Assembly (NCBI RefSeq): GCF_900102905.1
Contig: NZ_FNFV01000002.1
Span: forward strand, 62,001 to 126,000
Source of the DNA: Meinhardsimonia xiamenensis
Lineage (GTDB): Bacteria; Pseudomonadota; Alphaproteobacteria; Rhodobacterales; Rhodobacteraceae
Reading direction: 5' to 3'
Length of the DNA: 64,000 nucleotides
This document shows, piece after piece, positions 1 to 64,000 of this stretch (within the stretch, counting starts at the first letter, position 1; each line of letters begins with the position of its first letter). The notes beneath the pieces were generated by a model. The model had not been told where the DNA came from and searched no databases. It was given only the letters and a program-made list of their open reading frames with translations. Made by a program: the position numbers and the translations under genes.

Positions 1-1
1 C

Positions 2-1264
2 TATGACAAGGAGGAGTTCATTCTCGATCTCACCCCGCAGGGGCAGGCGCTGGGCTTCACCATCGACGCGTTGGGGCGTGTCCTGCGCAACCGGCTGAAC
101 GGCATCGAGGCGGCGAGCTTCCCCGACGGTCCGCGTTCGGCAACGATCAGGGTGGAGCTGCCCGCGGGCGAGCTGACGGCCGATTTCCTCGACCGGATGC
201 AGATCAGGAGCCCGGCGGGCGAGTACGTGAGCCTTTCGGACATCGTCAGCGTCGAACGGCGTGCGGGCTTTTCCACCGTCAGGCGGGAGAACGGGCTGCG
301 GGTTGTCTCCGTCACCGGCGACATCGCCGAGGACGACGCCGCCCGCGCCGCCGAGATCGACGCGCGGTTGCGGGATGAACTGCTGCCACAGATCGAGGAG
401 CGCTTCGGCATCTCCATCCGCCTTGCCGGGATTGCGGAGGAGGAAAGCGCGTTTCTGTCGGATGCGCGCACGGGCTTTCTTCTGTGCCTGCTCGGCATCT
501 ACCTGACGCTTGCGTGGATCTTCGCCAGCTGGTCGCGGCCGCTGGTGGTGATGGCGGTGATCCCCTTCGGGCTCATCGGTGCCTTCTGGGGCCACCAGCA
601 CTGGGACGTGCCGCTCAGCATGTTTTCGGTGGTGGGGCTCATCGGCATGACCGGCATCATCATCAACGACTCGATCGTGCTGGTGACCACGGTGGACGCC
701 TACGCACGCGAGCGCGGGCTCTTTCCCGCCATCGTCGACGCCGCCTGCGACCGGCTGCGGGCGGTGCTGCTGACCACGGCGACCACCGTGCTGGGGCTTG
801 CGCCGCTCCTTTACGAGACCTCTCAGCAGGCGCAGTTTCTCAAGCCCACGGTGATCACGCTGGTCTATGGCCTCGGCTTCGGCATGGTGCTGGTGCTGCT
901 GCTGGTGCCGGTGCTTCTGGGCATCGGGCAAGACATTGGGCGGCACATCCGCGCCCTGCGCCGGGCGCTCGGCCGGCCACTGCGCGCGCGTGGCATCGGC
1001 CTGGCAGCTGCGGGCGGCCTTGTGGGGGTCGTGGTGCTGTTTGCGCTGACGCTTGGCGCGGTGTTCGTGCGCGGCCGCCTGCCGTCGGGGGTGGAAGCGC
1101 TTCTGGCTGCTCTGCCGGTGCCGATTCGGGTTGCGGCACCGGCGCCGACGGCGCTCGGGGTGTTTCTTGCCGGCGCCGCGCTATGGCTTCTCGCGCTCTA
1201 TGTGGTTGCGGCTTTGGCGATGGCGCTGTCGGGGCGGCAGCGGCGGGCGCGCGGGGCGGGTTGA
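2..1264 (+). CDS. Efflux RND transporter permease subunit, C-terminal part (5' end outside the window)
   Basis: The reading frame is open from the first bases, so only the last 420 residues are present. They match the second half of an AcrB/HAE-type proton-driven inner-membrane efflux pump. A periplasmic porter region comes first, followed by five membrane segments corresponding to TM8-TM12. The family-typical stretch MTGIIINDSIVLV and the run TTATTVLGLAPLL are present. Oddly, after the usual last helix there is an extension of about 110 residues carrying two more hydrophobic segments (GLVGVVVLFALTLGAVF and LWLLALYVVAALAMAL) and a basic tail. Membrane-fusion partner genes would lie upstream, outside the window. 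Substrate cannot be told from this fragment. Confidence 0.9.
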   Translation, partial: YDKEEFILDLTPQGQALGFTIDALGRVLRNRLNGIEAASFPDGPRSATIRVELPAGELTADFLDRMQIRSPAGEYVSLSDIVSVERRAGFSTVRRENGLRVVSVTGDIAEDDAARAAEIDARLRDELLPQIEERFGISIRLAGIAEEESAFLSDARTGFLLCLLGIYLTLAWIFASWSRPLVVMAVIPFGLIGAFWGHQHWDVPLSMFSVVGLIGMTGIIINDSIVLVTTVDAYARERGLFPAIVDAACDRLRAVLLTTATTVLGLAPLLYETSQQAQFLKPTVITLVYGLGFGMVLVLLLVPVLLGIGQDIGRHIRALRRALGRPLRARGIGLAAAGGLVGVVVLFALTLGAVFVRGRLPSGVEALLAALPVPIRVAAPAPTALGVFLAGAALWLLALYVVAALAMALSGRQRRARGAG

Positions 1265-1278
1265 GGCCGGCTCACCCC

Positions 1279-2154
1279 TCATCCGGTGCAGCCGCGGATG
1301 TCCACCGCCGCGCCGCTCCCATCCAGAACCGTGATGCGCAGCGCGTCCGGCGAGAAGGGGAAGGGGCGGGCGAAGGGAGGCACCATCTCCGCCATCGCGA
1401 CCAGCTCGCCGCCTTCGCGTCGGGTTCTGGCCTCGGAGATCCAGACGCTGCGGTCGGGCAGCTCGAACACGGCGATCTCCTCTCCGCTGCCGAGCGCGGG
1501 CATCGCGATGCGGGCGGTCACGCGCAGCCCGTCGGCGATGTCCTCGGCCGTGCAGCGGACTTGCGCCACGCCCGCCGCCTGTGCCGCCAGCGGCCTGCGG
1601 GCGAGCGCGGCATCGATGCGCGGATCGGGTGCGCCCGGCCCGGCGAGCTCGGCCGAGAGGGTGAGCGCCACCGGCAGGCACACGGTCTCGCACACCCCGA
1701 GCTCGAGACTGGCGTGAAGGCGCACCGGGCCGGGACGCTCGGGCGTGATTTCGACCGGAAGGATGACCTCGGTCCGGTAGCCCAGGATCGTCAGGCCGTT
1801 CTGGCGGATCACCTCGGGGGCCGGCCAATGCAGCGCCGCCGCCGCGAGGTTGGACGAGCCGCTCCAGTCGAAACGGGGCGGTATGCCCGCATCGCCCGGT
1901 GCGCGCCAGTAGGTCTTCCAGCCCGGCGCCAGCCGTATCCTGACCGCCGACATCCGGGTGCCCGCCTCGGTGAGCCAGCCGGGCAGGATGTCAACCGAAG
2001 CCACCGCGGACAGGGCGGGGGGCGCCGCTTCGCCCGCGCCGGCGCGGCCCGCCGCCGCGAGGCAGACCGCCCCGGCCAAAGCCAGGGCAAGAGCCAGGGC
2101 AAGAGCCATATCGCGCGCGAGCCGTGCGAAAATCGTCCTGAGTGTTCCGATCAT
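1279..2154 (-). CDS. DsbD alpha-domain-like periplasmic protein
   Basis: This is a 291-residue protein that begins with a basic stretch and a long Ala/Leu signal sequence (residues 16-40), so it is probably exported. The mature part resembles the N-terminal (alpha) domain of thiol:disulfide interchange protein DsbD. A Cys pair in CETVC at residues 155-159 sits where DsbD-alpha carries its redox cysteines. It lacks the DsbD membrane and thioredoxin domains, so it would need a separate membrane electron donor such as a CcdA/ScsB-type protein. The ATG at 2154 was chosen because the signal peptide follows it; the frame stays open further upstream without a plausible start. It converges on the RND gene. 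Confidence 0.75.
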
Positions 2155-2267
2155 GGCGCGAACATAGGTGCGGACGGCGGCCGAGGAAATCACATTGGGG
2201 CGAGGAAGGCGCGGATGACGCGGCGCTGCCCTCTTGCAGTCGCGCGCCGAAGCACCACTATTGGACC

Positions 2268-2843
2268 ATGACACAGCCGACATCCTTCACCGGCCTTGCC
2301 GGCAAACTTCTCATCGCCATGCCCGGAATGGGTGATCCCCGTTTCGAGCGTTCGGTCGTCTTCATGTGCGCCCATTCGCCGGAGGCGGCGATGGGCCTCA
2401 TCGTCAACAAGCCCACGCCCAACCTCCGGCTTGACGAGATGCTCCAGCAGCTCGGCATCACCCCGGGCCCGGCAAGCGTCGGCCGTCCCGTGCATTTCGG
2501 CGGGCCGGTCGAGACCGGACGCGGGTTTGTCCTGCACAGCGCCGATTACGAGGTCGAGGGCGCGACGCTGAAGGTGGACGATGCCTTTTCCATGACCGCC
2601 ACCCTCGACATCCTGCGCGACATCGCGCAAGGCACCGGGCCCGCGCGCTGGCTGGCGACTCTGGGCTATGCGGGCTGGGGGCCGGGGCAGCTCGATCACG
2701 AGATCCAGATGAACGGCTGGCTCACCTGCGACGCTGACCCGAAGATCGTCTTCGACACGCCCGACAGCGAGAAATGGAACGCGGCGCTCAAGTCGCTCGG
2801 GGTGGATGCGGTCTCGCTCTCGGCCGCCGCCGGGCGGGCCTGA
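2268..2843 (+). CDS. YqgE/AlgH family protein (DUF179)
   Basis: This 191-residue cytoplasmic protein starts with the family signature [11 protein letters not shown]-like block (here [20 protein letters not shown]) followed by [20 protein letters not shown], characteristic of YqgE/AlgH. The remaining conserved blocks ([14 protein letters not shown] and [15 protein letters not shown]) are also present, and the length matches the family. The biochemical role of this family is not established; AlgH was named from alginate regulation in Pseudomonas. The ATG at 2268 begins the conserved block almost immediately. It is followed after 21 bases by recO in the same direction. Confidence 0.92.
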
Positions 2844-2864
2844 GCGCAACCCGGCGGGCCGGGC

Positions 2865-3590
2865 ATGGAGTGGCGTGACGAGGGCTTTGTCATCGCCGTT
2901 CGCCCGCATGGCGAGAACGGCGCGATTGTCGAGGCCTTCACCGCTGCGCACGGCCGGCACGCAGGCCTTGTGCGCGGCGGCGCGGGGCGGCGGCTTGCCC
3001 CGGTTCTCCAGCCCGGCACGCAGCTGCAACTGACATGGCGCGCGCGGCTCGAGGAGCATCTGGGCAGCTACACCGTGGAGCCGGTGAAGGCGCGCGCCGG
3101 GGCGGTGATGGGCGACCGGCTGGCGCTGGCGGCGCTCGGTTCGGTCTGCGCGCTTCTGAGCTTCGCGCTGCCCGAGCGCGAGCCGCACCCGCGGCTCTAT
3201 GAGCGCACGCTGAAGCTTCTCGACCTTCTGGGAGACGACCGGGACTGGCCGCTGGCCTACCTCATCTGGGAAGCCGCTCTTCTGGAAGAGACGGGCTTCG
3301 GCCTTGACCTTTCCGCCTGTGCCGTCACCGGCGAGGCCGATGACCTTGCCTATGTCTCGCCGAAGAGCGGCCGGGCGGTAAGCCGGGCCGGGGCAGGGGA
3401 GTGGGCCGAGCGGCTGTTGCCGCTGCCCCCCTGCCTTCTGGGCGCCGAAGGGGCGACGGCCGAGGAGATTGCGGCGGGTCTGCGCACCACCGGCCATTTC
3501 CTCGAGCACCGGCTGGCGCCCGCCCTTGGCGAACGCCCGCTGCCGGCGGCCCGGCGGCGCCTTGTCGAGGCCTGGGCCCGGCGGCTCTGA
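2865..3590 (+). CDS. recO: DNA repair protein RecO
   Basis: At 241 residues this matches RecO. An N-terminal OB-fold (about residues 1-80, starting [25 protein letters not shown]) is followed by a helical domain. RecO acts with RecF and RecR to load RecA onto SSB-coated single-stranded DNA in gap repair. The start lies 21 bases after the YqgE stop. The C-terminus ends in the usual basic helix, and the gene is convergent with the acyl-CoA dehydrogenase gene with only a few bases between the stops. Confidence 0.93.
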
Positions 3591-3596
3591 GCGCCT

Positions 3597-5279
3597 TCAG
3601 GAGAGGAGCCTGCGCGCGATCACCTGCGCCTGGATCTCGGCCGCGCCCTCGAAGATGTTGAGAATGCGCGCGTCGCACAGCACCCGGCTGATCGGATACT
3701 CCAACGCGAATCCGTTGCCGCCGTGGATCTGCACCCCATTGTCGGCCGCCGCCCAGGCCACGCGCGCCCCCAGAAGCTTGGCCATCCCCGCCTCGAGGTC
3801 GCAGCGCCGGCCGCCGTCCTTCTCGCGCGCGGCGTGATAGGTGAGCTGGCGGGCGATCATGATTTCCACCGCCATCGTGGCGAGCTTGCCCGACACGCGC
3901 GGGAAGGCGATGAGCGGCTTGCCGAACTGGCGCCGCTCCTGCGCGTAGCGCAGCGCCAGATCAAGCGCCGACTGCGCCACGCCGATGGCGCGCGCCGCCG
4001 TCTGGATGCGGGCCGATTCGAAGGTCTGCATGAGCTGCTTGAAGCCCTGCCCCTCGACCCCGCCCAGAAGGTTCTCGCCCTTTACCCGGAAGCGGTCGAA
4101 GGCGAGCTCGTATTCCTTCATGCCGCGATAGCCCAGAACCTCGATCTCGGTGCCGGTGAGCCCCTCGTCGGGGAAGGGGTCATCGTCGGTGCCCGGCGTC
4201 TTCTCGGCAAGAAACATCGACAGCCCGCGCCAGTCGGTCGTCTCGGGGTCGGTGCGGGCCAGAAGCGTCATCACATGGGCGCGCGCGGCATGGGTGATCC
4301 AGGTCTTGTTGCCGGTGATGAGCCAGTCGTCGCCCTCGCGCACCGCGCGCGTGCGCAGGCTGCCGAGGTCGGAGCCGGTGTTGGGCTCGGTGAACACGGC
4401 GGTGGGCAGGATCTCGCCGGAGGCGATCTTGGGCAGCCACTGGCGCTTCTGCGCCTCGGTCCCGCCGCAGAGGATGAGCTCGGCGGCAATTTCCGAGCGG
4501 GTGCCGAGCGAGCCCACCCCGATGTAGCCGCGGCTGAGCTCCTCGGAGACGACGCACATCGAGGCCTTCGACAGCCCGAAGCCGCCATATTCCTCGGGGA
4601 TCGTGAGGCCGAAGACGCCGAGCTCGGCCATCTCGGCGATGATCTCCATCGGGATCAGCTCGTCGCGCAGATGCCAGCCGTGGGCGTGCGGCACCACCCG
4701 CTCCTCGGCGAAGCGGCGGAACTGTGCGCGGATCATCTCGAGCTCCTCGTCAAGCCCGGTGGCCCCGAAGCTCGCCGCGCCCTCGGCGGCCTGCATCAGC
4801 TCCACAAGCCGCGTGCGGGCCGCCTGCGTGTTGCCCCTCGCGATCAGCTCGGCCACGGCGGGCTGTTCGAGTTCGGCCCGCTCATCCACGCCGACGCCGA
4901 TCTCGTCCAGCCGCGCGATCTCGCCCTGGCTCATCGGAATGCCGCCCCTGATCTGGGCGAGATACTCACCGAAGGCGATCTGATGGATGAGCGCCTCCAT
5001 CTCGCCGAATCGCCCCTCTGCCTCTAGCCGGAGCGCCCAGCCCTGCATCTGCGAAAGCGCCTCCACCACCGTGGCAATCCATGCCAGCCCGTGGGCGGCG
5101 GTCTGTTCGGCTTCCAGCGCACCCTGAGCGAGCTTTCCTTCCGGCGCGAGCCGCTTGCGCAGCTGCACCGCCGCATGCTCGGCCACCGCGCGTATCGGCT
5201 CAAGTGCGGCAGAGGTCAGCTCCAGAAGATTCGGCAAAAGCGCTGCCGAAGGCTGTCGGGTCTGTCCGTCGTGGGGCAT
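3597..5279 (-). CDS. mcd: Acyl-CoA dehydrogenase family protein, probably methylsuccinyl-CoA dehydrogenase
   Basis: This 560-residue flavoenzyme is far longer than ordinary acyl-CoA dehydrogenases (about 380). It has a helical N-terminal extension of roughly 150 residues before the ACAD fold. That architecture is the mark of (2S)-methylsuccinyl-CoA dehydrogenase, which makes mesaconyl-CoA in the ethylmalonyl-CoA pathway of acetate assimilation. FAD and substrate motifs such as VFTEPNTGSDLGSLRTRAV and WITHAARAH are present, and the C-terminal FEGAAEIQAQ retains the Glu expected as catalytic base. The ATG at 5279 follows a GGGAGAGAC ribosome-binding site; a slightly longer open frame upstream is ignored. 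The specific assignment is inferred from length, architecture and family context; mcl1 of the same pathway is nearby. Confidence 0.85.
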   Translation of the reverse strand: MPHDGQTRQPSAALLPNLLELTSAALEPIRAVAEHAAVQLRKRLAPEGKLAQGALEAEQTAAHGLAWIATVVEALSQMQGWALRLEAEGRFGEMEALIHQIAFGEYLAQIRGGIPMSQGEIARLDEIGVGVDERAELEQPAVAELIARGNTQAARTRLVELMQAAEGAASFGATGLDEELEMIRAQFRRFAEERVVPHAHGWHLRDELIPMEIIAEMAELGVFGLTIPEEYGGFGLSKASMCVVSEELSRGYIGVGSLGTRSEIAAELILCGGTEAQKRQWLPKIASGEILPTAVFTEPNTGSDLGSLRTRAVREGDDWLITGNKTWITHAARAHVMTLLARTDPETTDWRGLSMFLAEKTPGTDDDPFPDEGLTGTEIEVLGYRGMKEYELAFDRFRVKGENLLGGVEGQGFKQLMQTFESARIQTAARAIGVAQSALDLALRYAQERRQFGKPLIAFPRVSGKLATMAVEIMIARQLTYHAAREKDGGRRCDLEAGMAKLLGARVAWAAADNGVQIHGGNGFALEYPISRVLCDARILNIFEGAAEIQAQVIARRLLS

Positions 5280-5313
5280 GCGTCTCTCCCGTCGAGTGCT
5301 GATGTCGGAAATA

Positions 5314-5339
5314 GGACCTTTGCAGGTGCAGCGCAATAA
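5314..5339. promoter_or_regulatory. Candidate operator shared with mcl1 (ethylmalonyl-CoA pathway motif, copy 1)
   Basis: Upstream of the mcd start the + strand reads GGACCTT, ten variable bases, then GCGCAATAA. The same two blocks with exactly the same spacing occur upstream of mcl1 at 9324-9349. Inside the motif TTGC and GCAA form an imperfect dyad. The site is read in opposite orientation relative to mcd and mcl1, which would suit a dyad-binding regulator. The function is inferred. Confidence 0.45.
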
Positions 5340-5446
5340 AAATTCGAAGAGATGTGCAACAGCGCACGAAAATGACCGAAGCGCTTGACGGGTGCACCCG
5401 CGCGGCGAAAGCGCTATGACCGAGGGGTGCTTGCGGAACGGGACGG

Positions 5447-6217
5447 ATGACGGGATTTCTTGCCGAGCTGTCGCCGGGTGTTCTGGCCTTCACGCTCGCC
5501 GCCACGGTCGCGGCCGGTTTCGTGAAGGGGGCGGTCGGCTTTGCCATGCCGATGATCATGATCTCGGCGCTGGGCTCGGTGCTCAGGCCCGATCTGGCGC
5601 TGGCGGCGCTGATCTTGCCAACGCTCCTCTCGAACCTCTGGCAGGCGCTGCGCGGGGGCCTGCGCCCTGCCCTCGCCTCGGCATGGAAGTTCCGCGAATT
5701 CGTGGCGATCGTGCTTGTCTTTATTCTCGTCAGCGCGCAGCTCGTGCGGGTTCTGCCCCAGCAGGTGATGTATCTTCTCTTGGGCCTCATGGTCACCGCC
5801 TTCGCGCTTGCCCAGCTCATGGGCTGGCGGCCGGTGATCCGCCCCGAACACCGCCGCCGCGCCGAGATCGTCTTGGGCACCATCGCCGGTTTCGTCGGTG
5901 GCATCTCGGGCGTGTGGGGGCCGCCCACGGTGCTCTACCTCAACGCCATCGAGGCGCCGAAGCTCGAGCACATCCGCGTCCAGGGCGTGGTCTATGCGCT
6001 CGGCTCGGTTGCGCTCCTCGGCGGGCACCTGAACTCGGGCGTGCTCAACGCCACCACGCTGCCCGCCTCGGCGGCGCTCTGCCTGCCCGCGCTTCTTGGC
6101 ATGGCGCTGGGCTTCCGCCTTTCCGACCGGCTCGACCAGGAGCGCTTCCGCCGCGCCACGCTGGTGGTGCTGACGCTCGCGGGGCTGAACCTGCTGCGCC
6201 GCGGCTTCCTTGGCTGA
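5447..6217 (+). CDS. Sulfite exporter TauE/SafE (TSUP) family membrane protein
   Basis: This 256-residue hydrophobic protein has about eight membrane helices. It has the TSUP-family opening AGFVKGAVGFAMPM in its first helix pair and a matching repeat GFVGGISGVWGPPTVLYL in the second half. The family exports sulfite, sulfoacetate or other organosulfur anions, but the substrate here cannot be assigned and the neighbours give no sulfur context. The ATG at 5447 follows an acceptable GGGACGG site. It converges on the transaminase gene with a 6-base gap between stops. Confidence 0.88.
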   Translation: MTGFLAELSPGVLAFTLAATVAAGFVKGAVGFAMPMIMISALGSVLRPDLALAALILPTLLSNLWQALRGGLRPALASAWKFREFVAIVLVFILVSAQLVRVLPQQVMYLLLGLMVTAFALAQLMGWRPVIRPEHRRRAEIVLGTIAGFVGGISGVWGPPTVLYLNAIEAPKLEHIRVQGVVYALGSVALLGGHLNSGVLNATTLPASAALCLPALLGMALGFRLSDRLDQERFRRATLVVLTLAGLNLLRRGFLG

Positions 6218-6223
6218 GAGGGA

Positions 6224-7075
6224 TCAGACCGCGTTGCGCCGAGCTTCCTCCACATAGATCTCGCGCAGCCGCCGGGCGATGGGGCCGGGGCGCCCGCCGC
6301 CGATCTCGACATCGTCGATCGCCACCACGGGCTGCACGAATGTCGTCGCCGAGGTGATGAAAGCCTCGTCGGCGCCTTGCGCTTCCTCGATGGTGAAGGG
6401 CCGCTCCTCCACCTCCATCTGCGCCTCGCGGGCCAGCCGCAGCACGGCGGCGCGGGTGATCCCGTGCAGGATCTCGTTGCCAAGATGGCGGGTGATGATC
6501 CTGCCGCCCTTGACGATGTAGGCGTTGTTGGAGGTGCCTTCGGTCACGAAACCTTCCTCGACCATCCAGGCGTCATCGGCGCCGGCGGCCTTGGCCATCA
6601 TCTTGCCCATGGAGGGGTAGAGAAGCTGCACCGTCTTGATGTCGCGCCGGCCCCAGCGCTCGTCGGGAATGGAGATCACGCGGATGCCGCGTTCGGCCGC
6701 GGGGCTCTCGACAATCTGCTTTTCCTGCGTGAACATCACCAGCGTCGGCGCGACGCCCGCGGGATAGACGAAATCCCGGTCCGCCGCGCCGCGCGTGACC
6801 TGCAGATAGACAAGCCCTTCCTCGACGCCGTTGCGCCGCACCAGCTCGCGGTGGATTTCCAGAAGCTCCTCGTCGCTGGCCGGCGCGGCCATGTCGAGCT
6901 CGGCGAGCGAGCGGCGCAGCCGGCGCATGTGCCCCTCGAAGTCGAGAAGCCTGCCCTCGAGCACGCTCGTCACCTCATAGACACCGTCGGCAAAGAGAAA
7001 GCCCCGGTCAAAGACCGAAACCTTCGCCTCCTCCTCGGGCACATACGCACCGTTGACATAGACGATCCGGCTCAT
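6224..7075 (-). CDS. D-amino-acid transaminase (class IV, PLP-dependent)
   Basis: This 283-residue fold-type IV aminotransferase opens with VYVNGAYVPEEEAKVSVFDRGFLFADGVYE, the family signature. The PLP-binding Lys lies in RRDIKTVQLL. The cofactor-binding region EEGFVTEGTSNNAYIV and the SATTFVQPVV motif are typical of D-alanine/D-glutamate aminotransferases rather than branched-chain enzymes. It would interconvert D-amino acids and 2-oxo acids in the cytoplasm. It lies 24 bases downstream of dgcA, so dgcN-dgcA-transaminase probably form one D-amino-acid operon. Exact substrate is not determined by sequence reading. Confidence 0.88.
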   Translation of the reverse strand: MSRIVYVNGAYVPEEEAKVSVFDRGFLFADGVYEVTSVLEGRLLDFEGHMRRLRRSLAELDMAAPASDEELLEIHRELVRRNGVEEGLVYLQVTRGAADRDFVYPAGVAPTLVMFTQEKQIVESPAAERGIRVISIPDERWGRRDIKTVQLLYPSMGKMMAKAAGADDAWMVEEGFVTEGTSNNAYIVKGGRIITRHLGNEILHGITRAAVLRLAREAQMEVEERPFTIEEAQGADEAFITSATTFVQPVVAIDDVEIGGGRPGPIARRLREIYVEEARRNAV

Positions 7076-7099
7076 GGCTGCTCCTTCCCTTCCCGCGCC

Positions 7100-8065
7100 C
7101 TAGCCCCAGAGCGCCGCTTCGGGGGGGTGTATCCCTTCCGCGTCAAAGGTCAATGGCACCGCGCGGTCGCGCGCCAGAAGCAGCGGCCCGTCAAGATCGA
7201 CGAACTCGGCCCCCTGCGCCACCAGAACGGCGGGCGCCATAGCAAGCGAGGAGCCCACCATGCAGCCCACCATGATGCCGAAGCCGGCCGCGCGCGCCGC
7301 CTCCCGCAGCGCCAGCGCCTCGGTCAGCCCGCCGGTCTTGTCGAGCTTGATGTTGACGAGATCATACTTGGCCCGAAGCCCGGGCAGCGAGGCGCGGTCA
7401 TGGCAGGCCTCGTCGGCACAGACGGGCACCGGCCGCTCCATCTCGGCAAGCGCGTCATCGGCGCCTGCCGGCAGCGGCTGCTCGACCATCGCCACGCCAA
7501 GGCGCACCAGATGCGGGGCAAGCTCGGCGTATAGCTCCGGCGTCCAGCCCTCATTGGCATCGACGATGATGCGCGCATCCCGCGCGCCCTCGCGCACCGC
7601 CTCGAGCCGCGCCATGTCGCCCTCGCCGCCAAGCTTGATCTTCAGAAGCGGGCGATGCGCATTCCTCGCCGCCGCCGCGCGCATCCGCTCGGGCGCATCG
7701 AGCGAAAGCGTGTAGGCCGTCACCACCGGCCGCGGGGCGGGCAGTCCGGCAAGTTCCCACACCCGGCGCCCGACGCGCTTGGCCTCGAGATCCCAAAGCG
7801 CGCAGTCGAGCGCATTGCGCGCGGCACCCGCGGGCAGCATCTCCTGCAGCGCGCGCCGGTCCAGGGGCGGCTCGAGCGCGCGGATCTCGGCCGCCACCCC
7901 CTCCACCGTCTCGCCATAGCGGGAATAGGGCACGCATTCGCCCCAGCCGCGCGCCCCGCCATCCTCAAGCGCCACTGTCAGCACCCGCGCCTCGGTGCGC
8001 GAGCCGCGCGAGATGGTGAACACCTCCCTGAGCGGAAACACATCCTCGCGCAGCTCGACCTTCAT
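7100..8065 (-). CDS. dgcA: N-acetyl-D-glutamate racemase DgcA / dipeptide epimerase-like enolase-superfamily enzyme
   Basis: This 321-residue enolase-superfamily member has the MLE/epimerase motif set. It has KIKLGG (catalytic Lys pair), the metal ligands in VDANEGW, VEQPLP and CADEA, and the second-face Lys in NIKLDKTGG. Enzymes of this subfamily were first called L-Ala-D/L-Glu epimerases; when placed beside a DUF1611 gene, as here, they act as N-acetyl-D-Glu racemase in D-glutamate catabolism. The ATG at 8065 was preferred over a start 10 codons upstream because conserved sequence begins there. The upstream gap to dgcN holds a 24-bp dispersed repeat. Confidence 0.85.
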   Translation of the reverse strand: MKVELREDVFPLREVFTISRGSRTEARVLTVALEDGGARGWGECVPYSRYGETVEGVAAEIRALEPPLDRRALQEMLPAGAARNALDCALWDLEAKRVGRRVWELAGLPAPRPVVTAYTLSLDAPERMRAAAARNAHRPLLKIKLGGEGDMARLEAVREGARDARIIVDANEGWTPELYAELAPHLVRLGVAMVEQPLPAGADDALAEMERPVPVCADEACHDRASLPGLRAKYDLVNIKLDKTGGLTEALALREAARAAGFGIMVGCMVGSSLAMAPAVLVAQGAEFVDLDGPLLLARDRAVPLTFDAEGIHPPEAALWG

Positions 8066-8078
8066 CGCACCCCCTGCC

Positions 8079-8102
8079 TCATCACCCTGGTGCAAATACC
8101 CA
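8079..8102. repeat. 24-bp dispersed repeat, copy 1
   Basis: The + strand TCATCACCCTGG followed by TGCAAATACCCA is repeated without a mismatch at 27005-27028. Here it sits between the dgcN stop and the dgcA start. Confidence 0.8.
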
Positions 8103-8133
8103 TTTCACCCGGCAGCCGCCCGCGCAACCTCCG

Positions 8134-9135
8134 TCAGATCGCCTCGAGCGCCTCAACAAGCCGCTCCGCGCCCTGGCGGAAAGGGTCCACCGTCGGCAGC
8201 CCCATGCGCCGCTCGACGCTCTCCAGATAGCTCAGCGCCTCGTCCTCGCCCATCGCCGCGGTGTTGACGGAGATGCCCACCACCTGCGCGCGCGGGTTGG
8301 CGATGCGCGCGAGCGGCAGCGCCAGATCGCGCAGCGCCTCGAGGCTTGGCACCGGGTGCTCGGGCAGCCCGCGCAGATGCGTGCGCGTCGGCTCATGGGC
8401 GAGGATCAGCGCATCGGGCTGGCCGCCGTGGATGAGCGCCATGGTCACGCCGGAAAAGGAGATGTGAAAGAGGCTGCCCTGGCCCTCGATCATGTCCCAG
8501 TGGTCGTCGTCGTTGTCGGGCGTGAGCCACTCCACCGCCCCGGCCATGAAATCGGCCACCACCGCATCGAGCGGCACCCCCTCGCCGGTGATGAGAATGC
8601 CCGTCTGCCCCGTGGCGCGAAAGCTCGACTTCATCCCCCGCGCCTTCGCCGCCCGGTCCATGGCGAGCGCGGTGTACATCTTGCCCACCGAACAATCGGT
8701 GCCCACGGCGAGGCAGCGCTTGCCGCTGCGCTTGCGACCATTCGCGATGGGATATGCCACGGTCGGCACCCGCACATCGTGCAGCTGCCGGCCATGGGCG
8801 CGCGTCGCGGCCACGAGATCGGGCTCGTCGCGCAGAAGATTGTGCAGCCCCGAGGCAAGATCGAAGCCCTCCTCGAGTGCGGCCACCAGCACCTTCTTCC
8901 AGGCGGGGCTGATCACGCCGCCGCGGTTGGCCACGCCGATCACCAGTGTCTTCGCGCCCGCCGCCCGCGCCTCTTCAAGCGTCATGTCGGGCAGGCCGAC
9001 ATCGGCCTTGCATCCCTCCATGCGCAGCTGGCCAAGCGCGTGTTCCGGCCGCCAGTCGCGGATGCCCTGCGCCACCTTCGCGGCGAGCTGATCGGGCGCG
9101 TCGCCCAGAAACAGAAGATAGGGGGTCTCGATCAT
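8134..9135 (-). CDS. dgcN: D-glutamate N-acetyltransferase DgcN (DUF1611 family)
   Basis: This 333-residue protein belongs to the DUF1611 family. Its C-terminal half has a P-loop-like motif in CLAVGTDCSVGKMYTALAM and a typical DMIEGQGSLFHISFSGVTMALIHG stretch. DUF1611 proteins adjacent to dgcA acetylate D-glutamate before racemisation to the L-form. The open frame continues far upstream across mcl1 on the other strand, but the ATG at 9135 starts the conserved region (IETPYLLFLGD) and is preceded by a GAAGGAGA ribosome-binding site. The gene is divergent from mcl1 with a 270-base intergenic region. Confidence 0.87.
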   Translation of the reverse strand: MIETPYLLFLGDAPDQLAAKVAQGIRDWRPEHALGQLRMEGCKADVGLPDMTLEEARAAGAKTLVIGVANRGGVISPAWKKVLVAALEEGFDLASGLHNLLRDEPDLVAATRAHGRQLHDVRVPTVAYPIANGRKRSGKRCLAVGTDCSVGKMYTALAMDRAAKARGMKSSFRATGQTGILITGEGVPLDAVVADFMAGAVEWLTPDNDDDHWDMIEGQGSLFHISFSGVTMALIHGGQPDALILAHEPTRTHLRGLPEHPVPSLEALRDLALPLARIANPRAQVVGISVNTAAMGEDEALSYLESVERRMGLPTVDPFRQGAERLVEALEAI

Positions 9136-9323
9136 CGCGCGGTCTCCTTCGCCTGGCCAGACAATGCTGCGGAAGTCGCGAAATGTCGTCCGAAACTGCG
9201 AAGAAATCCCGAAATCCGGCGAATCTTCTTCGGCCAAACGCTCCTTGGACAGGAGTTTGTTGCGTGGAACGGCAGGGGCGTGCCCACCTCGTCCCGCCCC
9301 GCTGCATGCTGCGGGTGCAAAAC

Positions 9324-9349
9324 GGACCTTGCGAAGTGACGCGCAATAA
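9324..9349. promoter_or_regulatory. Candidate operator shared with mcd (ethylmalonyl-CoA pathway motif, copy 2)
   Basis: GGACCTT and GCGCAATAA blocks occur 17 bases apart start-to-start, as at 5314-5339. Here TTGCG at 9329-9333 and CGCAA at 9342-9346 make a perfect 5-bp dyad with an 8-base spacer. It lies about 57-82 bases upstream of the mcl1 start and in the mcl1/dgcN divergent region, so it could affect either gene. Confidence 0.45.
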
Positions 9350-9405
9350 TCTAGCGACTCAGCGCGGTGAAAGCGAAACGATCTTGCCAGGAGGCTTGTG
9401 CCCCG

Positions 9406-10380
9406 ATGTCCTTCCGCGTCCAGCCCGCGCCACCCGCCCGCCCCAACCGCTGCCAGCTCTTCGGTCCCGGCTCGCGTCCGGCGATCTTCGAGAAAATGGC
9501 GGCGAGCGCGGCCGATGTCATCAACCTCGACCTGGAGGACAGCGTGGCGCCCGACGACAAGGAGGAGGCAAGGCGCAATGTCATCGCCGCCACCCATGAA
9601 ATCGACTGGGGAAGCAAGCATCTCTCTGTGCGGATCAATGGGCTCGACACGCCCTGGTGGTACCGCGATGTGGTCGAGCTTCTGGAAAACGCCTCCGAGC
9701 GGCTCGATCAGATCATGATCCCCAAGGTGGGCTGCGCGGCGGATGTCTATGCGGTTGATGCGCTCGTCTCGGCGGTGGAGGCGGCGAAGGGCCGGAAAAA
9801 GCGCATCAGCCTCGAGGTCATCATCGAGACGGCCGCGGGCATCACCCATGTCAACCAGATCGCCGCGGCAAGCCCGCGGCTTCAGGCGATGTCGATCGGC
9901 GCGGCCGATTTCGCCGCCTCGATGGGCATGCAGACCACCGGCATCGGCGGCACGCAGGAAGGCTACTACATGCTTGGGCCGAAGGAACAGCGGCCGCGCC
10001 AGCTCGACTATGCCGACCCGTGGCACTGGGCCCAGGCGGCGATCGTCGCCGCGTGCCGCACGCACGGGCTCCTGCCGGTCGATGGCCCGTTCGGCGATTT
10101 CTCCGACACCGAAGGCTTCATCGCCCAGGCGCGTCGCTCGGCCACACTTGGAATGGTGGGCAAATGGGCGATCCACCCCAGCCAGGTGGCATTGGCCAAC
10201 GAGGTCTTCACCCCCTCGGCCGAAGCCGTCGCCGAGGCGCGGGCGATTCTCGCGGCGATGGAGGAAGCCAAGGCCTCGGGGGCGGGGGCGGCCGTCTACA
10301 AGGGCCGGCTTGTCGATCTCGCTTCCATCCGTCAGGCCGAAGTGATCGTGCGTCAGGCGGAGATGATCGGCGCCGGCTGA
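9406..10380 (+). CDS. mcl1: L-malyl-CoA / beta-methylmalyl-CoA lyase
   Basis: This 324-residue protein of the CitE/HpcH lyase superfamily opens with [20 protein letters not shown], as in the Rhodobacter enzyme. The superfamily motifs [14 protein letters not shown] (acidic metal/CoA site) and [11 protein letters not shown] (metal-binding Glu) are present. It reversibly splits beta-methylmalyl-CoA to glyoxylate and propionyl-CoA and malyl-CoA to glyoxylate and acetyl-CoA in the ethylmalonyl-CoA pathway. The ATG at 9406 has CAGGAGG seven bases upstream; an in-frame start 13 codons earlier is rejected. A shared motif (9324-9349) links it to mcd. accA follows in the same direction after 83 bases. 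Confidence 0.92.
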
Positions 10381-10403
10381 GCGGTTGCGCCCGCGCTCGC
10401 GGA

Positions 10404-10432
10404 TTGCATCCTCCCGCCCGTGCCGCCATATA
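10404..10432 (+). promoter_or_regulatory. Candidate accA promoter
   Basis: TTGCAT (10404-10409), a 17-base spacer and CATATA (10427-10432) sit in an otherwise GC-rich gap 32 bases before the accA start. The -10 match is only moderate. Confidence 0.3.
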
Positions 10433-10463
10433 CCGCGCACGAAGCGATGAGGGAGCGCCCGGC

Positions 10464-11423
10464 ATGAACTATCTCGAGTTCGAAAAGCCGCTTGCCGAGA
10501 TCGAGGGCAAGGCCGAGGAGCTGCGGGCGCTCGCACGCGCCAATCCCGAGATGGACGTGGAAAAGGAGGCGCAGGCACTCGACGCCAAGGCGCGGAAGCT
10601 TCTGCGCGAGCTCTATGCCAATCTCGACCCGTGGCAGAAGTGCCAGGTGGCCCGCCACCCTGACCGGCCGCACTGCAAGGATTACATCGAGGCGCTCTTC
10701 ACCGAGTGGACCCCGCTTGCCGGTGACCGCAACTTCGCCGACGACCATGCGGTCATGGGCGGCATGGCGCGTTTCGACGGCCGGCCGGTCATGGTGATCG
10801 GACATGAGAAGGGGCATGACACCAGAACCCGCATCGAGCGCAACTTCGGCATGGCCCGGCCCGAGGGATACCGCAAGGCGATCCGCCTGATGGATCTCGC
10901 CGACCGTTTCGGCCTTCCGGTGATCACGCTCGTGGACACGCCCGGCGCCTATCCCGGCAAGGGGGCGGAGGAGCGCGGCCAGTCCGAGGCGATTGCGCGC
11001 TCGACCGAGAAGTGCCTGCAGATCCGCGTGCCGCTGGTCTCGGTCATCATTGGCGAGGGCGGCTCGGGCGGGGCGGTGGCCTTTGCCACCGGCAACCGCG
11101 TGGCGATGCTCGAGCATTCGATCTATTCGGTGATCTCGCCGGAGGGCTGCGCCTCGATCTTGTGGAAGGATGCCGAACGCATGCGCGAGGCGGCCGCGGC
11201 TCTGCGGCTGACGGCGCAGGATCTCCTTGCACTCGGCGTGATCGACCGGATCATTCCCGAGCCGGTCGGCGGCGCGCAGCGCGACCGCAAGGCGACGATC
11301 GCGGCGGTGGGCGAGGCGATCGGCGAGATGCTCGAGGAGCTTTCGGGCCGCAAGCCCGGCCAGCTCGTTGCCGACCGGCGCCGCAAGTATCTCGACATGG
11401 GGCAGAAGGCGCTCGCCTCCTGA
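10464..11423 (+). CDS. accA: Acetyl-CoA carboxylase carboxyltransferase subunit alpha
   Basis: This 319-residue protein matches AccA over its full length. The N-terminus [20 protein letters not shown] is typical, and the carboxyltransferase core contains [19 protein letters not shown] and the oxyanion-hole region [11 protein letters not shown]. With AccD it transfers the carboxyl group from biotin on AccB to acetyl-CoA, the first step of fatty acid synthesis, in the cytoplasm. The ATG at 10464 follows a GAGGGAG site. It converges on the RraA-like gene across a hairpin. Confidence 0.96.
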
Positions 11424-11426
11424 GGG

Positions 11427-11461
11427 GCCCGCCCCGCCGGATCAACGCGGGCGGAGCGGGC
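11427..11461. terminator. Hairpin between convergent accA and rraA-like genes
   Basis: GCCCGCCCCGCC at 11427-11438 pairs with GGCGGAGCGGGC at 11450-11461, with one mismatch. It starts just after the accA stop. There is no clear T-run, so termination activity is uncertain. Confidence 0.35.
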
Positions 11462-11467
11462 TATGCC

Positions 11468-11494
11468 GTGGTTCGCGGTGGTTCGCGGTGGTTC
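11468..11494. repeat. Short tandem repeat, 10-bp unit, 2.7 copies
   Basis: The unit GTGGTTCGCG occurs at 11468-11477 and 11478-11487, followed by a partial copy GTGGTTC to 11494. The last copy runs into the stop codon of the RraA-like gene on the other strand. Confidence 0.85.
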
Positions 11495-12218
11495 AGCGCC
11501 CGCGCGCCTTGCGCCATTGCTCGAAGGCGGTGCGATGCGCCTCCCTGGTGCAGGGATAGAGGCCGATGATCGAGGCGCCGGCACGCACCTGCTCGATGAC
11601 GAAATCCTCATAGGCGGTCATCTCCACCGCCTCCTCCGCAATCTCGTCGGCCAGATGGGCGGGGATGACGATTACGCTGTCATCGTCGCCGACGATGACG
11701 TCTCCGGGGAAGACGGGCGCGTCGCCGCAGCCGATCGGCCCGTTGATCTCGATGGCCTCGTGCAGGGTCAGGTTGGTCGGGCTCGAGGGGCGCTGATGAT
11801 AGGCCGGAATGTCGAGTTCGCCGATGCGCATGGCATCGCGAAACCCGCCATCGGTGACGATGCCGGCGGCGCCCCGCATCATCAGCCGGCTGACGAGAAT
11901 GTCGCCGGCGCTTGCCGCGCGCGCGTCCTTGCGGCTGTCGATCAGCAGGACATGGCCTGGCGGGCAGGTCTCGATGGCCTTGCGCTGCTTGTGCTCGGGG
12001 TCGCGGAACACGTCGAGCGTGTTGCGGTCCTCACGCGCGGGCATGTAGCGCAAGGTGAAGGCGGGGCCGACCATGTTGCGCCCCTTGGGGGCAACCGGCC
12101 GGACATTCTGGATGACCTGATTGCGCAGGCCGCGCTTGAAGAGCAGCGTGGCAAGGCTTGCCACGGAGACGGTTTCGAGCCGCGCGCGTGTCTCGGCGTT
12201 CAGCGATTGTCCGGTCAT
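11493..12218 (-). CDS. RraA family protein (aldolase / demethylmenaquinone methyltransferase-like fold)
   Basis: This 241-residue protein belongs to the RraA/HMG aldolase family. It has GDILVSRLMMRGAAGIVTDGGFRD, where the GG and RD residues form the metal and anion site of the 4-hydroxy-4-methyl-2-oxoglutarate and oxaloacetate-type lyases. The family includes RNase E inhibitors, but the catalytic RD pair and the operon with a dehydratase and a DHDPS-family lyase suggest a metabolic enzyme. It is the last gene of the TRAP/dehydratase operon, 13 bases after the DHDPS-family gene. A specific substrate cannot be named. Confidence 0.8.
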   Translation of the reverse strand: MTGQSLNAETRARLETVSVASLATLLFKRGLRNQVIQNVRPVAPKGRNMVGPAFTLRYMPAREDRNTLDVFRDPEHKQRKAIETCPPGHVLLIDSRKDARAASAGDILVSRLMMRGAAGIVTDGGFRDAMRIGELDIPAYHQRPSSPTNLTLHEAIEINGPIGCGDAPVFPGDVIVGDDDSVIVIPAHLADEIAEEAVEMTAYEDFVIEQVRAGASIIGLYPCTREAHRTAFEQWRKARGR

Positions 12219-12231
12219 GTGACTTCTCCGA

Positions 12232-13128
12232 TCAGATCAGGCCGTTCGTTTCGAGGAAGTGGCGCAGGCGCGCCATGTCGTCGTCGCCCAGCGGCCAGGT
12301 TGCCGGCGGGCGCGGAGGGCCGCAATCCTCACCCATCAGGGCAAGGGCGGCCTTCACGCCCGAGACATTGGCGCCGCCCTGTTCGCCGGCGCGGATCTCC
12401 TCGAAGGCGGTCATTCCGGCGATGAGGCTGCGTGCGCGGGCAAGGTCGCCCGCCTCGAGGGCGGCGGCGATGGCCACCGAGCGCTCGGGCCAGACGTTGA
12501 TCAGGCCCGAGGTGAAGCCGCGCGCGCCGACGGCGCAGAAGACCGGCGCCCAGGTTTCGGCAAGCCCGCCGACCCAGGCGATGTGGTCGGGCGCCGCGGC
12601 CATGGCGGCGGCAAGGCGCATGGGGTTGGGGGTGGCCCATTTCACGCCGACGACGCCGGGCAGGGCGCAAAGCGCGGCAATCGCGGGGATGCCGATGGCG
12701 TCGTTGCGCAGATAGAGGATCAGCGGGATGCCGGGCGCCGCTTCGGACACGGCGCGCACATAGTCCACGAGCCCCCGTGGCGCGACGAAGGGATCGGGCG
12801 GCTGGTGTACCATCAGCGCTGCCGCGCCCGCCTCGGCCGCGGCCTCGGCAAGACGTCGGGCATCGTGGATGCCGCGCCCCACGCCGGCCACCAGCGGCAC
12901 GCGGCCGCCCACGAGCCCGGCAACGGCACGCAGCATCGCCAGCGCCTCTTCCGTCGTCAGGGCGTAGAACTCGCCGGTGTTGCCATTGACGGTGAGGATG
13001 TGCACGCCCGCGCCGATGGCGCGTTCGACGATCGGCGCAAGCCGGTCGGGCGCGATCCTGTCCTGTTCATCGAAGGGGGTGACGAGAATTCCCGACACCC
13101 CCGAAAGAGCCTCGTCGAGCGCTGTCAT
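12232..13128 (-). CDS. Dihydrodipicolinate synthase family protein (Schiff-base lyase/dehydratase)
   Basis: This 298-residue TIM-barrel protein of the DHDPS/NAL superfamily has a carboxylate-binding GNTGEFYALTTEE motif (positions 47-59), the conserved Tyr in IPLILYLRN, and the Schiff-base Lys in VVGVKWATPN. In this superfamily such genes next to an IlvD/Edd dehydratase often act on 2-keto-3-deoxy sugar acids, for example 2-keto-3-deoxy-arabonate or -glucarate dehydratases. It is placed 3 bases after the dehydratase stop. True DHDPS (DapA) is unlikely given the catabolic operon. Confidence 0.83.
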   Translation of the reverse strand: MTALDEALSGVSGILVTPFDEQDRIAPDRLAPIVERAIGAGVHILTVNGNTGEFYALTTEEALAMLRAVAGLVGGRVPLVAGVGRGIHDARRLAEAAAEAGAAALMVHQPPDPFVAPRGLVDYVRAVSEAAPGIPLILYLRNDAIGIPAIAALCALPGVVGVKWATPNPMRLAAAMAAAPDHIAWVGGLAETWAPVFCAVGARGFTSGLINVWPERSVAIAAALEAGDLARARSLIAGMTAFEEIRAGEQGGANVSGVKAALALMGEDCGPPRPPATWPLGDDDMARLRHFLETNGLI

Positions 13129-13131
13129 GGT

Positions 13132-14874
13132 TCAGTTGATCTCCGGTTCCGGAACGGGCGGGCCGAAGTCCGTCCGCAGAAAGTCGAAGTCGCAGCCCTT
13201 GTCGGCCTGTTCGATGTGGCGCACGTACATCCAGCCGTAGCCGCGCCCGTAGCGCGGGGCGGGGGGCGTCCAGACGGCGCGGCGGGCGGCAAGCTCCTCG
13301 TCGGAAATCCGCAGTTCGAGCCGCCGCGCCGGCACGTCGATTTCGACCACGTCGCCGTTCCTGACCAGCGCGAGCGGCCCGCCGACATAGGCCTCGGGCG
13401 CCACATGCAAAACGCAGGCGCCATAGGAGGTGCCCGACATGCGCGCGTCCGAGATCCGCAGCATGTCCCGGCAGCCCTGCTTCAGAAGCGCCTTCGGCAT
13501 CGGGATCATGCCCCACTCGGGCATTCCCGGCCCGCCCTGTGGCCCGGCGTTGCGCAGGATCAGCACGTGATCGGGGGTCATCGGATAGTCGGGGTCGTCG
13601 ATGATCCGCTTCATCTCGGCATAGCTGTCGGCCACGATGGCGGGGCCGGCATGGCGCAGGAAGCGGCGGTCCATCGCCGCGGGCTTGATCACCGCCCCGT
13701 CAGGAGCGAGGTTGCCGCGCAGCACCGCAAGCGAGCCTTCATGCCATACCGGGTTCGCTAGCCGGCGGATGACATCGGTGTTCCAGTTGCGCGCCGGGGC
13801 GATGTTCTCTCCCAGCATGCGGCCGTTCACGGTAAGTGCCGAGAGGTCGAGCCGCTCGCCCAGCTCCTTCATCAGCGCCGGCAGCCCGCCGGCGTAGAAG
13901 AAGTCCTCCATCAGGTACTCCTTCCCGGAGGGGCGGATATTGGCGATGACGGGCGTCTCGCGACCGATCGCGTCAAGCTCGTCGAGCGTCAGCGCGATGC
14001 CGGCGCGCCGGGCCATGGCGATGAGATGGATCACCGCGTTGGTCGAGCAGCCCGTGGCCATGGCCACCGTCGCGGCGTTGCGGGTGGAGGCGGGCGTCAT
14101 GATGCGATCGGGGGTGAGGTCTTCCCACACCATCTCGACGATGCGGCGACCGCAGGCGGCGGCCATGCGCTTGTGGCCCGAATCCGGCGCCGGGATCGAC
14201 GAGGCCCCCGGCAGCGTCAGCCCCCAGGCCTCGGCGATCGACATCATCGTGGAGGCCGTACCCATGGTCATGCAGGTGCCGTAGCTGCGGGCGATGCCGC
14301 CCTGCAGCCCTTCCCATTCCTCCCTGCCGATCGTGCCGGCGCGGCGTTCGTCCCAGAACTTCCACACATCGGTGCCCGAACCCACCGGACGGCCGCGGAA
14401 ATTGCCGCGCAGCATCGGCCCGGCCGGCAGGAAGATGAAGGGCAGCCCCGCGCTCACCGCGCCCATCACCAGCGCCGGGGTGGACTTGTCGCAGCCCCCC
14501 ATCAGCACGGCGCCGTCGATGGGATGGGCGCGCAGCGTTTCCTCGACCTCGAGCGCCCCCATGTTGCGGTAGAGCATCGAGGTGGGCTTGAGGAACTGCT
14601 CCGAGAAGGAGTGCACCGGCATCTCCACCGGCAAACCGCCGGCCTGCAGCACCCCGCGCTTCACCCACTCGGCGCGGTCACGAAGGTGGTGGTGGCAGGG
14701 CGACAGGTCCGACCAGGTGTTGATGATGGCGATGACGGGCTTGCCCTGCCAGTCCTCTTCGCCCAGTCCCATCTGCATCGCCCTCGAGCGGTGGCCGAAA
14801 CTGCGCAGGTCGTCAGGTGCGAACCAGCGGGCAGAGCGGAGCTCTTCGGGGGTCTTGCGGCGATCGCGTGTCAT
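13132..14874 (-). CDS. IlvD/Edd family dehydratase, probably a sugar-acid (arabinonate-type) dehydratase
   Basis: This 580-residue iron-sulfur dehydratase carries the three cysteine sites of the [2Fe-2S] subgroup, in SPCHHHLRDRAEWV, LMGGCDKSTPALVMG and SYGTCMTMGTASTM. The N-terminus (RSARWFAPDDLRSFGHRSRA) is that of the L-arabinonate/D-xylonate dehydratase branch, not biosynthetic IlvD. It would turn an aldonate into a 2-keto-3-deoxy acid. The ATG at 14874 follows GTGAGG. It lies between a tiny membrane ORF and the DHDPS-family gene, in a TRAP-transporter operon controlled by a divergent GntR regulator, so uptake and catabolism of one acid sugar is the likely function. Confidence 0.87.
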   Translation of the reverse strand: MTRDRRKTPEELRSARWFAPDDLRSFGHRSRAMQMGLGEEDWQGKPVIAIINTWSDLSPCHHHLRDRAEWVKRGVLQAGGLPVEMPVHSFSEQFLKPTSMLYRNMGALEVEETLRAHPIDGAVLMGGCDKSTPALVMGAVSAGLPFIFLPAGPMLRGNFRGRPVGSGTDVWKFWDERRAGTIGREEWEGLQGGIARSYGTCMTMGTASTMMSIAEAWGLTLPGASSIPAPDSGHKRMAAACGRRIVEMVWEDLTPDRIMTPASTRNAATVAMATGCSTNAVIHLIAMARRAGIALTLDELDAIGRETPVIANIRPSGKEYLMEDFFYAGGLPALMKELGERLDLSALTVNGRMLGENIAPARNWNTDVIRRLANPVWHEGSLAVLRGNLAPDGAVIKPAAMDRRFLRHAGPAIVADSYAEMKRIIDDPDYPMTPDHVLILRNAGPQGGPGMPEWGMIPMPKALLKQGCRDMLRISDARMSGTSYGACVLHVAPEAYVGGPLALVRNGDVVEIDVPARRLELRISDEELAARRAVWTPPAPRYGRGYGWMYVRHIEQADKGCDFDFLRTDFGPPVPEPEIN

Positions 14875-14881
14875 GCCGGCC

Positions 14882-15004
14882 TCACGATGCGGGGTTGGCG
14901 AGGCCGAACATCAGCCCCAGGATGAGCGCGGCAAGACCGAGGCCGAGAAGCCAGGGCCAGCGCCCGTAGCCGTCGATGTCGTCGCGCGAGTCGCGTCCGA
15001 TCAT
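14882..15004 (-). CDS. Small single-span membrane protein, 40 residues, in TRAP operon
   Basis: A 40-codon frame starts at ATG 15004 with a GAGGAGA site six bases upstream; the TRAP permease stop overlaps that site. The peptide begins with a charged segment (MIGRDSRDDIDGYGRWPW) and continues with one hydrophobic helix LLGLGLAALILGLMFGLA, ending NPAS. It fills the whole gap between the TRAP permease and the dehydratase with tight spacing on both sides, which argues for a real gene. I do not recognise a named family; it could be an accessory subunit of the TRAP transporter. It is too short for ordinary gene calling. Confidence 0.65.
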   Translation of the reverse strand: MIGRDSRDDIDGYGRWPWLLGLGLAALILGLMFGLANPAS

Positions 15005-15014
15005 GGATGTCTCC

Positions 15015-17090
15015 TCAGTTCAGGATTTCGGGCAGGAACAGGGCGATCTGCGGGAACAGCATCACCAGGACGAGGCCGAGGATCTGCAGGCCGATGAAGG
15101 GAAGGACCGAGATGAATATCTCCTGCAGGCTCACGTCTTCCGGGGCCACCGACTTCAGCCAGAAGCAGGCCGGGCCGAAAGGCGGGCTGAGGAAGTAGAT
15201 CTGGATGTTCATCACGAACAGGATGCCGAACCAGATCTTCGCCTGGTCCTCGGTCAGGCCGAGTTCTGGCGCCAGCGTCATGACCACCGGGGCAAACACC
15301 GGCACGGTGATGAGGACGATGGCGATCCATTCCATGAAGGTGCCGAGCACCATGAGGATCAGCATCATGACCAGCACCGTGCCCATCGCCCCGAGCCCCA
15401 GGTCGAGAAACAGCGAGCGCATGAACTCGCCGCCCCCGACGAGATTGAAGATGCCCACGAAGCTGACTGCGCCGAGCACCAGCCAGATGATCGTTCCCAC
15501 CGTGGCCATGGTGCCCATGAGCGCCGTCGAGATTACCGGCCAGTTGAAGCGATTGCGGATCGCGGCGACCACGAAGGAGCCCACGCAGCCGACCGCCGCC
15601 GCCTCGGTCACGCTGGCGATGCCGGCATAGATCGAGCCCATCACCGCGCCGATCAGCAGGATGCACAGGATGACGGCCGTGATCCGCTCGCGCGAAAGGG
15701 TCTGCTCGCGGCCGGTCATCGCCGCGACTTCGGCGGCGGTGGGGGCCAGCGCGGGGTTCAGGTTGACACGCAGCAGCACGTAGCCGGCATAGAAGGCCGC
15801 CAGCATCAGCCCCGGCAGCGCCCCGGCGATGAACAGGTCGCCGATGCCCACCTCGGCCGACAGGCCGTAAACGATCATGATGATCGAGGGCGGAATCAGC
15901 GTGGCCAGGGCGCCCGAGGCGCAGATGAGCCCGATCGTGAGCCGCCGGTCATAGCCGAGGCGCAGCATCTGCGGCAGGGCGACGAGCCCGAGCATCACGA
16001 TCTCGCCGCCCATCACGCCGGACATGGCCGCGAGGATCACGGCAACGACCGTGGTCTGGACCGCGACACCGCCCCGCAGGTTGCCGGCGAAGATCGACAT
16101 CGCATCGAAGAGATCTTCGGCAATGCCCGCGCGCTCGAGCACCGAGGCCATCAGAACGAAGAAGGGCACGGCAACCAGGCTGTAATGCTCGAGCAGGCCC
16201 GTGGCATTGGAGGAGACCAGGAACAGTCCTCGCGGCCCGAAGAAGCCGATTGCCATGATCACCGAGACGAAGAGCGTCACGATGCCGAGCGGCATGCCGG
16301 TCATCATCAGGGCGACAAGGAGGGCGACCATGATCAGCGAGATGGTGCCAAGGTCCATCTGCCGCAGTTGCAACGCGGGGGACGGGTCGAGCGCCTTGGC
16401 CAGGGCGCTCACGAATCCGGAAAATGCCTCGGCGGGCGCGAGGCCGAGCACATGCGCGGCAAAGCCGGCGGCGAAGTAGAGCACGAAACAGGCGCCGAGC
16501 AGCCTCACGGCCCATCTTGCCGTCGCCCCGGTGACATGGCGGTAGAGGTTCACGGTGAGCTGGGCGAGATAGAGAAGCGCGCCGAGGACGACGAGCGCCT
16601 TCATCATCATCGGCAGCGGCGAGTTGAAGGCCGAGCCGGAGCGCTCGACGCGCATGGCGGCGTCATAGGCGCGAATGGTCGCGTCGCTCAGCAGCATGAA
16701 CAGCGCGAAGATGCCAACCGCCATGGCGAGAAGATCGAGCCACCAGCGCAGCCGTGGCGAGGCGACGGCATGGAAGATTGTGATGGCGATGTGCCGGCGC
16801 TTGAGCGTGATGTAACCCGATGACAGCATCCACGCCGCGGCGCACAGCGTCATGACCGTCTCGAACGCCCACAGCGTCGGGGCGTGAAACAGGTAGCGCG
16901 CGAACACCTCGTAAAGCGTGATCAGCGCGGCGATGAGATAGAATGTGGCAACCCCGATCCCGATCACGTGGCTGAGGTGATCGATGGGCGTGTAGTTCTC
17001 GCGTCGAACGTCCGTATCGCCCAGGATCGGATCCTCGTCCGACAAGCCGATTTCAGCCCGCTCGAGGGCTTTGTCATAGTCACGCGACAT
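15015..17090 (-). CDS. Fused TRAP transporter permease (DctQ-DctM)
   Basis: This 691-residue membrane protein joins both TRAP membrane subunits. Residues about 30-200 form the four-helix small (DctQ) part (LWAFETVMTLCAAAWMLSSGY, KRRHIAI), then a linker helix, then the 12-helix large DctM part with GMPLGIVTLFVSVIMAIGFFG, SGSGALATLIPPS-like ASGALATLIPPSIIMIVYG and a second-repeat FLSPPFGPACFWLK. TRAP systems use the sodium or proton gradient to import carboxylates and sugar acids bound by a periplasmic protein. The ATG at 17090 follows GGGAGGCGAC. The binding protein gene lies upstream, separated by a strong hairpin. Confidence 0.92.
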   Translation of the reverse strand: MSRDYDKALERAEIGLSDEDPILGDTDVRRENYTPIDHLSHVIGIGVATFYLIAALITLYEVFARYLFHAPTLWAFETVMTLCAAAWMLSSGYITLKRRHIAITIFHAVASPRLRWWLDLLAMAVGIFALFMLLSDATIRAYDAAMRVERSGSAFNSPLPMMMKALVVLGALLYLAQLTVNLYRHVTGATARWAVRLLGACFVLYFAAGFAAHVLGLAPAEAFSGFVSALAKALDPSPALQLRQMDLGTISLIMVALLVALMMTGMPLGIVTLFVSVIMAIGFFGPRGLFLVSSNATGLLEHYSLVAVPFFVLMASVLERAGIAEDLFDAMSIFAGNLRGGVAVQTTVVAVILAAMSGVMGGEIVMLGLVALPQMLRLGYDRRLTIGLICASGALATLIPPSIIMIVYGLSAEVGIGDLFIAGALPGLMLAAFYAGYVLLRVNLNPALAPTAAEVAAMTGREQTLSRERITAVILCILLIGAVMGSIYAGIASVTEAAAVGCVGSFVVAAIRNRFNWPVISTALMGTMATVGTIIWLVLGAVSFVGIFNLVGGGEFMRSLFLDLGLGAMGTVLVMMLILMVLGTFMEWIAIVLITVPVFAPVVMTLAPELGLTEDQAKIWFGILFVMNIQIYFLSPPFGPACFWLKSVAPEDVSLQEIFISVLPFIGLQILGLVLVMLFPQIALFLPEILN

Positions 17091-17198
17091 GTCGCCTCCC
17101 GGTGTGTCGTCGGCCGCGGCGCGGCGCCTCGAATGACGGCGCAGGCGAGGGCTCTGGGCTTGGGGGTGCACTGACCCGCGGCGGCGCTCAGGGATCGG

Positions 17199-17221
17199 GG
17201 ACGCCGCCCGAGGCGGCGTCC
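17199..17221. promoter_or_regulatory. Perfect 10-bp stem hairpin between dctP-type and permease genes
   Basis: GGACGCCGCC (17199-17208), loop CGA, GGCGGCGTCC (17212-17221). It lies 22 bases after the binding-protein stop on the - strand and has no T-run, so it is more likely an mRNA-stabilising or attenuating element than a full terminator. Confidence 0.55.
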
Positions 17222-17242
17222 ATCACTGCAGGGCACTCTGGG

Positions 17243-18280
17243 TCAGAGAAGACCCTTCTTCTTCATGAAGGCGACATGCGCCTCATAGACTTTGCGCGCC
17301 AGGGGAGACTGGGCGGCGAAATCCTCCCAGGCTTTCTGCGCGATGGCGCGGAAGCGGTCACGCTCCTCCTGCGGCCAGTCGATGATGGTCAGCTCCCCCG
17401 CCGCGCGGTCGCGCTCGACGAGGCGCAGGTCTTCGGCGTTGGTGGCTTCGGTCAGCCCGGCGAAGGCCTGGACAAACCAGTCGCGGAGCGCCTGGCGGTC
17501 GTGCTCGCTGAGGCTGTTCCACACCTCCTTGGACACGGTGAACTGCAGCACCGGCATGGAATGAATTCCGGGGTAGAGCGGAAACTTCGCCACCTTGTGC
17601 ATGCCGTTGGCATCGTTGTTGGCATAGGCGGAGTTGTCGGCGGCATCGATCACGCCCTTCTCGAGCGCGCTGTAGGTTTCCGAGCCGGCCATCGAGACGG
17701 GCGTGGCCCCGGCGCGGCGGAAGACATCCGAGGCAAGCCCCTCCGGCGCGCGAATCTTGATGCCCTTGAGGTCGTCCACCCCGTGGATTGGCACCTTCGA
17801 GACCAGCGCCTCGCGGTTGTAGGCGCCGCAGCCGACAACCTGGATGCCCGAGAAATGCGTGTCGTGCAGTTCCTGCAGCAGCTCCTTGCCGCCGCCTTCC
17901 ATGCAGAACTCGGTGACTTGCGCAGGCGTGTCGTAACCGGCGATCAGGTCGCCGATCAGCGCGTATGCCGGGTCCACGCCCGAGAAGTAGCTCACCGAGG
18001 TCAGGTCGCCATCAAGGATGCCAAGGCCGATGGCTTCGGGCGTCTCCCGACGCGGAACGACCGATTCGATGGGCAGTAGCTCGATCGTCAGGTCTGCCTC
18101 GAGCATGTCGTTGAGCTTGGGCACCCAGTTTTGCCTCAGATAGGCAAGCGAGAAATGGCTCGCATTTGCCGAAGTCTGGATCTTGAGCGCCCGCGTTTCT
18201 GCAGCGGCGCTGATGGCGGCGCCTTGCAGCGCGGCGGCGAGGGCGAGGCCGGTGGCGGCCCTGACCAGTGCGAGCTTCAT
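17243..18280 (-). CDS. TRAP transporter substrate-binding protein (DctP family)
   Basis: This 345-residue exported protein has a signal peptide (residues 1-28, MKLALVRAATGLALAAALQG...) ending in an Ala-rich cleavage region. The mature protein has the DctP-family features, including LKGIKIRAPEGLASDVFRRAGATPV and a downstream SALEKGVIDAADNS, where the family's conserved Arg contacts the substrate carboxylate. It is the first gene of the TRAP operon, so the periplasmic receptor would be made in excess. A GntR regulator is divergently transcribed 181 bases away. The ligand is probably the acid handled by the downstream dehydratase. Confidence 0.93.
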   Translation of the reverse strand: MKLALVRAATGLALAAALQGAAISAAAETRALKIQTSANASHFSLAYLRQNWVPKLNDMLEADLTIELLPIESVVPRRETPEAIGLGILDGDLTSVSYFSGVDPAYALIGDLIAGYDTPAQVTEFCMEGGGKELLQELHDTHFSGIQVVGCGAYNREALVSKVPIHGVDDLKGIKIRAPEGLASDVFRRAGATPVSMAGSETYSALEKGVIDAADNSAYANNDANGMHKVAKFPLYPGIHSMPVLQFTVSKEVWNSLSEHDRQALRDWFVQAFAGLTEATNAEDLRLVERDRAAGELTIIDWPQEERDRFRAIAQKAWEDFAAQSPLARKVYEAHVAFMKKKGLL

Positions 18281-18341
18281 GTGAATTCTCCTCCGATTTT
18301 TCCTCCCGGCAGTGCCGAGGGACCGGCACCGCCCGGCGAAC

Positions 18342-18360
18342 TGATATATTAGTCATATCA
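18342..18360. promoter_or_regulatory. Candidate GntR operator in divergent region
   Basis: TGATAT at 18342-18347 and ATATCA at 18355-18360 form a perfect 6-bp inverted repeat with a 7-base spacer, in a short AT-rich island between the TRAP operon and the GntR gene. It overlaps where the -10 of the leftward TRAP promoter would lie, which fits repression. Confidence 0.5.
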
Positions 18361-18388
18361 TTGAAGCAAGCCCGTTTTGGCGTTAAAT
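18361..18388 (+). promoter_or_regulatory. Candidate promoter of the GntR regulator gene
   Basis: TTGAAG (18361-18366), a 16-base spacer and TTAAAT (18383-18388) lie about 75 bases before the GTG start and directly beside the candidate operator, so autoregulation is possible. Confidence 0.4.
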
Positions 18389-18461
18389 GCACACACACGC
18401 CGTGGCGCGGCGGCCGTCCCGCGGAGGGCGGCGGTGGGCGCATTGAGCTCCGGGAGGCCAA

Positions 18462-19193
18462 GTGAACGAAGTCGACATCCGACCCCTGGCGGAAAGGTCC
18501 GAAGCGGCCCTGCGGGAGCCGTCGGGCCTTTCGGCGGCGCAGAACGTTTATGAAGCGCTGCGACGGCGGATCATCAACCTCGATCTGGAGCCGGACAGGG
18601 TTCTCAACCGCAGGGAACTTGCGGCCGAGTATGGCGTGAGCCTCATGCCGATCCGCGAGGCGCTGCAGCTGCTCGAACAGGATGGGCTGGTGCGGATTCG
18701 CCCGCAATCGGGAACCGTGGTGACGCGGATCGACCTTGCGCAACTGCGCGAGAACCAGTTCCTGCGCATTGCCGTGGAGTCGGAGGTGGTGCGCCAGCTC
18801 GCCGCGACGCGGCCCGAGGCGACACTGGCGCGGGCGCGGGCGATCATCGACATGCAGTCGGTGCTTGCCGGCGACCTCGCGCAAATGGACCTCTTCACCG
18901 AGCTTGACCGGAATTTCCACCGCACGCTGTTCGAGGGGGTCGGGATGGAACGGCTCCACGCCATGCTGGCGCGTCGGCTTGGGCATCTGACACGCTGCCA
19001 GCGGCTCGAACTGCCGCGGGCGGGCAAGATGCACGAGATCATTGCAGCCCACAGCGCGATTCTCGAAGGCATCGAGGCCGGGCAGGCGGAGGCGGCGGCC
19101 GAGGCGATGCGCCGGCATCTGACCGGCACGATCCAGCGGCTTGACCTTCTGTGCCGCGAGCATCCCGACTTCTTCACGCCAGCCAGCGTGTGA
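18462..19193 (+). CDS. GntR family transcriptional regulator (FadR/FCD subfamily)
   Basis: This 243-residue regulator has a winged helix-turn-helix at about residues 27-90 (VYEALRRRIINLDLEPDRVLNRRELAAEYGVSLMPIREAL shortened here) and a helical FCD effector domain with the metal-binding His/Asp pattern (ELDRNFHRTLFE, HEIIAAHSAILEGI). FCD regulators bind carboxylic acids and usually repress the adjacent catabolic operon. The GTG at 18462 follows CGGGAGG. It is divergent from the TRAP/dehydratase operon and is the obvious local regulator. A terminator-like hairpin follows its stop. Confidence 0.92.
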   Translation: MNEVDIRPLAERSEAALREPSGLSAAQNVYEALRRRIINLDLEPDRVLNRRELAAEYGVSLMPIREALQLLEQDGLVRIRPQSGTVVTRIDLAQLRENQFLRIAVESEVVRQLAATRPEATLARARAIIDMQSVLAGDLAQMDLFTELDRNFHRTLFEGVGMERLHAMLARRLGHLTRCQRLELPRAGKMHEIIAAHSAILEGIEAGQAEAAAEAMRRHLTGTIQRLDLLCREHPDFFTPASV

Positions 19194-19214
19194 GCGCCGC
19201 CCGGGCGGCCGTGA

Positions 19215-19237
19215 ATCTCCCTAAGGGAGATATTTTC
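19215..19237 (+). terminator. Intrinsic terminator after the GntR gene
   Basis: ATCTCCC (19215-19221), loop TAA, GGGAGAT (19225-19231), followed by ATTTTCTT. The stem is perfect and 22 bases after the stop codon. Confidence 0.6.
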
Positions 19238-19298
19238 TTGCTTGCAGTACCGTTTCGCGCGATGAAATCCGAGTGGCGATCATCGACGCGGGACTTGC

Positions 19299-20429
19299 AT
19301 GGGCAGACGGGAAAGACGCGCCCTCATCACCGGGATCACGGGGCAGGACGGCTCCTATCTTGCGGAGTTTCTGCTGGAGAAGGGCTATGAGGTGCACGGG
19401 CTGAAGCGCCGGGCCTCGCAGTTCAACACCCAGCGGATCGACCACATCTACCAGGATCCCCATGAGCGCAATCCGCGGTTTTTCCTGCATTACGGCGATC
19501 TGACCGACAGCTCGAACCTCACCCGCATCCTCGCCGAGGTGCGACCGGATGAGGTCTACAACCTCGCCGCGCAATCCCATGTCGCGGTGAGCTTCGAGAG
19601 CCCCGAATACACGGCCGATGTCGATGCGCTCGGCACGCTGCGGCTGCTCGAGGCGATCCGCTTTCTGGGGCTGGAGAAGAAGACGCGCTTCTACCAGGCC
19701 TCGACCTCGGAGCTTTACGGCCTTGTCCAGGAGATCCCCCAGCGCGAGACCACGCCCTTCCACCCGCGCTCGCCTTACGCCGTGGCCAAGCTCTATGCCT
19801 ACTGGATCACGGTGAACTACCGCGAGGCCTACGGGCTTTACGCCTGCAACGGGATTCTCTTCAACCACGAGAGCCCGCGGCGGGGGGAGACCTTCGTGAC
19901 CCGCAAGATCACCCGGGGGCTGGCCAACATCGCGCAGGGGCTCGAGAGCTGCCTTTACATGGGCAACATCGATGCCAAACGCGACTGGGGCCATGCGAAG
20001 GACTATGTGCGCATGCAGTGGATGATGCTGCAGCAGGAGGCGCCCGACGACTTCGTGATCGCCACCGGCGAGCAGCACGCGGTGCGCGAATTCATCACCT
20101 GGGCGGCGGAGGATCTCGGCATCACGCTCGCCTTCGAGGGCGCGGGGGTGGAGGAGATCGCCCGCGTCGTGGCCGTCGAGGGGGACAGGGCGCCGGCGGT
20201 GAGGCCGGGCGATGTGATCATGCGCATCGATCCGCGCTATTTCCGCCCCGCCGAGGTGGAGACGCTTCTGGGCGATCCGACCAAGGCGCGCGAGAAACTC
20301 GGCTGGCAGCCCGAGATCAGCGCCCGCGAGATGTGCCGGGAAATGGTCGAGGAAGACCTGAAGATTGCCCGCCGCCATGCGCTTCTGAAGGCGCATGGGA
20401 TGGAGGTGCCGGTGTCGATCGAGAGCTGA
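19299..20429 (+). CDS. gmd: GDP-mannose 4,6-dehydratase
   Basis: This 376-residue extended short-chain dehydrogenase has the NADP-binding motif [20 protein letters not shown] at the N-terminus and the catalytic Ser-Thr/Tyr/Lys set in STSELYG and [12 protein letters not shown]. Downstream markers of GMD such as [16 protein letters not shown] and [16 protein letters not shown] are intact. It converts GDP-D-mannose to GDP-4-keto-6-deoxymannose, the precursor of GDP-L-fucose and related surface sugars. GDP-fucose synthase follows after 10 bases, so the two form an operon. Confidence 0.96.
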
Positions 20430-20439
20430 GGAGGGGGAG

Positions 20440-21408
20440 ATGCGGATCTACGTCGCCGGCCATCGCGGCATGGTGGGCTCGGCCATTCTCCGCCGGCTCG
20501 AGGCGCGGCGGGCGGCGGGGGAGGAGATCACGCCCATCACCCGCAGCCGCGCCGAGCTCGACCTTGCCGACCAGGCGGCGGTGCGGGCCTTCTTCGCCGC
20601 CGAGCGGCCCGAGCGGGTGATCCTCGCCGCGGCGAAGGTGGGCGGCATCCACGCCAACAACAGCTACCCGGCCGATTTCATCTACGAGAACCTGATCATC
20701 GAGGCCAATGTCATCCACGCCGCCTTCGAGGCGGGGGTGGAGCGGCTCCTGTTTCTCGGCTCCTCCTGCATCTACCCGCGCGAGGCGCCCCAGCCCATGG
20801 CCGAGGAGGCGCTTCTGACCGGTCCGCTCGAGCCCACCAACGAGCCCTACGCCATCGCCAAGATCGCCGGGATCAAGCTGTGCGAGAGCTACAACCGCCA
20901 GCATGGCACCGACTTCCGCTCGGTGATGCCGACGAACCTCTACGGCCCCGGCGACAACTTCCACCCCGAGAACAGCCATGTGCTGCCGGCGCTGATCCGC
21001 CGCTTCCACGAGGCGGTGGAGAGCGGCGCGGAGGAGGTGGTGGTCTGGGGCACGGGCCGGCCGCGGCGCGAGTTCCTGCATGTCGATGACATGGCCGAGG
21101 CGTCGCTCTTCGTGCTCGAGCTGCCGCGGGAGGTGTATGCGCGCGAGACCGAGCCGATGCGCAGCCACCTCAATGTGGGCACGGGCGAGGACGTGACCAT
21201 CGCCGAGCTGGCCGGGATGGTGGCGCGGGTGACGGGCTTTCGGGGCCGCATCCGCTTCGACCCGACCCGCCCCGACGGCACCCCCCGCAAGCTCCTCGAC
21301 ACGAGCCGCCTCACCCGCCTCGGCTGGACGCCGAAGATCGGACTCGAGGAAGGGATCAGGGAGACTTATGCGTGGTTTCGTGACAGCCGCGTCAGCTTGC
21401 GCCAGTGA
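20440..21408 (+). CDS. fcl: GDP-L-fucose synthase
   Basis: This 322-residue epimerase/reductase has [19 protein letters not shown] as its NADP-binding motif, the catalytic [14 protein letters not shown] segment, and the YxxxK motif in [17 protein letters not shown]. It completes GDP-L-fucose synthesis from the product of the preceding gmd gene, presumably for capsule or lipopolysaccharide. The ATG at 20440 follows GGAGGGGGAG; the frame is open 15 codons further upstream but overlaps gmd without a better site. No glycosyltransferases are next to it in this window. Confidence 0.95.
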
Positions 21409-21563
21409 GCCGCGCGGCGACGGCGCGCCGGCCCAGTTCCGCCGAGCGGGCGCGCGCAGACTTCCAATACGTCCCGGCAAGGGATAGACTTCGCGCCAAT
21501 CACCGCGGCAACGGCGGCACTCGAGCACACAGGTGCAGGAATGCACCGGGGAAGGGGCAAGGT

Positions 21564-22433
21564 ATGGCAGGTTTTCGGAAAGCAGGTCTGTTCCTGGTCA
21601 TCGCGGCCCTCAGCGGTCTTGCGGCATGCTCGCAGGAAGGCGGCTTCTCCCTTCTCGGGGGCAAGAAAAGCCAGGAGGGAGCCGAGACGAGCGGGCGCGG
21701 AACCGAAACCGGCGCGGTGCGCATCGTCGAGCGCGATGTCGAGGCGCCCGAGATCTTTCAGGTCACCGAAGACGGGCTCTGGGATGGCCGCCCGTCCCTT
21801 GGCGGCGTCTGGGTTGCGCATCCCGATGTCAAGGAGCCCCAGCGCGTGATCATCCGCAACGAGGCGAACGGCCAGTTCGTGATCGGCGCGCTGTTCCGCC
21901 GCGAGCGCGAGGCGCCGGGGCCGGCGCTGCAGGTCTCCTCGGATGCCGCGGCGGCGCTCGGCATGCTGGCCGGTTCGCCCACGCGCCTGAATGTCACGGC
22001 TCTGCGCCGTCAGGAAGTGCCCATTGCCGAGGAGACGGGCGTCGAGCCGGCGGACCCGCAAGACCCGGCGGCCGGCGCGGTGGAGACGACCGAGCTCGCC
22101 GGGGGCGAGGACGGTGAGGGTGCGGCGACGGCCAGCACCTCGATCGCCGCCGAGGCGCGCGCGAGCGCGCCGGCACGCCCGGGACCAGCCACCTCGGCGC
22201 TCGACAAGCCCTACATCCAGGTCGGGCTGTTCAGCGTCGAGGAAAATGCCCGCAAGCTGGCCGAGAGCCTGCGCGCGCAGGGAATCATCCCGCTGATCCG
22301 CGCGGGATCGACCCAGGGCAAGAGTTACTGGCGCGTGCTGGTCGGGCCCGCCTCCAGCCGCTCCGAGCGCGCTGCGCTTCTCAAGAAAGTGAAGGCGCTC
22401 GGTTTCGCCGACGCCTATTTCGTGAAAAGCTGA
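21564..22433 (+). CDS. SPOR domain lipoprotein
   Basis: This 289-residue protein has a lipoprotein signal with the lipobox LAAC (Cys at about residue 22) and a C-terminal SPOR domain (about residues 210-289: PYIQVGLFSVEENARKLAESL ... YWRVLVGP ... KKVKALGFADAYF shown in parts). SPOR domains bind denuded peptidoglycan at division sites. The middle part, about residues 55-140, is a conserved-looking globular region that I do not recognise, followed by an Ala/Glu-rich linker. The ATG at 21564 follows GGGGCAAGGT. It is immediately upstream of a D,D-carboxypeptidase gene, consistent with a cell-wall role. Confidence 0.83.
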   Translation: MAGFRKAGLFLVIAALSGLAACSQEGGFSLLGGKKSQEGAETSGRGTETGAVRIVERDVEAPEIFQVTEDGLWDGRPSLGGVWVAHPDVKEPQRVIIRNEANGQFVIGALFRREREAPGPALQVSSDAAAALGMLAGSPTRLNVTALRRQEVPIAEETGVEPADPQDPAAGAVETTELAGGEDGEGAATASTSIAAEARASAPARPGPATSALDKPYIQVGLFSVEENARKLAESLRAQGIIPLIRAGSTQGKSYWRVLVGPASSRSERAALLKKVKALGFADAYFVKS

Positions 22434-22458
22434 CAAACAGGGGTAAGGCTTCCCGCCG

Positions 22459-23625
22459 ATGCTGCCAATCCGCACCGTTCTTCTCCCACTGCTTGCGCTT
22501 GCCCTGGCAGCGCTCGCCCTGCCGGCCGGCGCCTTCGAGACGCGCGCACGCGCGGCCTACGTCTATGACGTGACCACCGACACCGTGCTTCTGGAGAAGA
22601 ACGCCGATCTGGCACTGCCGCCCGCCTCCATGTCGAAGCTGATGACCCTCAACATGCTGTTCGAGGCGCTGGCCGACGGGCGCGTGACGCTGGACACGCG
22701 CTTTCGCGTCTCGACGCGGGCACGTCAGATGGGCGGCTCCACCATGTTTCTCAACGAGCGCGACCGGCCCACGGTGGAGGAGCTCATCAAGGGCATCGTC
22801 GTGCTGTCGGGCAATGATGCCTGCGTGGTGGTGGCCGAGGGGCTCGCGGGCACCGAGGAGGCCTTCGCCCGGCTGATGAACGAACGCGCCCGTGCGCTGG
22901 GCCTGACGAACTCGACCTTCGCCAACGCCTCGGGCTGGCCGCACCCCAACCAGCGCATGAGCGCGCGGGATCTGGGCAAGCTTGCCGTCAGGCTCATCAC
23001 GCAGTTTCCCGAGTATTACGGCTATTTCAGCATCACCGAATGGCCCTATGACGGGCGCGCGCCGCAGAACCGTTTCAACCGCAACCCGCTCCTGAAACTC
23101 GGCATCGGCGCGGACGGGCTGAAGACCGGGCACACCGAGGAGGCGGGTTACGGGCTGGTCGGCTCGGCCGTGCAGGGCAACCGTCGCATCGTCTTCGTGA
23201 TCATGGGGCTTGAGAGCGAGGCCGCGCGCGCCGAGGAAGGCGAGCGCATCATCAACTGGGCGTTCAGGCAATTCGTCATCAAGAAGGTCGCCGCGAAGGG
23301 CCAGGTGGTGGCCGAGGCGCCCGTCTGGCTGGGCCAGCGCGAGCGTGTGGGTCTTGCGGTGGCGGACGACCTCGAGCTTCTGGTGCCGGCCCTTGTGCGG
23401 GGTGATCTGACGGCGGAGGCGCGCTTTCGCAGCCCCCTCGAGGCGCCGGTGGCCGCCGGGCAGGAGGTGGGCCGGCTCACCATCCGGCTTGAAGGGCTGC
23501 CCGAGCGAGAGGTGCCCCTCGTGGCCGCCGAAGAGGTGTCGCGCGGGGGTATCTGGAAGCGGGTCAAGACCGCCCTTGCGGTGCTCATGGAGCGCTATGC
23601 CGGGGAGCTGGCGGGCTCCTCCTGA
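22459..23625 (+). CDS. dacC: D-alanyl-D-alanine carboxypeptidase (PBP5/6 family)
   Basis: This 388-residue exported serine peptidase has a signal peptide (residues 1-25), the SxxK motif SMSK at residues 57-60, the SGN motif in VVLSGNDACVVV, and the KTG motif in GLKTGHTEEAGYG. A C-terminal PBP5-type beta domain follows, and the tail (WKRVKTALAVLMERYAGEL) could be an amphipathic membrane anchor. It trims terminal D-Ala from peptidoglycan pentapeptides. Its stop overlaps the tmk start by one base (TGATG), showing translational coupling. The gene symbol is by family resemblance. Confidence 0.92.
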   Translation: MLPIRTVLLPLLALALAALALPAGAFETRARAAYVYDVTTDTVLLEKNADLALPPASMSKLMTLNMLFEALADGRVTLDTRFRVSTRARQMGGSTMFLNERDRPTVEELIKGIVVLSGNDACVVVAEGLAGTEEAFARLMNERARALGLTNSTFANASGWPHPNQRMSARDLGKLAVRLITQFPEYYGYFSITEWPYDGRAPQNRFNRNPLLKLGIGADGLKTGHTEEAGYGLVGSAVQGNRRIVFVIMGLESEAARAEEGERIINWAFRQFVIKKVAAKGQVVAEAPVWLGQRERVGLAVADDLELLVPALVRGDLTAEARFRSPLEAPVAAGQEVGRLTIRLEGLPEREVPLVAAEEVSRGGIWKRVKTALAVLMERYAGELAGSS

Positions 23626-24248
23626 TGGCGCCTGCGCTGTTCATTACCTTCGAGGGCATCGACGGGGCCGGCAAATCCACCCAGGCACGGCGTCTTGCCG
23701 AGGCGCTGAGGCGCGAGGGCCACGAGGTTGTCGAAACCCGTGAGCCGGGGGGCTCTCCGGGCGCGGAAGAGATTCGCCGCCTGCTGGTGGAGGGCGCCCC
23801 CGCGCGCTGGTCGCCGGAAACGGAGATTTTGCTGTTCACCGCCGCTCGCCGCGACCATCTGGAAAAGACCATCGCACCGGCGCTCGCGCGCGGGGCGGTG
23901 GTGGTGTGCGACCGCTTTGCCGATTCAACCCGCGTCTATCAGGGCGCCCGGCGCCCCGGGCTCCGCCCGCTCGTCGACGAGCTGCACGCCCGCGTCATCG
24001 GCCGCGAGCCCGATCTGACCATACTCATCGACATGGACCCCGAAACCGCCTTCCACCGCGGCCTTGCCCGCAACACCGGCGAGAACCGTTTCGAGGAGAT
24101 GGGGCTTGCCTTCCAGCGCCGGCTGCGGGAGGGGTTTCTCGCCCTTGCCCGCGAATGGCCCGAGCGCATCGTCGTCGTCGACGGCGCCCGCGCGCCCGAG
24201 GAGCTCGAGCGCGAGATTCTCGCCATCGTGCACGAACGGCTGCAATGA
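23625..24248 (+). CDS. tmk: Thymidylate kinase (dTMP kinase)
   Basis: This 207-residue protein has the P-loop FEGIDGAGKSTQARRL, the TREPGG motif, the DRFADSTRVYQG substrate loop and a LID region with RNTGENRFE. It phosphorylates dTMP to dTDP with ATP. It starts with ATG sharing a base with the preceding stop and ends with ATGA overlap into holB, so it sits in a translationally coupled run with the DNA polymerase III clamp-loader subunit. Confidence 0.96.
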   Translation: MAPALFITFEGIDGAGKSTQARRLAEALRREGHEVVETREPGGSPGAEEIRRLLVEGAPARWSPETEILLFTAARRDHLEKTIAPALARGAVVVCDRFADSTRVYQGARRPGLRPLVDELHARVIGREPDLTILIDMDPETAFHRGLARNTGENRFEEMGLAFQRRLREGFLALAREWPERIVVVDGARAPEELEREILAIVHERLQ

Positions 24249-25387
24249 GCGACGTTGCCGACATTCCCGAGGCCGACCGCGTCGAAGGCGCGCCTCATCC
24301 CCGCCAGACGCGCGCACTCTTCGGCCAGGAGGCGGCGGAGCGGGAGTTTCTCGAGGCGCTCGCCGGAGGGCGGCTCCATCATGGCTGGCTCATCACAGGC
24401 CCCAGGGGCGTTGGCAAGGCGACGCTCGCCTGGCGCATCGCCCGGCGGTTGCTTTCCGAGGCTCCGGCGGAGGCGGCGGGGCAGGGGCTTTTCGGCGAAG
24501 AGCTTCCGCCCGCCGCCGCGAAGCTCGATGCGCCCGCCGACCCCGCGCTCGAGGCGCGCATCGCCGCGCTCTCCGAGCCGCGGCTCTGCCTGATCCGACG
24601 CAGCTGGGATCCCGCGCGCAAGCGGCTGAGGACGGTCATCACCGTTGACGACGTGCGCCGGCTGAGAGGTTTCTTCGCCCTATCGGCCGCCGAGGGCGGG
24701 CGGCGCGTGGTCATTGTCGACTCCGCCGACGAGATGAACGTCAACGCCGCCAATGCCATTCTGAAGGTCTTGGAGGAACCCCCGCGCGACACCGTGCTTC
24801 TGCTCGTCAGCCACCAGCCGGCACGGCTTCTGCCCACGATTCGCAGTCGCTGCCGGGTGCTGCGCTGCGCCCCTCTCGGCGCCGAGGACATGGGCCGGGC
24901 TCTTGCAGCGGCGGGGATCGAGGCGGGGACGGACACGCCGGCGCTCGCCGAGCTGTCGGGCGGCTCGGTGGGCGAGGCGTTGCGCATTCTCGCCCATGAC
25001 GGGCTCGCCCTCTACGCCGAGCTTCTCGCGCTGATGGCGACCATGCCGCGCCTCGACCGCGCCGCCGCCGTGAAGTTCGCCGAAAGCGCCGGCGCCCGGG
25101 GTGAGGCGGAGCGCCTCGACCTTGCCATCGAGCTCATCGAGCTGGCCCTTGCGCGCCTCGCCCGAGCCGCCGTCGCCGGGCCGCCCGCAATTGAGGCCGC
25201 CCCCGGCGAGGCCGACACTCTCACCCGCCTTGCCGCCGTGCCCGGCGCCGGGCGCCTGTGGGCCGAGCTCCAGCAGAGCCTTGGCGCGCGCATGCGCCAC
25301 GGGCGGGCGGTCAACCTTGACCCTGCATCGCTCATCCTCGATACGGTGCTGAGGATCAACGACGCGGCCGCCGGCCTTTCCCGATGA
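24245..25387 (+). CDS. holB: DNA polymerase III subunit delta'
   Basis: This 380-residue clamp-loader AAA+ protein has a P-loop-like GPRGVGKATLAWRIARRLL near residue 50, the Walker-B region RRVVIVDSADEMNVNAANAILKVLEEPP and the sensor PTIRSRCRVLRC. An insertion between about residues 75 and 110 is typical of alphaproteobacterial delta'. It starts with the ATGA overlap on tmk and ends overlapping tatD. It is part of the complex that loads the sliding clamp onto DNA. Confidence 0.93.
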   Translation: MSDVADIPEADRVEGAPHPRQTRALFGQEAAEREFLEALAGGRLHHGWLITGPRGVGKATLAWRIARRLLSEAPAEAAGQGLFGEELPPAAAKLDAPADPALEARIAALSEPRLCLIRRSWDPARKRLRTVITVDDVRRLRGFFALSAAEGGRRVVIVDSADEMNVNAANAILKVLEEPPRDTVLLLVSHQPARLLPTIRSRCRVLRCAPLGAEDMGRALAAAGIEAGTDTPALAELSGGSVGEALRILAHDGLALYAELLALMATMPRLDRAAAVKFAESAGARGEAERLDLAIELIELALARLARAAVAGPPAIEAAPGEADTLTRLAAVPGAGRLWAELQQSLGARMRHGRAVNLDPASLILDTVLRINDAAAGLSR

Positions 25388-26196
25388 TGAGCGATACCCC
25401 GCCACCTGTCACCGACAGTCACTGCCATCTCGACTTTCCCGATTTCGAGGGCGAGCTTGACGCCGTCGTGGCCCGGGCGCGCGAGGCCGGCGTGCACCGC
25501 ATGGTGACGATCTGCACGCGCCTCAGCCACGAGCCGCGCGTGCGCGCCATCGCCGAGGCTTATGACGGCGTCTTCTATGCCGCGGGAACGCACCCGATGA
25601 GTGCGGCCGAGGAGCCGATGGCCACGGTCGATGAGCTCGTGCGGCTTGCGCGGCACCCCAAATTCGTCGGCATCGGCGAGAGTGGGCTCGACTACCACTA
25701 CACCGCCGAGACCAAGGCGGTGCAGCAGGAAAGCCTGGCGGTCCATATCGAGGCGGCGCGCCGCACCGGCCTGCCGCTCATCATCCACGCCCGCGACGCC
25801 GACGAGGACATGGCCCGCATCCTCACCGAGGAGTACCGCGCCGGGGCCTTCTCCTGCGTGATGCACTGCTTTTCCTCGGGTGCGGCACTGGCCGAGGCGG
25901 CGCTTGATCTCGGCTTCTACCTGTCGATGTCGGGCATCGCCGCCTTCCCGAAAAGCCGCGAGCTGCGCGCAATCTTCGCCGCCGCCCCTCTCGAGCGTAT
26001 CCTCGTCGAGACCGACAGCCCCTATCTCGCCCCGCCGCCCTTCCGCGGCAAGCGCAACGAGCCGGCGCATGTCATCCACACCGCGCGTGTGGGGGCGGAG
26101 ATCTTCGGCCTCGACTACCCCGCCTTTGCCGCTGCCACCGAGGCCAATTTCGACCGGCTCTTCACCAAGGCCGCGCGCGCATCCAGGGCGGCGTGA
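25384..26196 (+). CDS. tatD: TatD family metal-dependent hydrolase
   Basis: This 270-residue TIM-barrel hydrolase carries all TatD metal-site motifs: DSHCHLDF, GIGESGLDYHY, LIIHARDADED, CVMHCFSSG and ETDSPYLAPPPFRGKRNEP. Family members are 3'-5' exonucleases acting on DNA or RNA. Two adjacent ATG codons at 25384 and 25387 are possible starts, both overlapping the holB stop. Position behind tmk-holB is a conserved arrangement in alphaproteobacteria. Confidence 0.94.
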   Translation: MMSDTPPPVTDSHCHLDFPDFEGELDAVVARAREAGVHRMVTICTRLSHEPRVRAIAEAYDGVFYAAGTHPMSAAEEPMATVDELVRLARHPKFVGIGESGLDYHYTAETKAVQQESLAVHIEAARRTGLPLIIHARDADEDMARILTEEYRAGAFSCVMHCFSSGAALAEAALDLGFYLSMSGIAAFPKSRELRAIFAAAPLERILVETDSPYLAPPPFRGKRNEPAHVIHTARVGAEIFGLDYPAFAAATEANFDRLFTKAARASRAA

Positions 26197-26990
26197 TGGC
26201 GCTGCGCTTCACCATCCTGGGCTGCGGTTCCTCGGGCGGGGTGCCGCGCATCGGCGGCCACTGGGGCGCCTGCGACCCCGCCAACCCAAAAAACGCCCGC
26301 CGCCGCTGCTCGCTTCTGGTCCAGCGCGAGGGCGACGGCGGCACGACGCGCGTTCTCATCGACACTACGCCCGACATGCGCTCCCAGCTTCTCGATGCCG
26401 GCGTGGGCGAGCTCGACGGCGTGGTCTATACTCACTCCCATGCCGACCACACCCACGGCATCGACGACTTGCGCATGGTGGTGCTCAACATGCGCCGCCG
26501 CCTCGACGTCTGGGCCGATCCGCCCACCCAGGAAGCGCTGCTCGACCGCTTCGGCTATGCCTTCGTCCAGCCCGAAGGCTCGCCCTATCCGCCGATCCTG
26601 AACCTGCACACCATCACGGGGCCTTTCGAGATTCCCGGTGCGGGCGGCCCCGTCCGCCTCGCGCCCATTCCGGTCGATCACGGGGTGATGCCGGCTCTCG
26701 GCTTCCGCATCGGCGGGCTCGCCTACATCCCCGATGCGGTGGCGATCCCCGAAAGCTCCTGGCCGCTTCTTGAAGACCTCGACGTTCTGATCGTGGACGC
26801 GCTCAGACGCACGCCGCATCCCACCCACGCCCATCTCGACCTGGCCCTCGAGTGGGTCGCCCGCGCCCGGCCGGCCCGCGCGGTGCTGACCAACATGCAC
26901 ATCGACCTCGATTACGCCACCGTCGAGGCGGAGACGCCCGAAAACGTCACCCCCGCCTTCGATGGCATGGAGATCACGCTTCAGGAATGA
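26196..26990 (+). CDS. MBL-fold metallo-hydrolase (PhnP-like phosphodiesterase)
   Basis: This 264-residue metallo-beta-lactamase-fold enzyme starts LRFTILGCGSSGGVPRIGG, has the metal motif THSHADHTHGIDD, and later HxxxD/H ligands (PIPVDHGVMPALGF, TNMHIDLDY). The sequence style is that of PhnP (phosphoribosyl cyclic phosphodiesterase) and related cyclic nucleotide phosphodiesterases, but no phn genes are near. ATG 26196 shares a base with the tatD stop; an alternative GTG lies three bases earlier. It ends the tmk-holB-tatD run. Confidence 0.88.
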   Translation: MALRFTILGCGSSGGVPRIGGHWGACDPANPKNARRRCSLLVQREGDGGTTRVLIDTTPDMRSQLLDAGVGELDGVVYTHSHADHTHGIDDLRMVVLNMRRRLDVWADPPTQEALLDRFGYAFVQPEGSPYPPILNLHTITGPFEIPGAGGPVRLAPIPVDHGVMPALGFRIGGLAYIPDAVAIPESSWPLLEDLDVLIVDALRRTPHPTHAHLDLALEWVARARPARAVLTNMHIDLDYATVEAETPENVTPAFDGMEITLQE

Positions 26991-27004
26991 ACGGGCGCTC
27001 CCCA

Positions 27005-27028
27005 TCATCACCCTGGTGCAAATACCCA
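27005..27028. repeat. 24-bp dispersed repeat, copy 2
   Basis: Exact copy of 8079-8102 (TCATCACCCTGG then TGCAAATACCCA on the + strand). Here it is in the 78-base gap between the MBL-fold gene and the AEC transporter gene, reading in the direction of transcription, opposite to copy 1. Confidence 0.8.
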
Positions 27029-27068
27029 GCTGCGGCGCCAGCCGCAGCCTCGCAGCGGAGGTGACACC

Positions 27069-27998
27069 GTGCAGGCGCTCATCGACATCGTCCTGCCGGT
27101 CTTCCTCGTGCTCGGCCTTGGCTATGCAGCGCGCTGGCGCAAGCTGATCGGCGAGGGCGAGATCGCGGCGCTGATGCGCTTTGCGCAGGGCTTTGCCATC
27201 CCGTGCCTGCTGTTTCTCGCGATCGCCCGGCTCGATCTGCAGGAAAGCTTCCGACCCGCGCTCCTCATCTCCTACTACGCCTCGGCCGTGGCGGCCTTTC
27301 TCGTCGGCCTTTGCGGTGCGCGCAGCCTCTTCGGGCGCCCGTGGGAAGACAGCGTGGCCATCGGGTTCTGCTGCCTGTTCTCCAACTCGGTTCTGCTGGG
27401 CCTGCCCATCGCCGAGCGCGCCTACGGCGCCCCGACACTTGCGTCGAACTATGCCATCGTCGCGCTGAACGCGCCGGTCTGCTACGGCATCGGCATCACC
27501 GCGATCGAACTGGTCCGGGCAAGAGGCAACGGTCTCGTCGCGGCGCTGCGCACGGTGGCCAGGTCGCTGGCCCGGAACGCGCTCATGCTCGGAATTGCCC
27601 TCGGCTTTGTCGCAAACGTCACCGGTCTGGCGCTGCCGGGTGCGGTCGTCGAGGGGCTGGAGCTGATGGCCCGCGCGGCGCTTCCCGCGGCGCTCTTCGG
27701 GCTCGGTGGTGTTCTGTATGCCTACCGGCCCGAGGGCGATGCGCTCACTATCGCCTTCGTCTGCGCGGTTTCGCTTCTGCTCACCCCCGCGCTCGCCTGG
27801 CTCATCGGCCATGAACTCGGCCTTGCGAAGGAGCAGATGCGCGCGGCCGTCATCACCGCGGCCACGCCTCCCGGCGTCAACGCCTATCTCTTTGCCAACA
27901 TCTACGGAGTCGCCCGGCGCGTCGCCGCCACCTCGGTTCTTGCAGGCACCGCCGCCTCGCTTCTCACCATCTGGCTGTGGCTGGCCGTCCTGCCCTGA
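27069..27998 (+). CDS. AEC family transporter (auxin efflux carrier-like)
   Basis: This 309-residue hydrophobic protein has about ten membrane helices in two halves. AEC features include the opening VLPVFLVLGLGYAARW, a middle CLFSNSVLLGLPIAERAYG (conserved N/S-V-x-L-G-L-P) and TPPGVNAYLFANIYG near the C-terminus. Members export or import small carboxylates such as malate or auxin-like acids; the substrate is unknown here. The start is GTG at 27069 with GGAGGTGAC upstream. It converges on the ABC transporter operon, with the stops 3 bases apart. Confidence 0.9.
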   Translation: MQALIDIVLPVFLVLGLGYAARWRKLIGEGEIAALMRFAQGFAIPCLLFLAIARLDLQESFRPALLISYYASAVAAFLVGLCGARSLFGRPWEDSVAIGFCCLFSNSVLLGLPIAERAYGAPTLASNYAIVALNAPVCYGIGITAIELVRARGNGLVAALRTVARSLARNALMLGIALGFVANVTGLALPGAVVEGLELMARAALPAALFGLGGVLYAYRPEGDALTIAFVCAVSLLLTPALAWLIGHELGLAKEQMRAAVITAATPPGVNAYLFANIYGVARRVAATSVLAGTAASLLTIWLWLAVLP

Positions 27999-28001
27999 GG
28001 C

Positions 28002-29189
28002 TTAGCCCGGCGACATCCCCCTCAGCCGCTCGGAACGCCGGCGCAGTAGCTCCACCGTTGTCAGAAGCAGGATCGACAGCGTCACAAGGATCGTGGCCAC
28101 CGCGAGAATCGTCGGCGAGATCTGCTCCCTCAGCCCGGTGAACATCTGCCAGGGCAGCGTCTTCTGCCCCGCGGAGCCCACGAAGAGCACCACCACGACC
28201 TCGTCGAATGAGGTGATGAAGGCAAACAGCGCGCCCGAGATCACGCCGGGCAGGATGAGCGGCATCTGCACGCGGAAGAAGGTGCGCACCGGCCCCGCGC
28301 CCATGCTCGCCGAGGCGCGGGTGAGCGATTCGTCAAACCCCACCAGCGTTGCCGTGACGGTGATGATGACGAAGGGGATGCCCAGCGCGGCATGGGCCAG
28401 CACGACGCCCGCGTAGGTGCCCTGCAGCCCGATGCGCGAGTAGAAGAAGTACATGCCGGCGGCCGAGATGATCAGCGGCACGATCATCGGGCTGATGAGG
28501 ATCGCCATGATCGCGCGGCGGAAGGGCACATGCGGGCGCGACAGCCCTATCGCGGCGAGCGTGCCCAGCGAGACGGAAAGCAGCGTCGCCGCCGGCGCGA
28601 TCCGCACCGAGTTGCGCAGCGCCTGCTGCCAGTCGGGGTTGGTGAAGAAGTCGCGGTAGTGCCTGAGCGAGTAGCCTTCGGGGTCGAGCGCGAGCATCTT
28701 CGGCGTGAAGGTGAAGAACTCCTCGGCGTTGAAGCTCAAGGGGATCACCACGATGATCGGGGCGATCAGGAAGAAGAAGATCAGCCCGCAGATGAAGAGA
28801 TAGCTGTTGTGCCAGAGCACCTGCAGGGGCGTGGCGTAAACCGGCACGCCCGCCCGGTAGCGCCCCGAGTGGAGCCACAGCGCGAACCACCCCATCACCA
28901 GCCCGATCACGCCGCCGGCGACAAGGCCGGTGGTGCCGCCGCTCAGAAGGCCTCCGAGCGCATAGACCGCCGCCGTCGCCCATTTCCCGCGCCTGCGGTC
29001 GGGCAGGAAGCGCGCGAGCACCCAGGCGGTCGCCGCGCCAATGGCGGCTCCGGCGACGAGCCCTGCCAGCACCATGTCATTGGCCGAGCCGGCGAGCAGG
29101 CCGAAGAAGCCGCCAAGTGCCGCCGTGAGCGGGATGGTGAAGCCGGTGAGGCTGGGGGAGGTTCCGCGCGGGGTCACGATGGTTGTCAT
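28002..29189 (-). CDS. ABC transporter permease (PotC/YdcV type) with N-terminal membrane extension
   Basis: This 395-residue permease has the usual PotC-like core of six helices from about residue 125, with the EAA cytoplasmic loop (LTRASASMGAGPVRTFFRVQMPL shown in part) near residue 300. Unlike a standard PotC (about 265 residues) it starts with an extra 110 residues containing around four glycine/alanine-rich hydrophobic segments. It is the last gene of the potA-potD-DUF1330-permease-permease operon, 4 bases after the first permease. Substrate type (polyamine or related) is inferred from the family. Confidence 0.88.
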   Translation of the reverse strand: MTTIVTPRGTSPSLTGFTIPLTAALGGFFGLLAGSANDMVLAGLVAGAAIGAATAWVLARFLPDRRRGKWATAAVYALGGLLSGGTTGLVAGGVIGLVMGWFALWLHSGRYRAGVPVYATPLQVLWHNSYLFICGLIFFFLIAPIIVVIPLSFNAEEFFTFTPKMLALDPEGYSLRHYRDFFTNPDWQQALRNSVRIAPAATLLSVSLGTLAAIGLSRPHVPFRRAIMAILISPMIVPLIISAAGMYFFYSRIGLQGTYAGVVLAHAALGIPFVIITVTATLVGFDESLTRASASMGAGPVRTFFRVQMPLILPGVISGALFAFITSFDEVVVVLFVGSAGQKTLPWQMFTGLREQISPTILAVATILVTLSILLLTTVELLRRRSERLRGMSPG

Positions 29190-29193
29190 GGGG

Positions 29194-30813
29194 TCACCCG
29201 AGGCTCACGTTGTCGATGCCCACGATGCGGTCGTAGAGCCAGTAGAGGATCAGCACCACGCCCAGAAGGATCGTGCCGAGCGCGGCGGCCAGCCCCCAGT
29301 TGAGCGAGCTGGAGATGTGATAGGCGATCCGGTTGGAGATGAAGGTGCCCGAGGTGCCGCCCACGAGCTCCGGCGTGATGTAGTAGCCGATGGCAAGGAT
29401 GAAGACGAGGATCGAGCCCGCACCGATCCCCGGCACCGACTGCGGGAAATAGACCCGCCAGAAGGCCGTCCAGTTGGTGGCGCCAAGGCTCTTCGCCGCC
29501 CGCATGTAGGAGGGCGGGATCGTCTTCATCACCGAATAGAGCGGCAGGATCATGAACGGCAGCAGGATGTGCGTCATGGCGATGATCGTGCCGGTCTGGT
29601 TGTTGATGAGGATGAGGCGGTTGGCATCATCCACCAACCCCAGCCAGACGAGGATGTCGTTGATCACCCCCTGCTGCTGGAGGAGCACCTTCCAGGCCGA
29701 GGTGCGCACCAGAAGCGAGGTCCAGAAGGGCAGGAGCACCAGGATCATCAGGATGTTCGAGGTGCGCAGCGGCAGGCTCGACAGCAGATACGCCACCGGA
29801 TAGCCCAAGAGGATGCACGCCCCGGTGATCACGAGGCTCATGAACAGCGTGCGGTTGAACAGCATCACGTAGATCTGCTGCTCCTCGGGCTGCTTCTCGA
29901 TGCCGTGGGGTGTGAGCTTGAGGTCAACCGCGGCGAGGAAATAGCCCGGCGTGTAGGGCGGCGAGAAGGTCTGGATCACGCCCCAGACTTCGGGGTCGCC
30001 CCAGTCCTTGTCAGCCTTGAGGAACTGCTCCTTGATCGAGACGGTCTCGAAACCGCCCACGGCCGCGGCAGCGGCGGCGAGGCGGTCCGCGCCGGGGCCG
30101 TTGTAGGCCGAAACGTCGGCCCCGCGCGCCAGATCGCGGTAGAGCATGGTGAAGACGAAATCGGCTGGCGTCTCCTCCGCCGGGTCGTCGCCCTCGTTCT
30201 CGAGAATCCTGAGCCAGCTTTGCCAGGCGGAAGCGGTCTCGGGCAGGACGCTCTCGATGCCCGGTGCGCTCATCATCTCCATCCAGGCCGCGCCGTCCTT
30301 CCAGGCCGGGTCCAGCGCGGCGAACTGGTCGGCGTAGATGTCGGTGTCGAAGCGCCCGACCCGGCGGCCGGTCTTGCGGAACAGCGAGGACATTCCCGTC
30401 ATCTCGTAATTGAGGCGGGTGCCGAGGCGGGTGTGGGTCTTGAGCGCCACCGCCTCGGAGAGATCGACGTAGAAGGCGGCAAATACATCCTCGCCCGGTG
30501 CCTCGCCGCTGGAATAGTCCCAGTCCTCGAGTGCTGCGACGGTGCGCGGCAGCGTGTCGGCGACGATCTGGTTTTCCACCGAGCGGAACAGCATGTCCGC
30601 GATCGGGGCGATGAAGCTGACCAGAACGAAGATCAGGAGAGGCGCCACCAGCCCCAGCGCCCTGAGCTTCTCGCGCCTGAGTGCCCGGCGCAGGCTGGCC
30701 TTCAGCGGCCGCCCGTCGGCGGCGACGATCGGGCCTTCACCCTTGACCAGATGCAGCGCGTCATCCGGCGTCGGCGCGTCCATGGTGTTGGGGTCTGTGG
30801 CTGGAACCTTCAT
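29194..30813 (-). CDS. ABC transporter permease (PotB type) with large extracytoplasmic insertion
   Basis: This 539-residue permease has its first helix at about residues 55-75 (LGLVAPLLIFVLVSFIAPIA) and the remaining five from about residue 320, with the EAA-type loop MRAAKSLGATNWTAFWRVYF. Between TM1 and TM2 lies a hydrophilic region of about 240 residues that ordinary PotB proteins (about 285 residues) lack and that should face the periplasm. ATG 30813 was chosen because a longer frame requires a TTG inside the DUF1330 gene. It pairs with the downstream PotC-type permease. Confidence 0.88.
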   Translation of the reverse strand: MKVPATDPNTMDAPTPDDALHLVKGEGPIVAADGRPLKASLRRALRREKLRALGLVAPLLIFVLVSFIAPIADMLFRSVENQIVADTLPRTVAALEDWDYSSGEAPGEDVFAAFYVDLSEAVALKTHTRLGTRLNYEMTGMSSLFRKTGRRVGRFDTDIYADQFAALDPAWKDGAAWMEMMSAPGIESVLPETASAWQSWLRILENEGDDPAEETPADFVFTMLYRDLARGADVSAYNGPGADRLAAAAAAVGGFETVSIKEQFLKADKDWGDPEVWGVIQTFSPPYTPGYFLAAVDLKLTPHGIEKQPEEQQIYVMLFNRTLFMSLVITGACILLGYPVAYLLSSLPLRTSNILMILVLLPFWTSLLVRTSAWKVLLQQQGVINDILVWLGLVDDANRLILINNQTGTIIAMTHILLPFMILPLYSVMKTIPPSYMRAAKSLGATNWTAFWRVYFPQSVPGIGAGSILVFILAIGYYITPELVGGTSGTFISNRIAYHISSSLNWGLAAALGTILLGVVLILYWLYDRIVGIDNVSLG

Positions 30814-30814
30814 C

Positions 30815-31102
30815 TCAGGTGCCTTCAACGACGACGATCACGCTCTCGGCGTTGTCCTTGCGGATCTGCGCGACCTCCTGATAGGCCGGGTCGTGATAGG
30901 CCCGGAGCGCGGTCTCGTAGTCGGGAAATTCGATGATGACGTGACGGTCGAGGCATTCGCCCTCAACCGTTTCGGAGCGCCCGCCGCGCACGATGAAGCG
31001 TCCGCCGAGTCCTTCGAGAATGGGCGTGTCGCGCTCCACGTACTCGCGGTAGGCCTCGGGGTTCTTCACGGTGATATGGGCGATGATGTAGCCCTTGGGC
31101 AT
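30815..31102 (-). CDS. DUF1330 domain protein
   Basis: This 95-residue small protein has the DUF1330 pattern: KGYIIAHITVKNPEAYREY at the start, GRFIVRGGRSETVEGE in the middle, and VIIEFPDYETALRAYHDPAYQE towards the end. DUF1330 proteins adopt a dimeric ferredoxin-like alpha/beta barrel fold; enzymatic function is generally unknown. It is inserted between the solute-binding protein and the first permease of an ABC operon, separated from the former by a strong hairpin, so it may process or sense the transported compound. Confidence 0.88.
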   Translation of the reverse strand: MPKGYIIAHITVKNPEAYREYVERDTPILEGLGGRFIVRGGRSETVEGECLDRHVIIEFPDYETALRAYHDPAYQEVAQIRKDNAESVIVVVEGT

Positions 31103-31122
31103 GGGTGCGCTCCCCTTGGGGT

Positions 31123-31146
31123 GGGGCAGGCAGTGCTGCCTGCCCC
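31123..31146. promoter_or_regulatory. Perfect 10-bp stem hairpin after the solute-binding protein gene
   Basis: GGGGCAGGCA (31123-31132), loop GTGC, TGCCTGCCCC (31137-31146). It lies in the 61-base gap between the potD-like stop and the DUF1330 start. No T-run follows on the - strand, so stabilisation or partial attenuation of the operon mRNA is more likely than termination. Confidence 0.55.
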
Positions 31147-31163
31147 GGTTTTGCGTCAGGCGA

Positions 31164-32264
31164 TCACTTCGCCAGCCAGGCCTGGAACTTGGCGTCCAGA
31201 TCGTCGCGGTAGTCCGCCCACCACTCGTAGTTGTAGAGCAGCGTGTTCTTGGCGTTCTCCGGGTCGGTCGGCATGTGCGGCTTCATGTGGTCGGGCACGA
31301 GCGGTGCCGAGGACTTCCGCGCCGGGCCGTAGGAGATGTACTTGGCCTGATCCGCCAGCCGCTGGGTGTCGGTGGCGAAATAGACGAAGTCGAGCGCGCG
31401 GGCGAGACGATCCTCGGGCAGGCCGTTCGGGATGATCCAGCCGTCGAGGTCGAACACCTGCATGTCCCACAGCATCTTCACCGGCTGCTTCTGGTTGACG
31501 ATGAGGTCAAACAGGCGGCCGTTGTAGGTGGAGCCGATCACAACCTCGCCATCGGCCAGAAGCTGCGGCGTGTCGGCGCCGGCCGACCACCAGATCACCT
31601 GATCCTTGATGGTGTCGAGCTTGGCGAAGGCGCGCGCCTGGCCTTCCTCGGTCTCGAGGACGTCGTAGATGTCTTCCTTGGCCACGCCGTCGCAATAGAG
31701 CGCCCACTCGAGGTTGTTGATCGGGCGCTTCTCGAGGCTGCGCTTGCCGGGGAAGGTCTCGAGATCGAAGACGTCGCAGACGTCATCGGGCTCCTTGCCG
31801 CCCCATTCGGCAACGTCGGTGCGGTAGCCGAAGGTGGTGGAGTAGACGATCTGCGGGATGAAGCATTCCGAGACGATCAGCTCGCCGAAGTCCTCCGAGG
31901 CAGGCGTGCCGTCAGGCGCCGGGGCGAGCATCTTGTCATGGTCGATCTCCATCGCCAGGCCCTCGTCGCAAAGGCGGATGGCGTCGGAGGCGACCACGTC
32001 GACCACGTCCCAGGTGATGTTTCCGGCCTCGTTCATGGCGCGCAGCTTGGCCACAGCCTCGGCGGAGCTTTCATCCCAGATGATCTCCACCTTCGGGTGC
32101 ATCGCCTTGTAGGGCTCGGCATAGGCCTTGACCTGGCTGTTCTGGTAGGCGCCGCCCCAGCTGACCAGCACCAGTTTGTTCGACATCATGCCGTGGCTGG
32201 CGGCGAACGCCGCCCCGCCGATGGCCGTCGCAGCGGCGGTGGCCAGAAGTATCTTGCGTTTCAT
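31164..32264 (-). CDS. ABC transporter substrate-binding protein (PotD/PotF-like)
   Basis: This 366-residue exported protein has a signal peptide MKRKILLATAAATAIGGAAFA with AFA cleavage site. The mature region starts KLVLVSWGGAYQNSQVKAY, typical of family 1 polyamine/opine-type receptors, and retains the two-lobe pattern with WWSAGADTPQLLADGEV and VFDLDGWIIPNGLP. The receptor would deliver a polyamine or similar cation or amine to the two permeases downstream. The ATG at 32264 has GAGAGGAA upstream. It is the second gene of the operon. Confidence 0.92.
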   Translation of the reverse strand: MKRKILLATAAATAIGGAAFAASHGMMSNKLVLVSWGGAYQNSQVKAYAEPYKAMHPKVEIIWDESSAEAVAKLRAMNEAGNITWDVVDVVASDAIRLCDEGLAMEIDHDKMLAPAPDGTPASEDFGELIVSECFIPQIVYSTTFGYRTDVAEWGGKEPDDVCDVFDLETFPGKRSLEKRPINNLEWALYCDGVAKEDIYDVLETEEGQARAFAKLDTIKDQVIWWSAGADTPQLLADGEVVIGSTYNGRLFDLIVNQKQPVKMLWDMQVFDLDGWIIPNGLPEDRLARALDFVYFATDTQRLADQAKYISYGPARKSSAPLVPDHMKPHMPTDPENAKNTLLYNYEWWADYRDDLDAKFQAWLAK

Positions 32265-32323
32265 GGTCTTCCTCTCCTTGTCAGACTCTCGGGTTTCGTG
32301 ATGGCGCGCGGCCGCGGATGCGG

Positions 32324-33424
32324 TCACGCGTCCAGCGCCCGGCAATCCTGCGGGCGCCAGCCGACCTCGATCACCTCGCCGGGCTTCAGCCGGCGCTGAT
32401 CGGGGGCATTGCGTGTCTTGATGATGAAGTTCTCGTTGCCGGCGACGTTGAGCCGGGTGCGGTAGATGTCGCCCATGTAGATGAACTCAAGCACCTCCGC
32501 CCTGACCGTGTGCGCATCGGGCGGCATGCGCTCGGGATTGTATTCCACCCGCTCGGGGCGGATGGAAACGCGGGTGCGCTCGCCGACCTTGTTGACGTTC
32601 ACCGGCACCGCATCAATCAGCTCGCCATGGTCGAGCCGCACGCGGGCAATGCCGTTCTCGATGGCCTCGATGGTGCCCTCGAGCGTGTTGTTCTCGCCGA
32701 TGAACTGGGCGACGAAACTGTTCTGCGGCTCTTCGTAGAGCACGTCGGGCGGGTCGAGCTGCTGGATGACGCCATCGTTGAACACCGCCACCCGGTCGGA
32801 CATCGTCAGCGCCTCGGTCTGGTCGTGGGTGACATAGACCACGGTGATGCCGAGCCGCTCGTGCAGGTGCTTGATCTCGAACTGCATGTGCTCGCGCAGC
32901 TGCTTGTCGAGCGCGCCCAGTGGCTCGTCCATCAGCACGAGCTCGGGCTCGAAGACGAGCGCGCGCGCAAGCGCGATGCGCTGCTGCTGGCCGCCCGAAA
33001 GCTGTGCGGGCCGGCGCCCGCCGAACTCGCCCATCTGCACCATGTCGAGCGCGCGCTTGACCTTTTCCTCGCGCGTCGCCTTGTCCATCCCGCGCACCTC
33101 GAGCGGGAAGGAAAGGTTTTCCGCCACCGTCATGTGCGGGAACAGCGCGTAGTTCTGGAACACCATGCCGATGCCGCGCTTGTGGGGCGGGATGTTGTTG
33201 ATGGAAACGCCGCCGAGCCGGATGTCGCCGTGCGTGGCGGTCTCGAAACCGGCCAGCATCATCAGGCAGGTGGTCTTGCCCGAACCCGACGGCCCAAGCA
33301 TCGTGAGGAACTCGCCCTTGCCGATCGACAGGTTGAGATCCTTCACGACGAGCGTCTCGCCGTCGTAGCTTTTTTGCACGCGCTCGAAGACGACGAATGC
33401 GTCGTCGCTTGCCTCTGCCGCCAA
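32324..33424 (-). CDS. ABC transporter ATP-binding protein (PotA-like)
   Basis: This protein of about 366 residues has the ATPase domain with Walker A GPSGSGKTTCLMMLAG, signature LSGGQQQRIALARAL, Walker B LVLMDEPLGALD and the H-loop VTHDQTEALTMSD. A C-terminal TOBE-type domain (about 270-366) is typical of the PotA/spermidine branch. The likely start is TTG at 33424, 5 bases after a GAAGGGGGG stretch; the frame is open 29 codons further upstream. It heads the operon and energises both permeases. Confidence 0.9.
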   Translation of the reverse strand: MAAEASDDAFVVFERVQKSYDGETLVVKDLNLSIGKGEFLTMLGPSGSGKTTCLMMLAGFETATHGDIRLGGVSINNIPPHKRGIGMVFQNYALFPHMTVAENLSFPLEVRGMDKATREEKVKRALDMVQMGEFGGRRPAQLSGGQQQRIALARALVFEPELVLMDEPLGALDKQLREHMQFEIKHLHERLGITVVYVTHDQTEALTMSDRVAVFNDGVIQQLDPPDVLYEEPQNSFVAQFIGENNTLEGTIEAIENGIARVRLDHGELIDAVPVNVNKVGERTRVSIRPERVEYNPERMPPDAHTVRAEVLEFIYMGDIYRTRLNVAGNENFIIKTRNAPDQRRLKPGEVIEVGWRPQDCRALDA

Positions 33425-33604
33425 TGTACCCCCCTTCTCAGGCCGTCGGGCGCAGGCCCGCTTCCCTTGCTCTCGCCCGCCAATCCAAACAAAACTGGCG
33501 GGCTCTTGCAACCGTATGTTCCGGGGGAGGACGTCGTGGGGGCGCAGAAGCGACCGATTTCAGGGCACTTGCGACCGGAAAGGCGCCGCTGACGGACCAT
33601 CGGC

Positions 33605-33635
33605 AAAAAAAGAGGGGCGCCACGATGGGCGCCCC
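33605..33635 (-). terminator. Intrinsic terminator of glnB-glnA
   Basis: On the - strand a perfect 8-bp stem GGGGCGCC / GGCGCCCC (33628-33635 and 33614-33621) with a 6-base loop is followed by TCTTTTTTT. It lies 26 bases after the glnA stop. Confidence 0.85.
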
Positions 33636-33660
33636 CGCAGGCGATGTCGACGCCGATGCC

Positions 33661-35067
33661 TCAGCAGCTGTAGTACATCTTGAACTCGATCGGGTGCGGC
33701 GTGTGCTCGAAGGCGTAGATCTCTTCCCACTTGAGCTCCATGTAGCCCTCGATCTGATCCTTGGTGAACACGTCGCCCGCAAGCAGGAAGTCGTGATCGG
33801 CAGCAAGGCTGTCGATCGCTTCGCGCAGGGACGCGCAGACGGTCGGGATGCCCTCGAGCTCCTCGGGCGGCAGGTCGTAGAGATCCTTGTCCATCGCCGG
33901 GCCCGGATCGATCTTGTTGCGGATGCCGTCGAGGCCGGCCATCAGAAGTGCGGAGAAGCACAGGTAGGGGTTGGCGGAAGGATCGGGGAACCGCGCCTCG
34001 ACGCGCTTGGCCTTGGGGTTCTCCGTCCACGGAATGCGCACGCAGCCCGAGCGGTTGCGGGCCGAGTAGGCGCGCAGCACCGGCGCCTCGAAGCCGGGGA
34101 TCAGGCGCTTGTAGGAGTTGGTCGAGGGGTTGGTGAAGGCGTTGAGAGTCTTGGCGTGCTTGAGGATGCCGCCAATGAACCACAGCGCTTCCTGGCTCAG
34201 ATCGGCATACTTGTCGCCGGCGAAGAGCGGCTTGCCGTCCTTCCAGATCGACATGTTCACATGCATGCCGGTGCCGTTGTCGCCCGCGATCGGCTTGGGC
34301 ATGAAGGTTGCCGTCTTGCCGTAGGCCTGGGCGACGTTGTGGATGACGTACTTGTATTTCTGAAGCTCGTCCGCTTGGCGGGTCAGGCTGTCGAAGATGA
34401 GCCCGAGCTCGTGCTGGCAGGAAGCCACCTCGTGGTGGTGCTTGTCCACCTTCATGCCCATCCGCTTCATCGTCGAGAGCATCTCGGAGCGGATGTCCTG
34501 CCCGTCATCGACCGGCGGCACCGGGAAGTAGCCGCCCTTGACGCCGGGGCGGTGGCCCATGTTGCCCATCTCGTATTCGGTGTCGGTGTTCCAGGCGGCA
34601 TCGATTGCATCGACCTGGTAGGACACCTTGTTCATGGTGACGGCGAAGCGGACGTCATCGAACAGGAAGAATTCCGCCTCCGGGCCGAAATAGGCCACAT
34701 CGCCGATGCCGGAGGACTTGAGATAGGCCTCGGCCTTCTGAGCGGTGCCGCGCGGGTCGCGCTCATAGCGCTCGCCGGTGTCGGGCTCGACCACCGAGCA
34801 GTGCACGCACATGGTCTTCTCGGCGAAGAACGGGTCGAGATAGGCCGACTCCGCGTCGGGCATCAGCTTCATGTCCGACTGGTCGATCGACTTCCAGCCG
34901 GCGATGGAGGAGCCGTCGAACATGAAGCCTTCCTCGAAGAAGTCCTCGTCGACCTGATCGGCCAGCACGGTGACGTGCTGCAGCTTGCCGCGCGGGTCGG
35001 TGAAGCGCAGGTCGACGTATTCGACCTCCTCGTCCTTGATTGTCTTGAGAACGTCAGCATTGCTCAT
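33661..35067 (-). CDS. glnA: Glutamine synthetase type I
   Basis: This 468-residue enzyme has the GSI landmarks: [18 protein letters not shown], the ammonium/metal region [39 protein letters not shown], and [10 protein letters not shown]. The adenylylation Tyr lies in [16 protein letters not shown] near residue 396, so activity is likely controlled by GlnE. It condenses ammonium and glutamate with ATP. It lies 92 bases downstream of glnB, the usual glnBA order of Rhodobacter, and ends before a strong terminator. Confidence 0.97.
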
Positions 35068-35159
35068 TTGCGTGACCTTTCCTTCCCTTTCGAGAGATCG
35101 TCGGCGCGGGGCGCCGGGGTTTTCAGTCTGTCTGGCCGCGGTGGCGACGGACGCCTTCT

Positions 35160-35519
<360 letters not shown>

Positions 35520-35613
35520 TCAGTCTGTCGGAGCAGGTCAGACCACTTCACGCCGGTGCCGACAATTCGCTAGGCTGTCGCAGCGCGGCGCGCGGCGAGG
35601 ATTCCGGGATGAG

Positions 35614-35630
35614 TGCACAAAAAATGTGCA
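35614..35630. promoter_or_regulatory. Candidate NtrC binding site upstream of glnB
   Basis: The 17-base palindrome TGCACAAAAAATGTGCA closely fits the NtrC consensus (TGCAC, five bases, then a GTGCA arm). It is 116-132 bases upstream of the glnB start and 56 bases before the divergent NAD(P)HX repair gene. NtrC control of glnB is known in Rhodobacter capsulatus; its action here is inferred. Confidence 0.65.
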
Positions 35631-35685
35631 GGATGCCCGGAAAAAGGACGAATTGTGAACGGACAGGCTGCAGGGAGCCGCAGGA

Positions 35686-37233
35686 ATGGGCGAATTGCTG
35701 ACGGCAGCGCAGATGCGCGCGGTGGAAGTCGCGGCGATGGCGAGCGGCGCGGTCACCGGGCTTGAGCTGATGGAGCGGGCCGGGCGCGGGGTGGTCGGGA
35801 CGGCCTTCGCGCGCTGGCCCGAGCTTGCCGTGGCGCCGCGCCGCGGGCTGGTTCTCGCGGGGCCGGGCAACAACGGCGGCGACGGCTATGTTGTGGCGCG
35901 GCTTCTGCGAGAGTGGGGCTGGGAGGTTGAGGTTTTCGCCCTTGGTGAGCCCGAACGGCTGAAGGGCGACGCGCAGGCCAACCATGCGCGCTGGCGCGAG
36001 ATGGGCGGGGCGGTGCGGCCTCTGGCCGAGCTCGGGGCGGGGCTTGAAGAATCTCCGGCGGTGGTCATCGATGCGCTCTTCGGAACCGGGCTCGCGCGCC
36101 CCCTGACCGGGTCGGTGGCCGAAGCGATTCGCGCTGTCGCGGCCTGGCGTGGCGAGGGGGGGCGCGATGGGCGGGTGGTGGCCGTCGACATCCCCTCGGG
36201 GATTTGCGCCGACAGCGGCCGGGTGCTGGGGGCGGCGATGCACTGCGACCTCACGGTGAGCTTTCATGCGCCGAAGCTCGGGCATTACCTCGCCGAGGGG
36301 CCGGCGCATGCCGGGTGGCTCGAAGTCGCCGACATCGGCATCGGTGCCTGGGCGGCGGGGGCGGGGGAGTGCGTGCAGCTTGTCGAGCTGACGGCGCCGG
36401 TGCGAGAGCTCGCCAAGACCGGCGGGCACAAATACCACCACGGCCATGCGCTGGTGCTTTCAGGCGGGGTGGGCCGTGGCGGGGCGGCGCGCATGGCGGC
36501 GCGGGCGGCGCTGCGCGTCGGCGCGGGGCTGGTGACGCTCGGCTGCCCGCCGGCGGCGATGATCGAGAATGCCGCGCGGCTCGAGGCGGTGATGTTGCGG
36601 CCGGTGGCTGACGGAGAGGCGCTTGCCGCGCTGCTGGAAGACCCGCGCATCGACGCGCTCTGCCTTGGCCCGGGGCTCGGGCTCGGGCCGCGGGAGGGGG
36701 CGCTTGTGGCGGCCGCGCTCGATGCGGGCCGGGCGACGGTGCTCGATGCCGATGCGCTGACGATTCTCGCGCGTGAGCCGCGGCTGCGGGCGCGCGTGCA
36801 CGGGCGCTGCGTGCTTACCCCGCATGAAGGAGAGTTCGCGCGGCTGTTTCCCGGGTTGGGCGCGCGGCTGCGGGCGGAGCCGGAGGCGGGGCCGGCCTTC
36901 TCCCGGCTCGACGCCGCGCGCGCGGCGGCGCGCGAGAGCGGCGCGGTGGTGCTGCTCAAGGGGCCCGATACCGTCATCGCCGCGCCCGATGGGCGGGCCT
37001 GGGTCCATGCCGCGGCCTATGCGCGCGCCGCGCCGTGGCTGGCGACGGCGGGCGCGGGCGATGTGCTGGCCGGTCTCATTGCCGGGCTTCTGGCGCGCGG
37101 GCTTGCCCCGGAGCGGGCGGCGTCGCTGGCAGCCTGGCTGCATGTGGAAGCGGCGCGGCGGGCAGGGGCGGGGATGATTGCCGAGGATCTGCCCGACCGC
37201 CTGCCGGAGGTTTTCTCCGCGCTCGGTCTCTGA
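35686..37233 (+). CDS. Bifunctional NAD(P)H-hydrate epimerase / ADP-dependent NAD(P)H-hydrate dehydratase
   Basis: This 515-residue two-domain repair enzyme has an N-terminal YjeF_N epimerase domain (about residues 1-215) with GPGNNGGDGYVVARLL and VVAVDIPSGICADSG, and a C-terminal ribokinase-like dehydratase domain (about 230-515) with GHKYHHGHALVLSGG, CLGPGLGLGP and the catalytic TAGAGDVLAGLIAG. It restores NADH and NADPH damaged by hydration. The ATG at 35686 follows GGAGCCGCAGG. It is divergent from glnB and shares the region with the NtrC-type site. Confidence 0.95.
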   Translation: MGELLTAAQMRAVEVAAMASGAVTGLELMERAGRGVVGTAFARWPELAVAPRRGLVLAGPGNNGGDGYVVARLLREWGWEVEVFALGEPERLKGDAQANHARWREMGGAVRPLAELGAGLEESPAVVIDALFGTGLARPLTGSVAEAIRAVAAWRGEGGRDGRVVAVDIPSGICADSGRVLGAAMHCDLTVSFHAPKLGHYLAEGPAHAGWLEVADIGIGAWAAGAGECVQLVELTAPVRELAKTGGHKYHHGHALVLSGGVGRGGAARMAARAALRVGAGLVTLGCPPAAMIENAARLEAVMLRPVADGEALAALLEDPRIDALCLGPGLGLGPREGALVAAALDAGRATVLDADALTILAREPRLRARVHGRCVLTPHEGEFARLFPGLGARLRAEPEAGPAFSRLDAARAAARESGAVVLLKGPDTVIAAPDGRAWVHAAAYARAAPWLATAGAGDVLAGLIAGLLARGLAPERAASLAAWLHVEAARRAGAGMIAEDLPDRLPEVFSALGL

Positions 37234-37270
37234 TCGGGCCTCAGTGAGACGCGGCCCGGACCTGGCCGGT

Positions 37271-37492
37271 TTAGGTGAAGACGAGGTGAAAACCCCCATC
37301 GCCTGCGGCGAGAGCGCGCAGCCTGCGGGCCCCTGCGCGGGTGACGATGTGCTCGCCGGGGGCGAGTGTCTCGACGGGCTTCGGCCCTTGGAGCGTCAGA
37401 ACCCGTGTCCCCGGCGCGACGGCCTTGATCTCGCCTTCGCTCCAACTCGGGCTCACGGGCGTGACGACGGGCATCTCTCGGTCAATGTACAT
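37271..37492 (-). CDS. Small Hint-like domain protein (73 residues)
   Basis: This 73-residue frame starts at ATG 37492 with an ideal AGGAGGTG site. Residues about 27-60 (APGTRVLTLQGPKPVETL, then APGEHIVTRAGARRLRAL) resemble the first strands of Hint (hedgehog/intein) domains, normally CFTPGT-ARPVEDLRPGDRV. The nucleophilic Cys is replaced by hydrophobic residues and the second half of the fold is missing. It may be a stand-alone small protein of unknown function or the remnant of a longer Hint protein. It converges on the NAD(P)HX repair gene. Confidence 0.6.
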   Translation of the reverse strand: MYIDREMPVVTPVSPSWSEGEIKAVAPGTRVLTLQGPKPVETLAPGEHIVTRAGARRLRALAAGDGGFHLVFT

Positions 37493-37705
37493 CCCGGCAC
37501 CTCCTTCTGCGGCTTTCCGATGTCTTTCCCGCAGTTGCGGCAGAAATATGGCCATCAGGCGTTTTCTCTTTGCACCAGCGCGACGGGGGCTGAGCCGTCC
37601 GCGGGGACGCGGTTTTTCCTCTCGCATCCCTCAGAGGGCTTTGCTAGAAGGGCGCCGGTTTTCCGGGCCGCGCTTGTGCTGCCCGGGGGTGCTGACCCAT
37701 GAGAT

Positions 37706-37790
37706 GCGGGTGTGGCGGAACTGGCAGACGCACCAGATTTAGGTTCTGGCGCCGCAAGGCGTGGGGGTTCAAGTCCCTCCACCCGCACCA
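37706..37790 (+). tRNA. tRNA-Leu (anticodon UAG)
   Basis: An 85-base cloverleaf. The acceptor stem GCGGGTG pairs with CACCCGC, discriminator A and an encoded CCA follow. The anticodon stem CCAGA/TCTGG encloses the loop TTTAGGT with anticodon TAG. A long variable arm (GCGCCGCAAGGCGT) marks a class II tRNA, and the T-arm has GGTTCAAGTCC. It lies 37 bases before tig. Confidence 0.96.
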
Positions 37791-37827
37791 GACCCGCGAT
37801 ACCCAGAGGATGTGAAAAGGACGGAAT

Positions 37828-39156
37828 ATGCAGGTCACCGAGACCCTGAAGGAAGGCCTCAAGCGCGGCTACCAGATCAAGGTTACCGCCGAGGAACTGG
37901 AGGCCAAGGTTGTCGCCAAGCTCGAGGAGGCGCGGCCCCAGATCGAGATGAAGGGCTTCCGCAAGGGCAAGGTTCCCATGGCGCTTCTGCGCAAGCAGTT
38001 CGGGCCGCGCCTTATGGGCGAGGCGATGCAGGAGGCCGTGGACAGCGCCATGGCCAAGCACTTCGAGGAGACGGGCGACCGTCCCGCGTTCCAGCCCGAG
38101 GTGAAGCTTACCAACGAGGACTGGAAGGAGGGCGACGACATCGAGGTCTCCATGACCTACGAGGCGCTGCCCGAAATCCCCGAGGTCGAGTTCTCCAGGA
38201 TCGAGATCGAGCGGATGGTGGTGAAGCCTTCCGATGAGGAGGTGGAGGACACGCTCAAGCGTCTGGCCGAGAACGCGCAGGAGTTCGAGGACAAGCCCGA
38301 AGGCGAGCCCGCCGAGAAGGGCGATCAGGTGGTGATCGACTTCGTGGGCAAGGTCGATGGCGAGGCGTTCGAGGGTGGCTCGGCGGAGGACTATCCGCTG
38401 GTGCTGGGCTCGGAGAGCTTCATTCCGGGTTTCGAGGAGCAGCTGATCGGCGCCAAGGCGGGTGACAAGGTGGACGTGAAGGTCACCTTCCCCGAGGATT
38501 ACGGCGCGGAGCATCTCGCCGGCAAGGAAGCCGTCTTCGAATGCACCGTGAAGGCGGTGAAAAGGCCGGTGCCGGCGAAGATCGATGACGAGCTTGCCAA
38601 GCGTTACGGGGCGGAGAACCTCGAGGAGCTGAAGACGCGCATCCGCGACCAGCTCGCCGCGGAATACGCCAACGCCGCGCGCGCGGTGCTCAAGCGCCGG
38701 CTTCTCGACAAGCTCGACGAGATGGTCGATTTCGAGCTGCCGCCGACGCTTGTGGAGACCGAAGCCAAGCAGATCGCCCATCAGCTGTGGCACGAGGAGC
38801 ACCCCGAGGTGCAGGGCCACGACCACCCCGAGGTCGAGCCCACCGAGGAGCACGAGAAGCTCGCCCGCCGGCGGGTGAAGCTGGGGCTGCTGCTGGCCGA
38901 GCTTGGCCGAAAGAACAAGATCGAGGTCACCGACCAGGAAATGACGCAGGCCGTGCTCAATCAGGCCCGACAGTATCCCGGGCAGGAGCGCGCCTTCTTC
39001 GAGTTCGTGCAGCAGAACCCGCAGGTTCAGCAGCAGATCCGCGCGCCGCTGTTCGAGGACAAGGTGGTGGATTTCATCCTCGAGCTCGCCAAGGTCGAGG
39101 AGCGCGAGGTCTCGAAGGACGAACTGGAGAAGGCCGTCGAAGCTCTCGAGGACTGA
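37828..39156 (+). CDS. tig: Trigger factor (ribosome-associated chaperone, peptidyl-prolyl isomerase)
   Basis: This 442-residue chaperone has the ribosome-binding signature [17 protein letters not shown] (about residues 42-58), a central FKBP-type PPIase domain (about 150-245, [18 protein letters not shown]), and a C-terminal helical substrate-binding domain rich in Glu/Lys. It binds L23 at the ribosome exit tunnel and helps nascent chains fold. The start follows AAAAGGACGG. A strong terminator lies 26 bases after the stop. Confidence 0.96.
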
Positions 39157-39182
39157 GCCACAGGGCCAGTCGGCGAATCCGC

Positions 39183-39214
39183 GGGCCGTCCCGATGGGGC
39201 GGCCCGTTTTTCTT
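39183..39214 (+). terminator. Intrinsic terminator of tig
   Basis: GGGCCG (39183-39188) pairs with CGGCCC (39200-39205), extended by internal GC pairs, then GTTTTTCTTT. Confidence 0.85.
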
Positions 39215-39334
39215 TGTCCGGCCCCCTCGAAAATTCACCTAGACATGACAATATGTTGATCGACCTGCCGCGGGATTCTGCAGCGCAGAAACCATCGCGG
39301 CGCGAGAAACCGAATACAAGATCAGGGGGCAGAC

Positions 39335-40285
39335 GTGAGTCTTGATCCATATGCGGCCCTCGGCGTGTCGAAGAACGCGACGGACGAGGAGATCAGGAAG
39401 GCCTACCGCAAGATCGTGAAGACGAGCCATCCGGACCTGCACCCGGATGACCCGGAGGCGGCCGAGCGGTTCAAGGCGGCCTCGGTGGCCTATGAACTTC
39501 TGAAGGACCCCGAGAAGCGTGCGCGCTACGACCGTGGCGAGATCGACGCCATGGGCCAGGAGAGACCCGAATATCACTACTACAAGCAGTATGCCGGTGC
39601 CCAGGGCAATCCGTATGCGCATGCGGGTGCCGGCGGGGCCGGATTCGAGGGTTTCGAGGACATCTCCGACATATTCGCCGAGATCCTGCGTGGCCGCGGC
39701 GACCGCGGCGCCTCGCGCTGGGGGTTCTCGACGCGTGAGGTGCATGCCCGCGGGGCGGACGTGCGTTACCGGCTGCAGGTGTCCTTCCTCGATGCGGCCA
39801 AGGGGGCGACCAAGAAGCTGCTGATGCCTGACGGCAAGTCGCTCGAGGTGAAGATCCCGGCCGGCATCCGCGACGGGCAGACGATCCGGCTGCGCGGCAA
39901 GGGCGAGCCGGGCATCGGCGAAGGGCCGCCGGGGGATGCGCTGATCACCATCGAGGTGGCGCCGCATCCCGTCTTCAAGCGCGAGGGCAGCGACATTCGC
40001 GTGGTGCTGCCGATCACCATCGATGAGGCAGTGCTGGGCGGCAAGGTGCCGGTGCCGACCATCGACGGCATGGTGAAGTTGTCGATCCCGAAGGGCGCCT
40101 CCTCCGGCCGGGTGCTGCGGATGAAGGGCCGCGGCATCAAGCCAGAGAAGGGCGGCAAGCCCGGCGATCAGCTCGTCGAACTGAAGATCGTGATGCCGCC
40201 GCAGATCGACGACGAGCTCGAGGCGTTCATGAAGACGTGGCGCGAGAAACACGCCTATGATCCGCGGAAGGGGATGAAGCCATGA
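39335..40285 (+). CDS. cbpA: DnaJ-class co-chaperone, CbpA-like
   Basis: This 316-residue protein has an N-terminal J domain (about residues 3-67) with the HPD motif in KTSHPDLHPDD, a Gly-rich linker, and the C-terminal DnaJ substrate-binding domains (DVRYRLQVSFLDAAKGATKK, then GDALITIEVAPHPVFKREG). It lacks the zinc-finger region of DnaJ, which makes it CbpA-type. It would stimulate DnaK ATPase. The start is GTG at 39335 after GGGGGCAG. The next gene, cbpM, overlaps by 4 bases and encodes its modulator. Confidence 0.93.
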   Translation: MSLDPYAALGVSKNATDEEIRKAYRKIVKTSHPDLHPDDPEAAERFKAASVAYELLKDPEKRARYDRGEIDAMGQERPEYHYYKQYAGAQGNPYAHAGAGGAGFEGFEDISDIFAEILRGRGDRGASRWGFSTREVHARGADVRYRLQVSFLDAAKGATKKLLMPDGKSLEVKIPAGIRDGQTIRLRGKGEPGIGEGPPGDALITIEVAPHPVFKREGSDIRVVLPITIDEAVLGGKVPVPTIDGMVKLSIPKGASSGRVLRMKGRGIKPEKGGKPGDQLVELKIVMPPQIDDELEAFMKTWREKHAYDPRKGMKP

Positions 40286-40632
40286 GCCGGGTCTACAGCA
40301 TCGAGGAGCTGGTCGCCGCCATTCCGGGATTGACGGTGGCGCGGCTGCGCCGGCTGGAGGCGAGCGAGGTGGTTCGGCCGATGATCACCGACGATGCGGC
40401 ACCTGCCTATCGCGCGGTGGATCGTGCCCGCCTCGAGCTCGCCTGCCATCTTGGCGAGGTCTTCGACCTCAATGAGGATGCACTGGGACTGGTGATGGAT
40501 CTGGTTGACCGGATGCACGGGCTTCACGCGGAGCTTGACGCGCTTCTTCGCGCCGTGGCCGAGCAGCCCGAGGCCGTGCGCCGGGAGCTTGGCGCAGCCT
40601 TCCTTCGTCACCGCTGGGGGCGCGTCGAGTAA
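40282..40632 (+). CDS. cbpM: Chaperone modulatory protein CbpM
   Basis: This 116-residue protein starts with ATGA overlap on cbpA. It has a MerR-like helix-turn-helix arrangement (YSIEELVAAIPGLTVARLRRL) and a helical C-terminal half, as in CbpM, which binds the J domain of CbpA and inhibits its co-chaperone function. Length and gene order support the call. It faces the rplI gene across a shared hairpin terminator. Confidence 0.88.
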   Translation: MSRVYSIEELVAAIPGLTVARLRRLEASEVVRPMITDDAAPAYRAVDRARLELACHLGEVFDLNEDALGLVMDLVDRMHGLHAELDALLRAVAEQPEAVRRELGAAFLRHRWGRVE

Positions 40633-40672
40633 CCGGCGCCGCGCCGCAACAGGCGCCTGCCGGAAAGCGAAA

Positions 40673-40698
40673 GGGCCACCCGCTTGCGCGGGCGGCCC
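40673..40698. terminator. Hairpin terminator between convergent cbpM and rplI
   Basis: GGGCCACCCGC (40673-40683) pairs with GCGGGCGGCCC (40688-40698) with one mismatch; loop TTGC, then GTTCTTCTT on the + strand. It may serve cbpM and, less clearly, the S6-S18-L9 operon. Confidence 0.65.
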
Positions 40699-40735
40699 GT
40701 TCTTCTTGCAGTGGTTCCGATGGGGGCGGCAGCGC

Positions 40736-41374
40736 TCAGCGCTGCTCGACGTCGGGCTGCTCGCCGGTGTCGGGCGATTCGCCCTCGACCGTCTCGACGA
40801 GAAGCGACTCGGCCTCCTGCGCGGCACCGACATCCTCGAAGAGTTCGGCGATCTCGAATTCGGCCTCGCGGGCCTCTTCGGCCGCCAGTTCGGCCACCGT
40901 CTTTCCTGCGGCCTGAAGCTCGGCCTCATCGGGCGTGCGGGCGACGTTGAGGGTGATGGTCACCGACACCTCCGGGTGCAGGTTCACCGTCACCTCGTGC
41001 AGGCCCAGCTCCTTGATCGGGCGGTTGAGCACCACCTGGCGGCGGTCGATCGAGAAGCCGGCCTCGGTCGCGGCCTGGGCGGCGTCGCGCGTGGTCACCG
41101 AGCCATAAAGCGCCCCCGAATCGGAAGCCGAGCGGAGAATGACGAACTGCTGCCCGTCGAGCCGTTCGGCCAGCGCCTCGGCCTCCTTGCGGGTTTCGAG
41201 GTTGCGCGCCTCGAGCTGCGCCTTCTGCGCCTCGAAGACCTTGAGGTTTTCGGGCGTTGCGCGCAGCGCCTTCTTCTGGGGCAGAAGATAGTTGCGCGCG
41301 TAGCCGTCCTTGACGGAGACGACATCGCCCATCTGGCCCAGCTTGGCCACGCGTTCGAGAAGGATCACGTCCAT
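40736..41374 (-). CDS. rplI: 50S ribosomal protein L9
   Basis: This 212-residue protein begins [30 protein letters not shown] (L9 N-domain, shown in family form), followed by the long connecting helix and the C-terminal rRNA-binding domain to about residue 150. An acidic tail of about 60 residues ([17 protein letters not shown]...) extends it beyond the ~150 residues of E. coli L9, as is common in Rhodobacterales. It is the third gene of the rpsF-rpsR-rplI operon, 14 bases after rpsR. Confidence 0.95.
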
Positions 41375-41388
41375 GTCGCGGGCCTCCC

Positions 41389-41616
41389 TTACTTGATCAC
41401 ATAGGGAAGGAGCGCGAGGTAGCGGGCGCGCTTGATGGCGCGCGCAAGCTCACGCTGCTTCTTGGCGGATACCGCGGTGATGCGCGAGGGCACGATCTTG
41501 CCACGCTCGGAAATGTAGCGCTGCAGCAGCTTGGTGTCCTTGTAGTCGATCTTCGGCGCATTCTCGCCCGAGAAGGGGCAGACCTTGCGCCGGCGGAAGA
41601 ACGGTCTTGCGGCCAT
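41389..41616 (-). CDS. rpsR: 30S ribosomal protein S18
   Basis: This 75-residue basic protein contains the S18 core [20 protein letters not shown] (C residue included), [21 protein letters not shown] and [22 protein letters not shown]18 pairs with S6 on the small-subunit platform. It is 19 bases downstream of rpsF and 14 bases upstream of rplI on the - strand, the conserved order of this operon. Confidence 0.97.
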
Positions 41617-41635
41617 GTTCCTGTCTCCTTCTCTC

Positions 41636-41980
41636 TCAGCGGCGCCGGTCGCGCTCGTCGCGCTTCTGCATCTGGATCGAGGGGCCCTCGTCGTGCTTGT
41701 CCACCTTCACGGTGAGCACGCGCATGACATCCTCGTGCAGCCGCATCAGCCGCTCCATCTCCTGCACCGCCGGCGCCGGAGCGTCGGTGCGCATGAAGGC
41801 GTAGTGGCCCTTGCGGTTCTTGTTGATCTTGTAGGCCATCGTCTTCAGGCCCCAGTACTCGCTGCCGACGACCTTGCCGCCGTTTTCCTGCAGGATGGAG
41901 CCGAAATGTTCGATCAGGCCCTCGGCCTGCGCGCCGGACAGATCCGGGCGCGCGATGAAGACATGCTCGTAAAGCGGCAT
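41636..41980 (-). CDS. rpsF: 30S ribosomal protein S6
   Basis: This 114-residue protein has the S6 N-terminus [20 protein letters not shown], the central [28 protein letters not shown] region (given in part), and a charged C-terminus ending in KRDERDRRR. It is the first gene of the S6-S18-L9 operon, and a promoter-like sequence lies 108 bases upstream. Confidence 0.97.
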
Positions 41981-42293
41981 GCGATCTCCGTCTCTCTTCG
42001 GGCGCGCTTCGCCGGGCGGGGGCTCGACCTTCCGCGTCCCGCCCTCGAGAGGCTGCGCCGATCGATGAAGTTGCGGAAGGATGGGGCCTTATACATCTCT
42101 CGGCCCGCGATGCAAGGCGGCGCGGCCCGTACACGGCTTGCATGGGCAGCTCGCGAGTGACCGACGAGGCAGCGGCCCGATTTACGCCGCGGAATTTCCG
42201 ACAGCCTGACCGAAAGGCGCCGCGGCCGGGCCAGCATCGCAGGGCAGGCTGACGGGGTTTCTCAAGCGCATCTTGAACCGCGACGGATTGCCG
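41981..42293. other. Intergenic region between rpsF and a hypothetical gene
   Basis: This 313-base divergent gap contains the probable rpsF promoter (42088-42115) and a 107-base leader for the ribosomal operon. That leader could carry an S6:S18 autoregulatory structure as in other bacteria, but I could not confirm one by eye. No additional coding frame is convincing. Confidence 0.5.
42088..42115 (-). promoter_or_regulatory. Candidate promoter of the rpsF operon
   Basis: On the - strand TTGCAT (42110-42115), a 16-base spacer and TATAAG (42088-42093) form a good match to a housekeeping promoter in an otherwise GC-rich region. Confidence 0.55.
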
Positions 42294-43022
42294 ATGTTGA
42301 TCGAAACCGAAGACAGCCCGTGGATGATTCCCGCGCCGCCCCCGGCGCGCCGGATTCCGCGCCTGCATGTGGGAAAACGGCTGGGACGGGGCCTGGGCGT
42401 CAGCTCGCGCATCGCGGTGCGTGAGATGACGAGGGGCTATGTCATCGAACAGCCGCTCACGATCGTGCCGGTGACGCGGCACGATGTTCGTGCCGCCTGG
42501 GCCACGGGGGCGGCTGCCGCGGGGCTGGCGGCGCTCGGGTGGGGCGCGGTGCAGCTTGCACTGCCGGAGGCGGGCTGGAGCCGGGCCGGGCTGGTCGGCC
42601 TGCACGCCGGACTCGTGGGGGCGCTTGCCGGGCTTCTTTTAACCATGCGCGGCACGCTGCGTGTCGAGGTTGACACGCTGACGCGCCGCATCAGGGTCTG
42701 TCGGCTATGCGCAGTCGGCTCCCGCGTCCTGCTCGACCGCACCTTCGGCCCGGTTTCGGAGCTTGTGCTTCAGCGCCGGCGCAACGGGATGATGCGGCTG
42801 TGTCTGAAGGCCGGAGAGGGCGACCGAGCCGGCTGGCAGGTTCTGGCGGTTGGCGAGGAGGACGTCTTGCGGGGGCTGCACCGGCGCATCGCGCGCGACT
42901 TCCTGCCGCCCGAGGCGCGTGTTGCAGCGGCAGTCCCATCGCCGGCGTCGCGGCGGTCGATGGCATTTCCGCTGCTTGGCCCGCACGAGCTGCGACTCGG
43001 AGGCCGGCCGAGCGCGGGCTGA
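42294..43022 (+). CDS. Hypothetical membrane protein
   Basis: I do not recognise a named family for this frame of about 242 residues. A basic, Pro-rich N-terminus (about residues 1-65) is followed by two hydrophobic segments (AAWATGAAAAGLAALGWGAVQLAL and LVGLHAGLVGALAGLLLTM), then a soluble region with a regular strand pattern (LRVEVDTLTRRIRVCRL, FGPVSELVLQRR) reminiscent of PH-like domains on membrane proteins. The ATG at 42294 is one option; a TTG at 42273 is another and neither has a clear ribosome-binding site. It lies between the ribosomal operon and fabD and could be transcribed toward fabD. Confidence 0.6.
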   Translation: MLIETEDSPWMIPAPPPARRIPRLHVGKRLGRGLGVSSRIAVREMTRGYVIEQPLTIVPVTRHDVRAAWATGAAAAGLAALGWGAVQLALPEAGWSRAGLVGLHAGLVGALAGLLLTMRGTLRVEVDTLTRRIRVCRLCAVGSRVLLDRTFGPVSELVLQRRRNGMMRLCLKAGEGDRAGWQVLAVGEEDVLRGLHRRIARDFLPPEARVAAAVPSPASRRSMAFPLLGPHELRLGGRPSAG

Positions 43023-43118
43023 CCCGTCGTCTGGCCGTGGCGCGGCGTGCCGGGAGATTGCAGTGACGGCGCGCATTGGCTATCGGAGGGCGCCACACGA
43101 GCCGCGAAGGAGACTGCC

Positions 43119-44066
43119 ATGAGCCGAGCCTTCCTGTTTCCGGGCCAGGGGGCCCAGACCGTTGGCATGGGGCGCGACATCGCCGAGGCCTATCCGGCCG
43201 CGCGGGCGGTGTTCGACGAGGTGGATGAGGCGCTGGGCGAGAAGCTTTCGGCGCTGATCTGGGAAGGCGATCAGGAAACGCTGACCCTGACCGAGAACGC
43301 CCAGCCGGCGCTCATGGCAACCTCCATGGCGGTCATGGCGGCGCTGGCCGAGGAGGGCGTGACCATCGAGGCGGCGGCCTATGTGGCCGGTCATTCGCTG
43401 GGCGAATACTCCGCCCTTGCCGCGGCCGGTGCGCTGACGGTGGCGGACGCGGCGCGGCTCCTGCGCATCCGCGGCCGGGCGATGCAGGAGGCGGTGCCGG
43501 TGGGCGTCGGCGCCATGGCGGCGATTCTGGGGCTGGACCTCGAGGCGGTACGCAAGGTGGCCAGCGAGGCCTCGGACAGGCACCATGTCTGCGAGGTAGC
43601 CAACGACAACGACCCGGCACAGGTGGTTGTCTCGGGGCACCGTGAGGCGGTGGAGAAAGCGGTGGAACTGGCCAAGGCCGCCGGGGCGAAGCGGGCCGTG
43701 GTGCTGCCCGTCTCGGCACCGTTCCATTGCTCGCTCATGGCGCCTGCGGCCGAGGTAATGGCCGAAGCTCTGAGCAAGGTGGATATCGCGCCCCCGAAAG
43801 TGCCGGTGATCGCCAATGTGCGGGCGGCGCCGGTGGATGACCCGACCCTCATCCGTGCCCTGCTCGTGGAGCAGGTCACGGGAATGGTGCGCTGGCGCGA
43901 ATCGGTGATGTGGATGGCCGCGCACGGCGTGACCGAGACCTGGGAGATCGGCGCCGGCAAGGCGCTTTCGGGCATGGTTCGGCGGATCGACCGTTCGATC
44001 ACCACCCGGACGGTGGGGACCGTCGACGAGGTGAAGGCGGCAGCTGCAAGCCTCACCCAGGGCTGA
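43119..44066 (+). CDS. fabD: Malonyl-CoA:ACP transacylase
   Basis: This 315-residue enzyme has LFPGQGAQTVGMGRD at the N-terminus, the nucleophile Ser in AGHSLGEYSALAAAG (near residue 92) and the catalytic His in PVSAPFHCSLM (near 200). It loads malonyl groups onto ACP for fatty acid elongation. The ATG at 43119 follows GAAGGAGAC; the frame is open further upstream without a better start. It begins the fab gene run, followed by an MFS gene and then fabG. Confidence 0.96.
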   Translation: MSRAFLFPGQGAQTVGMGRDIAEAYPAARAVFDEVDEALGEKLSALIWEGDQETLTLTENAQPALMATSMAVMAALAEEGVTIEAAAYVAGHSLGEYSALAAAGALTVADAARLLRIRGRAMQEAVPVGVGAMAAILGLDLEAVRKVASEASDRHHVCEVANDNDPAQVVVSGHREAVEKAVELAKAAGAKRAVVLPVSAPFHCSLMAPAAEVMAEALSKVDIAPPKVPVIANVRAAPVDDPTLIRALLVEQVTGMVRWRESVMWMAAHGVTETWEIGAGKALSGMVRRIDRSITTRTVGTVDEVKAAAASLTQG

Positions 44067-44073
44067 GGGCGTC

Positions 44074-45264
44074 GTGGGGCGTCTGGGGCGCGGGTTGCGG
44101 CGGATGCCCGCCGGCGTCTGGGCGCTGGGGCTCGTGTCGCTCCTGATGGATGTCTCCTCGGAGATGATCCATGCGCTGCTGCCGGTGTGGCTGATGGTGG
44201 GGCTCGGTGCCTCGGCGTTGACGGTGGGGCTCATCGAGGGTGTGGCGCAGGCCACTGCCGCCATCACCAAGCTGTTTTCGGGCGCGCTGAGCGACCGGCT
44301 GGGCCGGCGCAAGCCTCTGGTTCTGCTGGGGTATGCCCTTGCAGCGGTGACAAAGCCGGTGTTTGCGATGGCACCCTCGGCGGGATGGGTGGCGGCGGCC
44401 CGCTTTGCCGACAGGGTAGGAAAGGGAATTCGCGGCGCCCCGCGCGATGCGCTTCTGGCCGATCTCGCGCCCGAGGACATCCGGGGCGCGGCCATTGGTC
44501 TGCGGCAGTCGCTCGATACGGCCGGGGCGTTCCTCGGGCCGCTTCTGGCGGTCGGGCTGATGTGGGTGTTCGCGGACAACTTCCGTGCCGTCTTCTGGAC
44601 CTCGGCGGTGCCTGCGGTACTGGCCGTGGCGCTCATCCTCTTCGCCGTGCGGGAGCCGCCGAGGGCCGGCAAGCCCGTGCGCGCGCCGCTCTCGCGAGCC
44701 GGGCTCGGCCGGCTCGGCCGGCGCTACCGGCAGGTCGTGGCCGTGGCGGTGGCCTTCACCCTGGCGCGGTTCTCGGAGGCATTTCTCGTTCTCCGGGCGG
44801 AGGGAGCGGGCCTGTCCTTCACGCTGTTGCCGCTCGTCTTCGTGGCGTTGAATTTGGCCTATTTTCTCAGCGCCTACCCGGCAGGGGCGGTTTCTGACCG
44901 GGTGGACAGGACGCTCGTGCTCGTTCCCGCGCTCGTGCTGCTGGCCGCCGCGCAGATTGCGCTTGCCGGGGGTGGGGCCATCGGCATCGGGGCCGGCGTG
45001 ATTCTCTGGGGGCTGCACATGGGCTTGAGCGAGGGCATCCTTTCAGCGCTCGTGGCCGATTCCGCGCCCGCCGAGCTGAGGGGCACGGCCTATGGTGTCT
45101 TTCACCTCGTCACGGGCGTCGCGATGCTTCTGGCCAGCGCCATTGCCGGGGCGCTCTGGCAGTTCGCGGGGCCTGCGTTCAGCTTCGGCGCCGGTGCCGG
45201 GTTTGCCGCCATCGCGCTCGCGGGCGTGGTGGCGTTGCGCCGGCAGTGGGCGGCGCGCGGGTGA
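44074..45264 (+). CDS. MFS transporter
   Basis: This 396-residue protein has about twelve membrane helices. The cytoplasmic loop between TM2 and TM3 has the MFS A-motif variant GALSDRLGRRKPLVLLGY, with a repeat-like GAVSDRVDRTLVLV in the second half. An unusual conserved-looking segment FADRVGKGIRGAPRDALLAD occurs in the TM4-TM5 loop and is characteristic of a subgroup of prokaryotic MFS proteins. Substrate is unknown. It starts at GTG 44074, 8 bases after fabD, within the fatty acid gene run, which is an unexpected place for a transporter. Confidence 0.87.
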   Translation: MGRLGRGLRRMPAGVWALGLVSLLMDVSSEMIHALLPVWLMVGLGASALTVGLIEGVAQATAAITKLFSGALSDRLGRRKPLVLLGYALAAVTKPVFAMAPSAGWVAAARFADRVGKGIRGAPRDALLADLAPEDIRGAAIGLRQSLDTAGAFLGPLLAVGLMWVFADNFRAVFWTSAVPAVLAVALILFAVREPPRAGKPVRAPLSRAGLGRLGRRYRQVVAVAVAFTLARFSEAFLVLRAEGAGLSFTLLPLVFVALNLAYFLSAYPAGAVSDRVDRTLVLVPALVLLAAAQIALAGGGAIGIGAGVILWGLHMGLSEGILSALVADSAPAELRGTAYGVFHLVTGVAMLLASAIAGALWQFAGPAFSFGAGAGFAAIALAGVVALRRQWAARG

Positions 45265-45339
45265 CTGGGCGCTTGCCGCAGCGCGCGCGCTGGGCTAGCA
45301 CGCGCGCCAATCGGGATCGTCGCCAAGGAGTATTGCCCC

Positions 45340-46077
45340 ATGTTCGATCTTACCGGGAAATCCGCGCTCGTCACTGGCGCGTCGGGAGGCATCGGCGCCT
45401 CGATTGCGCGCGCGCTCTTCTCGCGGGGAGCCAAGGTGGGGCTTTCGGGCACGCGGATCGAGCCGCTCGAGGAGCTTGCCGCCGAGCTGGGCGAGGGGGC
45501 CCATGTTCTTCCCTGCAACCTCTCTGACCCCGATGCGGTGAAGGAACTTCCAAAACGGGCCACCGAGGCGATGGGTTCGGTGGATATTCTCGTCAACAAC
45601 GCGGGCATCACGCGCGACAACCTGTTCATGCGCATGTCGGACGAGGAGTGGCAGGCGGTTCTTGACGTGAACCTGACCGCGGCGATGCGGCTTTCGCGCG
45701 GGGTTCTGCGTGGCATGATGAAGGCGCGCTGGGGGCGGATCATCAACGTCACCTCGGTGGTGGGAGCCACCGGCAACCCCGGTCAGGGCAACTATGCCGC
45801 GGCCAAGGCCGGGCTTGTGGGCATGTCGAAGTCGCTGGCCTATGAGGTGGCGAGCCGCGGCATCACCGTGAACTGCATCGCGCCGGGCTTCATCGAGACG
45901 GCCATGACCGACAAGCTGACCGACGAGCAGAAGGCGCGCATACTGGCGCAGATCCCGGCAGGGCGCATGGGCCGGCCGGACGAGATTGGCGCGGCGGCGG
46001 TGTATCTCGCTTCGGAAGAGGCGGGCTATGTCACCGGCGCGACGCTGCATGTCAACGGCGGCATGGCGATGATCTGA
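45340..46077 (+). CDS. fabG: 3-oxoacyl-ACP reductase
   Basis: This 245-residue SDR enzyme has the NADPH motif ALVTGASGGIGASIARAL, the NNAGITRDNL stretch, Ser in VTSVVGATGNPGQGNY and the YxxxK motif in NYAAAKAGLVG. The C-terminal VTGATLHVNGGMAMI is typical of FabG. It reduces 3-oxoacyl-ACP in each elongation cycle. The ATG at 45340 follows AAGGAG. acpP follows 184 bases later with its own promoter-like sequence. Confidence 0.96.
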   Translation: MFDLTGKSALVTGASGGIGASIARALFSRGAKVGLSGTRIEPLEELAAELGEGAHVLPCNLSDPDAVKELPKRATEAMGSVDILVNNAGITRDNLFMRMSDEEWQAVLDVNLTAAMRLSRGVLRGMMKARWGRIINVTSVVGATGNPGQGNYAAAKAGLVGMSKSLAYEVASRGITVNCIAPGFIETAMTDKLTDEQKARILAQIPAGRMGRPDEIGAAAVYLASEEAGYVTGATLHVNGGMAMI

Positions 46078-46104
46078 GCGGCTGTCGCGCCACGGCGAAA
46101 GCGT

Positions 46105-46132
46105 TTGCGTCGCCTGAACGATGTGCTATAGG
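46105..46132 (+). promoter_or_regulatory. Candidate acpP promoter
   Basis: TTGCGT (46105-46110), a 16-base spacer and TATAGG (46127-46132) lie 130 bases before the acpP start. A separate promoter would fit the high ACP demand. Confidence 0.45.
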
Positions 46133-46261
46133 CGGCGCAGCTTGCCGGGGCGCGATGTCGCACCGGGCATGTTCCGTGTGGTTGACGGGACAGGGAGCGC
46201 TCCGGCAAACCGGGGCAGTGAGGATCGCGGGGCAGAACCCGAACAGGAATGAGGAACTGAA

Positions 46262-46498
46262 ATGAGCGACATCGCAGATCGCGTCCGCAAGATCGTTGTC
46301 GAACACCTTGGCGTGGAAGAGGACAAGGTTGTCGATTCGGCCTCCTTCATCGACGATCTGGGCGCGGACAGTCTGGACACGGTGGAACTGGTCATGGCCT
46401 TCGAGGAGGAGTTCGGCATCGAGATCCCCGATGACGCGGCCGAGACCATCCAGACCTTCGGCGATGCTGTGAAGTTCATTACCGAGGCAACCTCCTGA
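46262..46498 (+). CDS. acpP: Acyl carrier protein
   Basis: This 78-residue acidic protein has the phosphopantetheine attachment Ser37 in the invariant [12 protein letters not shown] motif and the usual four-helix pattern. It carries growing acyl chains for the fatty acid synthase enzymes around it (fabD, fabG, fabF). The start follows GAGGAAC. A strong intrinsic terminator lies 26 bases after the stop, so acpP can be made as a short separate mRNA. Confidence 0.97.
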
Positions 46499-46523
46499 GA
46501 GGCGGGTGCCAGACGAAGTTGGG

Positions 46524-46549
46524 GGCGCCCTGCGGGGCGCCTTTTTCTT
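46524..46549 (+). terminator. Intrinsic terminator of acpP
   Basis: GGCGCCC (46524-46530), loop TGCG, GGGCGCC (46535-46541), followed by TTTTTCTT. Confidence 0.88.
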
Positions 46550-46665
46550 GACGGGGGGCGGGAGCGCCCTTCCTGTGCATGTGCGGCCGCCCTGTCAGGC
46601 ACCGGCCTTGCGGCATTGCAAGTGGCGCGTGTATCAGGGCGTGACCGAGAAGCGAGGGTGAGACG

Positions 46666-47928
46666 ATGCGCCGAGTTGTTGTCACGGGGCTGGGGATGGT
46701 CACGCCGCTGGCGTGCGGGGTGGAGGAAACCTGGTCGCGGCTGCTGGCCGGTGAATCCGGGGCTGACACGATCAAGAGCTTCGACGCCAGCCATCTGGCG
46801 ACGACCTACGCCTGCGAGATTCCGCGCGGCGATGGCTCCGACGGCACGTTCAACCCTGATGATTGGCTCGACAAGCGCGAGCAGCGCAAGGTCGATACCT
46901 TCATTCTCTATGCCATGGCGGCAGCCGAGCAGGCAGTGCGCGATGCGAACTGGAAGCCCGAGGACGAGGAGAGCCGGCTGCGCACGGGGGTGATGGTGGG
47001 CTCCGGCATCGGCGGGTTGTCGACCATCGCCGAGACGGCGATGCTCATCAAGGAGAAGGGGCCGCGGCGGGTTTCGCCCTTCTTCATTCCCGGCTCGCTG
47101 ATCAATCTGGCAAGCGGCAACATCTCGATCCGCTACGGCTTCAAGGGGCCCAACCATGCCGTGGTGACGGCCTGCTCGACCGGCGCGCATGCCATCGGCG
47201 ACGCGGCGCGGCTCATCCAGTGGGGTGATGCCGACGTGATGCTGGCGGGAGGCAGCGAGGCGCCGATCTCGGAGATCGGGATTGCGGGGTTCAATGCCTG
47301 CAAGGCGCTTTCCACCAAGTGGGGAGATGAACCGAAGCGGGCGAGCCGGCCCTATGACGCAGACCGCGATGGTTTCGTGATGGGCGAGGGCGCGGGCGTG
47401 GTCGTGCTCGAGGAATACGAGCACGCGCGGGCGCGCGGCGCGAAGATCTATGCCGAGGTGCTGGGCTACGGGCTCACGGGCGACGCCTATCACATCACCG
47501 CGCCGAGCGAGGATGGCGAGGGCGGGTATCGCTCGATGAAGGCGGCGCTCGAGCGGGCCGGACTCGAGCCTTCGGCGGTGGACTACATCAACGCGCATGG
47601 CACCTCGACCATGGCCGACACCATCGAGCTTGGCGCGGTGGAGCGGCTCCTGGGTGAGGCGGCACCGAAGGTGACGATGTCCTCGACCAAGTCCTCGATC
47701 GGACATCTGCTGGGCGCGGCGGGGGCGGTGGAGGCGATCTTCTGCGTGCTTGCGATCCGCGATCAGGTGGCGCCGCCGACCATCAATCTCGACAATCCGG
47801 CGGTGGAGACGCCGCTCGACCTTGCCCCGAATGCGCCGCGCAAACGGGAAATCAGGGTGGCGCTTTCCAACAGCTTCGGCTTTGGCGGCACCAATGCCTC
47901 GCTGGTGCTGGGGAGGGTTGACGGCTGA
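46666..47928 (+). CDS. fabF: 3-oxoacyl-ACP synthase II
   Basis: This 420-residue condensing enzyme has the nucleophilic Cys in VTACSTGAHAIGDAARLI and the two catalytic His in INAHGTSTMADTIE and KSSIGHLLGAAGAVE. The N-terminus RRVVVTGLGMVTPLACG is typical. It elongates acyl-ACP chains and controls unsaturated/saturated balance with temperature in other bacteria. Its stop shares a base with the mltG start, so the two are translationally coupled. Confidence 0.97.
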   Translation: MRRVVVTGLGMVTPLACGVEETWSRLLAGESGADTIKSFDASHLATTYACEIPRGDGSDGTFNPDDWLDKREQRKVDTFILYAMAAAEQAVRDANWKPEDEESRLRTGVMVGSGIGGLSTIAETAMLIKEKGPRRVSPFFIPGSLINLASGNISIRYGFKGPNHAVVTACSTGAHAIGDAARLIQWGDADVMLAGGSEAPISEIGIAGFNACKALSTKWGDEPKRASRPYDADRDGFVMGEGAGVVVLEEYEHARARGAKIYAEVLGYGLTGDAYHITAPSEDGEGGYRSMKAALERAGLEPSAVDYINAHGTSTMADTIELGAVERLLGEAAPKVTMSSTKSSIGHLLGAAGAVEAIFCVLAIRDQVAPPTINLDNPAVETPLDLAPNAPRKREIRVALSNSFGFGGTNASLVLGRVDG

Positions 47929-49082
47929 TGTGGCGTCACATCGCCTCGAATGCCCTGACGCTGATGATCGTTGTACTGGTGGCGCTCGGCGGCTTCATCG
48001 CCTGGGCGCAGCATCAGTACAGCAAGCCCGGACCCTTGGCCGAGGCGATCTGCCTTCGGGTGGCGCCCGGCTCCAACATGGCGCGGGTGAGCGAGCAGCT
48101 GGCGGGCCAGGGTGCTGTCACCTATCCGACGATCTTCCGGGTGGGGGCGCAGTATGCGGGCAAGGCGCAGGCGCTGAAGGCGGGGAGTTTTCGCATTCCG
48201 CCTGGTGCCTCGATGGCCGAGATCGTGGATATCGTCACCCGCGGGGGGCAGTCGACCTGTGGCACGGAAATCGTCTGGCGCATTGGCGTGACGCGCTTTC
48301 AGGTGCAGGTGCGCGAGCTCGACCCGGTGGAGAACCGCTTTGTGGAGCGGGCGTCCTTCGACCCGGTGAGCGAGGAGCCGCCGGAGGTTTACCTGCAGAT
48401 GCTCGAGCCGGCGGATACGCGCTTTCGGCTGACTGTTGCAGAGGGGGTGACGAGCTGGCAGGTGGTCGAGGGGCTCAAGCTCGTCGATGTGCTCACCGGC
48501 GAGATCAACGGCATTCCCGATGAGGGATCGCTCGCGCCCGACAGCTACGAGCTTGTGCGCGGCATGAGCCGGGCGGAGGTGATTGCCGAGATGCAGCGGC
48601 GGCAGGAAGAGCGGTTGCAGACGGCGTGGGCCAACCGGGCCGAGGATCTTCCCTTCGAGACGCCGGAGGAGGCGCTCATTCTCGCCTCGATCGTCGAGAA
48701 GGAGACGGGCGTGCCCGAGGAGCGGCGGATCGTGGCCTCGGTGTTCATCAACCGGCTGAAGAAGGGGATGCGGCTGCAGACCGACCCGACCGTGATTTAT
48801 GGGCTCACCAGGGGGCAGGGCGTTCTGGGGCGCGGGATCAGGCAGAGCGAGCTCAGGCGCGAGACGCCCTACAACACCTATGTCATCGACGGGCTGCCGC
48901 CGACGCCGATTGCCAATCCGGGGCTGGCCTCGATCGAGGCGGTGCTGAATCCCGAGGAGACGGATTTTCTCTATTTCGTGGCCGATGGCACGGGGGGGCA
49001 TGCCTTTGCCAAGACGCTTGCGGAGCACAACCGCAATGTGGCGCGCTACCGGGAGATAGAGCGTCAGCGGAATGGCGAATGA
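47928..49082 (+). CDS. mltG: Endolytic transglycosylase MltG
   Basis: This 384-residue protein has an N-terminal membrane anchor (LTLMIVVLVALGGFIAWA), a LysM-like region, and the YceG/MltG catalytic domain with ASIVEKETGVPEERRIVASVF (catalytic Glu in EKE) and LQTDPTVIYGL. It cuts nascent peptidoglycan strands and so limits glycan length. It follows fabF with a one-base overlap. The GTA cluster begins 160 bases downstream in the same direction. Confidence 0.95.
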   Translation: MWRHIASNALTLMIVVLVALGGFIAWAQHQYSKPGPLAEAICLRVAPGSNMARVSEQLAGQGAVTYPTIFRVGAQYAGKAQALKAGSFRIPPGASMAEIVDIVTRGGQSTCGTEIVWRIGVTRFQVQVRELDPVENRFVERASFDPVSEEPPEVYLQMLEPADTRFRLTVAEGVTSWQVVEGLKLVDVLTGEINGIPDEGSLAPDSYELVRGMSRAEVIAEMQRRQEERLQTAWANRAEDLPFETPEEALILASIVEKETGVPEERRIVASVFINRLKKGMRLQTDPTVIYGLTRGQGVLGRGIRQSELRRETPYNTYVIDGLPPTPIANPGLASIEAVLNPEETDFLYFVADGTGGHAFAKTLAEHNRNVARYREIERQRNGE

Positions 49083-49106
49083 CGCCGAAAGGGCAGCGCG
49101 CGGTGC

Positions 49107-49162
49107 GTTAACACACTGATAACAATAAACTTCTTGACTTTCGGGACGGTCCAGAGTACTAC
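49107..49162 (+). promoter_or_regulatory. Candidate GTA cluster promoter with upstream dyad
   Basis: TTGACT (49134-49139), a 17-base spacer and TACTAC (49157-49162) form a promoter-like pair. Upstream, GTTA (49107-49110) and TAAC (49120-49123) make a dyad, and TTAA, seven bases, ATAA (49108-49122) is one mismatch from the CtrA consensus spacing. The start would be near 49169. It may serve GTA genes, which are under CtrA-linked control in R. capsulatus; here this is inferred. Confidence 0.45.
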
Positions 49163-49187
49163 TTTGGGCAAGCTGGAAGAAGTGGGC

Positions 49188-49224
49188 AAGGCGGCCCGGG
49201 GGTGACCCCGGAGCCGCCTTTTCG
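49188..49224 (+). terminator. Strong terminator-like hairpin ahead of GTA g1
   Basis: AAGGCGGC plus CCGGGG (49188-49201) pairs with CCCCGG and GCCGCCTT (49106-offset arms at 49106+100: 49206-49211 and 49213-49220), a 14-bp stem with one bulged A and a GTGA tetraloop of the GNRA class, followed by TTTTCGCTTCT. It could end mltG transcription, attenuate the promoter just upstream, or both. Confidence 0.8.
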
Positions 49225-49244
49225 CTTCTCTCGTGCGGGCAGGC

Positions 49245-49607
49245 ATGAGGGCAGAACACAACGGCATGGCATTGATCACCCCCTTCGGGAAGGACGGGGT
49301 CGCCGAGCGCATGGTCTCGGTGGCGATGGAGCAGTTTGTGGCCGTCACCGAGCTCATGGCCGAGCTCGTGCGGCAGATCGAGGCGGGAGAAGTTCCCGCA
49401 CCGGGAGACGCGAAGCGAACGGTGGCCGAGTATCGCGCCACCATCCGCATGGCGATGGAAGAGAGGCAGAGGCTTGAAGACAAACTCAAGACCGCAAACG
49501 GTGTCGTTGGCGGACATGCGCTCGACTTCGATGCGGCGCGAGACGAGATCCGGCGCCGCCTGGCTCGCCTCAGAGCCGCCGGAGGTGGTGGAGAGGTTTC
49601 TGGGTGA
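49245..49607 (+). CDS. GTA gp1, small terminase-like protein
   Basis: This gene of about 120 residues occupies the g1 position of the RcGTA cluster. The protein is helical and charged with no cysteine; one long helical region (VSVAMEQFVAVTELMAELVRQIE, in part) suggests a coiled-coil oligomer as in TerS. TerS recruits DNA to the large terminase during headful packaging; in RcGTA packaging is nearly non-specific. Possible starts are GTG 49233, ATG 49245 and ATG 49266, none with a strong ribosome-binding site. It overlaps the g2 start by about 90 bases. Confidence 0.78.
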   Translation: MRAEHNGMALITPFGKDGVAERMVSVAMEQFVAVTELMAELVRQIEAGEVPAPGDAKRTVAEYRATIRMAMEERQRLEDKLKTANGVVGGHALDFDAARDEIRRRLARLRAAGGGGEVSG

Positions 49608-50892
49608 GCTCTCGGAGGGGGCGCTTCTGGCGCTACCCTATCTCTTCGAGTTCTGGGCCTTGCCGCATCAGCTGCCGCCCGAGGGCGATTGGAAGAGCTG
49701 GGTCATCATGGGCGGGCGCGGCGCGGGCAAGACGCGCGCCGGGGCCGAGTGGGTGCGCGCGGAGGTGGAGGGGGCAACGCCGCTGGCGGCGGGGCGCTCG
49801 AAGCGGGTGGCGCTGATCGGTGAGACCTTCGACCAGGCGCGGGAGGTGATGGTGTTCGGCGACAGCGGGATTCTCGCCTGTTCGCCCCCTGACCGTCGCC
49901 CGCAGTGGGAGGCGGGGCGCCGGCGGCTCGTGTGGCCGAATGGGGCGGTGGCGCAGGTGTTTTCGGCCCATGAGCCCGAGGCGCTGAGGGGGCCGCAGTT
50001 CGATGCCGCCTGGGCCGATGAGCTGGCGAAGTGGAAGCACGCGCAGGAGGCCTGGGACATGCTCCAGTTCGCGCTCAGGCTCGGGGAGCATCCCCGGCAG
50101 GTGGTGACGACGACGCCGCGCAATGTGGGCGTGCTGAAGGCGCTTCTGGCCAACCCTTCGACGGTGGTCACGCGGGCGCCGACGGAGGCGAACCGGGCCT
50201 ATCTGGCGGAATCGTTCCTTGCCGAGGTTCGGGCGCGCTATGCGGGCACGCGGCTTGGCCGGCAGGAGCTTGACGGCGAGCTTCTCGACGAGGTCGAGGG
50301 CGCGATGTGGACGGGTGCTGCGCTCGAGGGGCTGCGGGTGAAGGCTTTGCCTGAGGGGATCAGCCGGGTGGTTGTGGCCGTCGATCCGCCGGTGACGGGG
50401 CACGCGGGTTCGGACGAATGCGGCATCGTGGTGGCCGGTGTCATCGCCGAGGGACCGCCGCAGGACTGGCGCGCGGTGGTGATCGAGGACGCGAGCGTTC
50501 GCGCCGCCTCGCCCAAGGGCTGGGCGGAAGCGGCGATTGCGGCGATGGAGCGGCACGGCGCCGAGCGGCTGGTGGCCGAGGTCAATCAGGGCGGCGATCT
50601 GGTGGAGAGCGTGGTGCGGCAGGTCGACCCCCTGGTGCCCTTCCGCGCGGTGCGGGCGGCGCGGGGAAAGGCCGCGCGCGCCGAGCCGGTGGCCGCACTC
50701 TACGAGCGGGGGCGGGTCGTGCACATGCCCGGTCTCGAGGTGCTCGAGGATCAGATGTGCCGGATGACGGCGCAGGGTTATCGGGGGGCGGGCTCGCCCG
50801 ACCGGCTGGATGCGCTGGTGTGGGCCCTGCATGAGCTGGTCATCGCGCCGGCCGCGGCCTGGCGACGGCCGCGGGTGCGGAGCCTGGGCTGA
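49516..50892 (+). CDS. GTA gp2, large terminase subunit
   Basis: This protein of about 458 residues has the packaging ATPase Walker A in VIMGGRGAGKTRAGAEWVR near residue 60, a Walker-B-like FDAAWADELAKW near 160, the coupling motif VTTTPRN, and a C-terminal nuclease domain starting VVAVDPPVTGHAGSDECGIV with later acidic residues (EVNQGGD and DRLDALVWAL). It cuts and pumps host DNA into GTA heads. The start at ATG 49516 is uncertain (49531 also possible), and either overlaps g1. A structured gap of about 200 bases separates it from the portal gene. Confidence 0.92.
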   Translation: MRSTSMRRETRSGAAWLASEPPEVVERFLGELSEGALLALPYLFEFWALPHQLPPEGDWKSWVIMGGRGAGKTRAGAEWVRAEVEGATPLAAGRSKRVALIGETFDQAREVMVFGDSGILACSPPDRRPQWEAGRRRLVWPNGAVAQVFSAHEPEALRGPQFDAAWADELAKWKHAQEAWDMLQFALRLGEHPRQVVTTTPRNVGVLKALLANPSTVVTRAPTEANRAYLAESFLAEVRARYAGTRLGRQELDGELLDEVEGAMWTGAALEGLRVKALPEGISRVVVAVDPPVTGHAGSDECGIVVAGVIAEGPPQDWRAVVIEDASVRAASPKGWAEAAIAAMERHGAERLVAEVNQGGDLVESVVRQVDPLVPFRAVRAARGKAARAEPVAALYERGRVVHMPGLEVLEDQMCRMTAQGYRGAGSPDRLDALVWALHELVIAPAAAWRRPRVRSLG

Positions 50893-50929
50893 GCCTGACG
50901 CAGCGATCCTGTCGAGACGAGGGCAGCGA

Positions 50930-51032
50930 CCGACCCGGCGGGGTGGGCGTGAAGCGCCCGCCCCGTTGCGGCGAGGGCGCACCTTTGGTGCGACGGGGGC
51001 GGGTCGGGCGCTGCCCGGCCTGACGGCCGGGC
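50930..51032 (+). other. Structured intergenic region between GTA g2 and g3
   Basis: An outer stem CCGACCCG (50930-50937) / CGGGTCGG (51000-51007) encloses two hairpins: GGGGTGGGCG / CGCCCGCCCC (50940-50964, one G-T wobble) and CGCACC / GGTGCG (50978-50992). A third, perfect hairpin GCCCGGCC / GGCCGGGC (51013-51032) follows. Together they could fold as a three-way junction plus stem-loop. No reading frame explains it. Confidence 0.55.
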
Positions 51033-51089
51033 GGGCCTTTCAGTCGCTGCCACCCCTGCGTGGCGTGCCGGAGGTGAAAGGGAGACGAC

Positions 51090-52283
51090 ATGGTGTTCGA
51101 GATATTAAGGCGGTCCCGCGAGGCGGTGCCGGAGGTGAAGGCCTCGGCCACGGGGCGGCTGGTGGCCTGGGCAAGCTCGGGGCGTAGCGTCTGGGGGCCG
51201 CGGGATACCGCAAGCCTCATCCGCAACGGCTTTGCGGGCAATCCGGTGGGGTTTCGCTGCGTGAAGCTGATCGCCGAGGCGGCGGCGGCGCTGCCGCTCG
51301 TGCTGAGCGACGCGGAGCGGCGGTATCAGCAGCATCCGGTGCTGGAGCTTGTCGGGCGGCCCAATGCAGCGCAGGGGCGGGCGGAGCTTTTCGAGGCGCT
51401 CTATGCCCAGCTGATGCTGAGCGGCAACGCCTATGTGGAAGCGGTGGCGGGCGAGGCGGCGCTGCCGGCGGAGCTGCATGTTCTGCGGTCCGACCGCATC
51501 AGCATCGTGCCGGGGCCCGATGGCTGGCCCGCGGCCTATGACTACGGCGTCGGCGGGCGGAAGCATCGCTTTGCGGTGCCGGAGTTCGGGCCCTCGCCGA
51601 TCTGTCATCTGAAGCACTTCCACCCCCAGGACGACCATTACGGGCTCTCGCCCCTGCAGGCGGCGGCGGCGGCGGTTGACGTGCACAATGCCGCCTCGCG
51701 CTGGTCGAAGGCGCTTCTCGACAATGCCGCGCGGCCTTCGGGGGCGATCGTCTACCGCGGCGCGGACGGGCAGGGGTTGCTCTCGCCCGATCAGTACGAG
51801 CGGCTGCAGGCCGAGCTCGAGGCGCATCATCAGGGCGCGCGCAATGCCGGGCGGCCGATGCTCTTGGAAGGCGGGCTCGACTGGAAGCCGATGGGCTTTT
51901 CGCCCTCGGACATGGAGTTTCAGAAGACCAAGGAGGCGGCGGCGCGGGAGATCGCGCTGGCCTTCGGGGTGCCGCCGATGCTGCTCGGAATCCCCGGCGA
52001 TGCGACCTACGCCAACTATCAGGAAGCCAACCGCGCCTTCTACCGGCTGACGGTGCTGCCGCTGGCCTCCCGCGTGGCGGCCGCGCTCGGGGCCTGGCTG
52101 GGCGAGTTCGCGGGCGAGCGGCTCACCCTTGCCCCGGACATTGACCGGGTGCCGGCGCTGGGCGCGGAGCGCGATCTGGAGTGGCGGCGGGTGGCTGAGG
52201 CCAGCTTCCTGACCGATGCAGAGAAGCGGGCGATGCTGGGGCTGCCGCCGCTCAATCAGGAGGAGACGGGCGATGACGATTGA
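51090..52283 (+). CDS. GTA gp3, portal protein (HK97 family)
   Basis: This 397-residue protein has the phage portal pattern: SLIRNGFAGNPVGFRCVKLIAEAAAALPL near the start, NAYVEAVAGEAALPAELHVL, KHFHPQDDHYGLSPLQAAAAAVDVHNAA, and the C-terminal FGVPPMLLGIPGDATYANYQEANRAFYRLTV. The portal forms the 12-subunit gate at one capsid vertex through which DNA is packaged and released. The start follows AAAGGGAGACG. Its end overlaps the prohead protease gene. Confidence 0.94.
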   Translation: MVFEILRRSREAVPEVKASATGRLVAWASSGRSVWGPRDTASLIRNGFAGNPVGFRCVKLIAEAAAALPLVLSDAERRYQQHPVLELVGRPNAAQGRAELFEALYAQLMLSGNAYVEAVAGEAALPAELHVLRSDRISIVPGPDGWPAAYDYGVGGRKHRFAVPEFGPSPICHLKHFHPQDDHYGLSPLQAAAAAVDVHNAASRWSKALLDNAARPSGAIVYRGADGQGLLSPDQYERLQAELEAHHQGARNAGRPMLLEGGLDWKPMGFSPSDMEFQKTKEAAAREIALAFGVPPMLLGIPGDATYANYQEANRAFYRLTVLPLASRVAAALGAWLGEFAGERLTLAPDIDRVPALGAERDLEWRRVAEASFLTDAEKRAMLGLPPLNQEETGDDD

Positions 52284-52833
52284 GGCTCAGGGAGCGCCGG
52301 AGCGCAAGTTCTGCCGGTTGGGCGAGGAGATCTCGGTGACCGACGGGACGGTGATTGCCGGGTATGCCTCGCTGTTCGGCCGTGTGGATCAGGGCGGCGA
52401 TGTGGTCGAGCCCGGCGCCTATGCCCGCTCGCTGAAGGAGCTGGCCGCGGCGGGGCGGCGGGTGAAGATGCTCTGGCAGCATGATCCGGCCCAGCCCATC
52501 GGGGTGTGGGACGAGGTGCGTGAGGATGAGCGCGGGCTCTATGTGAAGGGCCGGATCCTGACGGATGTGGCGCGTGGCCGCGAGGCGGCCGCACTGGTGG
52601 CGGCGGGTGCGATCGACGGGCTGTCGATCGGCTATCGGACGCGCCGGGCCACGCGGGACGACAAGGGCCGGCGGCGCTTGTCGGAAGTCGAGCTGTGGGA
52701 GGTGTCGCTTGTCACCTTCCCGATGCTCGCCGAGGCGCGGGTGGCGGCGAAGGGGGAGCACCCCGGCGCCGAAGCCTTGCGCGAACTGGCGGCGGCCTTC
52801 CGGCACGCGCGCCGCTTGCTGGCCGCGACGTGA
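52273..52833 (+). CDS. GTA gp4, prohead protease (HK97 family)
   Basis: This 186-residue serine protease matures the head. It has VIAGYASLFGRVDQGGDVVEPGAY at the N-terminus, a catalytic-His region MLWQHDPAQPIGVW, and the Ser motif in IDGLSIGYRTRRA. It would cleave the N-terminal delta region of the capsid protein. The ATG at 52273 is 8 bases before the end of the portal gene (GGAGACGGGCG upstream). In RcGTA a small gene, g3.5, lies between g3 and g4; there is no room for it here. Confidence 0.92.
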   Translation: MTIEAQGAPERKFCRLGEEISVTDGTVIAGYASLFGRVDQGGDVVEPGAYARSLKELAAAGRRVKMLWQHDPAQPIGVWDEVREDERGLYVKGRILTDVARGREAAALVAAGAIDGLSIGYRTRRATRDDKGRRRLSEVELWEVSLVTFPMLAEARVAAKGEHPGAEALRELAAAFRHARRLLAAT

Positions 52834-52883
52834 TGGCGGCCGGCTGACCCGACCCCTCTCTCAACCAACTCACAGGACCAAGG

Positions 52884-54086
52884 ATGACCGAGACCGAGAG
52901 CAAGGCTCGGGCCGGGACGGGTGTGCCCGCCCAGGCCGACCCGGCGGCGGAGGTGAAGACCGCGCTGGCCGGATTCGTGAGCGACCTGAAGGCGTTTCAG
53001 GCCGACGTGACCTCCAGACTCCAGAAACAGGAAGAGCGACTGACCATGATGGATCGCAAATCTCTCAAGCCGGGCCGTCCCGTGCTTGCCACCGCCTCCG
53101 AGAACCCCGCGGCGCCGCATCAGAAGGCCTTCGAGGCCTATGTGCGCTCGGGTGATGACGCCGCGCTCCGCGGGCTCGAGCTCGATGGCAAGGCGATGTC
53201 CACCGCGGTGGCGTCGGACGGCGGCTATCTGGTGGACCCGCAGACCTCGGAGACGATCCGCAGCGTGCTGAATGCCACCGCCTCGATCCGCAAGATCGCC
53301 AGCGTCGTCAATGTCGAGGCGACCTCCTATGACGTGCTGATCGACCTTGCCGACACTGGCGCGGGCTGGGCGACGGAGACCGGGGCCACGGGCGAGACCG
53401 GCACGCCGACCATCGAGCGTATCTCGATCCCGCTTTATGAGCTCTCGGCGATGCCGAAGGTCTCGCAGCGGCTTCTCGACGACTCGGCCTTCGATGTGGA
53501 GGGCTGGCTGGCCGGGCGCATCGCAGAGAAATTCGCCCGCGCCGAGGCGGCGGCCTTCGTGAACGGCGACGGGGTGGACAAGCCGAAGGGCTTTCTGAGC
53601 TATCCGACGGTGCCGGTGGGTTCCGAGACCTGGGGGCAGATCGGCCATGTGGCCACTGGCGTTGCCGGCGACTTCCCGGCCACCGATCCGGCCGATGTGA
53701 TCGTCGATCTGGTCTATGCGCTGGGCGCGCAGTATCGCGCCAACGCGAGCTTCGTGATGAACTCCAAGACCGCGGGCGCGGTGCGCAAGCTGAAGGATGC
53801 CGATGGCCGCTTCTTGTGGTCCGACGGGCTGGCGGCGGGGGAGCCCGCGCGGCTGATGGGCTATCCGGTGCTGATCTGCGAGGACATGCCTGACATCGCC
53901 GCCGACGCCCCGGCCATTGCCTTTGGCGATTTCGCTGCCGGCTACACCATCGCCGAGCGCCCTGATCTCAGGGTGCTGCGCGATCCGTTCTCGGCCAAGC
54001 CTCATGTGCTGTTCTACGCCACCAAGCGCGTGGGTGGTGATGTGAGCGACTTCAACGCCATCAAGGTGCTGAAGTTCTCCTTCTGA
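52884..54086 (+). CDS. GTA gp5, major capsid protein (HK97 fold)
   Basis: This 400-residue protein has an N-terminal coiled-coil scaffold (delta) region to about residue 95, expected to be removed by gp4, followed by the HK97 shell domain: EAYVRSGDD..., AMSTAVASDGGYLVDPQTSE, FVNGDGVDKPKGFLSYP, and the C-terminal LMGYPVLICEDMPDIAADAPAIAFGDF. Several hundred copies build the GTA head. A structured intergenic region follows before g6, a plausible place for control of the relative amount of capsid. Confidence 0.95.
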   Translation: MTETESKARAGTGVPAQADPAAEVKTALAGFVSDLKAFQADVTSRLQKQEERLTMMDRKSLKPGRPVLATASENPAAPHQKAFEAYVRSGDDAALRGLELDGKAMSTAVASDGGYLVDPQTSETIRSVLNATASIRKIASVVNVEATSYDVLIDLADTGAGWATETGATGETGTPTIERISIPLYELSAMPKVSQRLLDDSAFDVEGWLAGRIAEKFARAEAAAFVNGDGVDKPKGFLSYPTVPVGSETWGQIGHVATGVAGDFPATDPADVIVDLVYALGAQYRANASFVMNSKTAGAVRKLKDADGRFLWSDGLAAGEPARLMGYPVLICEDMPDIAADAPAIAFGDFAAGYTIAERPDLRVLRDPFSAKPHVLFYATKRVGGDVSDFNAIKVLKFSF

Positions 54087-54210
54087 TCCGCGTTGTCGCG
54101 GATGGCCGGGCCGTGGTGTGAGCCGCGGGCCGGCCGGTGGGCGCGCGCCAGTTTGGCCCCGCGTTGACCAGCTGCTCCCCTCCGTCCGAGCAACCGGGCG
54201 GCGCGCGCCC
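54086..54210 (+). other. Structured intergenic region between GTA g5 and g6
   Basis: A perfect 7-bp hairpin ATCCGCG / CGCGGAT (54086-54103) starts at the capsid stop codon. Further on, GGGCGCGCGCC (54139-54149) and GGCGCGCGCCC (54200-54210) form a perfect 11-bp stem around a 50-base loop. No T-run follows either. The 163-base gap has no convincing gene. Confidence 0.55.
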
Positions 54211-54249
54211 ATCACCGCAGGGGAGGCTACCCGATTTCGGAGACGTTTC

Positions 54250-54846
54250 ATGATGCTAGTCGAGCAGACCACGCTGCCTTCCGCGGCGCTGCCGGTCACG
54301 GAATTCAAGGACCACCTGCGGCTCGGCACCGGGTTTGCCGATGACGGGCTTCAGGACGCGGTGCTGGAGGCCCATTTGCGCGCCGCCTTCGCGGCGATCG
54401 AGGCGCGCACCGGAAAGATACTCATCGAGCGCGGCTTCACCTGGCGGCTCAGCGGCTGGCGCGACTTCGCCCGTCAGGCGCTGCCGGTGGCGCCGGTGAC
54501 CGCCATCACCGAGGTCAGGACCATCGACCGCAACGGTGTGGAGACGGTCATCGACCCGGCCCGCTACCGGCTCGAGCCCGACCTGCAGCGGCCGCGGCTG
54601 GTGTCGAACGGGCTGAACCTGCCGCTCATACCGCTGAATGGCGCGGTGGAGATCAGCTTCACCGCGGGCTATGCGCCGGACTGGGCGGGGCTGCCGGCCG
54701 ATCTGTGTCAGGCAGTGCTGATGCTTGCGGCGCATTACTACGAGAACCGCGGTGTTGCGCCGGTGGGCGAGGGCATGCCCTTCACGGTGAGCCTTCTGAT
54801 CGACCGCTACCGCACTGTGCGGCTCTTCGGCGAGGGCGCGCGATGA
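54250..54846 (+). CDS. GTA gp6, head-tail connector (adaptor)
   Basis: This 198-residue protein corresponds to the g6 adaptor in cluster order. It has a helical N-terminal half typical of gp6/gp15-type connectors (FKDHLRLGTGFADDGLQDAVLEAHLRAAFAAIEARTGK, in part) and a C-terminal AVLMLAAHYYENRG. The adaptor ring docks onto the portal. The ATG pair at 54250/54253 follows GGAGACG; the open frame upstream is discounted. It ends with ATGA overlap into g7. Confidence 0.88.
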   Translation: MMLVEQTTLPSAALPVTEFKDHLRLGTGFADDGLQDAVLEAHLRAAFAAIEARTGKILIERGFTWRLSGWRDFARQALPVAPVTAITEVRTIDRNGVETVIDPARYRLEPDLQRPRLVSNGLNLPLIPLNGAVEISFTAGYAPDWAGLPADLCQAVLMLAAHYYENRGVAPVGEGMPFTVSLLIDRYRTVRLFGEGAR

Positions 54847-55181
54847 AGGCACCGAGGCTGAACCGCAGGCTGGTGCTCGAAGGCGCCTCGCGCGTGAGTG
54901 ACGGCGCCGGCGGCTATGACCTTGTCTGGACGGCGCTGGGCACGCTCTGGGCCGAGGTGAAGGCGGGCGCGGGGCGCGAGGCGGAGATGGCCGACATCAC
55001 CGTTGGCGAGGCGCGCTACCGCATCACCGTGCGCGCCGCGCCTCATGGCGCGCCGTCGCGGCCGGTGCCCGGCCAGCGCTTTCGCGAGGGGGGGAGGCTG
55101 TGGCGCATCCTGGCGGTGACGGATGCCGATCCGCAGGCCCGCTACCTGACCTGTCATGCGGTCGAGGAGGTGGTGGCATGA
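54843..55181 (+). CDS. GTA gp7, head closure (stopper) protein
   Basis: This 112-residue protein has the compact beta pattern of phage head-closure proteins (LNRRLVLEGASRVSDGAGGYDLVW, ARYRITVRAAPHG, RLWRILAVTDADPQARYLTCHA shown in parts). In RcGTA gp7 forms the stopper ring that holds packaged DNA. The ATG overlaps the g6 stop (ATGA) and its own end overlaps g8 by 4 bases, so translation is coupled along the connector genes. Confidence 0.87.
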   Translation: MKAPRLNRRLVLEGASRVSDGAGGYDLVWTALGTLWAEVKAGAGREAEMADITVGEARYRITVRAAPHGAPSRPVPGQRFREGGRLWRILAVTDADPQARYLTCHAVEEVVA

Positions 55182-55588
55182 GCTACGGGACATCGGCGGC
55201 GCTGCAGGAGGCGGTCTTTGCGCGGCTGCAGGGTGATGCGGCGCTCGTGGCGCTGGTGGGCAGCGCGATCTACGACGAGGTGCCGCCGGGGGCGTTGCCC
55301 CCAACCTATGTCAGCATCGGCCCGGAGGAGGCGCGGGATGCCTCGGACGGCAGCGTGCGCGGGGCGCGCCATGACTTCACCGTCAGCGTGATCAGCGATG
55401 CGGCGGGCTTCCAGACCGCCAAGGAGGTGGCGGTGGCGGTGTCGGACGCGCTTCTCGGCGCGCCGCTCGCACTCTCGCGCGGGCGCGTGGTGGGGCTGTG
55501 GTTTCTGAGTGCGAAGGCGGCGCGCGACGAGGCGGGCGTGCTGCGACGGATCGATCTGCGCTTTCGGGCGCGGACCGAGGACATCTGA
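55178..55588 (+). CDS. GTA gp8, tail terminator (DUF3168)
   Basis: This 136-residue protein matches DUF3168: ALQEAVFARLQGDAALVALVGSAIYDEVPPGALPPTYVSIGPEE at the start (given as pattern), a central RGARHDFTVSVISDAAGF, and LRRIDLRFRARTEDI at the end. It caps the tail tube and joins it to the head connector. Start ATG 55178 overlaps g7, GGAGGTGG upstream. Confidence 0.9.
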   Translation: MSYGTSAALQEAVFARLQGDAALVALVGSAIYDEVPPGALPPTYVSIGPEEARDASDGSVRGARHDFTVSVISDAAGFQTAKEVAVAVSDALLGAPLALSRGRVVGLWFLSAKAARDEAGVLRRIDLRFRARTEDI

Positions 55589-55612
55589 GGACAAGGCAAC
55601 GGAGTGAGGGAC

Positions 55613-56029
55613 ATGGCGGCCCAGAACGGCAAGGATCTTCTGATCAAGATCGACATGGACGGAAGCGGCACCTTCCAGTCCTTCGCGGGGCTGCGCGCCC
55701 AGCGGATTTCCTTCAACGCCGAGCAGGTGGACATCACCAGCCTCGAGAGCGCGGGCGGCTGGAGGGAGCTGCTTGGCGGGGCGGGCGTGAAGAGCGCCTC
55801 GATCTCGGGCTCGGGCGTGTTTCGCGACGATGCCACCGACGAGCGGGCGCGGCAGATCTTCTTCGATGGGCAGACGCCGCGGTTCCAGGTGATCATCCCC
55901 GATTTCGGCACGGTGGACGGGCCGTTCCTGATCACCGCGATCGAATATGCCGGCACCCACAATGGCGAAGCGACCTACGAGATCTCGATGGCCTCGGCCG
56001 GGGCGCTGAGCTTCGTGGCGGCGGTGTGA
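55613..56029 (+). CDS. GTA gp9, major tail tube protein
   Basis: This 138-residue protein is the tail tube subunit in RcGTA order. It starts MAAQNGKDLLIKIDMDGSG and has VDITSLESAGGWRELLGG and SASISGSGVFRDDATDERA, characteristic of phage major tail proteins that form hexameric rings. The ATG at 55613 was preferred over a GTG nine bases earlier. g10 follows after 3 bases. Confidence 0.92.
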   Translation: MAAQNGKDLLIKIDMDGSGTFQSFAGLRAQRISFNAEQVDITSLESAGGWRELLGGAGVKSASISGSGVFRDDATDERARQIFFDGQTPRFQVIIPDFGTVDGPFLITAIEYAGTHNGEATYEISMASAGALSFVAAV

Positions 56030-56032
56030 GCC

Positions 56033-56365
56033 ATGGCCAACCCCTGGGCGGGAGAGGTCGAGCTCGTCATCGACGGGGCGCCGCGGGCGATGAAACTGAC
56101 GCTGGGGGCGCTCGCCGAGCTCGAGGCGTCGCTCGGGGCAGGTTCGCTCGTGGAGCTCGTGGAGCGTTTCGAGGCCGGGCGGTTCTCGAGCCGCGATGTG
56201 CTGGCGGTGATCGTGGCGGGGCTGAGGGGCGGCGGCTGGCAGGGCTCGGCCGCCGATCTCACCGCCGCCGAGATCGCGGGCGGTCCGCTTCAGGCGGCGC
56301 GGGCGGCGGCGGCGCTTCTGGTGCGCGCGTTCGCGCTTCCCGGTGAGGAGGAGGGCGCGGGGTGA
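56033..56365 (+). CDS. GTA gp10, tail assembly chaperone-like protein
   Basis: This 110-residue protein occupies the g10 position. It shows a short beta segment (EVELVIDGAPRAMKLTLGALAELE) and a helical remainder, the pattern of GTA family proteins and tail assembly chaperones that sit between tube and tape measure genes. With g10.1 it could mimic the G/GT chaperone pair of long-tailed phages. It ends with GTGA overlapping the g10.1 start. Confidence 0.83.
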   Translation: MANPWAGEVELVIDGAPRAMKLTLGALAELEASLGAGSLVELVERFEAGRFSSRDVLAVIVAGLRGGGWQGSAADLTAAEIAGGPLQAARAAAALLVRAFALPGEEEGAG

Positions 56366-56565
56366 GCGGCGGGCCGCGCATCGATTGGGCGGCGCTGATG
56401 CGGGCGGGGCTGCATGGGCTGCGGCTGACGCCCGCGCAATTCTGGGCGCTCACGCCGGTGGAACTGCGGCTGATGCTGGGGATCGAGGGGCGGGCGGCGC
56501 CGCTGACGCGGGCGCGGCTTGCCGAACTGATGCGCGCCTTCCCCGACGAGGGCGATGGAGAGTGA
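56362..56565 (+). CDS. GTA gp10.1, small tail assembly protein
   Basis: This 67-residue protein starts at GTG 56362 inside the g10 end. Its sequence (IDWAALMRAGLHGLRLTPAQ, then FWALTPVELRLMLGIEG) is the family of short phage-tail chaperone proteins found at this point in Rhodobacterales GTAs. The overlap with both neighbours (g10 by 4 bases, g11 by 11 bases) argues that it is a true gene in a coupled series rather than a chance frame. Confidence 0.83.
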   Translation: MSGGPRIDWAALMRAGLHGLRLTPAQFWALTPVELRLMLGIEGRAAPLTRARLAELMRAFPDEGDGE

Positions 56566-57229
56566 GCCGATGCAGGATGTGAACGCGCTCGACGACGAGA
56601 TCGAGGCGCTGGAGGCGACGCTCGGGGCGACGGCCGGCATGGCGCGGGCCTTCGAGAGCGAGCTGAAGGCGATGCAGGGGACGCTGGCGAGCACCAGCCG
56701 CGAAGTGAATGTGCTCTCGGGCGGGATCAGCCGGGGGCTCAGGCGCGCCTTCGATGGGCTCGTCTTTGACGGCATGCGGCTTGAGGATGCGCTCAAGGGC
56801 GTGGCGCAGGCGATGATTGATGCGGCCTATTCGGCCGCCATCCGGCCGGTGACTTCGCATTTCGGGGGGCTTCTCGCGCAAGGCATCGAGTCGGTCGTCT
56901 CCGGCTTTGGGCTGTTTGCCAAGGGTGGCAGCTTCGCCCAGGGGCGGGTGATGCCCTTTGCCCAGGGCGGTGTGGTGAGCGGGCCGACGACGTTTCCGAT
57001 GCGAGGAGGAGTGGGGCTCATGGGCGAGGCGGGGCCCGAGGCGATCATGCCGCTCAAGCGCGGGGCCGATGGCAAGCTCGGCGTCGCGGTGCAGGGCGGT
57101 GCCGCGGCGCGGCCGGTGCAGGTGGTGATGAACATCTCCACCCCGGACGTGGAAGGCTTCCGGCGGGGGCAGACGCAGATTGCAGCCAGCATGACCCGGC
57201 TTCTCAGCCGCGGCCAGCGCAACCGCTGA
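56555..57229 (+). CDS. GTA gp11, tail tape measure protein
   Basis: This 224-residue tape measure protein is much shorter than those of siphophages, in line with the short RcGTA tail. An N-terminal helical/coiled-coil part (LDDEIEALEATLGATAGMARAFESELKAM in part) precedes a Gly-rich middle (FAKGGSFAQGRVMPFAQGG) and GLMGEAGPEAIMPLKRG, a motif common at the end of tape measure proteins. It sets tail length and probably exits with DNA. ATG 56555 overlaps g10.1; ATG 56570 is an alternative. Confidence 0.9.
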   Translation: MESEPMQDVNALDDEIEALEATLGATAGMARAFESELKAMQGTLASTSREVNVLSGGISRGLRRAFDGLVFDGMRLEDALKGVAQAMIDAAYSAAIRPVTSHFGGLLAQGIESVVSGFGLFAKGGSFAQGRVMPFAQGGVVSGPTTFPMRGGVGLMGEAGPEAIMPLKRGADGKLGVAVQGGAAARPVQVVMNISTPDVEGFRRGQTQIAASMTRLLSRGQRNR

Positions 57230-57241
57230 GGAGGAAAGGGC

Positions 57242-57880
57242 ATGGCATTTCACGAGGTGAGGTTTCCCGCGGCGCTGAGTTTCGGCGCCACCGGAGGGCC
57301 GGAGCGGCGCACCGAGGTGGTGACGCTGGCGAACGGCTTTGAGGAGCGCAACAGCCTGTGGGCCCATTCGCGGCGGCGCTATGATGCGGGGCTGGCGCTC
57401 TCGTCGCTCGACGATCTCGAGACGGTGCTCCAGTTTTTCGAGGCGCGCCGCGGGCGGCTGCACGCGTTCCGCTGGAAGGATTGGGCGGACTTCAAGTCCT
57501 GCGCGCCGTCGCGGGAGGTGGGGCCGTTCGATCAGCAGCTTGGCACGGGCGATGAGGTCACGACCGCGTTCCAGCTCGTCAAGCTCTACCGCTCCGGCGA
57601 CGAGACTGCCGACTATCGGCGCCCGATCGTCAAGCCGGTGGCCGGCACGGTGCGGGTGGCGGTGGGTGGCGTGGAGCTTGTCGAGGGCGAGCACTTCACG
57701 GTCGATCACGCGCAGGGCGTGGTCAGCCTTGGCAGTGCGCCGGCGATCGGGGCGGTGGTGACCGCAGGCTTCGAGTTTGACGTGCCGGTGCGCTTTGACA
57801 CCGACCGCATCGATGTGTCGGTGGCCACGTTTCAGGCCGGCGAGGTGCCGAGCATTCCGGTGGTGGAGGTGCGTATCTGA
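57242..57880 (+). CDS. GTA gp12, distal tail protein (DUF2460)
   Basis: This 212-residue protein is a DUF2460 member: AFHEVRFPAALSFGATGGPERRTEVVTLANG at the start (pattern), WAHSRRRYDAGLALSSLDDLETVLQFFEARRGRLHAFRWKD in the middle (pattern), and VRFDTDRIDVSVATFQAGEVPSIPVVEV at the end. It forms the ring where the tail tube meets the baseplate. The start follows GAGGAAAGG. It shares a base with g13. Confidence 0.93.
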   Translation: MAFHEVRFPAALSFGATGGPERRTEVVTLANGFEERNSLWAHSRRRYDAGLALSSLDDLETVLQFFEARRGRLHAFRWKDWADFKSCAPSREVGPFDQQLGTGDEVTTAFQLVKLYRSGDETADYRRPIVKPVAGTVRVAVGGVELVEGEHFTVDHAQGVVSLGSAPAIGAVVTAGFEFDVPVRFDTDRIDVSVATFQAGEVPSIPVVEVRI

Positions 57881-58767
57881 TGACGCTTGATCCGGCATTC
57901 GAGGCGCATCTTGCCAGCGGCGTGACGACCGTCTGCCGCTGCTGGCTGCTCACGCGCCGGGACGGCACGCGCTACGGCTTTACCGATCATGACGAGGATA
58001 TCCTCTTCGATGCTGTGCGTTTTCGTGCCGAGACGGGGATTTCGGCCGGTGCGCTGCAGCAGTCGACGGGCCTCAGCGTGGATAACGCCGAGGCCGTTGG
58101 CGCGCTGTCGAGCATTGCCCTGACCGAGGCTGACATCGAGGCGGGGCGGTTTGACGGCGCGGAGGTGCTTGCCTGGCTGGTCAACTGGGCCAATCCCGAG
58201 GAAAGGGCGCTTGTCTTTCGGGGAACGCTTGGCGAGATCCGACGCGCGGGCGGGGCGTTTCACGCCGAGCTCAGGGGGCTCACGGAGGCGCTCAACACGC
58301 CCGTCGGCGGGGCCTACCAGAAGCAGTGTGCCGCCATTCTGGGTGATGCGCGCTGCGGGGTCGATCTGAGCGACCCGGCCTTCAGTGTCGAGGCAGCGGT
58401 GGTGGCCGTCGAGGCGCGCAAGCTTCTGGTCTTCGAGCCATTCGAGGGATTTGCCGAGGGGTGGTTCGAGGCCGGGATGGTGCGGGTGATCACGGGCGCG
58501 GCGGCTGGGCTTGCCGGCGTGATCCGCATGGATCGGGCTCGGGAGCATGGGCGGGAGATTGCGCTTTGGCAGGCGCTGGCCGCGGCGGTCGAGCCGGGCG
58601 ACCTGGTGCGGCTCGAGGCCGGCTGCGACAAGCGCTTCGATACCTGCAAGGCTAAATTCGGCAATCATCTGAACTTCCGTGGCTTTCCGCATATTCCGGG
58701 CGAGGACTGGCTGATGAGCTACCCGTCTTCGGGCGAGGTTCTTGACGGCGGGAAGCTGGTGCCATGA
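57880..58767 (+). CDS. GTA gp13, baseplate hub protein (DUF2163 / phage BR0599 family)
   Basis: This 295-residue protein has the DUF2163 N-terminal half (VTTVCRCWLLTRRDGTRYGFTDHDEDILFD, as pattern; ETGISAGALQQSTGLSVDNAE) and the BR0599 C-terminal half with CDKRFDTCKAKFGNHLNFRGFPHIPGEDW (pattern), where clustered cysteines could bind an iron-sulfur cluster or metal. In RcGTA gp13 forms the hub under the distal tail ring. The start shares a base with the g12 stop, and its end overlaps g14 by 4 bases. Confidence 0.93.
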   Translation: MTLDPAFEAHLASGVTTVCRCWLLTRRDGTRYGFTDHDEDILFDAVRFRAETGISAGALQQSTGLSVDNAEAVGALSSIALTEADIEAGRFDGAEVLAWLVNWANPEERALVFRGTLGEIRRAGGAFHAELRGLTEALNTPVGGAYQKQCAAILGDARCGVDLSDPAFSVEAAVVAVEARKLLVFEPFEGFAEGWFEAGMVRVITGAAAGLAGVIRMDRAREHGREIALWQALAAAVEPGDLVRLEAGCDKRFDTCKAKFGNHLNFRGFPHIPGEDWLMSYPSSGEVLDGGKLVP

Positions 58768-59213
58768 GCGGCATCGGTGCGGCGGCGGTTGCCGAGGCGC
58801 GGCGCTGGCTTGGCACGCCCTATGTGCATCAGGCCTCGACGCGGGGGGCGGGCTGCGACTGTCTGGGCCTCCTGCGCGGCGTGTGGAGGGAGCTTTACGG
58901 CAAGGAGCCCGAGACGGTGCCGCCCTACACCCTGGACTGGGATGAGCCTTCAGGTGAGGAGGTGCTCTGGCGCGCGGCGCGGCAGCATCTCGTTGCCTGC
59001 GCGCCGGGGGAGGCGGTGGAGCCCGGCCAGGTGCTTCTGTTTCGGATGCGCGCCGGTGCGGTGGCCAAGCACCTCGGGATTGTTGCTGCGGCGGGCAGGC
59101 GACCGAGCTTCATTCACAGCTACAGCGGGCACGGGGTGGTGGAAAGCCCTCTCTCCGAGCCTTGGGCGCGCCGGGTGGTGGCGCGGTTCTCATTTCCTGA
59201 AAGGGGGGCCTGA
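58764..59213 (+). CDS. GTA gp14, NlpC/P60 cell-wall peptidase
   Basis: This 149-residue protein has the NlpC/P60 motif with catalytic Cys33 in GAGCDCLGLLRGVWRELYG and the catalytic His in AKHLGIVAAAGR, with a further SFIHSYSGHGVVES region. It probably opens the peptidoglycan of the recipient during DNA delivery. It overlaps g13 and shares a base with g15, so hub, peptidase and megatron are made in sequence. Confidence 0.94.
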   Translation: MSGIGAAAVAEARRWLGTPYVHQASTRGAGCDCLGLLRGVWRELYGKEPETVPPYTLDWDEPSGEEVLWRAARQHLVACAPGEAVEPGQVLLFRMRAGAVAKHLGIVAAAGRRPSFIHSYSGHGVVESPLSEPWARRVVARFSFPERGA

Positions 59214-62200
59214 TGGCGACGATTGTCCTCTCCGCGGTGGGTGCGGCCGTGGGGTCCGCCATTGGCGGAAATGTGCTGGGGCTGTCCTCGGTGGTCATCG
59301 GCCGCGCGATCGGGGCGACGCTTGGGCGCTGGGTGGACCAGCAGATTCTCGGTGTCGGCTCGGAGGTGGTGGAGACCGGCAAGATGGATCGGCTGCGCCT
59401 CACCGGAGCAAGCGAAGGAACGCCGGTGACGCGCGTGCATGGCCGCGCGCGGGTGCCGGGGCAGGTGATCTGGGCGACGCGTTTCCGGGAGACGGTCACG
59501 ACCAGAACCGCCGGGGGCTCGGGCAAGGGGACGGGCCCGAGGATAACCACCCGGGATCATTCCTACTCGATCAGCCTGGCGGTGGCGCTTTGCGAGGGCG
59601 AGATCACCGGTGTCGGGCGCGTCTGGGCCGACGGCATGGAGGTGGATCGCGGCACTCTCACGATGCGTGTCTATCGTGGCACCGAGGATCAGATGCCCGA
59701 CCCGAAGATCGAGGCGGTGCAGGGGGCGGGTAATGCCCCGGCGTATCGGGGCATCACCTATGTCGTGCTCGAGGACCTGCAGCTTGAGCCATACGGGAAC
59801 CGGGTGCCGCAGCTGACCTTCGAGGTCATGCGCCCGGAGCAGCCGGGGCAGGAGGTGCCGGAAATCGCGCGCGGGACACGGGGCGTGGCGCTGGTGCCGG
59901 GTACGGGCGAATACGCGCTCGCCACTTCGGTGGTGCATTACGACAACGGCCCTGGCGACCTGCGGCCGGCGAACCTGAACTCCACCGCAGGTGTGACCGA
60001 TTTCGTGGCCTCGTGGAAGGCGCTGCGCGACGAGCTGCCAAACTGCAACGCCGTCTCGCTGGTGGTCAGCTGGTTCGGGGACGATCTGCGGGCAGGGCAG
60101 TGTTCGCTCAGGCCGAAGGTGGAGCAGAGCGCGGCTGACGGGCGGGAGATGCCCTGGCGGGTGTCGGGGCTTTGGCGCTTCAACGCCGGGGTGGTGCCGC
60201 ATGTTGACGGCGCGCCCGTCTATGGCGGCACGCCGGCTGATCGTTCTGTTGTGGAGGCGATTTCACACATGCGCGCCGACGGGGCGCATGTGACCTTCTA
60301 CCCGTTCATCCTCATGGAGCAGCTTCAGGGCAATGCGCTCATCGACCCGTGGACGGGGAAGGCGGGACAGCCGCATCTGCCGTGGCGTGGGCGGATCACC
60401 ACCTCGCTTGCGCCCGGTGTTCCCGGCTCGCCGGACGGGACGGCTGCAGCGGAGGCCGAGGTGGAGGCCTTCTTTGGCGCGGCGTCACCCTCGGACTTCA
60501 CCGTGATCGGGAGCCATGTTGCCTACACCGGGCCCGAGGAATGGTCCTACCGGCGATTCATACTGCACTATGCGCATTTGTGTGCGGCGGCAGGCGGGGT
60601 CGATGCCTTCTGCATCGGCTCGGAGATGCGTGCGCTCACCCAGATCAGAGGGGCGGCCAGCAGCTTCCCGGCCGTGCAGGAGCTGATCCGGCTGGCGGCT
60701 GACGTGCGCGCGATTCTCGGGCCGGAGACCAAGATCGGCTATGCCGCCGACTGGTCGGAGTATTTCGGTTATCACCCGCAGGACGGCTCGGGGGACGTGT
60801 TCTTTCACCTCGATCCGCTCTGGGCCGATGCGAACATCGATTTCATCGGCATCGACAATTACATGCCGCTGTCGGACTGGCGCGATGGGCGCGAGCATGC
60901 CGATGCACATTGGGGCTCGATCTACAACCTCGATTACCTCAGGGCTAATGTCGCCGGCGGCGAGGGGTATGACTGGTATTACCATGCGCCCGAGGCCGAG
61001 GCGATCCAGCGGCGCACACCGATCGAGGACAGTGCCCATGGCGAGCACTGGGTGTTCCGCTACAAGGACATCAGAGGCTGGTGGTCGAACCCCCATCACG
61101 AGCGGCGGGGCGGGGTGAGGCTGGCGACGCCGACGCCCTGGGTGCCGGAGTCGAAGCCGATCTGGTTCACGGAGTTCGGCTGCGCGGCCGTCGACAAGGG
61201 AACCAACGAGCCGAACAGGTTTCTTGACCCGAAGAGCTCGGAGTCGTCGCTGCCGAAATACTCGAGCGGGGCGCGTGATGACTACATCCAGATGCAGTAT
61301 CTGCGCGCGGTGACTTCGTACTGGAGCGATCCGGCGAACAACCCTGTCTCGTCTGTCTACGGCGGGCCGATGATCGACATGGAGCGCGCCCATGTCTGGG
61401 CGTGGGACACGCGGCCCTATCCGTTCTTTCCCGGGCGCGCCGATCTCTGGGCTGATGCGGCCAACTATACCTGCGGCCACTGGATCAACGGGCGGGCCTC
61501 CTCGCGGTCGCTGGCCGAGGTGGTGCGCGAGATCTGCGGGCGGGCGGGGGTGGAAGATGTGGATGTTGGCCGGCTGCATGGACTCGTACGTGGCTACTGG
61601 CTGAACGAGGTGACATCGGCGCGCGCGGATTTGCAGCCGTTGATGCTGGCGCACGGGTTTGACGCGGTCGAGCGTGAGGGCGCTCTGAGCTTTGTCACCC
61701 GTGGCGGGCGGGTCGATCACGTGGTGGGCCGCGATCTCCTGGCCGTCAGCGACGAGCTTGAAGGAGATCTGGAGACCATCCGTCTGCCGGAGGCCGAAAC
61801 AGCCGGGCGCGTGCGGCTCAGTTTCAGCGAGGCGGATGCGGACTTTGCGGCGGCCGCGGAGGAGGCCGTCTTTGCCGATGAGGAGAGCCGGGGTGTCTCG
61901 GTTTCGGAGTTTCCGATGGTGCTTACCCGCGCCGAGGCGCGCGGGATCGCGGAGCGCTGGCTGGCCGAGGCCAGGATTGCGCGCGATCGGGTGCGCTTTG
62001 CCCTGCCGCCGAGCCGGGCGCGCGTGATGGCCGGAGACGTGGTGAGCCTCGAGACGGAGGCGGGGCTTACCGAGTTCCGCGTTGACCGGGTGGAGAGCGC
62101 CGGTGCGCGGCTCGCTGAGGGGGTGCGCGTGGACACGAGCCTGGCTGCGGGGCCCTCGGGCGAGGAGCGCCCCGCGCAGCTTGGGGCCGGGACGGTGCAG

Positions 62201-63142
62201 GCGGTGGGGCCGGTCTACCCGGTTTTCATGGATCTGCCGATTCTGACCGGTCAGGAGGTTGAGCACGCCCCGCATGTGGCGGCAACGGCGGTGAACTGGT
62301 CGGGGCCGGTTGCCGTATATCACGCGTCCCAGGATGCGGGATATGCGCTCGACACTGTGCTTGAGCGTGCGGCGGTGGTCGGCATCACCGAAACCGAGCT
62401 GCCCGCGGCCACCGAGGGCCTTGTTGACCGCGGCCCGGCGTTGAGGGTGCGGCTCATTCGGGGCGTGCTTTCCTCCGCGTCCTTGGAGGCGGTCCTGAAC
62501 GGGGCGAATGCGGCGGCGATCGGCGACCCCGAGACAGGTGTCTGGGAGGTCATCCAGTTTGCGCGGGCCGAGCTTGTCGGAGAGCGGTTGTGGGCACTGT
62601 CGGAGCGCTTGCGCGGGCAGGCAGGCACCGACGGTGTGATGCCGGCGGCGTGGCCGGCGGGCAGCCATTTCGTGTTGCTCGACGGGGCGGCGCACCAGGT
62701 CGGGCTGGCGCCGGAGCACCGGGGGCTGGAGCGCCACTATCGCGTGGGACCGGCGGCGAAGGCCTATGACGACCCGGCCTATGTGCATGAGCTGCATGCC
62801 TTTCAGGGCGTGGGCCTGCGCCCCTATCGCGTGGCGCATCTGCGTGCGGCGCGGGCCGGGAATGGTGATCTCGGCGTCAAGTGGGTGCGTCGCACACGCA
62901 TCGATGGTGACAGCTGGGAGGTCTACGAGGTGCCGCTGGGCGAGGAGCGCGAGCTCTATCGCGTGCAGGTCTGGGCGGGGGGCGTGCTCCTGCGCGAGGA
63001 GGAGGTGGCCGCGCCGACGTGGTCCTACCCTGTGGCGCTTCAGACCGCAGACGGTGTGACGGCACCGTTCGAGATCGACGTGGCGCAGATTTCGGACCGG
63101 TTCGGAGCCGGTCCTTCAAGGAGGATCACGATCAATGGCTGA
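59213..63142 (+). CDS. GTA gp15, baseplate megatron / host interaction protein
   Basis: This 1309-residue protein is the largest in the cluster. The N-terminus is glycine-rich and hydrophobic (VLSAVGAAVGSAIGGNVLGLSSVVIG), a probable membrane-active segment. From about residue 430 to 760 there is a glycoside-hydrolase-like TIM barrel (GTA_TIM) with IGYAADWSEYFGYH, WADANIDFIGIDNYMPLSDW and PIWFTEFGCAAVDKG, where acidic residues would be the catalytic or sugar-contacting pair. A phage-tail_3-type region follows (about 780-960), and a beta-rich C-terminus completes the baseplate and probably contacts the host capsule. Confidence 0.95.
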   Translation: MATIVLSAVGAAVGSAIGGNVLGLSSVVIGRAIGATLGRWVDQQILGVGSEVVETGKMDRLRLTGASEGTPVTRVHGRARVPGQVIWATRFRETVTTRTAGGSGKGTGPRITTRDHSYSISLAVALCEGEITGVGRVWADGMEVDRGTLTMRVYRGTEDQMPDPKIEAVQGAGNAPAYRGITYVVLEDLQLEPYGNRVPQLTFEVMRPEQPGQEVPEIARGTRGVALVPGTGEYALATSVVHYDNGPGDLRPANLNSTAGVTDFVASWKALRDELPNCNAVSLVVSWFGDDLRAGQCSLRPKVEQSAADGREMPWRVSGLWRFNAGVVPHVDGAPVYGGTPADRSVVEAISHMRADGAHVTFYPFILMEQLQGNALIDPWTGKAGQPHLPWRGRITTSLAPGVPGSPDGTAAAEAEVEAFFGAASPSDFTVIGSHVAYTGPEEWSYRRFILHYAHLCAAAGGVDAFCIGSEMRALTQIRGAASSFPAVQELIRLAADVRAILGPETKIGYAADWSEYFGYHPQDGSGDVFFHLDPLWADANIDFIGIDNYMPLSDWRDGREHADAHWGSIYNLDYLRANVAGGEGYDWYYHAPEAEAIQRRTPIEDSAHGEHWVFRYKDIRGWWSNPHHERRGGVRLATPTPWVPESKPIWFTEFGCAAVDKGTNEPNRFLDPKSSESSLPKYSSGARDDYIQMQYLRAVTSYWSDPANNPVSSVYGGPMIDMERAHVWAWDTRPYPFFPGRADLWADAANYTCGHWINGRASSRSLAEVVREICGRAGVEDVDVGRLHGLVRGYWLNEVTSARADLQPLMLAHGFDAVEREGALSFVTRGGRVDHVVGRDLLAVSDELEGDLETIRLPEAETAGRVRLSFSEADADFAAAAEEAVFADEESRGVSVSEFPMVLTRAEARGIAERWLAEARIARDRVRFALPPSRARVMAGDVVSLETEAGLTEFRVDRVESAGARLAEGVRVDTSLAAGPSGEERPAQLGAGTVQAVGPVYPVFMDLPILTGQEVEHAPHVAATAVNWSGPVAVYHASQDAGYALDTVLERAAVVGITETELPAATEGLVDRGPALRVRLIRGVLSSASLEAVLNGANAAAIGDPETGVWEVIQFARAELVGERLWALSERLRGQAGTDGVMPAAWPAGSHFVLLDGAAHQVGLAPEHRGLERHYRVGPAAKAYDDPAYVHELHAFQGVGLRPYRVAHLRAARAGNGDLGVKWVRRTRIDGDSWEVYEVPLGEERELYRVQVWAGGVLLREEEVAAPTWSYPVALQTADGVTAPFEIDVAQISDRFGAGPSRRITING

Positions 63143-63845
63143 GACCCTCAATCTTGGATTGCCGCTTCTCGCCCCAAGCCAGGCGCAGAAGCATGTCACC
63201 GTCAACGAGGCGTTGGCGCGGCTGGACGGGCTCACGCAGCTGGTGCTTGTCTCGTCGAGCCAGAGCGCGCCGCCTGCCGCGGCGAGCGAGGGCGCGGTGT
63301 ATGCGGTGCCGAGCGGCGCAACCGGCGACTGGTCGGGTCACGAGGGGCAGCTCGCCATTGGCTCGAACGGCGGCTGGGTGTTCGTCACGCCGCAAGTCGG
63401 CTGGCGCGGTTTTCTCGCCGAGACGGGTGCTCATGTCGTCTGGGATGGCGCGGGGTGGATCGAGAACGCGGTGGCGGTGACGCCGGGGCGCGCGCATGCG
63501 CTGATCGAGTCGGTGGAGTTCGATCATGTGATCGGGGCGGGCACGAGTTCGACGACGTCCTTCATCATCCCGCAATACGCCGTGGTGCTGGCCGTCACGG
63601 GACGGGTCAAGACGGCGATCACCGGCACGTTGACGAGCTGGGAGCTGGGCGTGCCCGGCAGCACGAACCGCTATGGCAGCGGGTTGTCACTGGTGCAGGG
63701 CTCGTGGGTGATCGGCATGTCGGGTCAGCCCCAGACGTATTATGCCGATACGCCACTCATGCTCACCGCGGCGGGGGGCGAGTTCGCCGGCGGCGAGTTG
63801 CGGCTGGCTGTGCACATGTTCCGGGCGACGCCGCCCGAGCTGTGA
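63135..63845 (+). CDS. DUF2793 domain protein following the GTA cluster
   Basis: This 236-residue protein overlaps the end of g15 by 8 bases. The N-terminal 115 residues are DUF2793-like (ETLNLGLPLLAPSQAQKHVTVNEALARLDGL, in pattern; GWRGFLAETGAHVVWDGAGWIE), a module found in tail or spike-associated proteins of Rhodobacterales GTAs and phages. The C-terminal half (about 120-236) is beta-rich with FIIPQYAVVLAVTGRVKTAI and could be a carbohydrate-binding or spike domain. Coupling to g15 suggests a particle component such as a receptor-binding fibre; this is inference. Confidence 0.82.
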   Translation: MAETLNLGLPLLAPSQAQKHVTVNEALARLDGLTQLVLVSSSQSAPPAAASEGAVYAVPSGATGDWSGHEGQLAIGSNGGWVFVTPQVGWRGFLAETGAHVVWDGAGWIENAVAVTPGRAHALIESVEFDHVIGAGTSSTTSFIIPQYAVVLAVTGRVKTAITGTLTSWELGVPGSTNRYGSGLSLVQGSWVIGMSGQPQTYYADTPLMLTAAGGEFAGGELRLAVHMFRATPPEL

Positions 63846-63851
63846 ACGGCC

Positions 63852-64000
63852 ATGCGTGCCTTGACCCACAGTGACATGGTGGCGGCAGCCCGGGTCCTGA
63901 TGGGATTTGCGGAGGCCGATCACGGCGCAGTGGCACGGCGGCTCATCGCCGAGGCGCGATGGGCCGACAGCTGGCGCAAGCGCAACGGGCGGGCGCATCC
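63852..64000 (+). CDS. Small DUF7742-like protein, N-terminal part (runs off the window)
   Basis: The frame begins at ATG 63852, 6 bases after the DUF2793 stop, and is still open at the window end after 49 codons. The peptide (ALTHSDMVAAARVLMGFAEA, then RRLIAEARWADSWRKRNGRA) resembles the short helical proteins found just behind GTA clusters in Rhodobacteraceae, which I associate with DUF7742 from memory. Its role is unknown. Being in the same direction with a tiny gap, it may belong to the GTA transcript. Confidence 0.6.
   Translation, partial: MRALTHSDMVAAARVLMGFAEADHGAVARRLIAEARWADSWRKRNGRAH

Follow-up and report, generated by a model that had tools for sequence, protein, structure and literature searches.

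Genes and promoter features at mcd and mcl1

The 64,000-nucleotide stretch of the Meinhardsimonia xiamenensis genome that we analyzed (hereafter, the window) carries two genes of the ethylmalonyl-CoA (EMC) pathway, mcd and mcl1, which are encoded on opposite strands and separated by four genes; their assignment to this pathway in the first-pass annotation agrees with their closest solved structures, which fit Mcd and Mcl1 (Table 1). That annotation had drawn attention to a two-block motif on the + strand upstream of both genes, GGACCTT-N10-GCGCAATAA, and had read it as a shared operator. Both copies can be read directly (5314-5339 and 9324-9349), 4 of the 10 bases between the blocks are identical, as described, and the inner TTGC...GCAA dyad is present in both, but with unequal spacing (N9 at mcd, N10 at mcl1). 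The 3.13-Mb genome has no other exact match, and with up to 3 mismatches the window holds 2 matches where 0.26 would be expected (2 or more in 2 of 100 shuffles). Genome-wide, however, the same tolerance yields 8 matches, among them both copies, and the reversed control gives 5; the literal motif therefore defines no regulon and was ruled out as a regulon definition. Nor is it kept in relatives: the GGACC part is private to this genome, occurring in 1 of 103 mcl1 and 1 of 34 mcd promoters, in each case the genome's own. The two-block motif in its literal form does not constitute the functional unit; what stands of the original proposal is that the two promoters share a conserved element, whereas the exact motif is unsupported as an operator.

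Table 1. Genes and putative promoter features of mcd and mcl1 in the window
Feature	Position	Strand	Description
mcd	3600-5279	-	Closest solved structure 6es9 'acyl-CoA dehydrogenase', E 8.9e-257 (sequence)
Putative -10 of mcd (TATTTC)	5308..5313	-	Predicted
N4 PhaR-type site of mcd	5320..5331	-	CTGC-ACCT-GCAA on gene strand, within -35/-10 spacer
Overlapping N3 word of mcd	5326..5336	-	TTGC-GCT-GCAC, fits YGCRNYGCR
Putative -35 of mcd (TTGCGC)	5331..5336	-	17 bases from -10; the GCGCAA block of the first-pass annotation
N4 PhaR-type site of mcl1	9309..9320	+	CTGC-GGGT-GCAA; end 8 bases before -35 TTG
Putative -35 of mcl1 (TTGCGA)	9329..9334	+	The CCTTGC block of the first-pass annotation
GCGCAATAA of mcl1	9341..9349	+	Conserved; within -35/-10 spacer
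Putative -10 of mcl1 (TAGCGA)	9352..9357	+	Predicted
mcl1	9406-10380	+	Closest solved structure 4l9y malyl-CoA lyase, E 2.5e-171 (sequence)

Both promoters instead keep a TTGC -35-like box, with a TA 17 bases away, together with the inverted repeat described in the next section. Consensus alignments could be made for 29 of 34 mcd, 96 of 103 mcl1, 19 of 28 ccr and 9 of 15 ecm promoters; they were anchored on the -35 words, and the anchor columns are fixed by construction. The mcl1 sets overlap partly in species and include 3 identical sequences; three mcl1 paralogs (L304-L306) and two ccr loci that were too short (L168 and L176) were left out. In the anchored alignment of mcd, a TA is conserved 23 bases downstream of the initial T of TTGCGC; at mcl1, the TA at the same distance from the initial T of TTGC is a non-anchor column and reaches 2.0 bits over the 96 aligned promoters. 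TTGCGCTGC occurs in 26 of 34 mcd promoters and TTGC-N10-GCAA in 56 of 81 mcl1 promoters. GCGCAATAA is conserved at mcl1; one of the comparisons behind this is an alignment anchored on TTG-N11-GYAR. It is possibly a second PhaR half-site, and in a few relatives it is completed, as judged by eye, to CTGC-AGC-GCAA or CCGC-AGC-GCAA.

Inverted repeats beside the -35 boxes

Adjoining or overlapping the -35-like box of mcd and mcl1 across Rhodobacteraceae is an imperfect inverted repeat, CTGC-N4-GCRA, and the conservation of these repeats is well supported. At mcl1, YYGC-N4-GCRV is found in 86 of 101 promoters, compared to 27 after shuffling (83 of 98 with identical sequences removed), and in 75 of the 96 aligned promoters the site ends 7-9 bases before the TTG. 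All 29 mcd promoters from genomes that contain PhaR or had not been scored for it carry the N4 form (shuffled mean 7.9), and YYGC-N3-GCRV is present in 27 of the 29 (shuffled 6.7); the mcd N3 word of our genome falls outside the top 22 of its N3 weight-matrix scan. Of the further places to look that had been suggested, ccr and ecm do have PhaR-type N3 sites in the spacing scan (27 of 28 promoters, shuffled 8, and 13 of 14, shuffled 6, respectively), whereas mcm has no excess of either form over other spacings (N3 in 5 and N4 in 3 of 15 promoters, compared without shuffles). Control intergenic regions (409) contain N3 and N4 at 1.4-1.6 per kb, similar to other spacings. Other spacings are also raised at the EMC promoters, namely N10, N0 and N8 at mcl1 (80, 65 and 59 of 101), N9 at mcd (28 of 29) and N6 at ccr (24 of 28) and at ecm (14 of 14, above its N3 count), and therefore part of the signal reflects general TGC repetition and the -35 dyad.

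A strict N4 pattern gave 17 matches in 61 genomes against 0 in the control, including one ccr promoter, one phaC/phaZ promoter, sites near nitrogen-assimilation-like genes and sites at genes with no clear link, with no mcl1 among the 17; since it is found in only 10 of 81 mcl1 and 0 of 30 mcd promoters, it was dropped as too strict to define a regulon. The first scan of the genome itself for element A returned 27 matches (up to 1 mismatch) against 17 in the control, 22 of them called coding by a crude gene caller that wrongly included the mcl1 and mcd sites; only mcl1, mcd and phaC/phaZ were later backed by conservation.

Resemblance to the PhaR box and loss in a PhaR-less genus

According to PMC12542648, PhaR of Rhodobacter sphaeroides binds CTGCNNNGCAG, and at phaP1 and phaP2 of Sinorhizobium meliloti two PhaR sites flank the -35. 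The genome studied here encodes PhaR (L240:6579-7193, TIGR01848, 157.6 bits, cut-off 109.45); its own phaP has CTGC-N3-GCAG, and its phaR and ccr have close N3 forms. CTGC-N3-GCAG itself is absent from mcl1 and mcd, where we found CTGC-N4-GCAA and, at mcd, the additional degenerate N3 word. We scanned the genome (173,890 positions, overlaps merged) with a matrix built from 16 phaP sites of other genomes with one spacer base added, and found that mcl1 ranked first, phaC/phaZ second and mcd eighth; in the N3 matrix scan, the ecm site ranked ninth. The placement of the sites next to the -35 at the window genes is that of phaP, where the site ends 7-11 bases before the TTG in 9 of 9 promoters listed, a layout common to mcl1 and phaP. 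In addition, both spacings occur at orthologous sites of mcl1 and phaC, as if one factor accepts both. An N3 site substitutes for N4 in 6 of 96 aligned mcl1 promoters, and the two never occur together (a higher 'N3 only' count of 12 includes N3 words at other positions of the region). Of 14 phaC promoters, 5 have N4, 3 have N3 and 6 have neither in the 65 bases next to the start; two of these loci (L240 and L241) had been picked by motif, and the other 12 comprise three N4, three N3 and six that lack both there. Another three loci retrieved for phaC (L312, L320 and L321) had no phaC match.

PhaR is present in 386 of 395 genomes of the family. An N3 or N4 word is found at mcd in 28 of 28 PhaR-containing genomes versus 0 of 5 PhaR-less ones, and at mcl1 in 19 of 20 versus 0 of 2; a narrower region with a stricter word gives 21 of 28 and 13 of 20, and again 0 in PhaR-less genomes. 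The count covers genomes scored for PhaR and leaves out one locus, L100. The direction is the expected one, but only a single clean evolutionary event stands behind these numbers, the loss of PhaR in genus g4 (G003 and G377); at 28-31% GC, the mcd promoters of the remaining three PhaR-less genomes are AT-rich. In this genus, the repeat is gone from both mcd and mcl1 and the -35 boxes stay: TTGCNN-N17-TA is retained at both genes, as are TTGTTGCGC of the mcd -35 and CTTGC at mcl1, where the GCGCAATAA position reads CGCACTA. At ccr of G003, the N3 site and an upstream N4-like site are lost, and TTGCAATATTGCGC and ATTACAAAA stay. The ecm site of G003 is also lost, but a transposase-like gene ends about 160 bases before ecm (judged by eye) and may explain this loss, which was thus excluded from the evidence. 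Loss of PhaR may also be a proxy for the disappearance of PHB metabolism altogether.

Candidate regulators and implications of possible control by PhaR

Judging from sequence, we propose that the mcd and mcl1 promoters probably carry PhaR-type operators, CTGC-N4-GCRA, with PhaR as the most likely binder. The repeat, set around the TTGC -35 boxes, looks like the known CTGC-N3-GCAG box with its spacer lengthened by one base. Alternatively, a second, unnamed regulator linked to PHB or acetyl-CoA might bind the N4 sites, with PhaR binding only the N3 sites of phaP, ecm and ccr. We consider this unlikely, although several observations point towards it: N4 sites retain a flank of their own, often TTCTGCRNCTGCAAAAT, N4 is kept at all 29 mcd promoters scored and seldom gives way to N3 at mcl1, the strict N4 pattern also turns up near nitrogen-assimilation-like genes, and in the glyoxylate-cycle promoter of Paracoccus denitrificans an N4 site, CTGCGGATGCAC, lies between two RamB boxes (PMC10370305). 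What argues for a single factor instead is the interchange of N3 and N4 at a single position of certain mcl1 and phaC promoters, the joint absence of the N3 and the N4-like site at ccr of PhaR-less G003, and the layout that mcl1 shares with phaP.

Less probable still is the reading given in the first-pass annotation, an operator for an ScfR-type regulator such as PccR or RamB. The genome does encode one full ScfR (L146, PF09856, 237.6 bits) and a second, weaker relative (39.5 bits), and ScfR (RamB) of P. denitrificans affects mcd and mcl-1 transcripts. The mcl1 dyad TTGC-N10-GCAA has a GC-to-GC pitch of 12 bases, which we take to be that of the PccR double box, but the mcd dyad is N9 and does not share it. 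None of the 180 promoters examined (103 mcl1, 34 mcd, 28 ccr and 15 ecm) contains paired TTTGCAAA-like boxes (spacer 4, up to 3 mismatches). For the RamB class-2 box, we used a TGACAAWMCTKAC-like consensus of our own making, derived from the pair of boxes published for P. denitrificans; it is somewhat raised at mcd (12 of 34, shuffled fraction 0.20) and at or below the shuffled level at mcl1 (9 of 103, 0.17), ccr (4 of 28, 0.23) and ecm (4 of 15, 0.27). Neither box was convincingly found as the mcd/mcl1 element; it is the PhaR box that the conserved element resembles. That common TTGC -35 boxes and a chance GGACC account for everything is very improbable: the privacy of GGACC and the persistence of TTGCNN-N17-TA without PhaR would fit, but CTGC-N4-GCRA beside the -35 is far above shuffles and control regions, and the genus without PhaR has lost it but retained the -35.

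Returning to PhaR, we infer from this pattern binding, a direction of regulation and titration by PHB. At low PHB, free PhaR would occupy the promoters of mcd, mcl1, ccr and ecm in the same manner as phaP and repress them; when acetyl-CoA and 3-hydroxybutyryl-CoA are plentiful and PHB granules form, the granules would titrate PhaR away, releasing the EMC pathway. We give slightly less than an even chance to the full version of this model, in which PHB granules are the signal for acetate assimilation and PhaR directly controls ccr, ecm, mcd and mcl1, with mcm outside the regulon. If PhaR controls the EMC pathway, acetate would be assimilated at a rate set by how much polymer is stored, storage and anaplerosis would form one switch, and the C4-C5 half of the pathway (ccr, ecm, mcd and mcl1) would be under PhaR with the propionyl-CoA half (mcm) outside. 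It would also mean a second permitted spacing for the PhaR box and could guide the engineering of PHB and C2 use. We found no report of direct PhaR control of EMC pathway genes: the word 'ethylmalonyl' is absent from the papers examined on PhaR of S. meliloti and B. diazoefficiens, and the accessible parts of the M. extorquens PhaR literature name no EMC gene as a target.

Among known systems, the ScfR-family regulators PccR and RamB (class 2) of Rhodobacter and Paracoccus are comparable in that they govern acetate or propionyl-CoA assimilation within the same family and that one full ScfR gene is present here, but their paired boxes were not convincingly found at mcd and mcl1. CcrR, a TetR-family activator of ccr in Methylobacterium extorquens, offers an alphaproteobacterial parallel in that it regulates one EMC gene. 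The closest likeness is to the PhaR box (CTGCNNNGCAG in R. sphaeroides, YGCRNYGCR in S. meliloti; PhaR is TIGR01848/PF07879). The mcl1 and mcd sites differ from it in their spacer (4 bases rather than 3) and right arm (GCRA rather than GCAG), and from known PhaR targets in standing at EMC pathway genes. They match it in being TGC/GCA inverted repeats beside a -35, as at phaP; their occurrence in PhaR-containing genomes and their disappearance from the one PhaR-less genus would fit as well.

Conserved elements of the mcd and mcl1 promoters

The first-pass annotation described a two-block motif, GGACCTT-N10-GCGCAATAA, upstream of the ethylmalonyl-CoA pathway genes mcd and mcl1, and we confirmed both copies, including the 4 of 10 spacer bases common to them. 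The enzyme assignments fit the matches of these genes to the solved structures 6es9 (an acyl-CoA dehydrogenase, which we take to be the Paracoccus methylsuccinyl-CoA dehydrogenase) and 4l9y (a malyl-CoA lyase, presumably from R. sphaeroides). The motif as written does not single out a regulon, because a scan of the whole genome allowing up to three mismatches returned eight matches (the two copies included) versus five for a reversed control; exact matches were the two copies only. Nor is it kept in relatives: GGACCTTG was found in 1 of 103 mcl1 promoters (80 named loci, the window and 22 further genomes, with three identical sequences among them) and, of the 34 mcd promoters (30 genomes and four PhaR-less ones), only one has GCRAAGGTCC. 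This GGACC-side part is private to the M. xiamenensis genome.

What relatives conserve at both genes is a TTGC box resembling a -35 element with a TA 17 bases beyond it, together with an imperfect inverted repeat rich in TGC, CTGC-N4-GCRA. The mcl1 spacer also conserves GCGCAAYA. Counted without anchoring, 56 of 81 mcl1 promoters have TTGC-N10-GCAA and 26 of 34 mcd promoters have TTGCGCTGC. The end of the mcl1 repeat lies 7-9 bases upstream of the -35 TTG in 75 of 96 aligned promoters, and the mcd repeat overlaps the -35 and occupies the spacer (TTGTTGCGCTGCACCTGCRAA).

Coordinates of the features discussed (window positions unless a locus is named)
Feature	Position	Strand
mcd	3600-5279	-
Two-block motif, mcd copy	5314-5339	
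N4 site (four-base spacer), mcd	5320-5331	-
N4 site, mcl1	9309-9320	+
Two-block motif, mcl1 copy	9324-9349	
mcl1	9406-10380	+
Perfect N3 site (three-base spacer)	39274-39292	
DnaJ-type chaperone gene	39335-40282	+
Transposase-like gene near G003 ecm	L308:1075-1835	
TTTGCAAA box at ScfR gene	L146:2918	

Resemblance to PhaR boxes

The box of PhaR, a PHB-sensing repressor, is CTGCNNNGCAG in R. sphaeroides and YGCRNYGCR in S. meliloti (PMC12542648), and we consider it rather probable that the repeats at mcd and mcl1 are PhaR-type operators. In a scan of spacings, YYGC-N4-GCRV was present in 86 of 101 mcl1 promoters (27 in shuffles) and in all 29 mcd promoters (8 in shuffles), and the N3 form in 27 of 28 ccr promoters (8 in shuffles) and 13 of 14 ecm promoters (6 in shuffles). 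The first-pass annotation had named ccr, ecm and mcm among the genes at which to look for further sites; PhaR-type N3 sites occur at ccr and ecm, and at mcm we found no excess among 15 promoters (N3 in five, N4 in three). The scan by itself does not prove one spacing, because other spacings are also raised (mcl1, N10 80/101, N0 65/101 and N8 59/101; mcd, N9 28/29; ccr, N6 24/28; ecm, N6 14/14), owing partly to the -35 dyad and partly to general TGC repetition. In 409 control intergenic regions every spacing occurred at 1.3-2.1 per kb.

We also scanned 173,890 positions, comprising the window and two stretches picked for holding the ccr-ecm and pha genes, with a weight matrix from 16 phaP sites, all from other genomes. 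With one spacer base added for N4, first place went to the mcl1 site, second to a phaC/phaZ site and eighth to the mcd site; at the matrix's own N3 spacing, the genome's phaP, phaR and ccr sites were among the best-scoring ones, and the ecm site took ninth place. A DnaJ-type chaperone gene is preceded, at a distance of about 40 bases, by a perfect N3 site with the second-best N3 score (ATTCTGCAGCGCAGAAAC, which contains CTGC-AGC-GCAG). Strict N4-type words were also seen near nitrite-assimilation-like and ntrB-like genes (named by eye) at L246, L254 and L257, loci from two genomes.

Six of the 96 aligned mcl1 promoters have an N3 site in the N4 position (locus L049, for example, has CTGC-GCT-GCAA), and the two forms never occur together there. 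Among 14 phaC promoters, the 65 bases next to the start hold N4 in five cases, N3 in three and neither in six. Family genomes with any PhaR match have one each; thus, if a single factor serves both spacings, PhaR is that factor.

Genomes without PhaR

PhaR was found in 386 of the 395 family genomes searched (completeness floor 95%). Five of the nine PhaR-less genomes keep mcd and two keep mcl1; in four (G168, G303, G345 and G435) neither gene was found at the thresholds used. An N3 or N4 word was present at mcd in 28 of 28 promoters from genomes with PhaR versus none of five without (chance expectation about 0.15 of mcd regions, from single-base shuffles), and at mcl1 in 19 of 20 versus none of two. 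The clean case of joint loss is one genus, G003 and G377. Their mcd promoters retain TTTTTGTTGCGC and CCTATGCC and have lost CTGCACCTGCRAA, and their mcl1 promoters retain CTTGC, have lost the repeat and carry CGCACTA in place of GCGCAAYA. At ccr, G003 has lost the upstream CTGCAYCYGC, shows the downstream CTGCGATGCGG changed to CTGCGCCACGG, and retains ATTACAAAA and TTGCAATATTGCGC. Its ecm also lacks the site, a loss that we did not count because a transposase-like two-frame gene (recognized by eye) ends about 160 bases upstream. The other three PhaR-less mcd promoters are AT-rich and prove little, and the comparison therefore amounts to one independent loss. PhaR loss may simply reflect that PHB metabolism itself has been lost.

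An AT-rich block (roughly TYATAAARTTACAAAA) is conserved upstream of the ccr -35 in many relatives (ccr loci L149-L178). PhaR-less G003 keeps part of it, so it is probably the site of another regulator.

Candidate regulators and proposed mode of action

A wild-type RamB oligonucleotide (oligonucleotide 46) from a P. denitrificans glyoxylate-cycle promoter contains an N4 site, CTGCGGATGCAC, in the 18-base spacer between two RamB boxes (sequence from PMC10370305). N4 sites therefore occur at a glyoxylate-cycle promoter too, which would fit PhaR or an unnamed second factor alike. The operator of an ScfR regulator (PccR or RamB type) put forward by the first-pass annotation is unlikely: such regulators control acetate genes in P. 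denitrificans, and deleting ramB there increases the transcripts of mcd and mcl-1 (PMC10370305), but none of the promoters tested has the PccR double box, and the RamB box, slightly in excess over shuffles at mcd, is at shuffled level or below at mcl1, ccr and ecm. The M. xiamenensis genome has a TTTGCAAA box immediately upstream of its full ScfR gene, a possible case of autoregulation.

If PhaR is the regulator, the free protein would sit on the mcd, mcl1, ccr and ecm promoters and repress them, and PHB granules would take it up and so release them. The predicted sites lie over the -35 or spacer at mcd, against the -35 at ecm and just after the -10 at ccr, positions that would suit repression; from upstream of the -35, the predicted mcl1 site could also serve activation. 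No report of direct PhaR action on these genes was found in the accessible literature on PhaR and the ethylmalonyl-CoA pathway, malyl-CoA lyase, methylsuccinyl-CoA or crotonyl-CoA carboxylase, and the primary PhaR, PccR and CcrR papers may hold an older report. PhaR has been linked to acetyl-CoA partitioning in M. extorquens (as cited in PMC6520949). According to PMC12542648, it is a repressor of phasin genes in R. sphaeroides and P. denitrificans, and in C. necator and S. meliloti it is sequestered by PHB. In phaP promoters two N3 sites flank a TTG -35, and the first lies 7-11 bases from the TTG in the nine promoters listed, a distance almost like that at mcl1.
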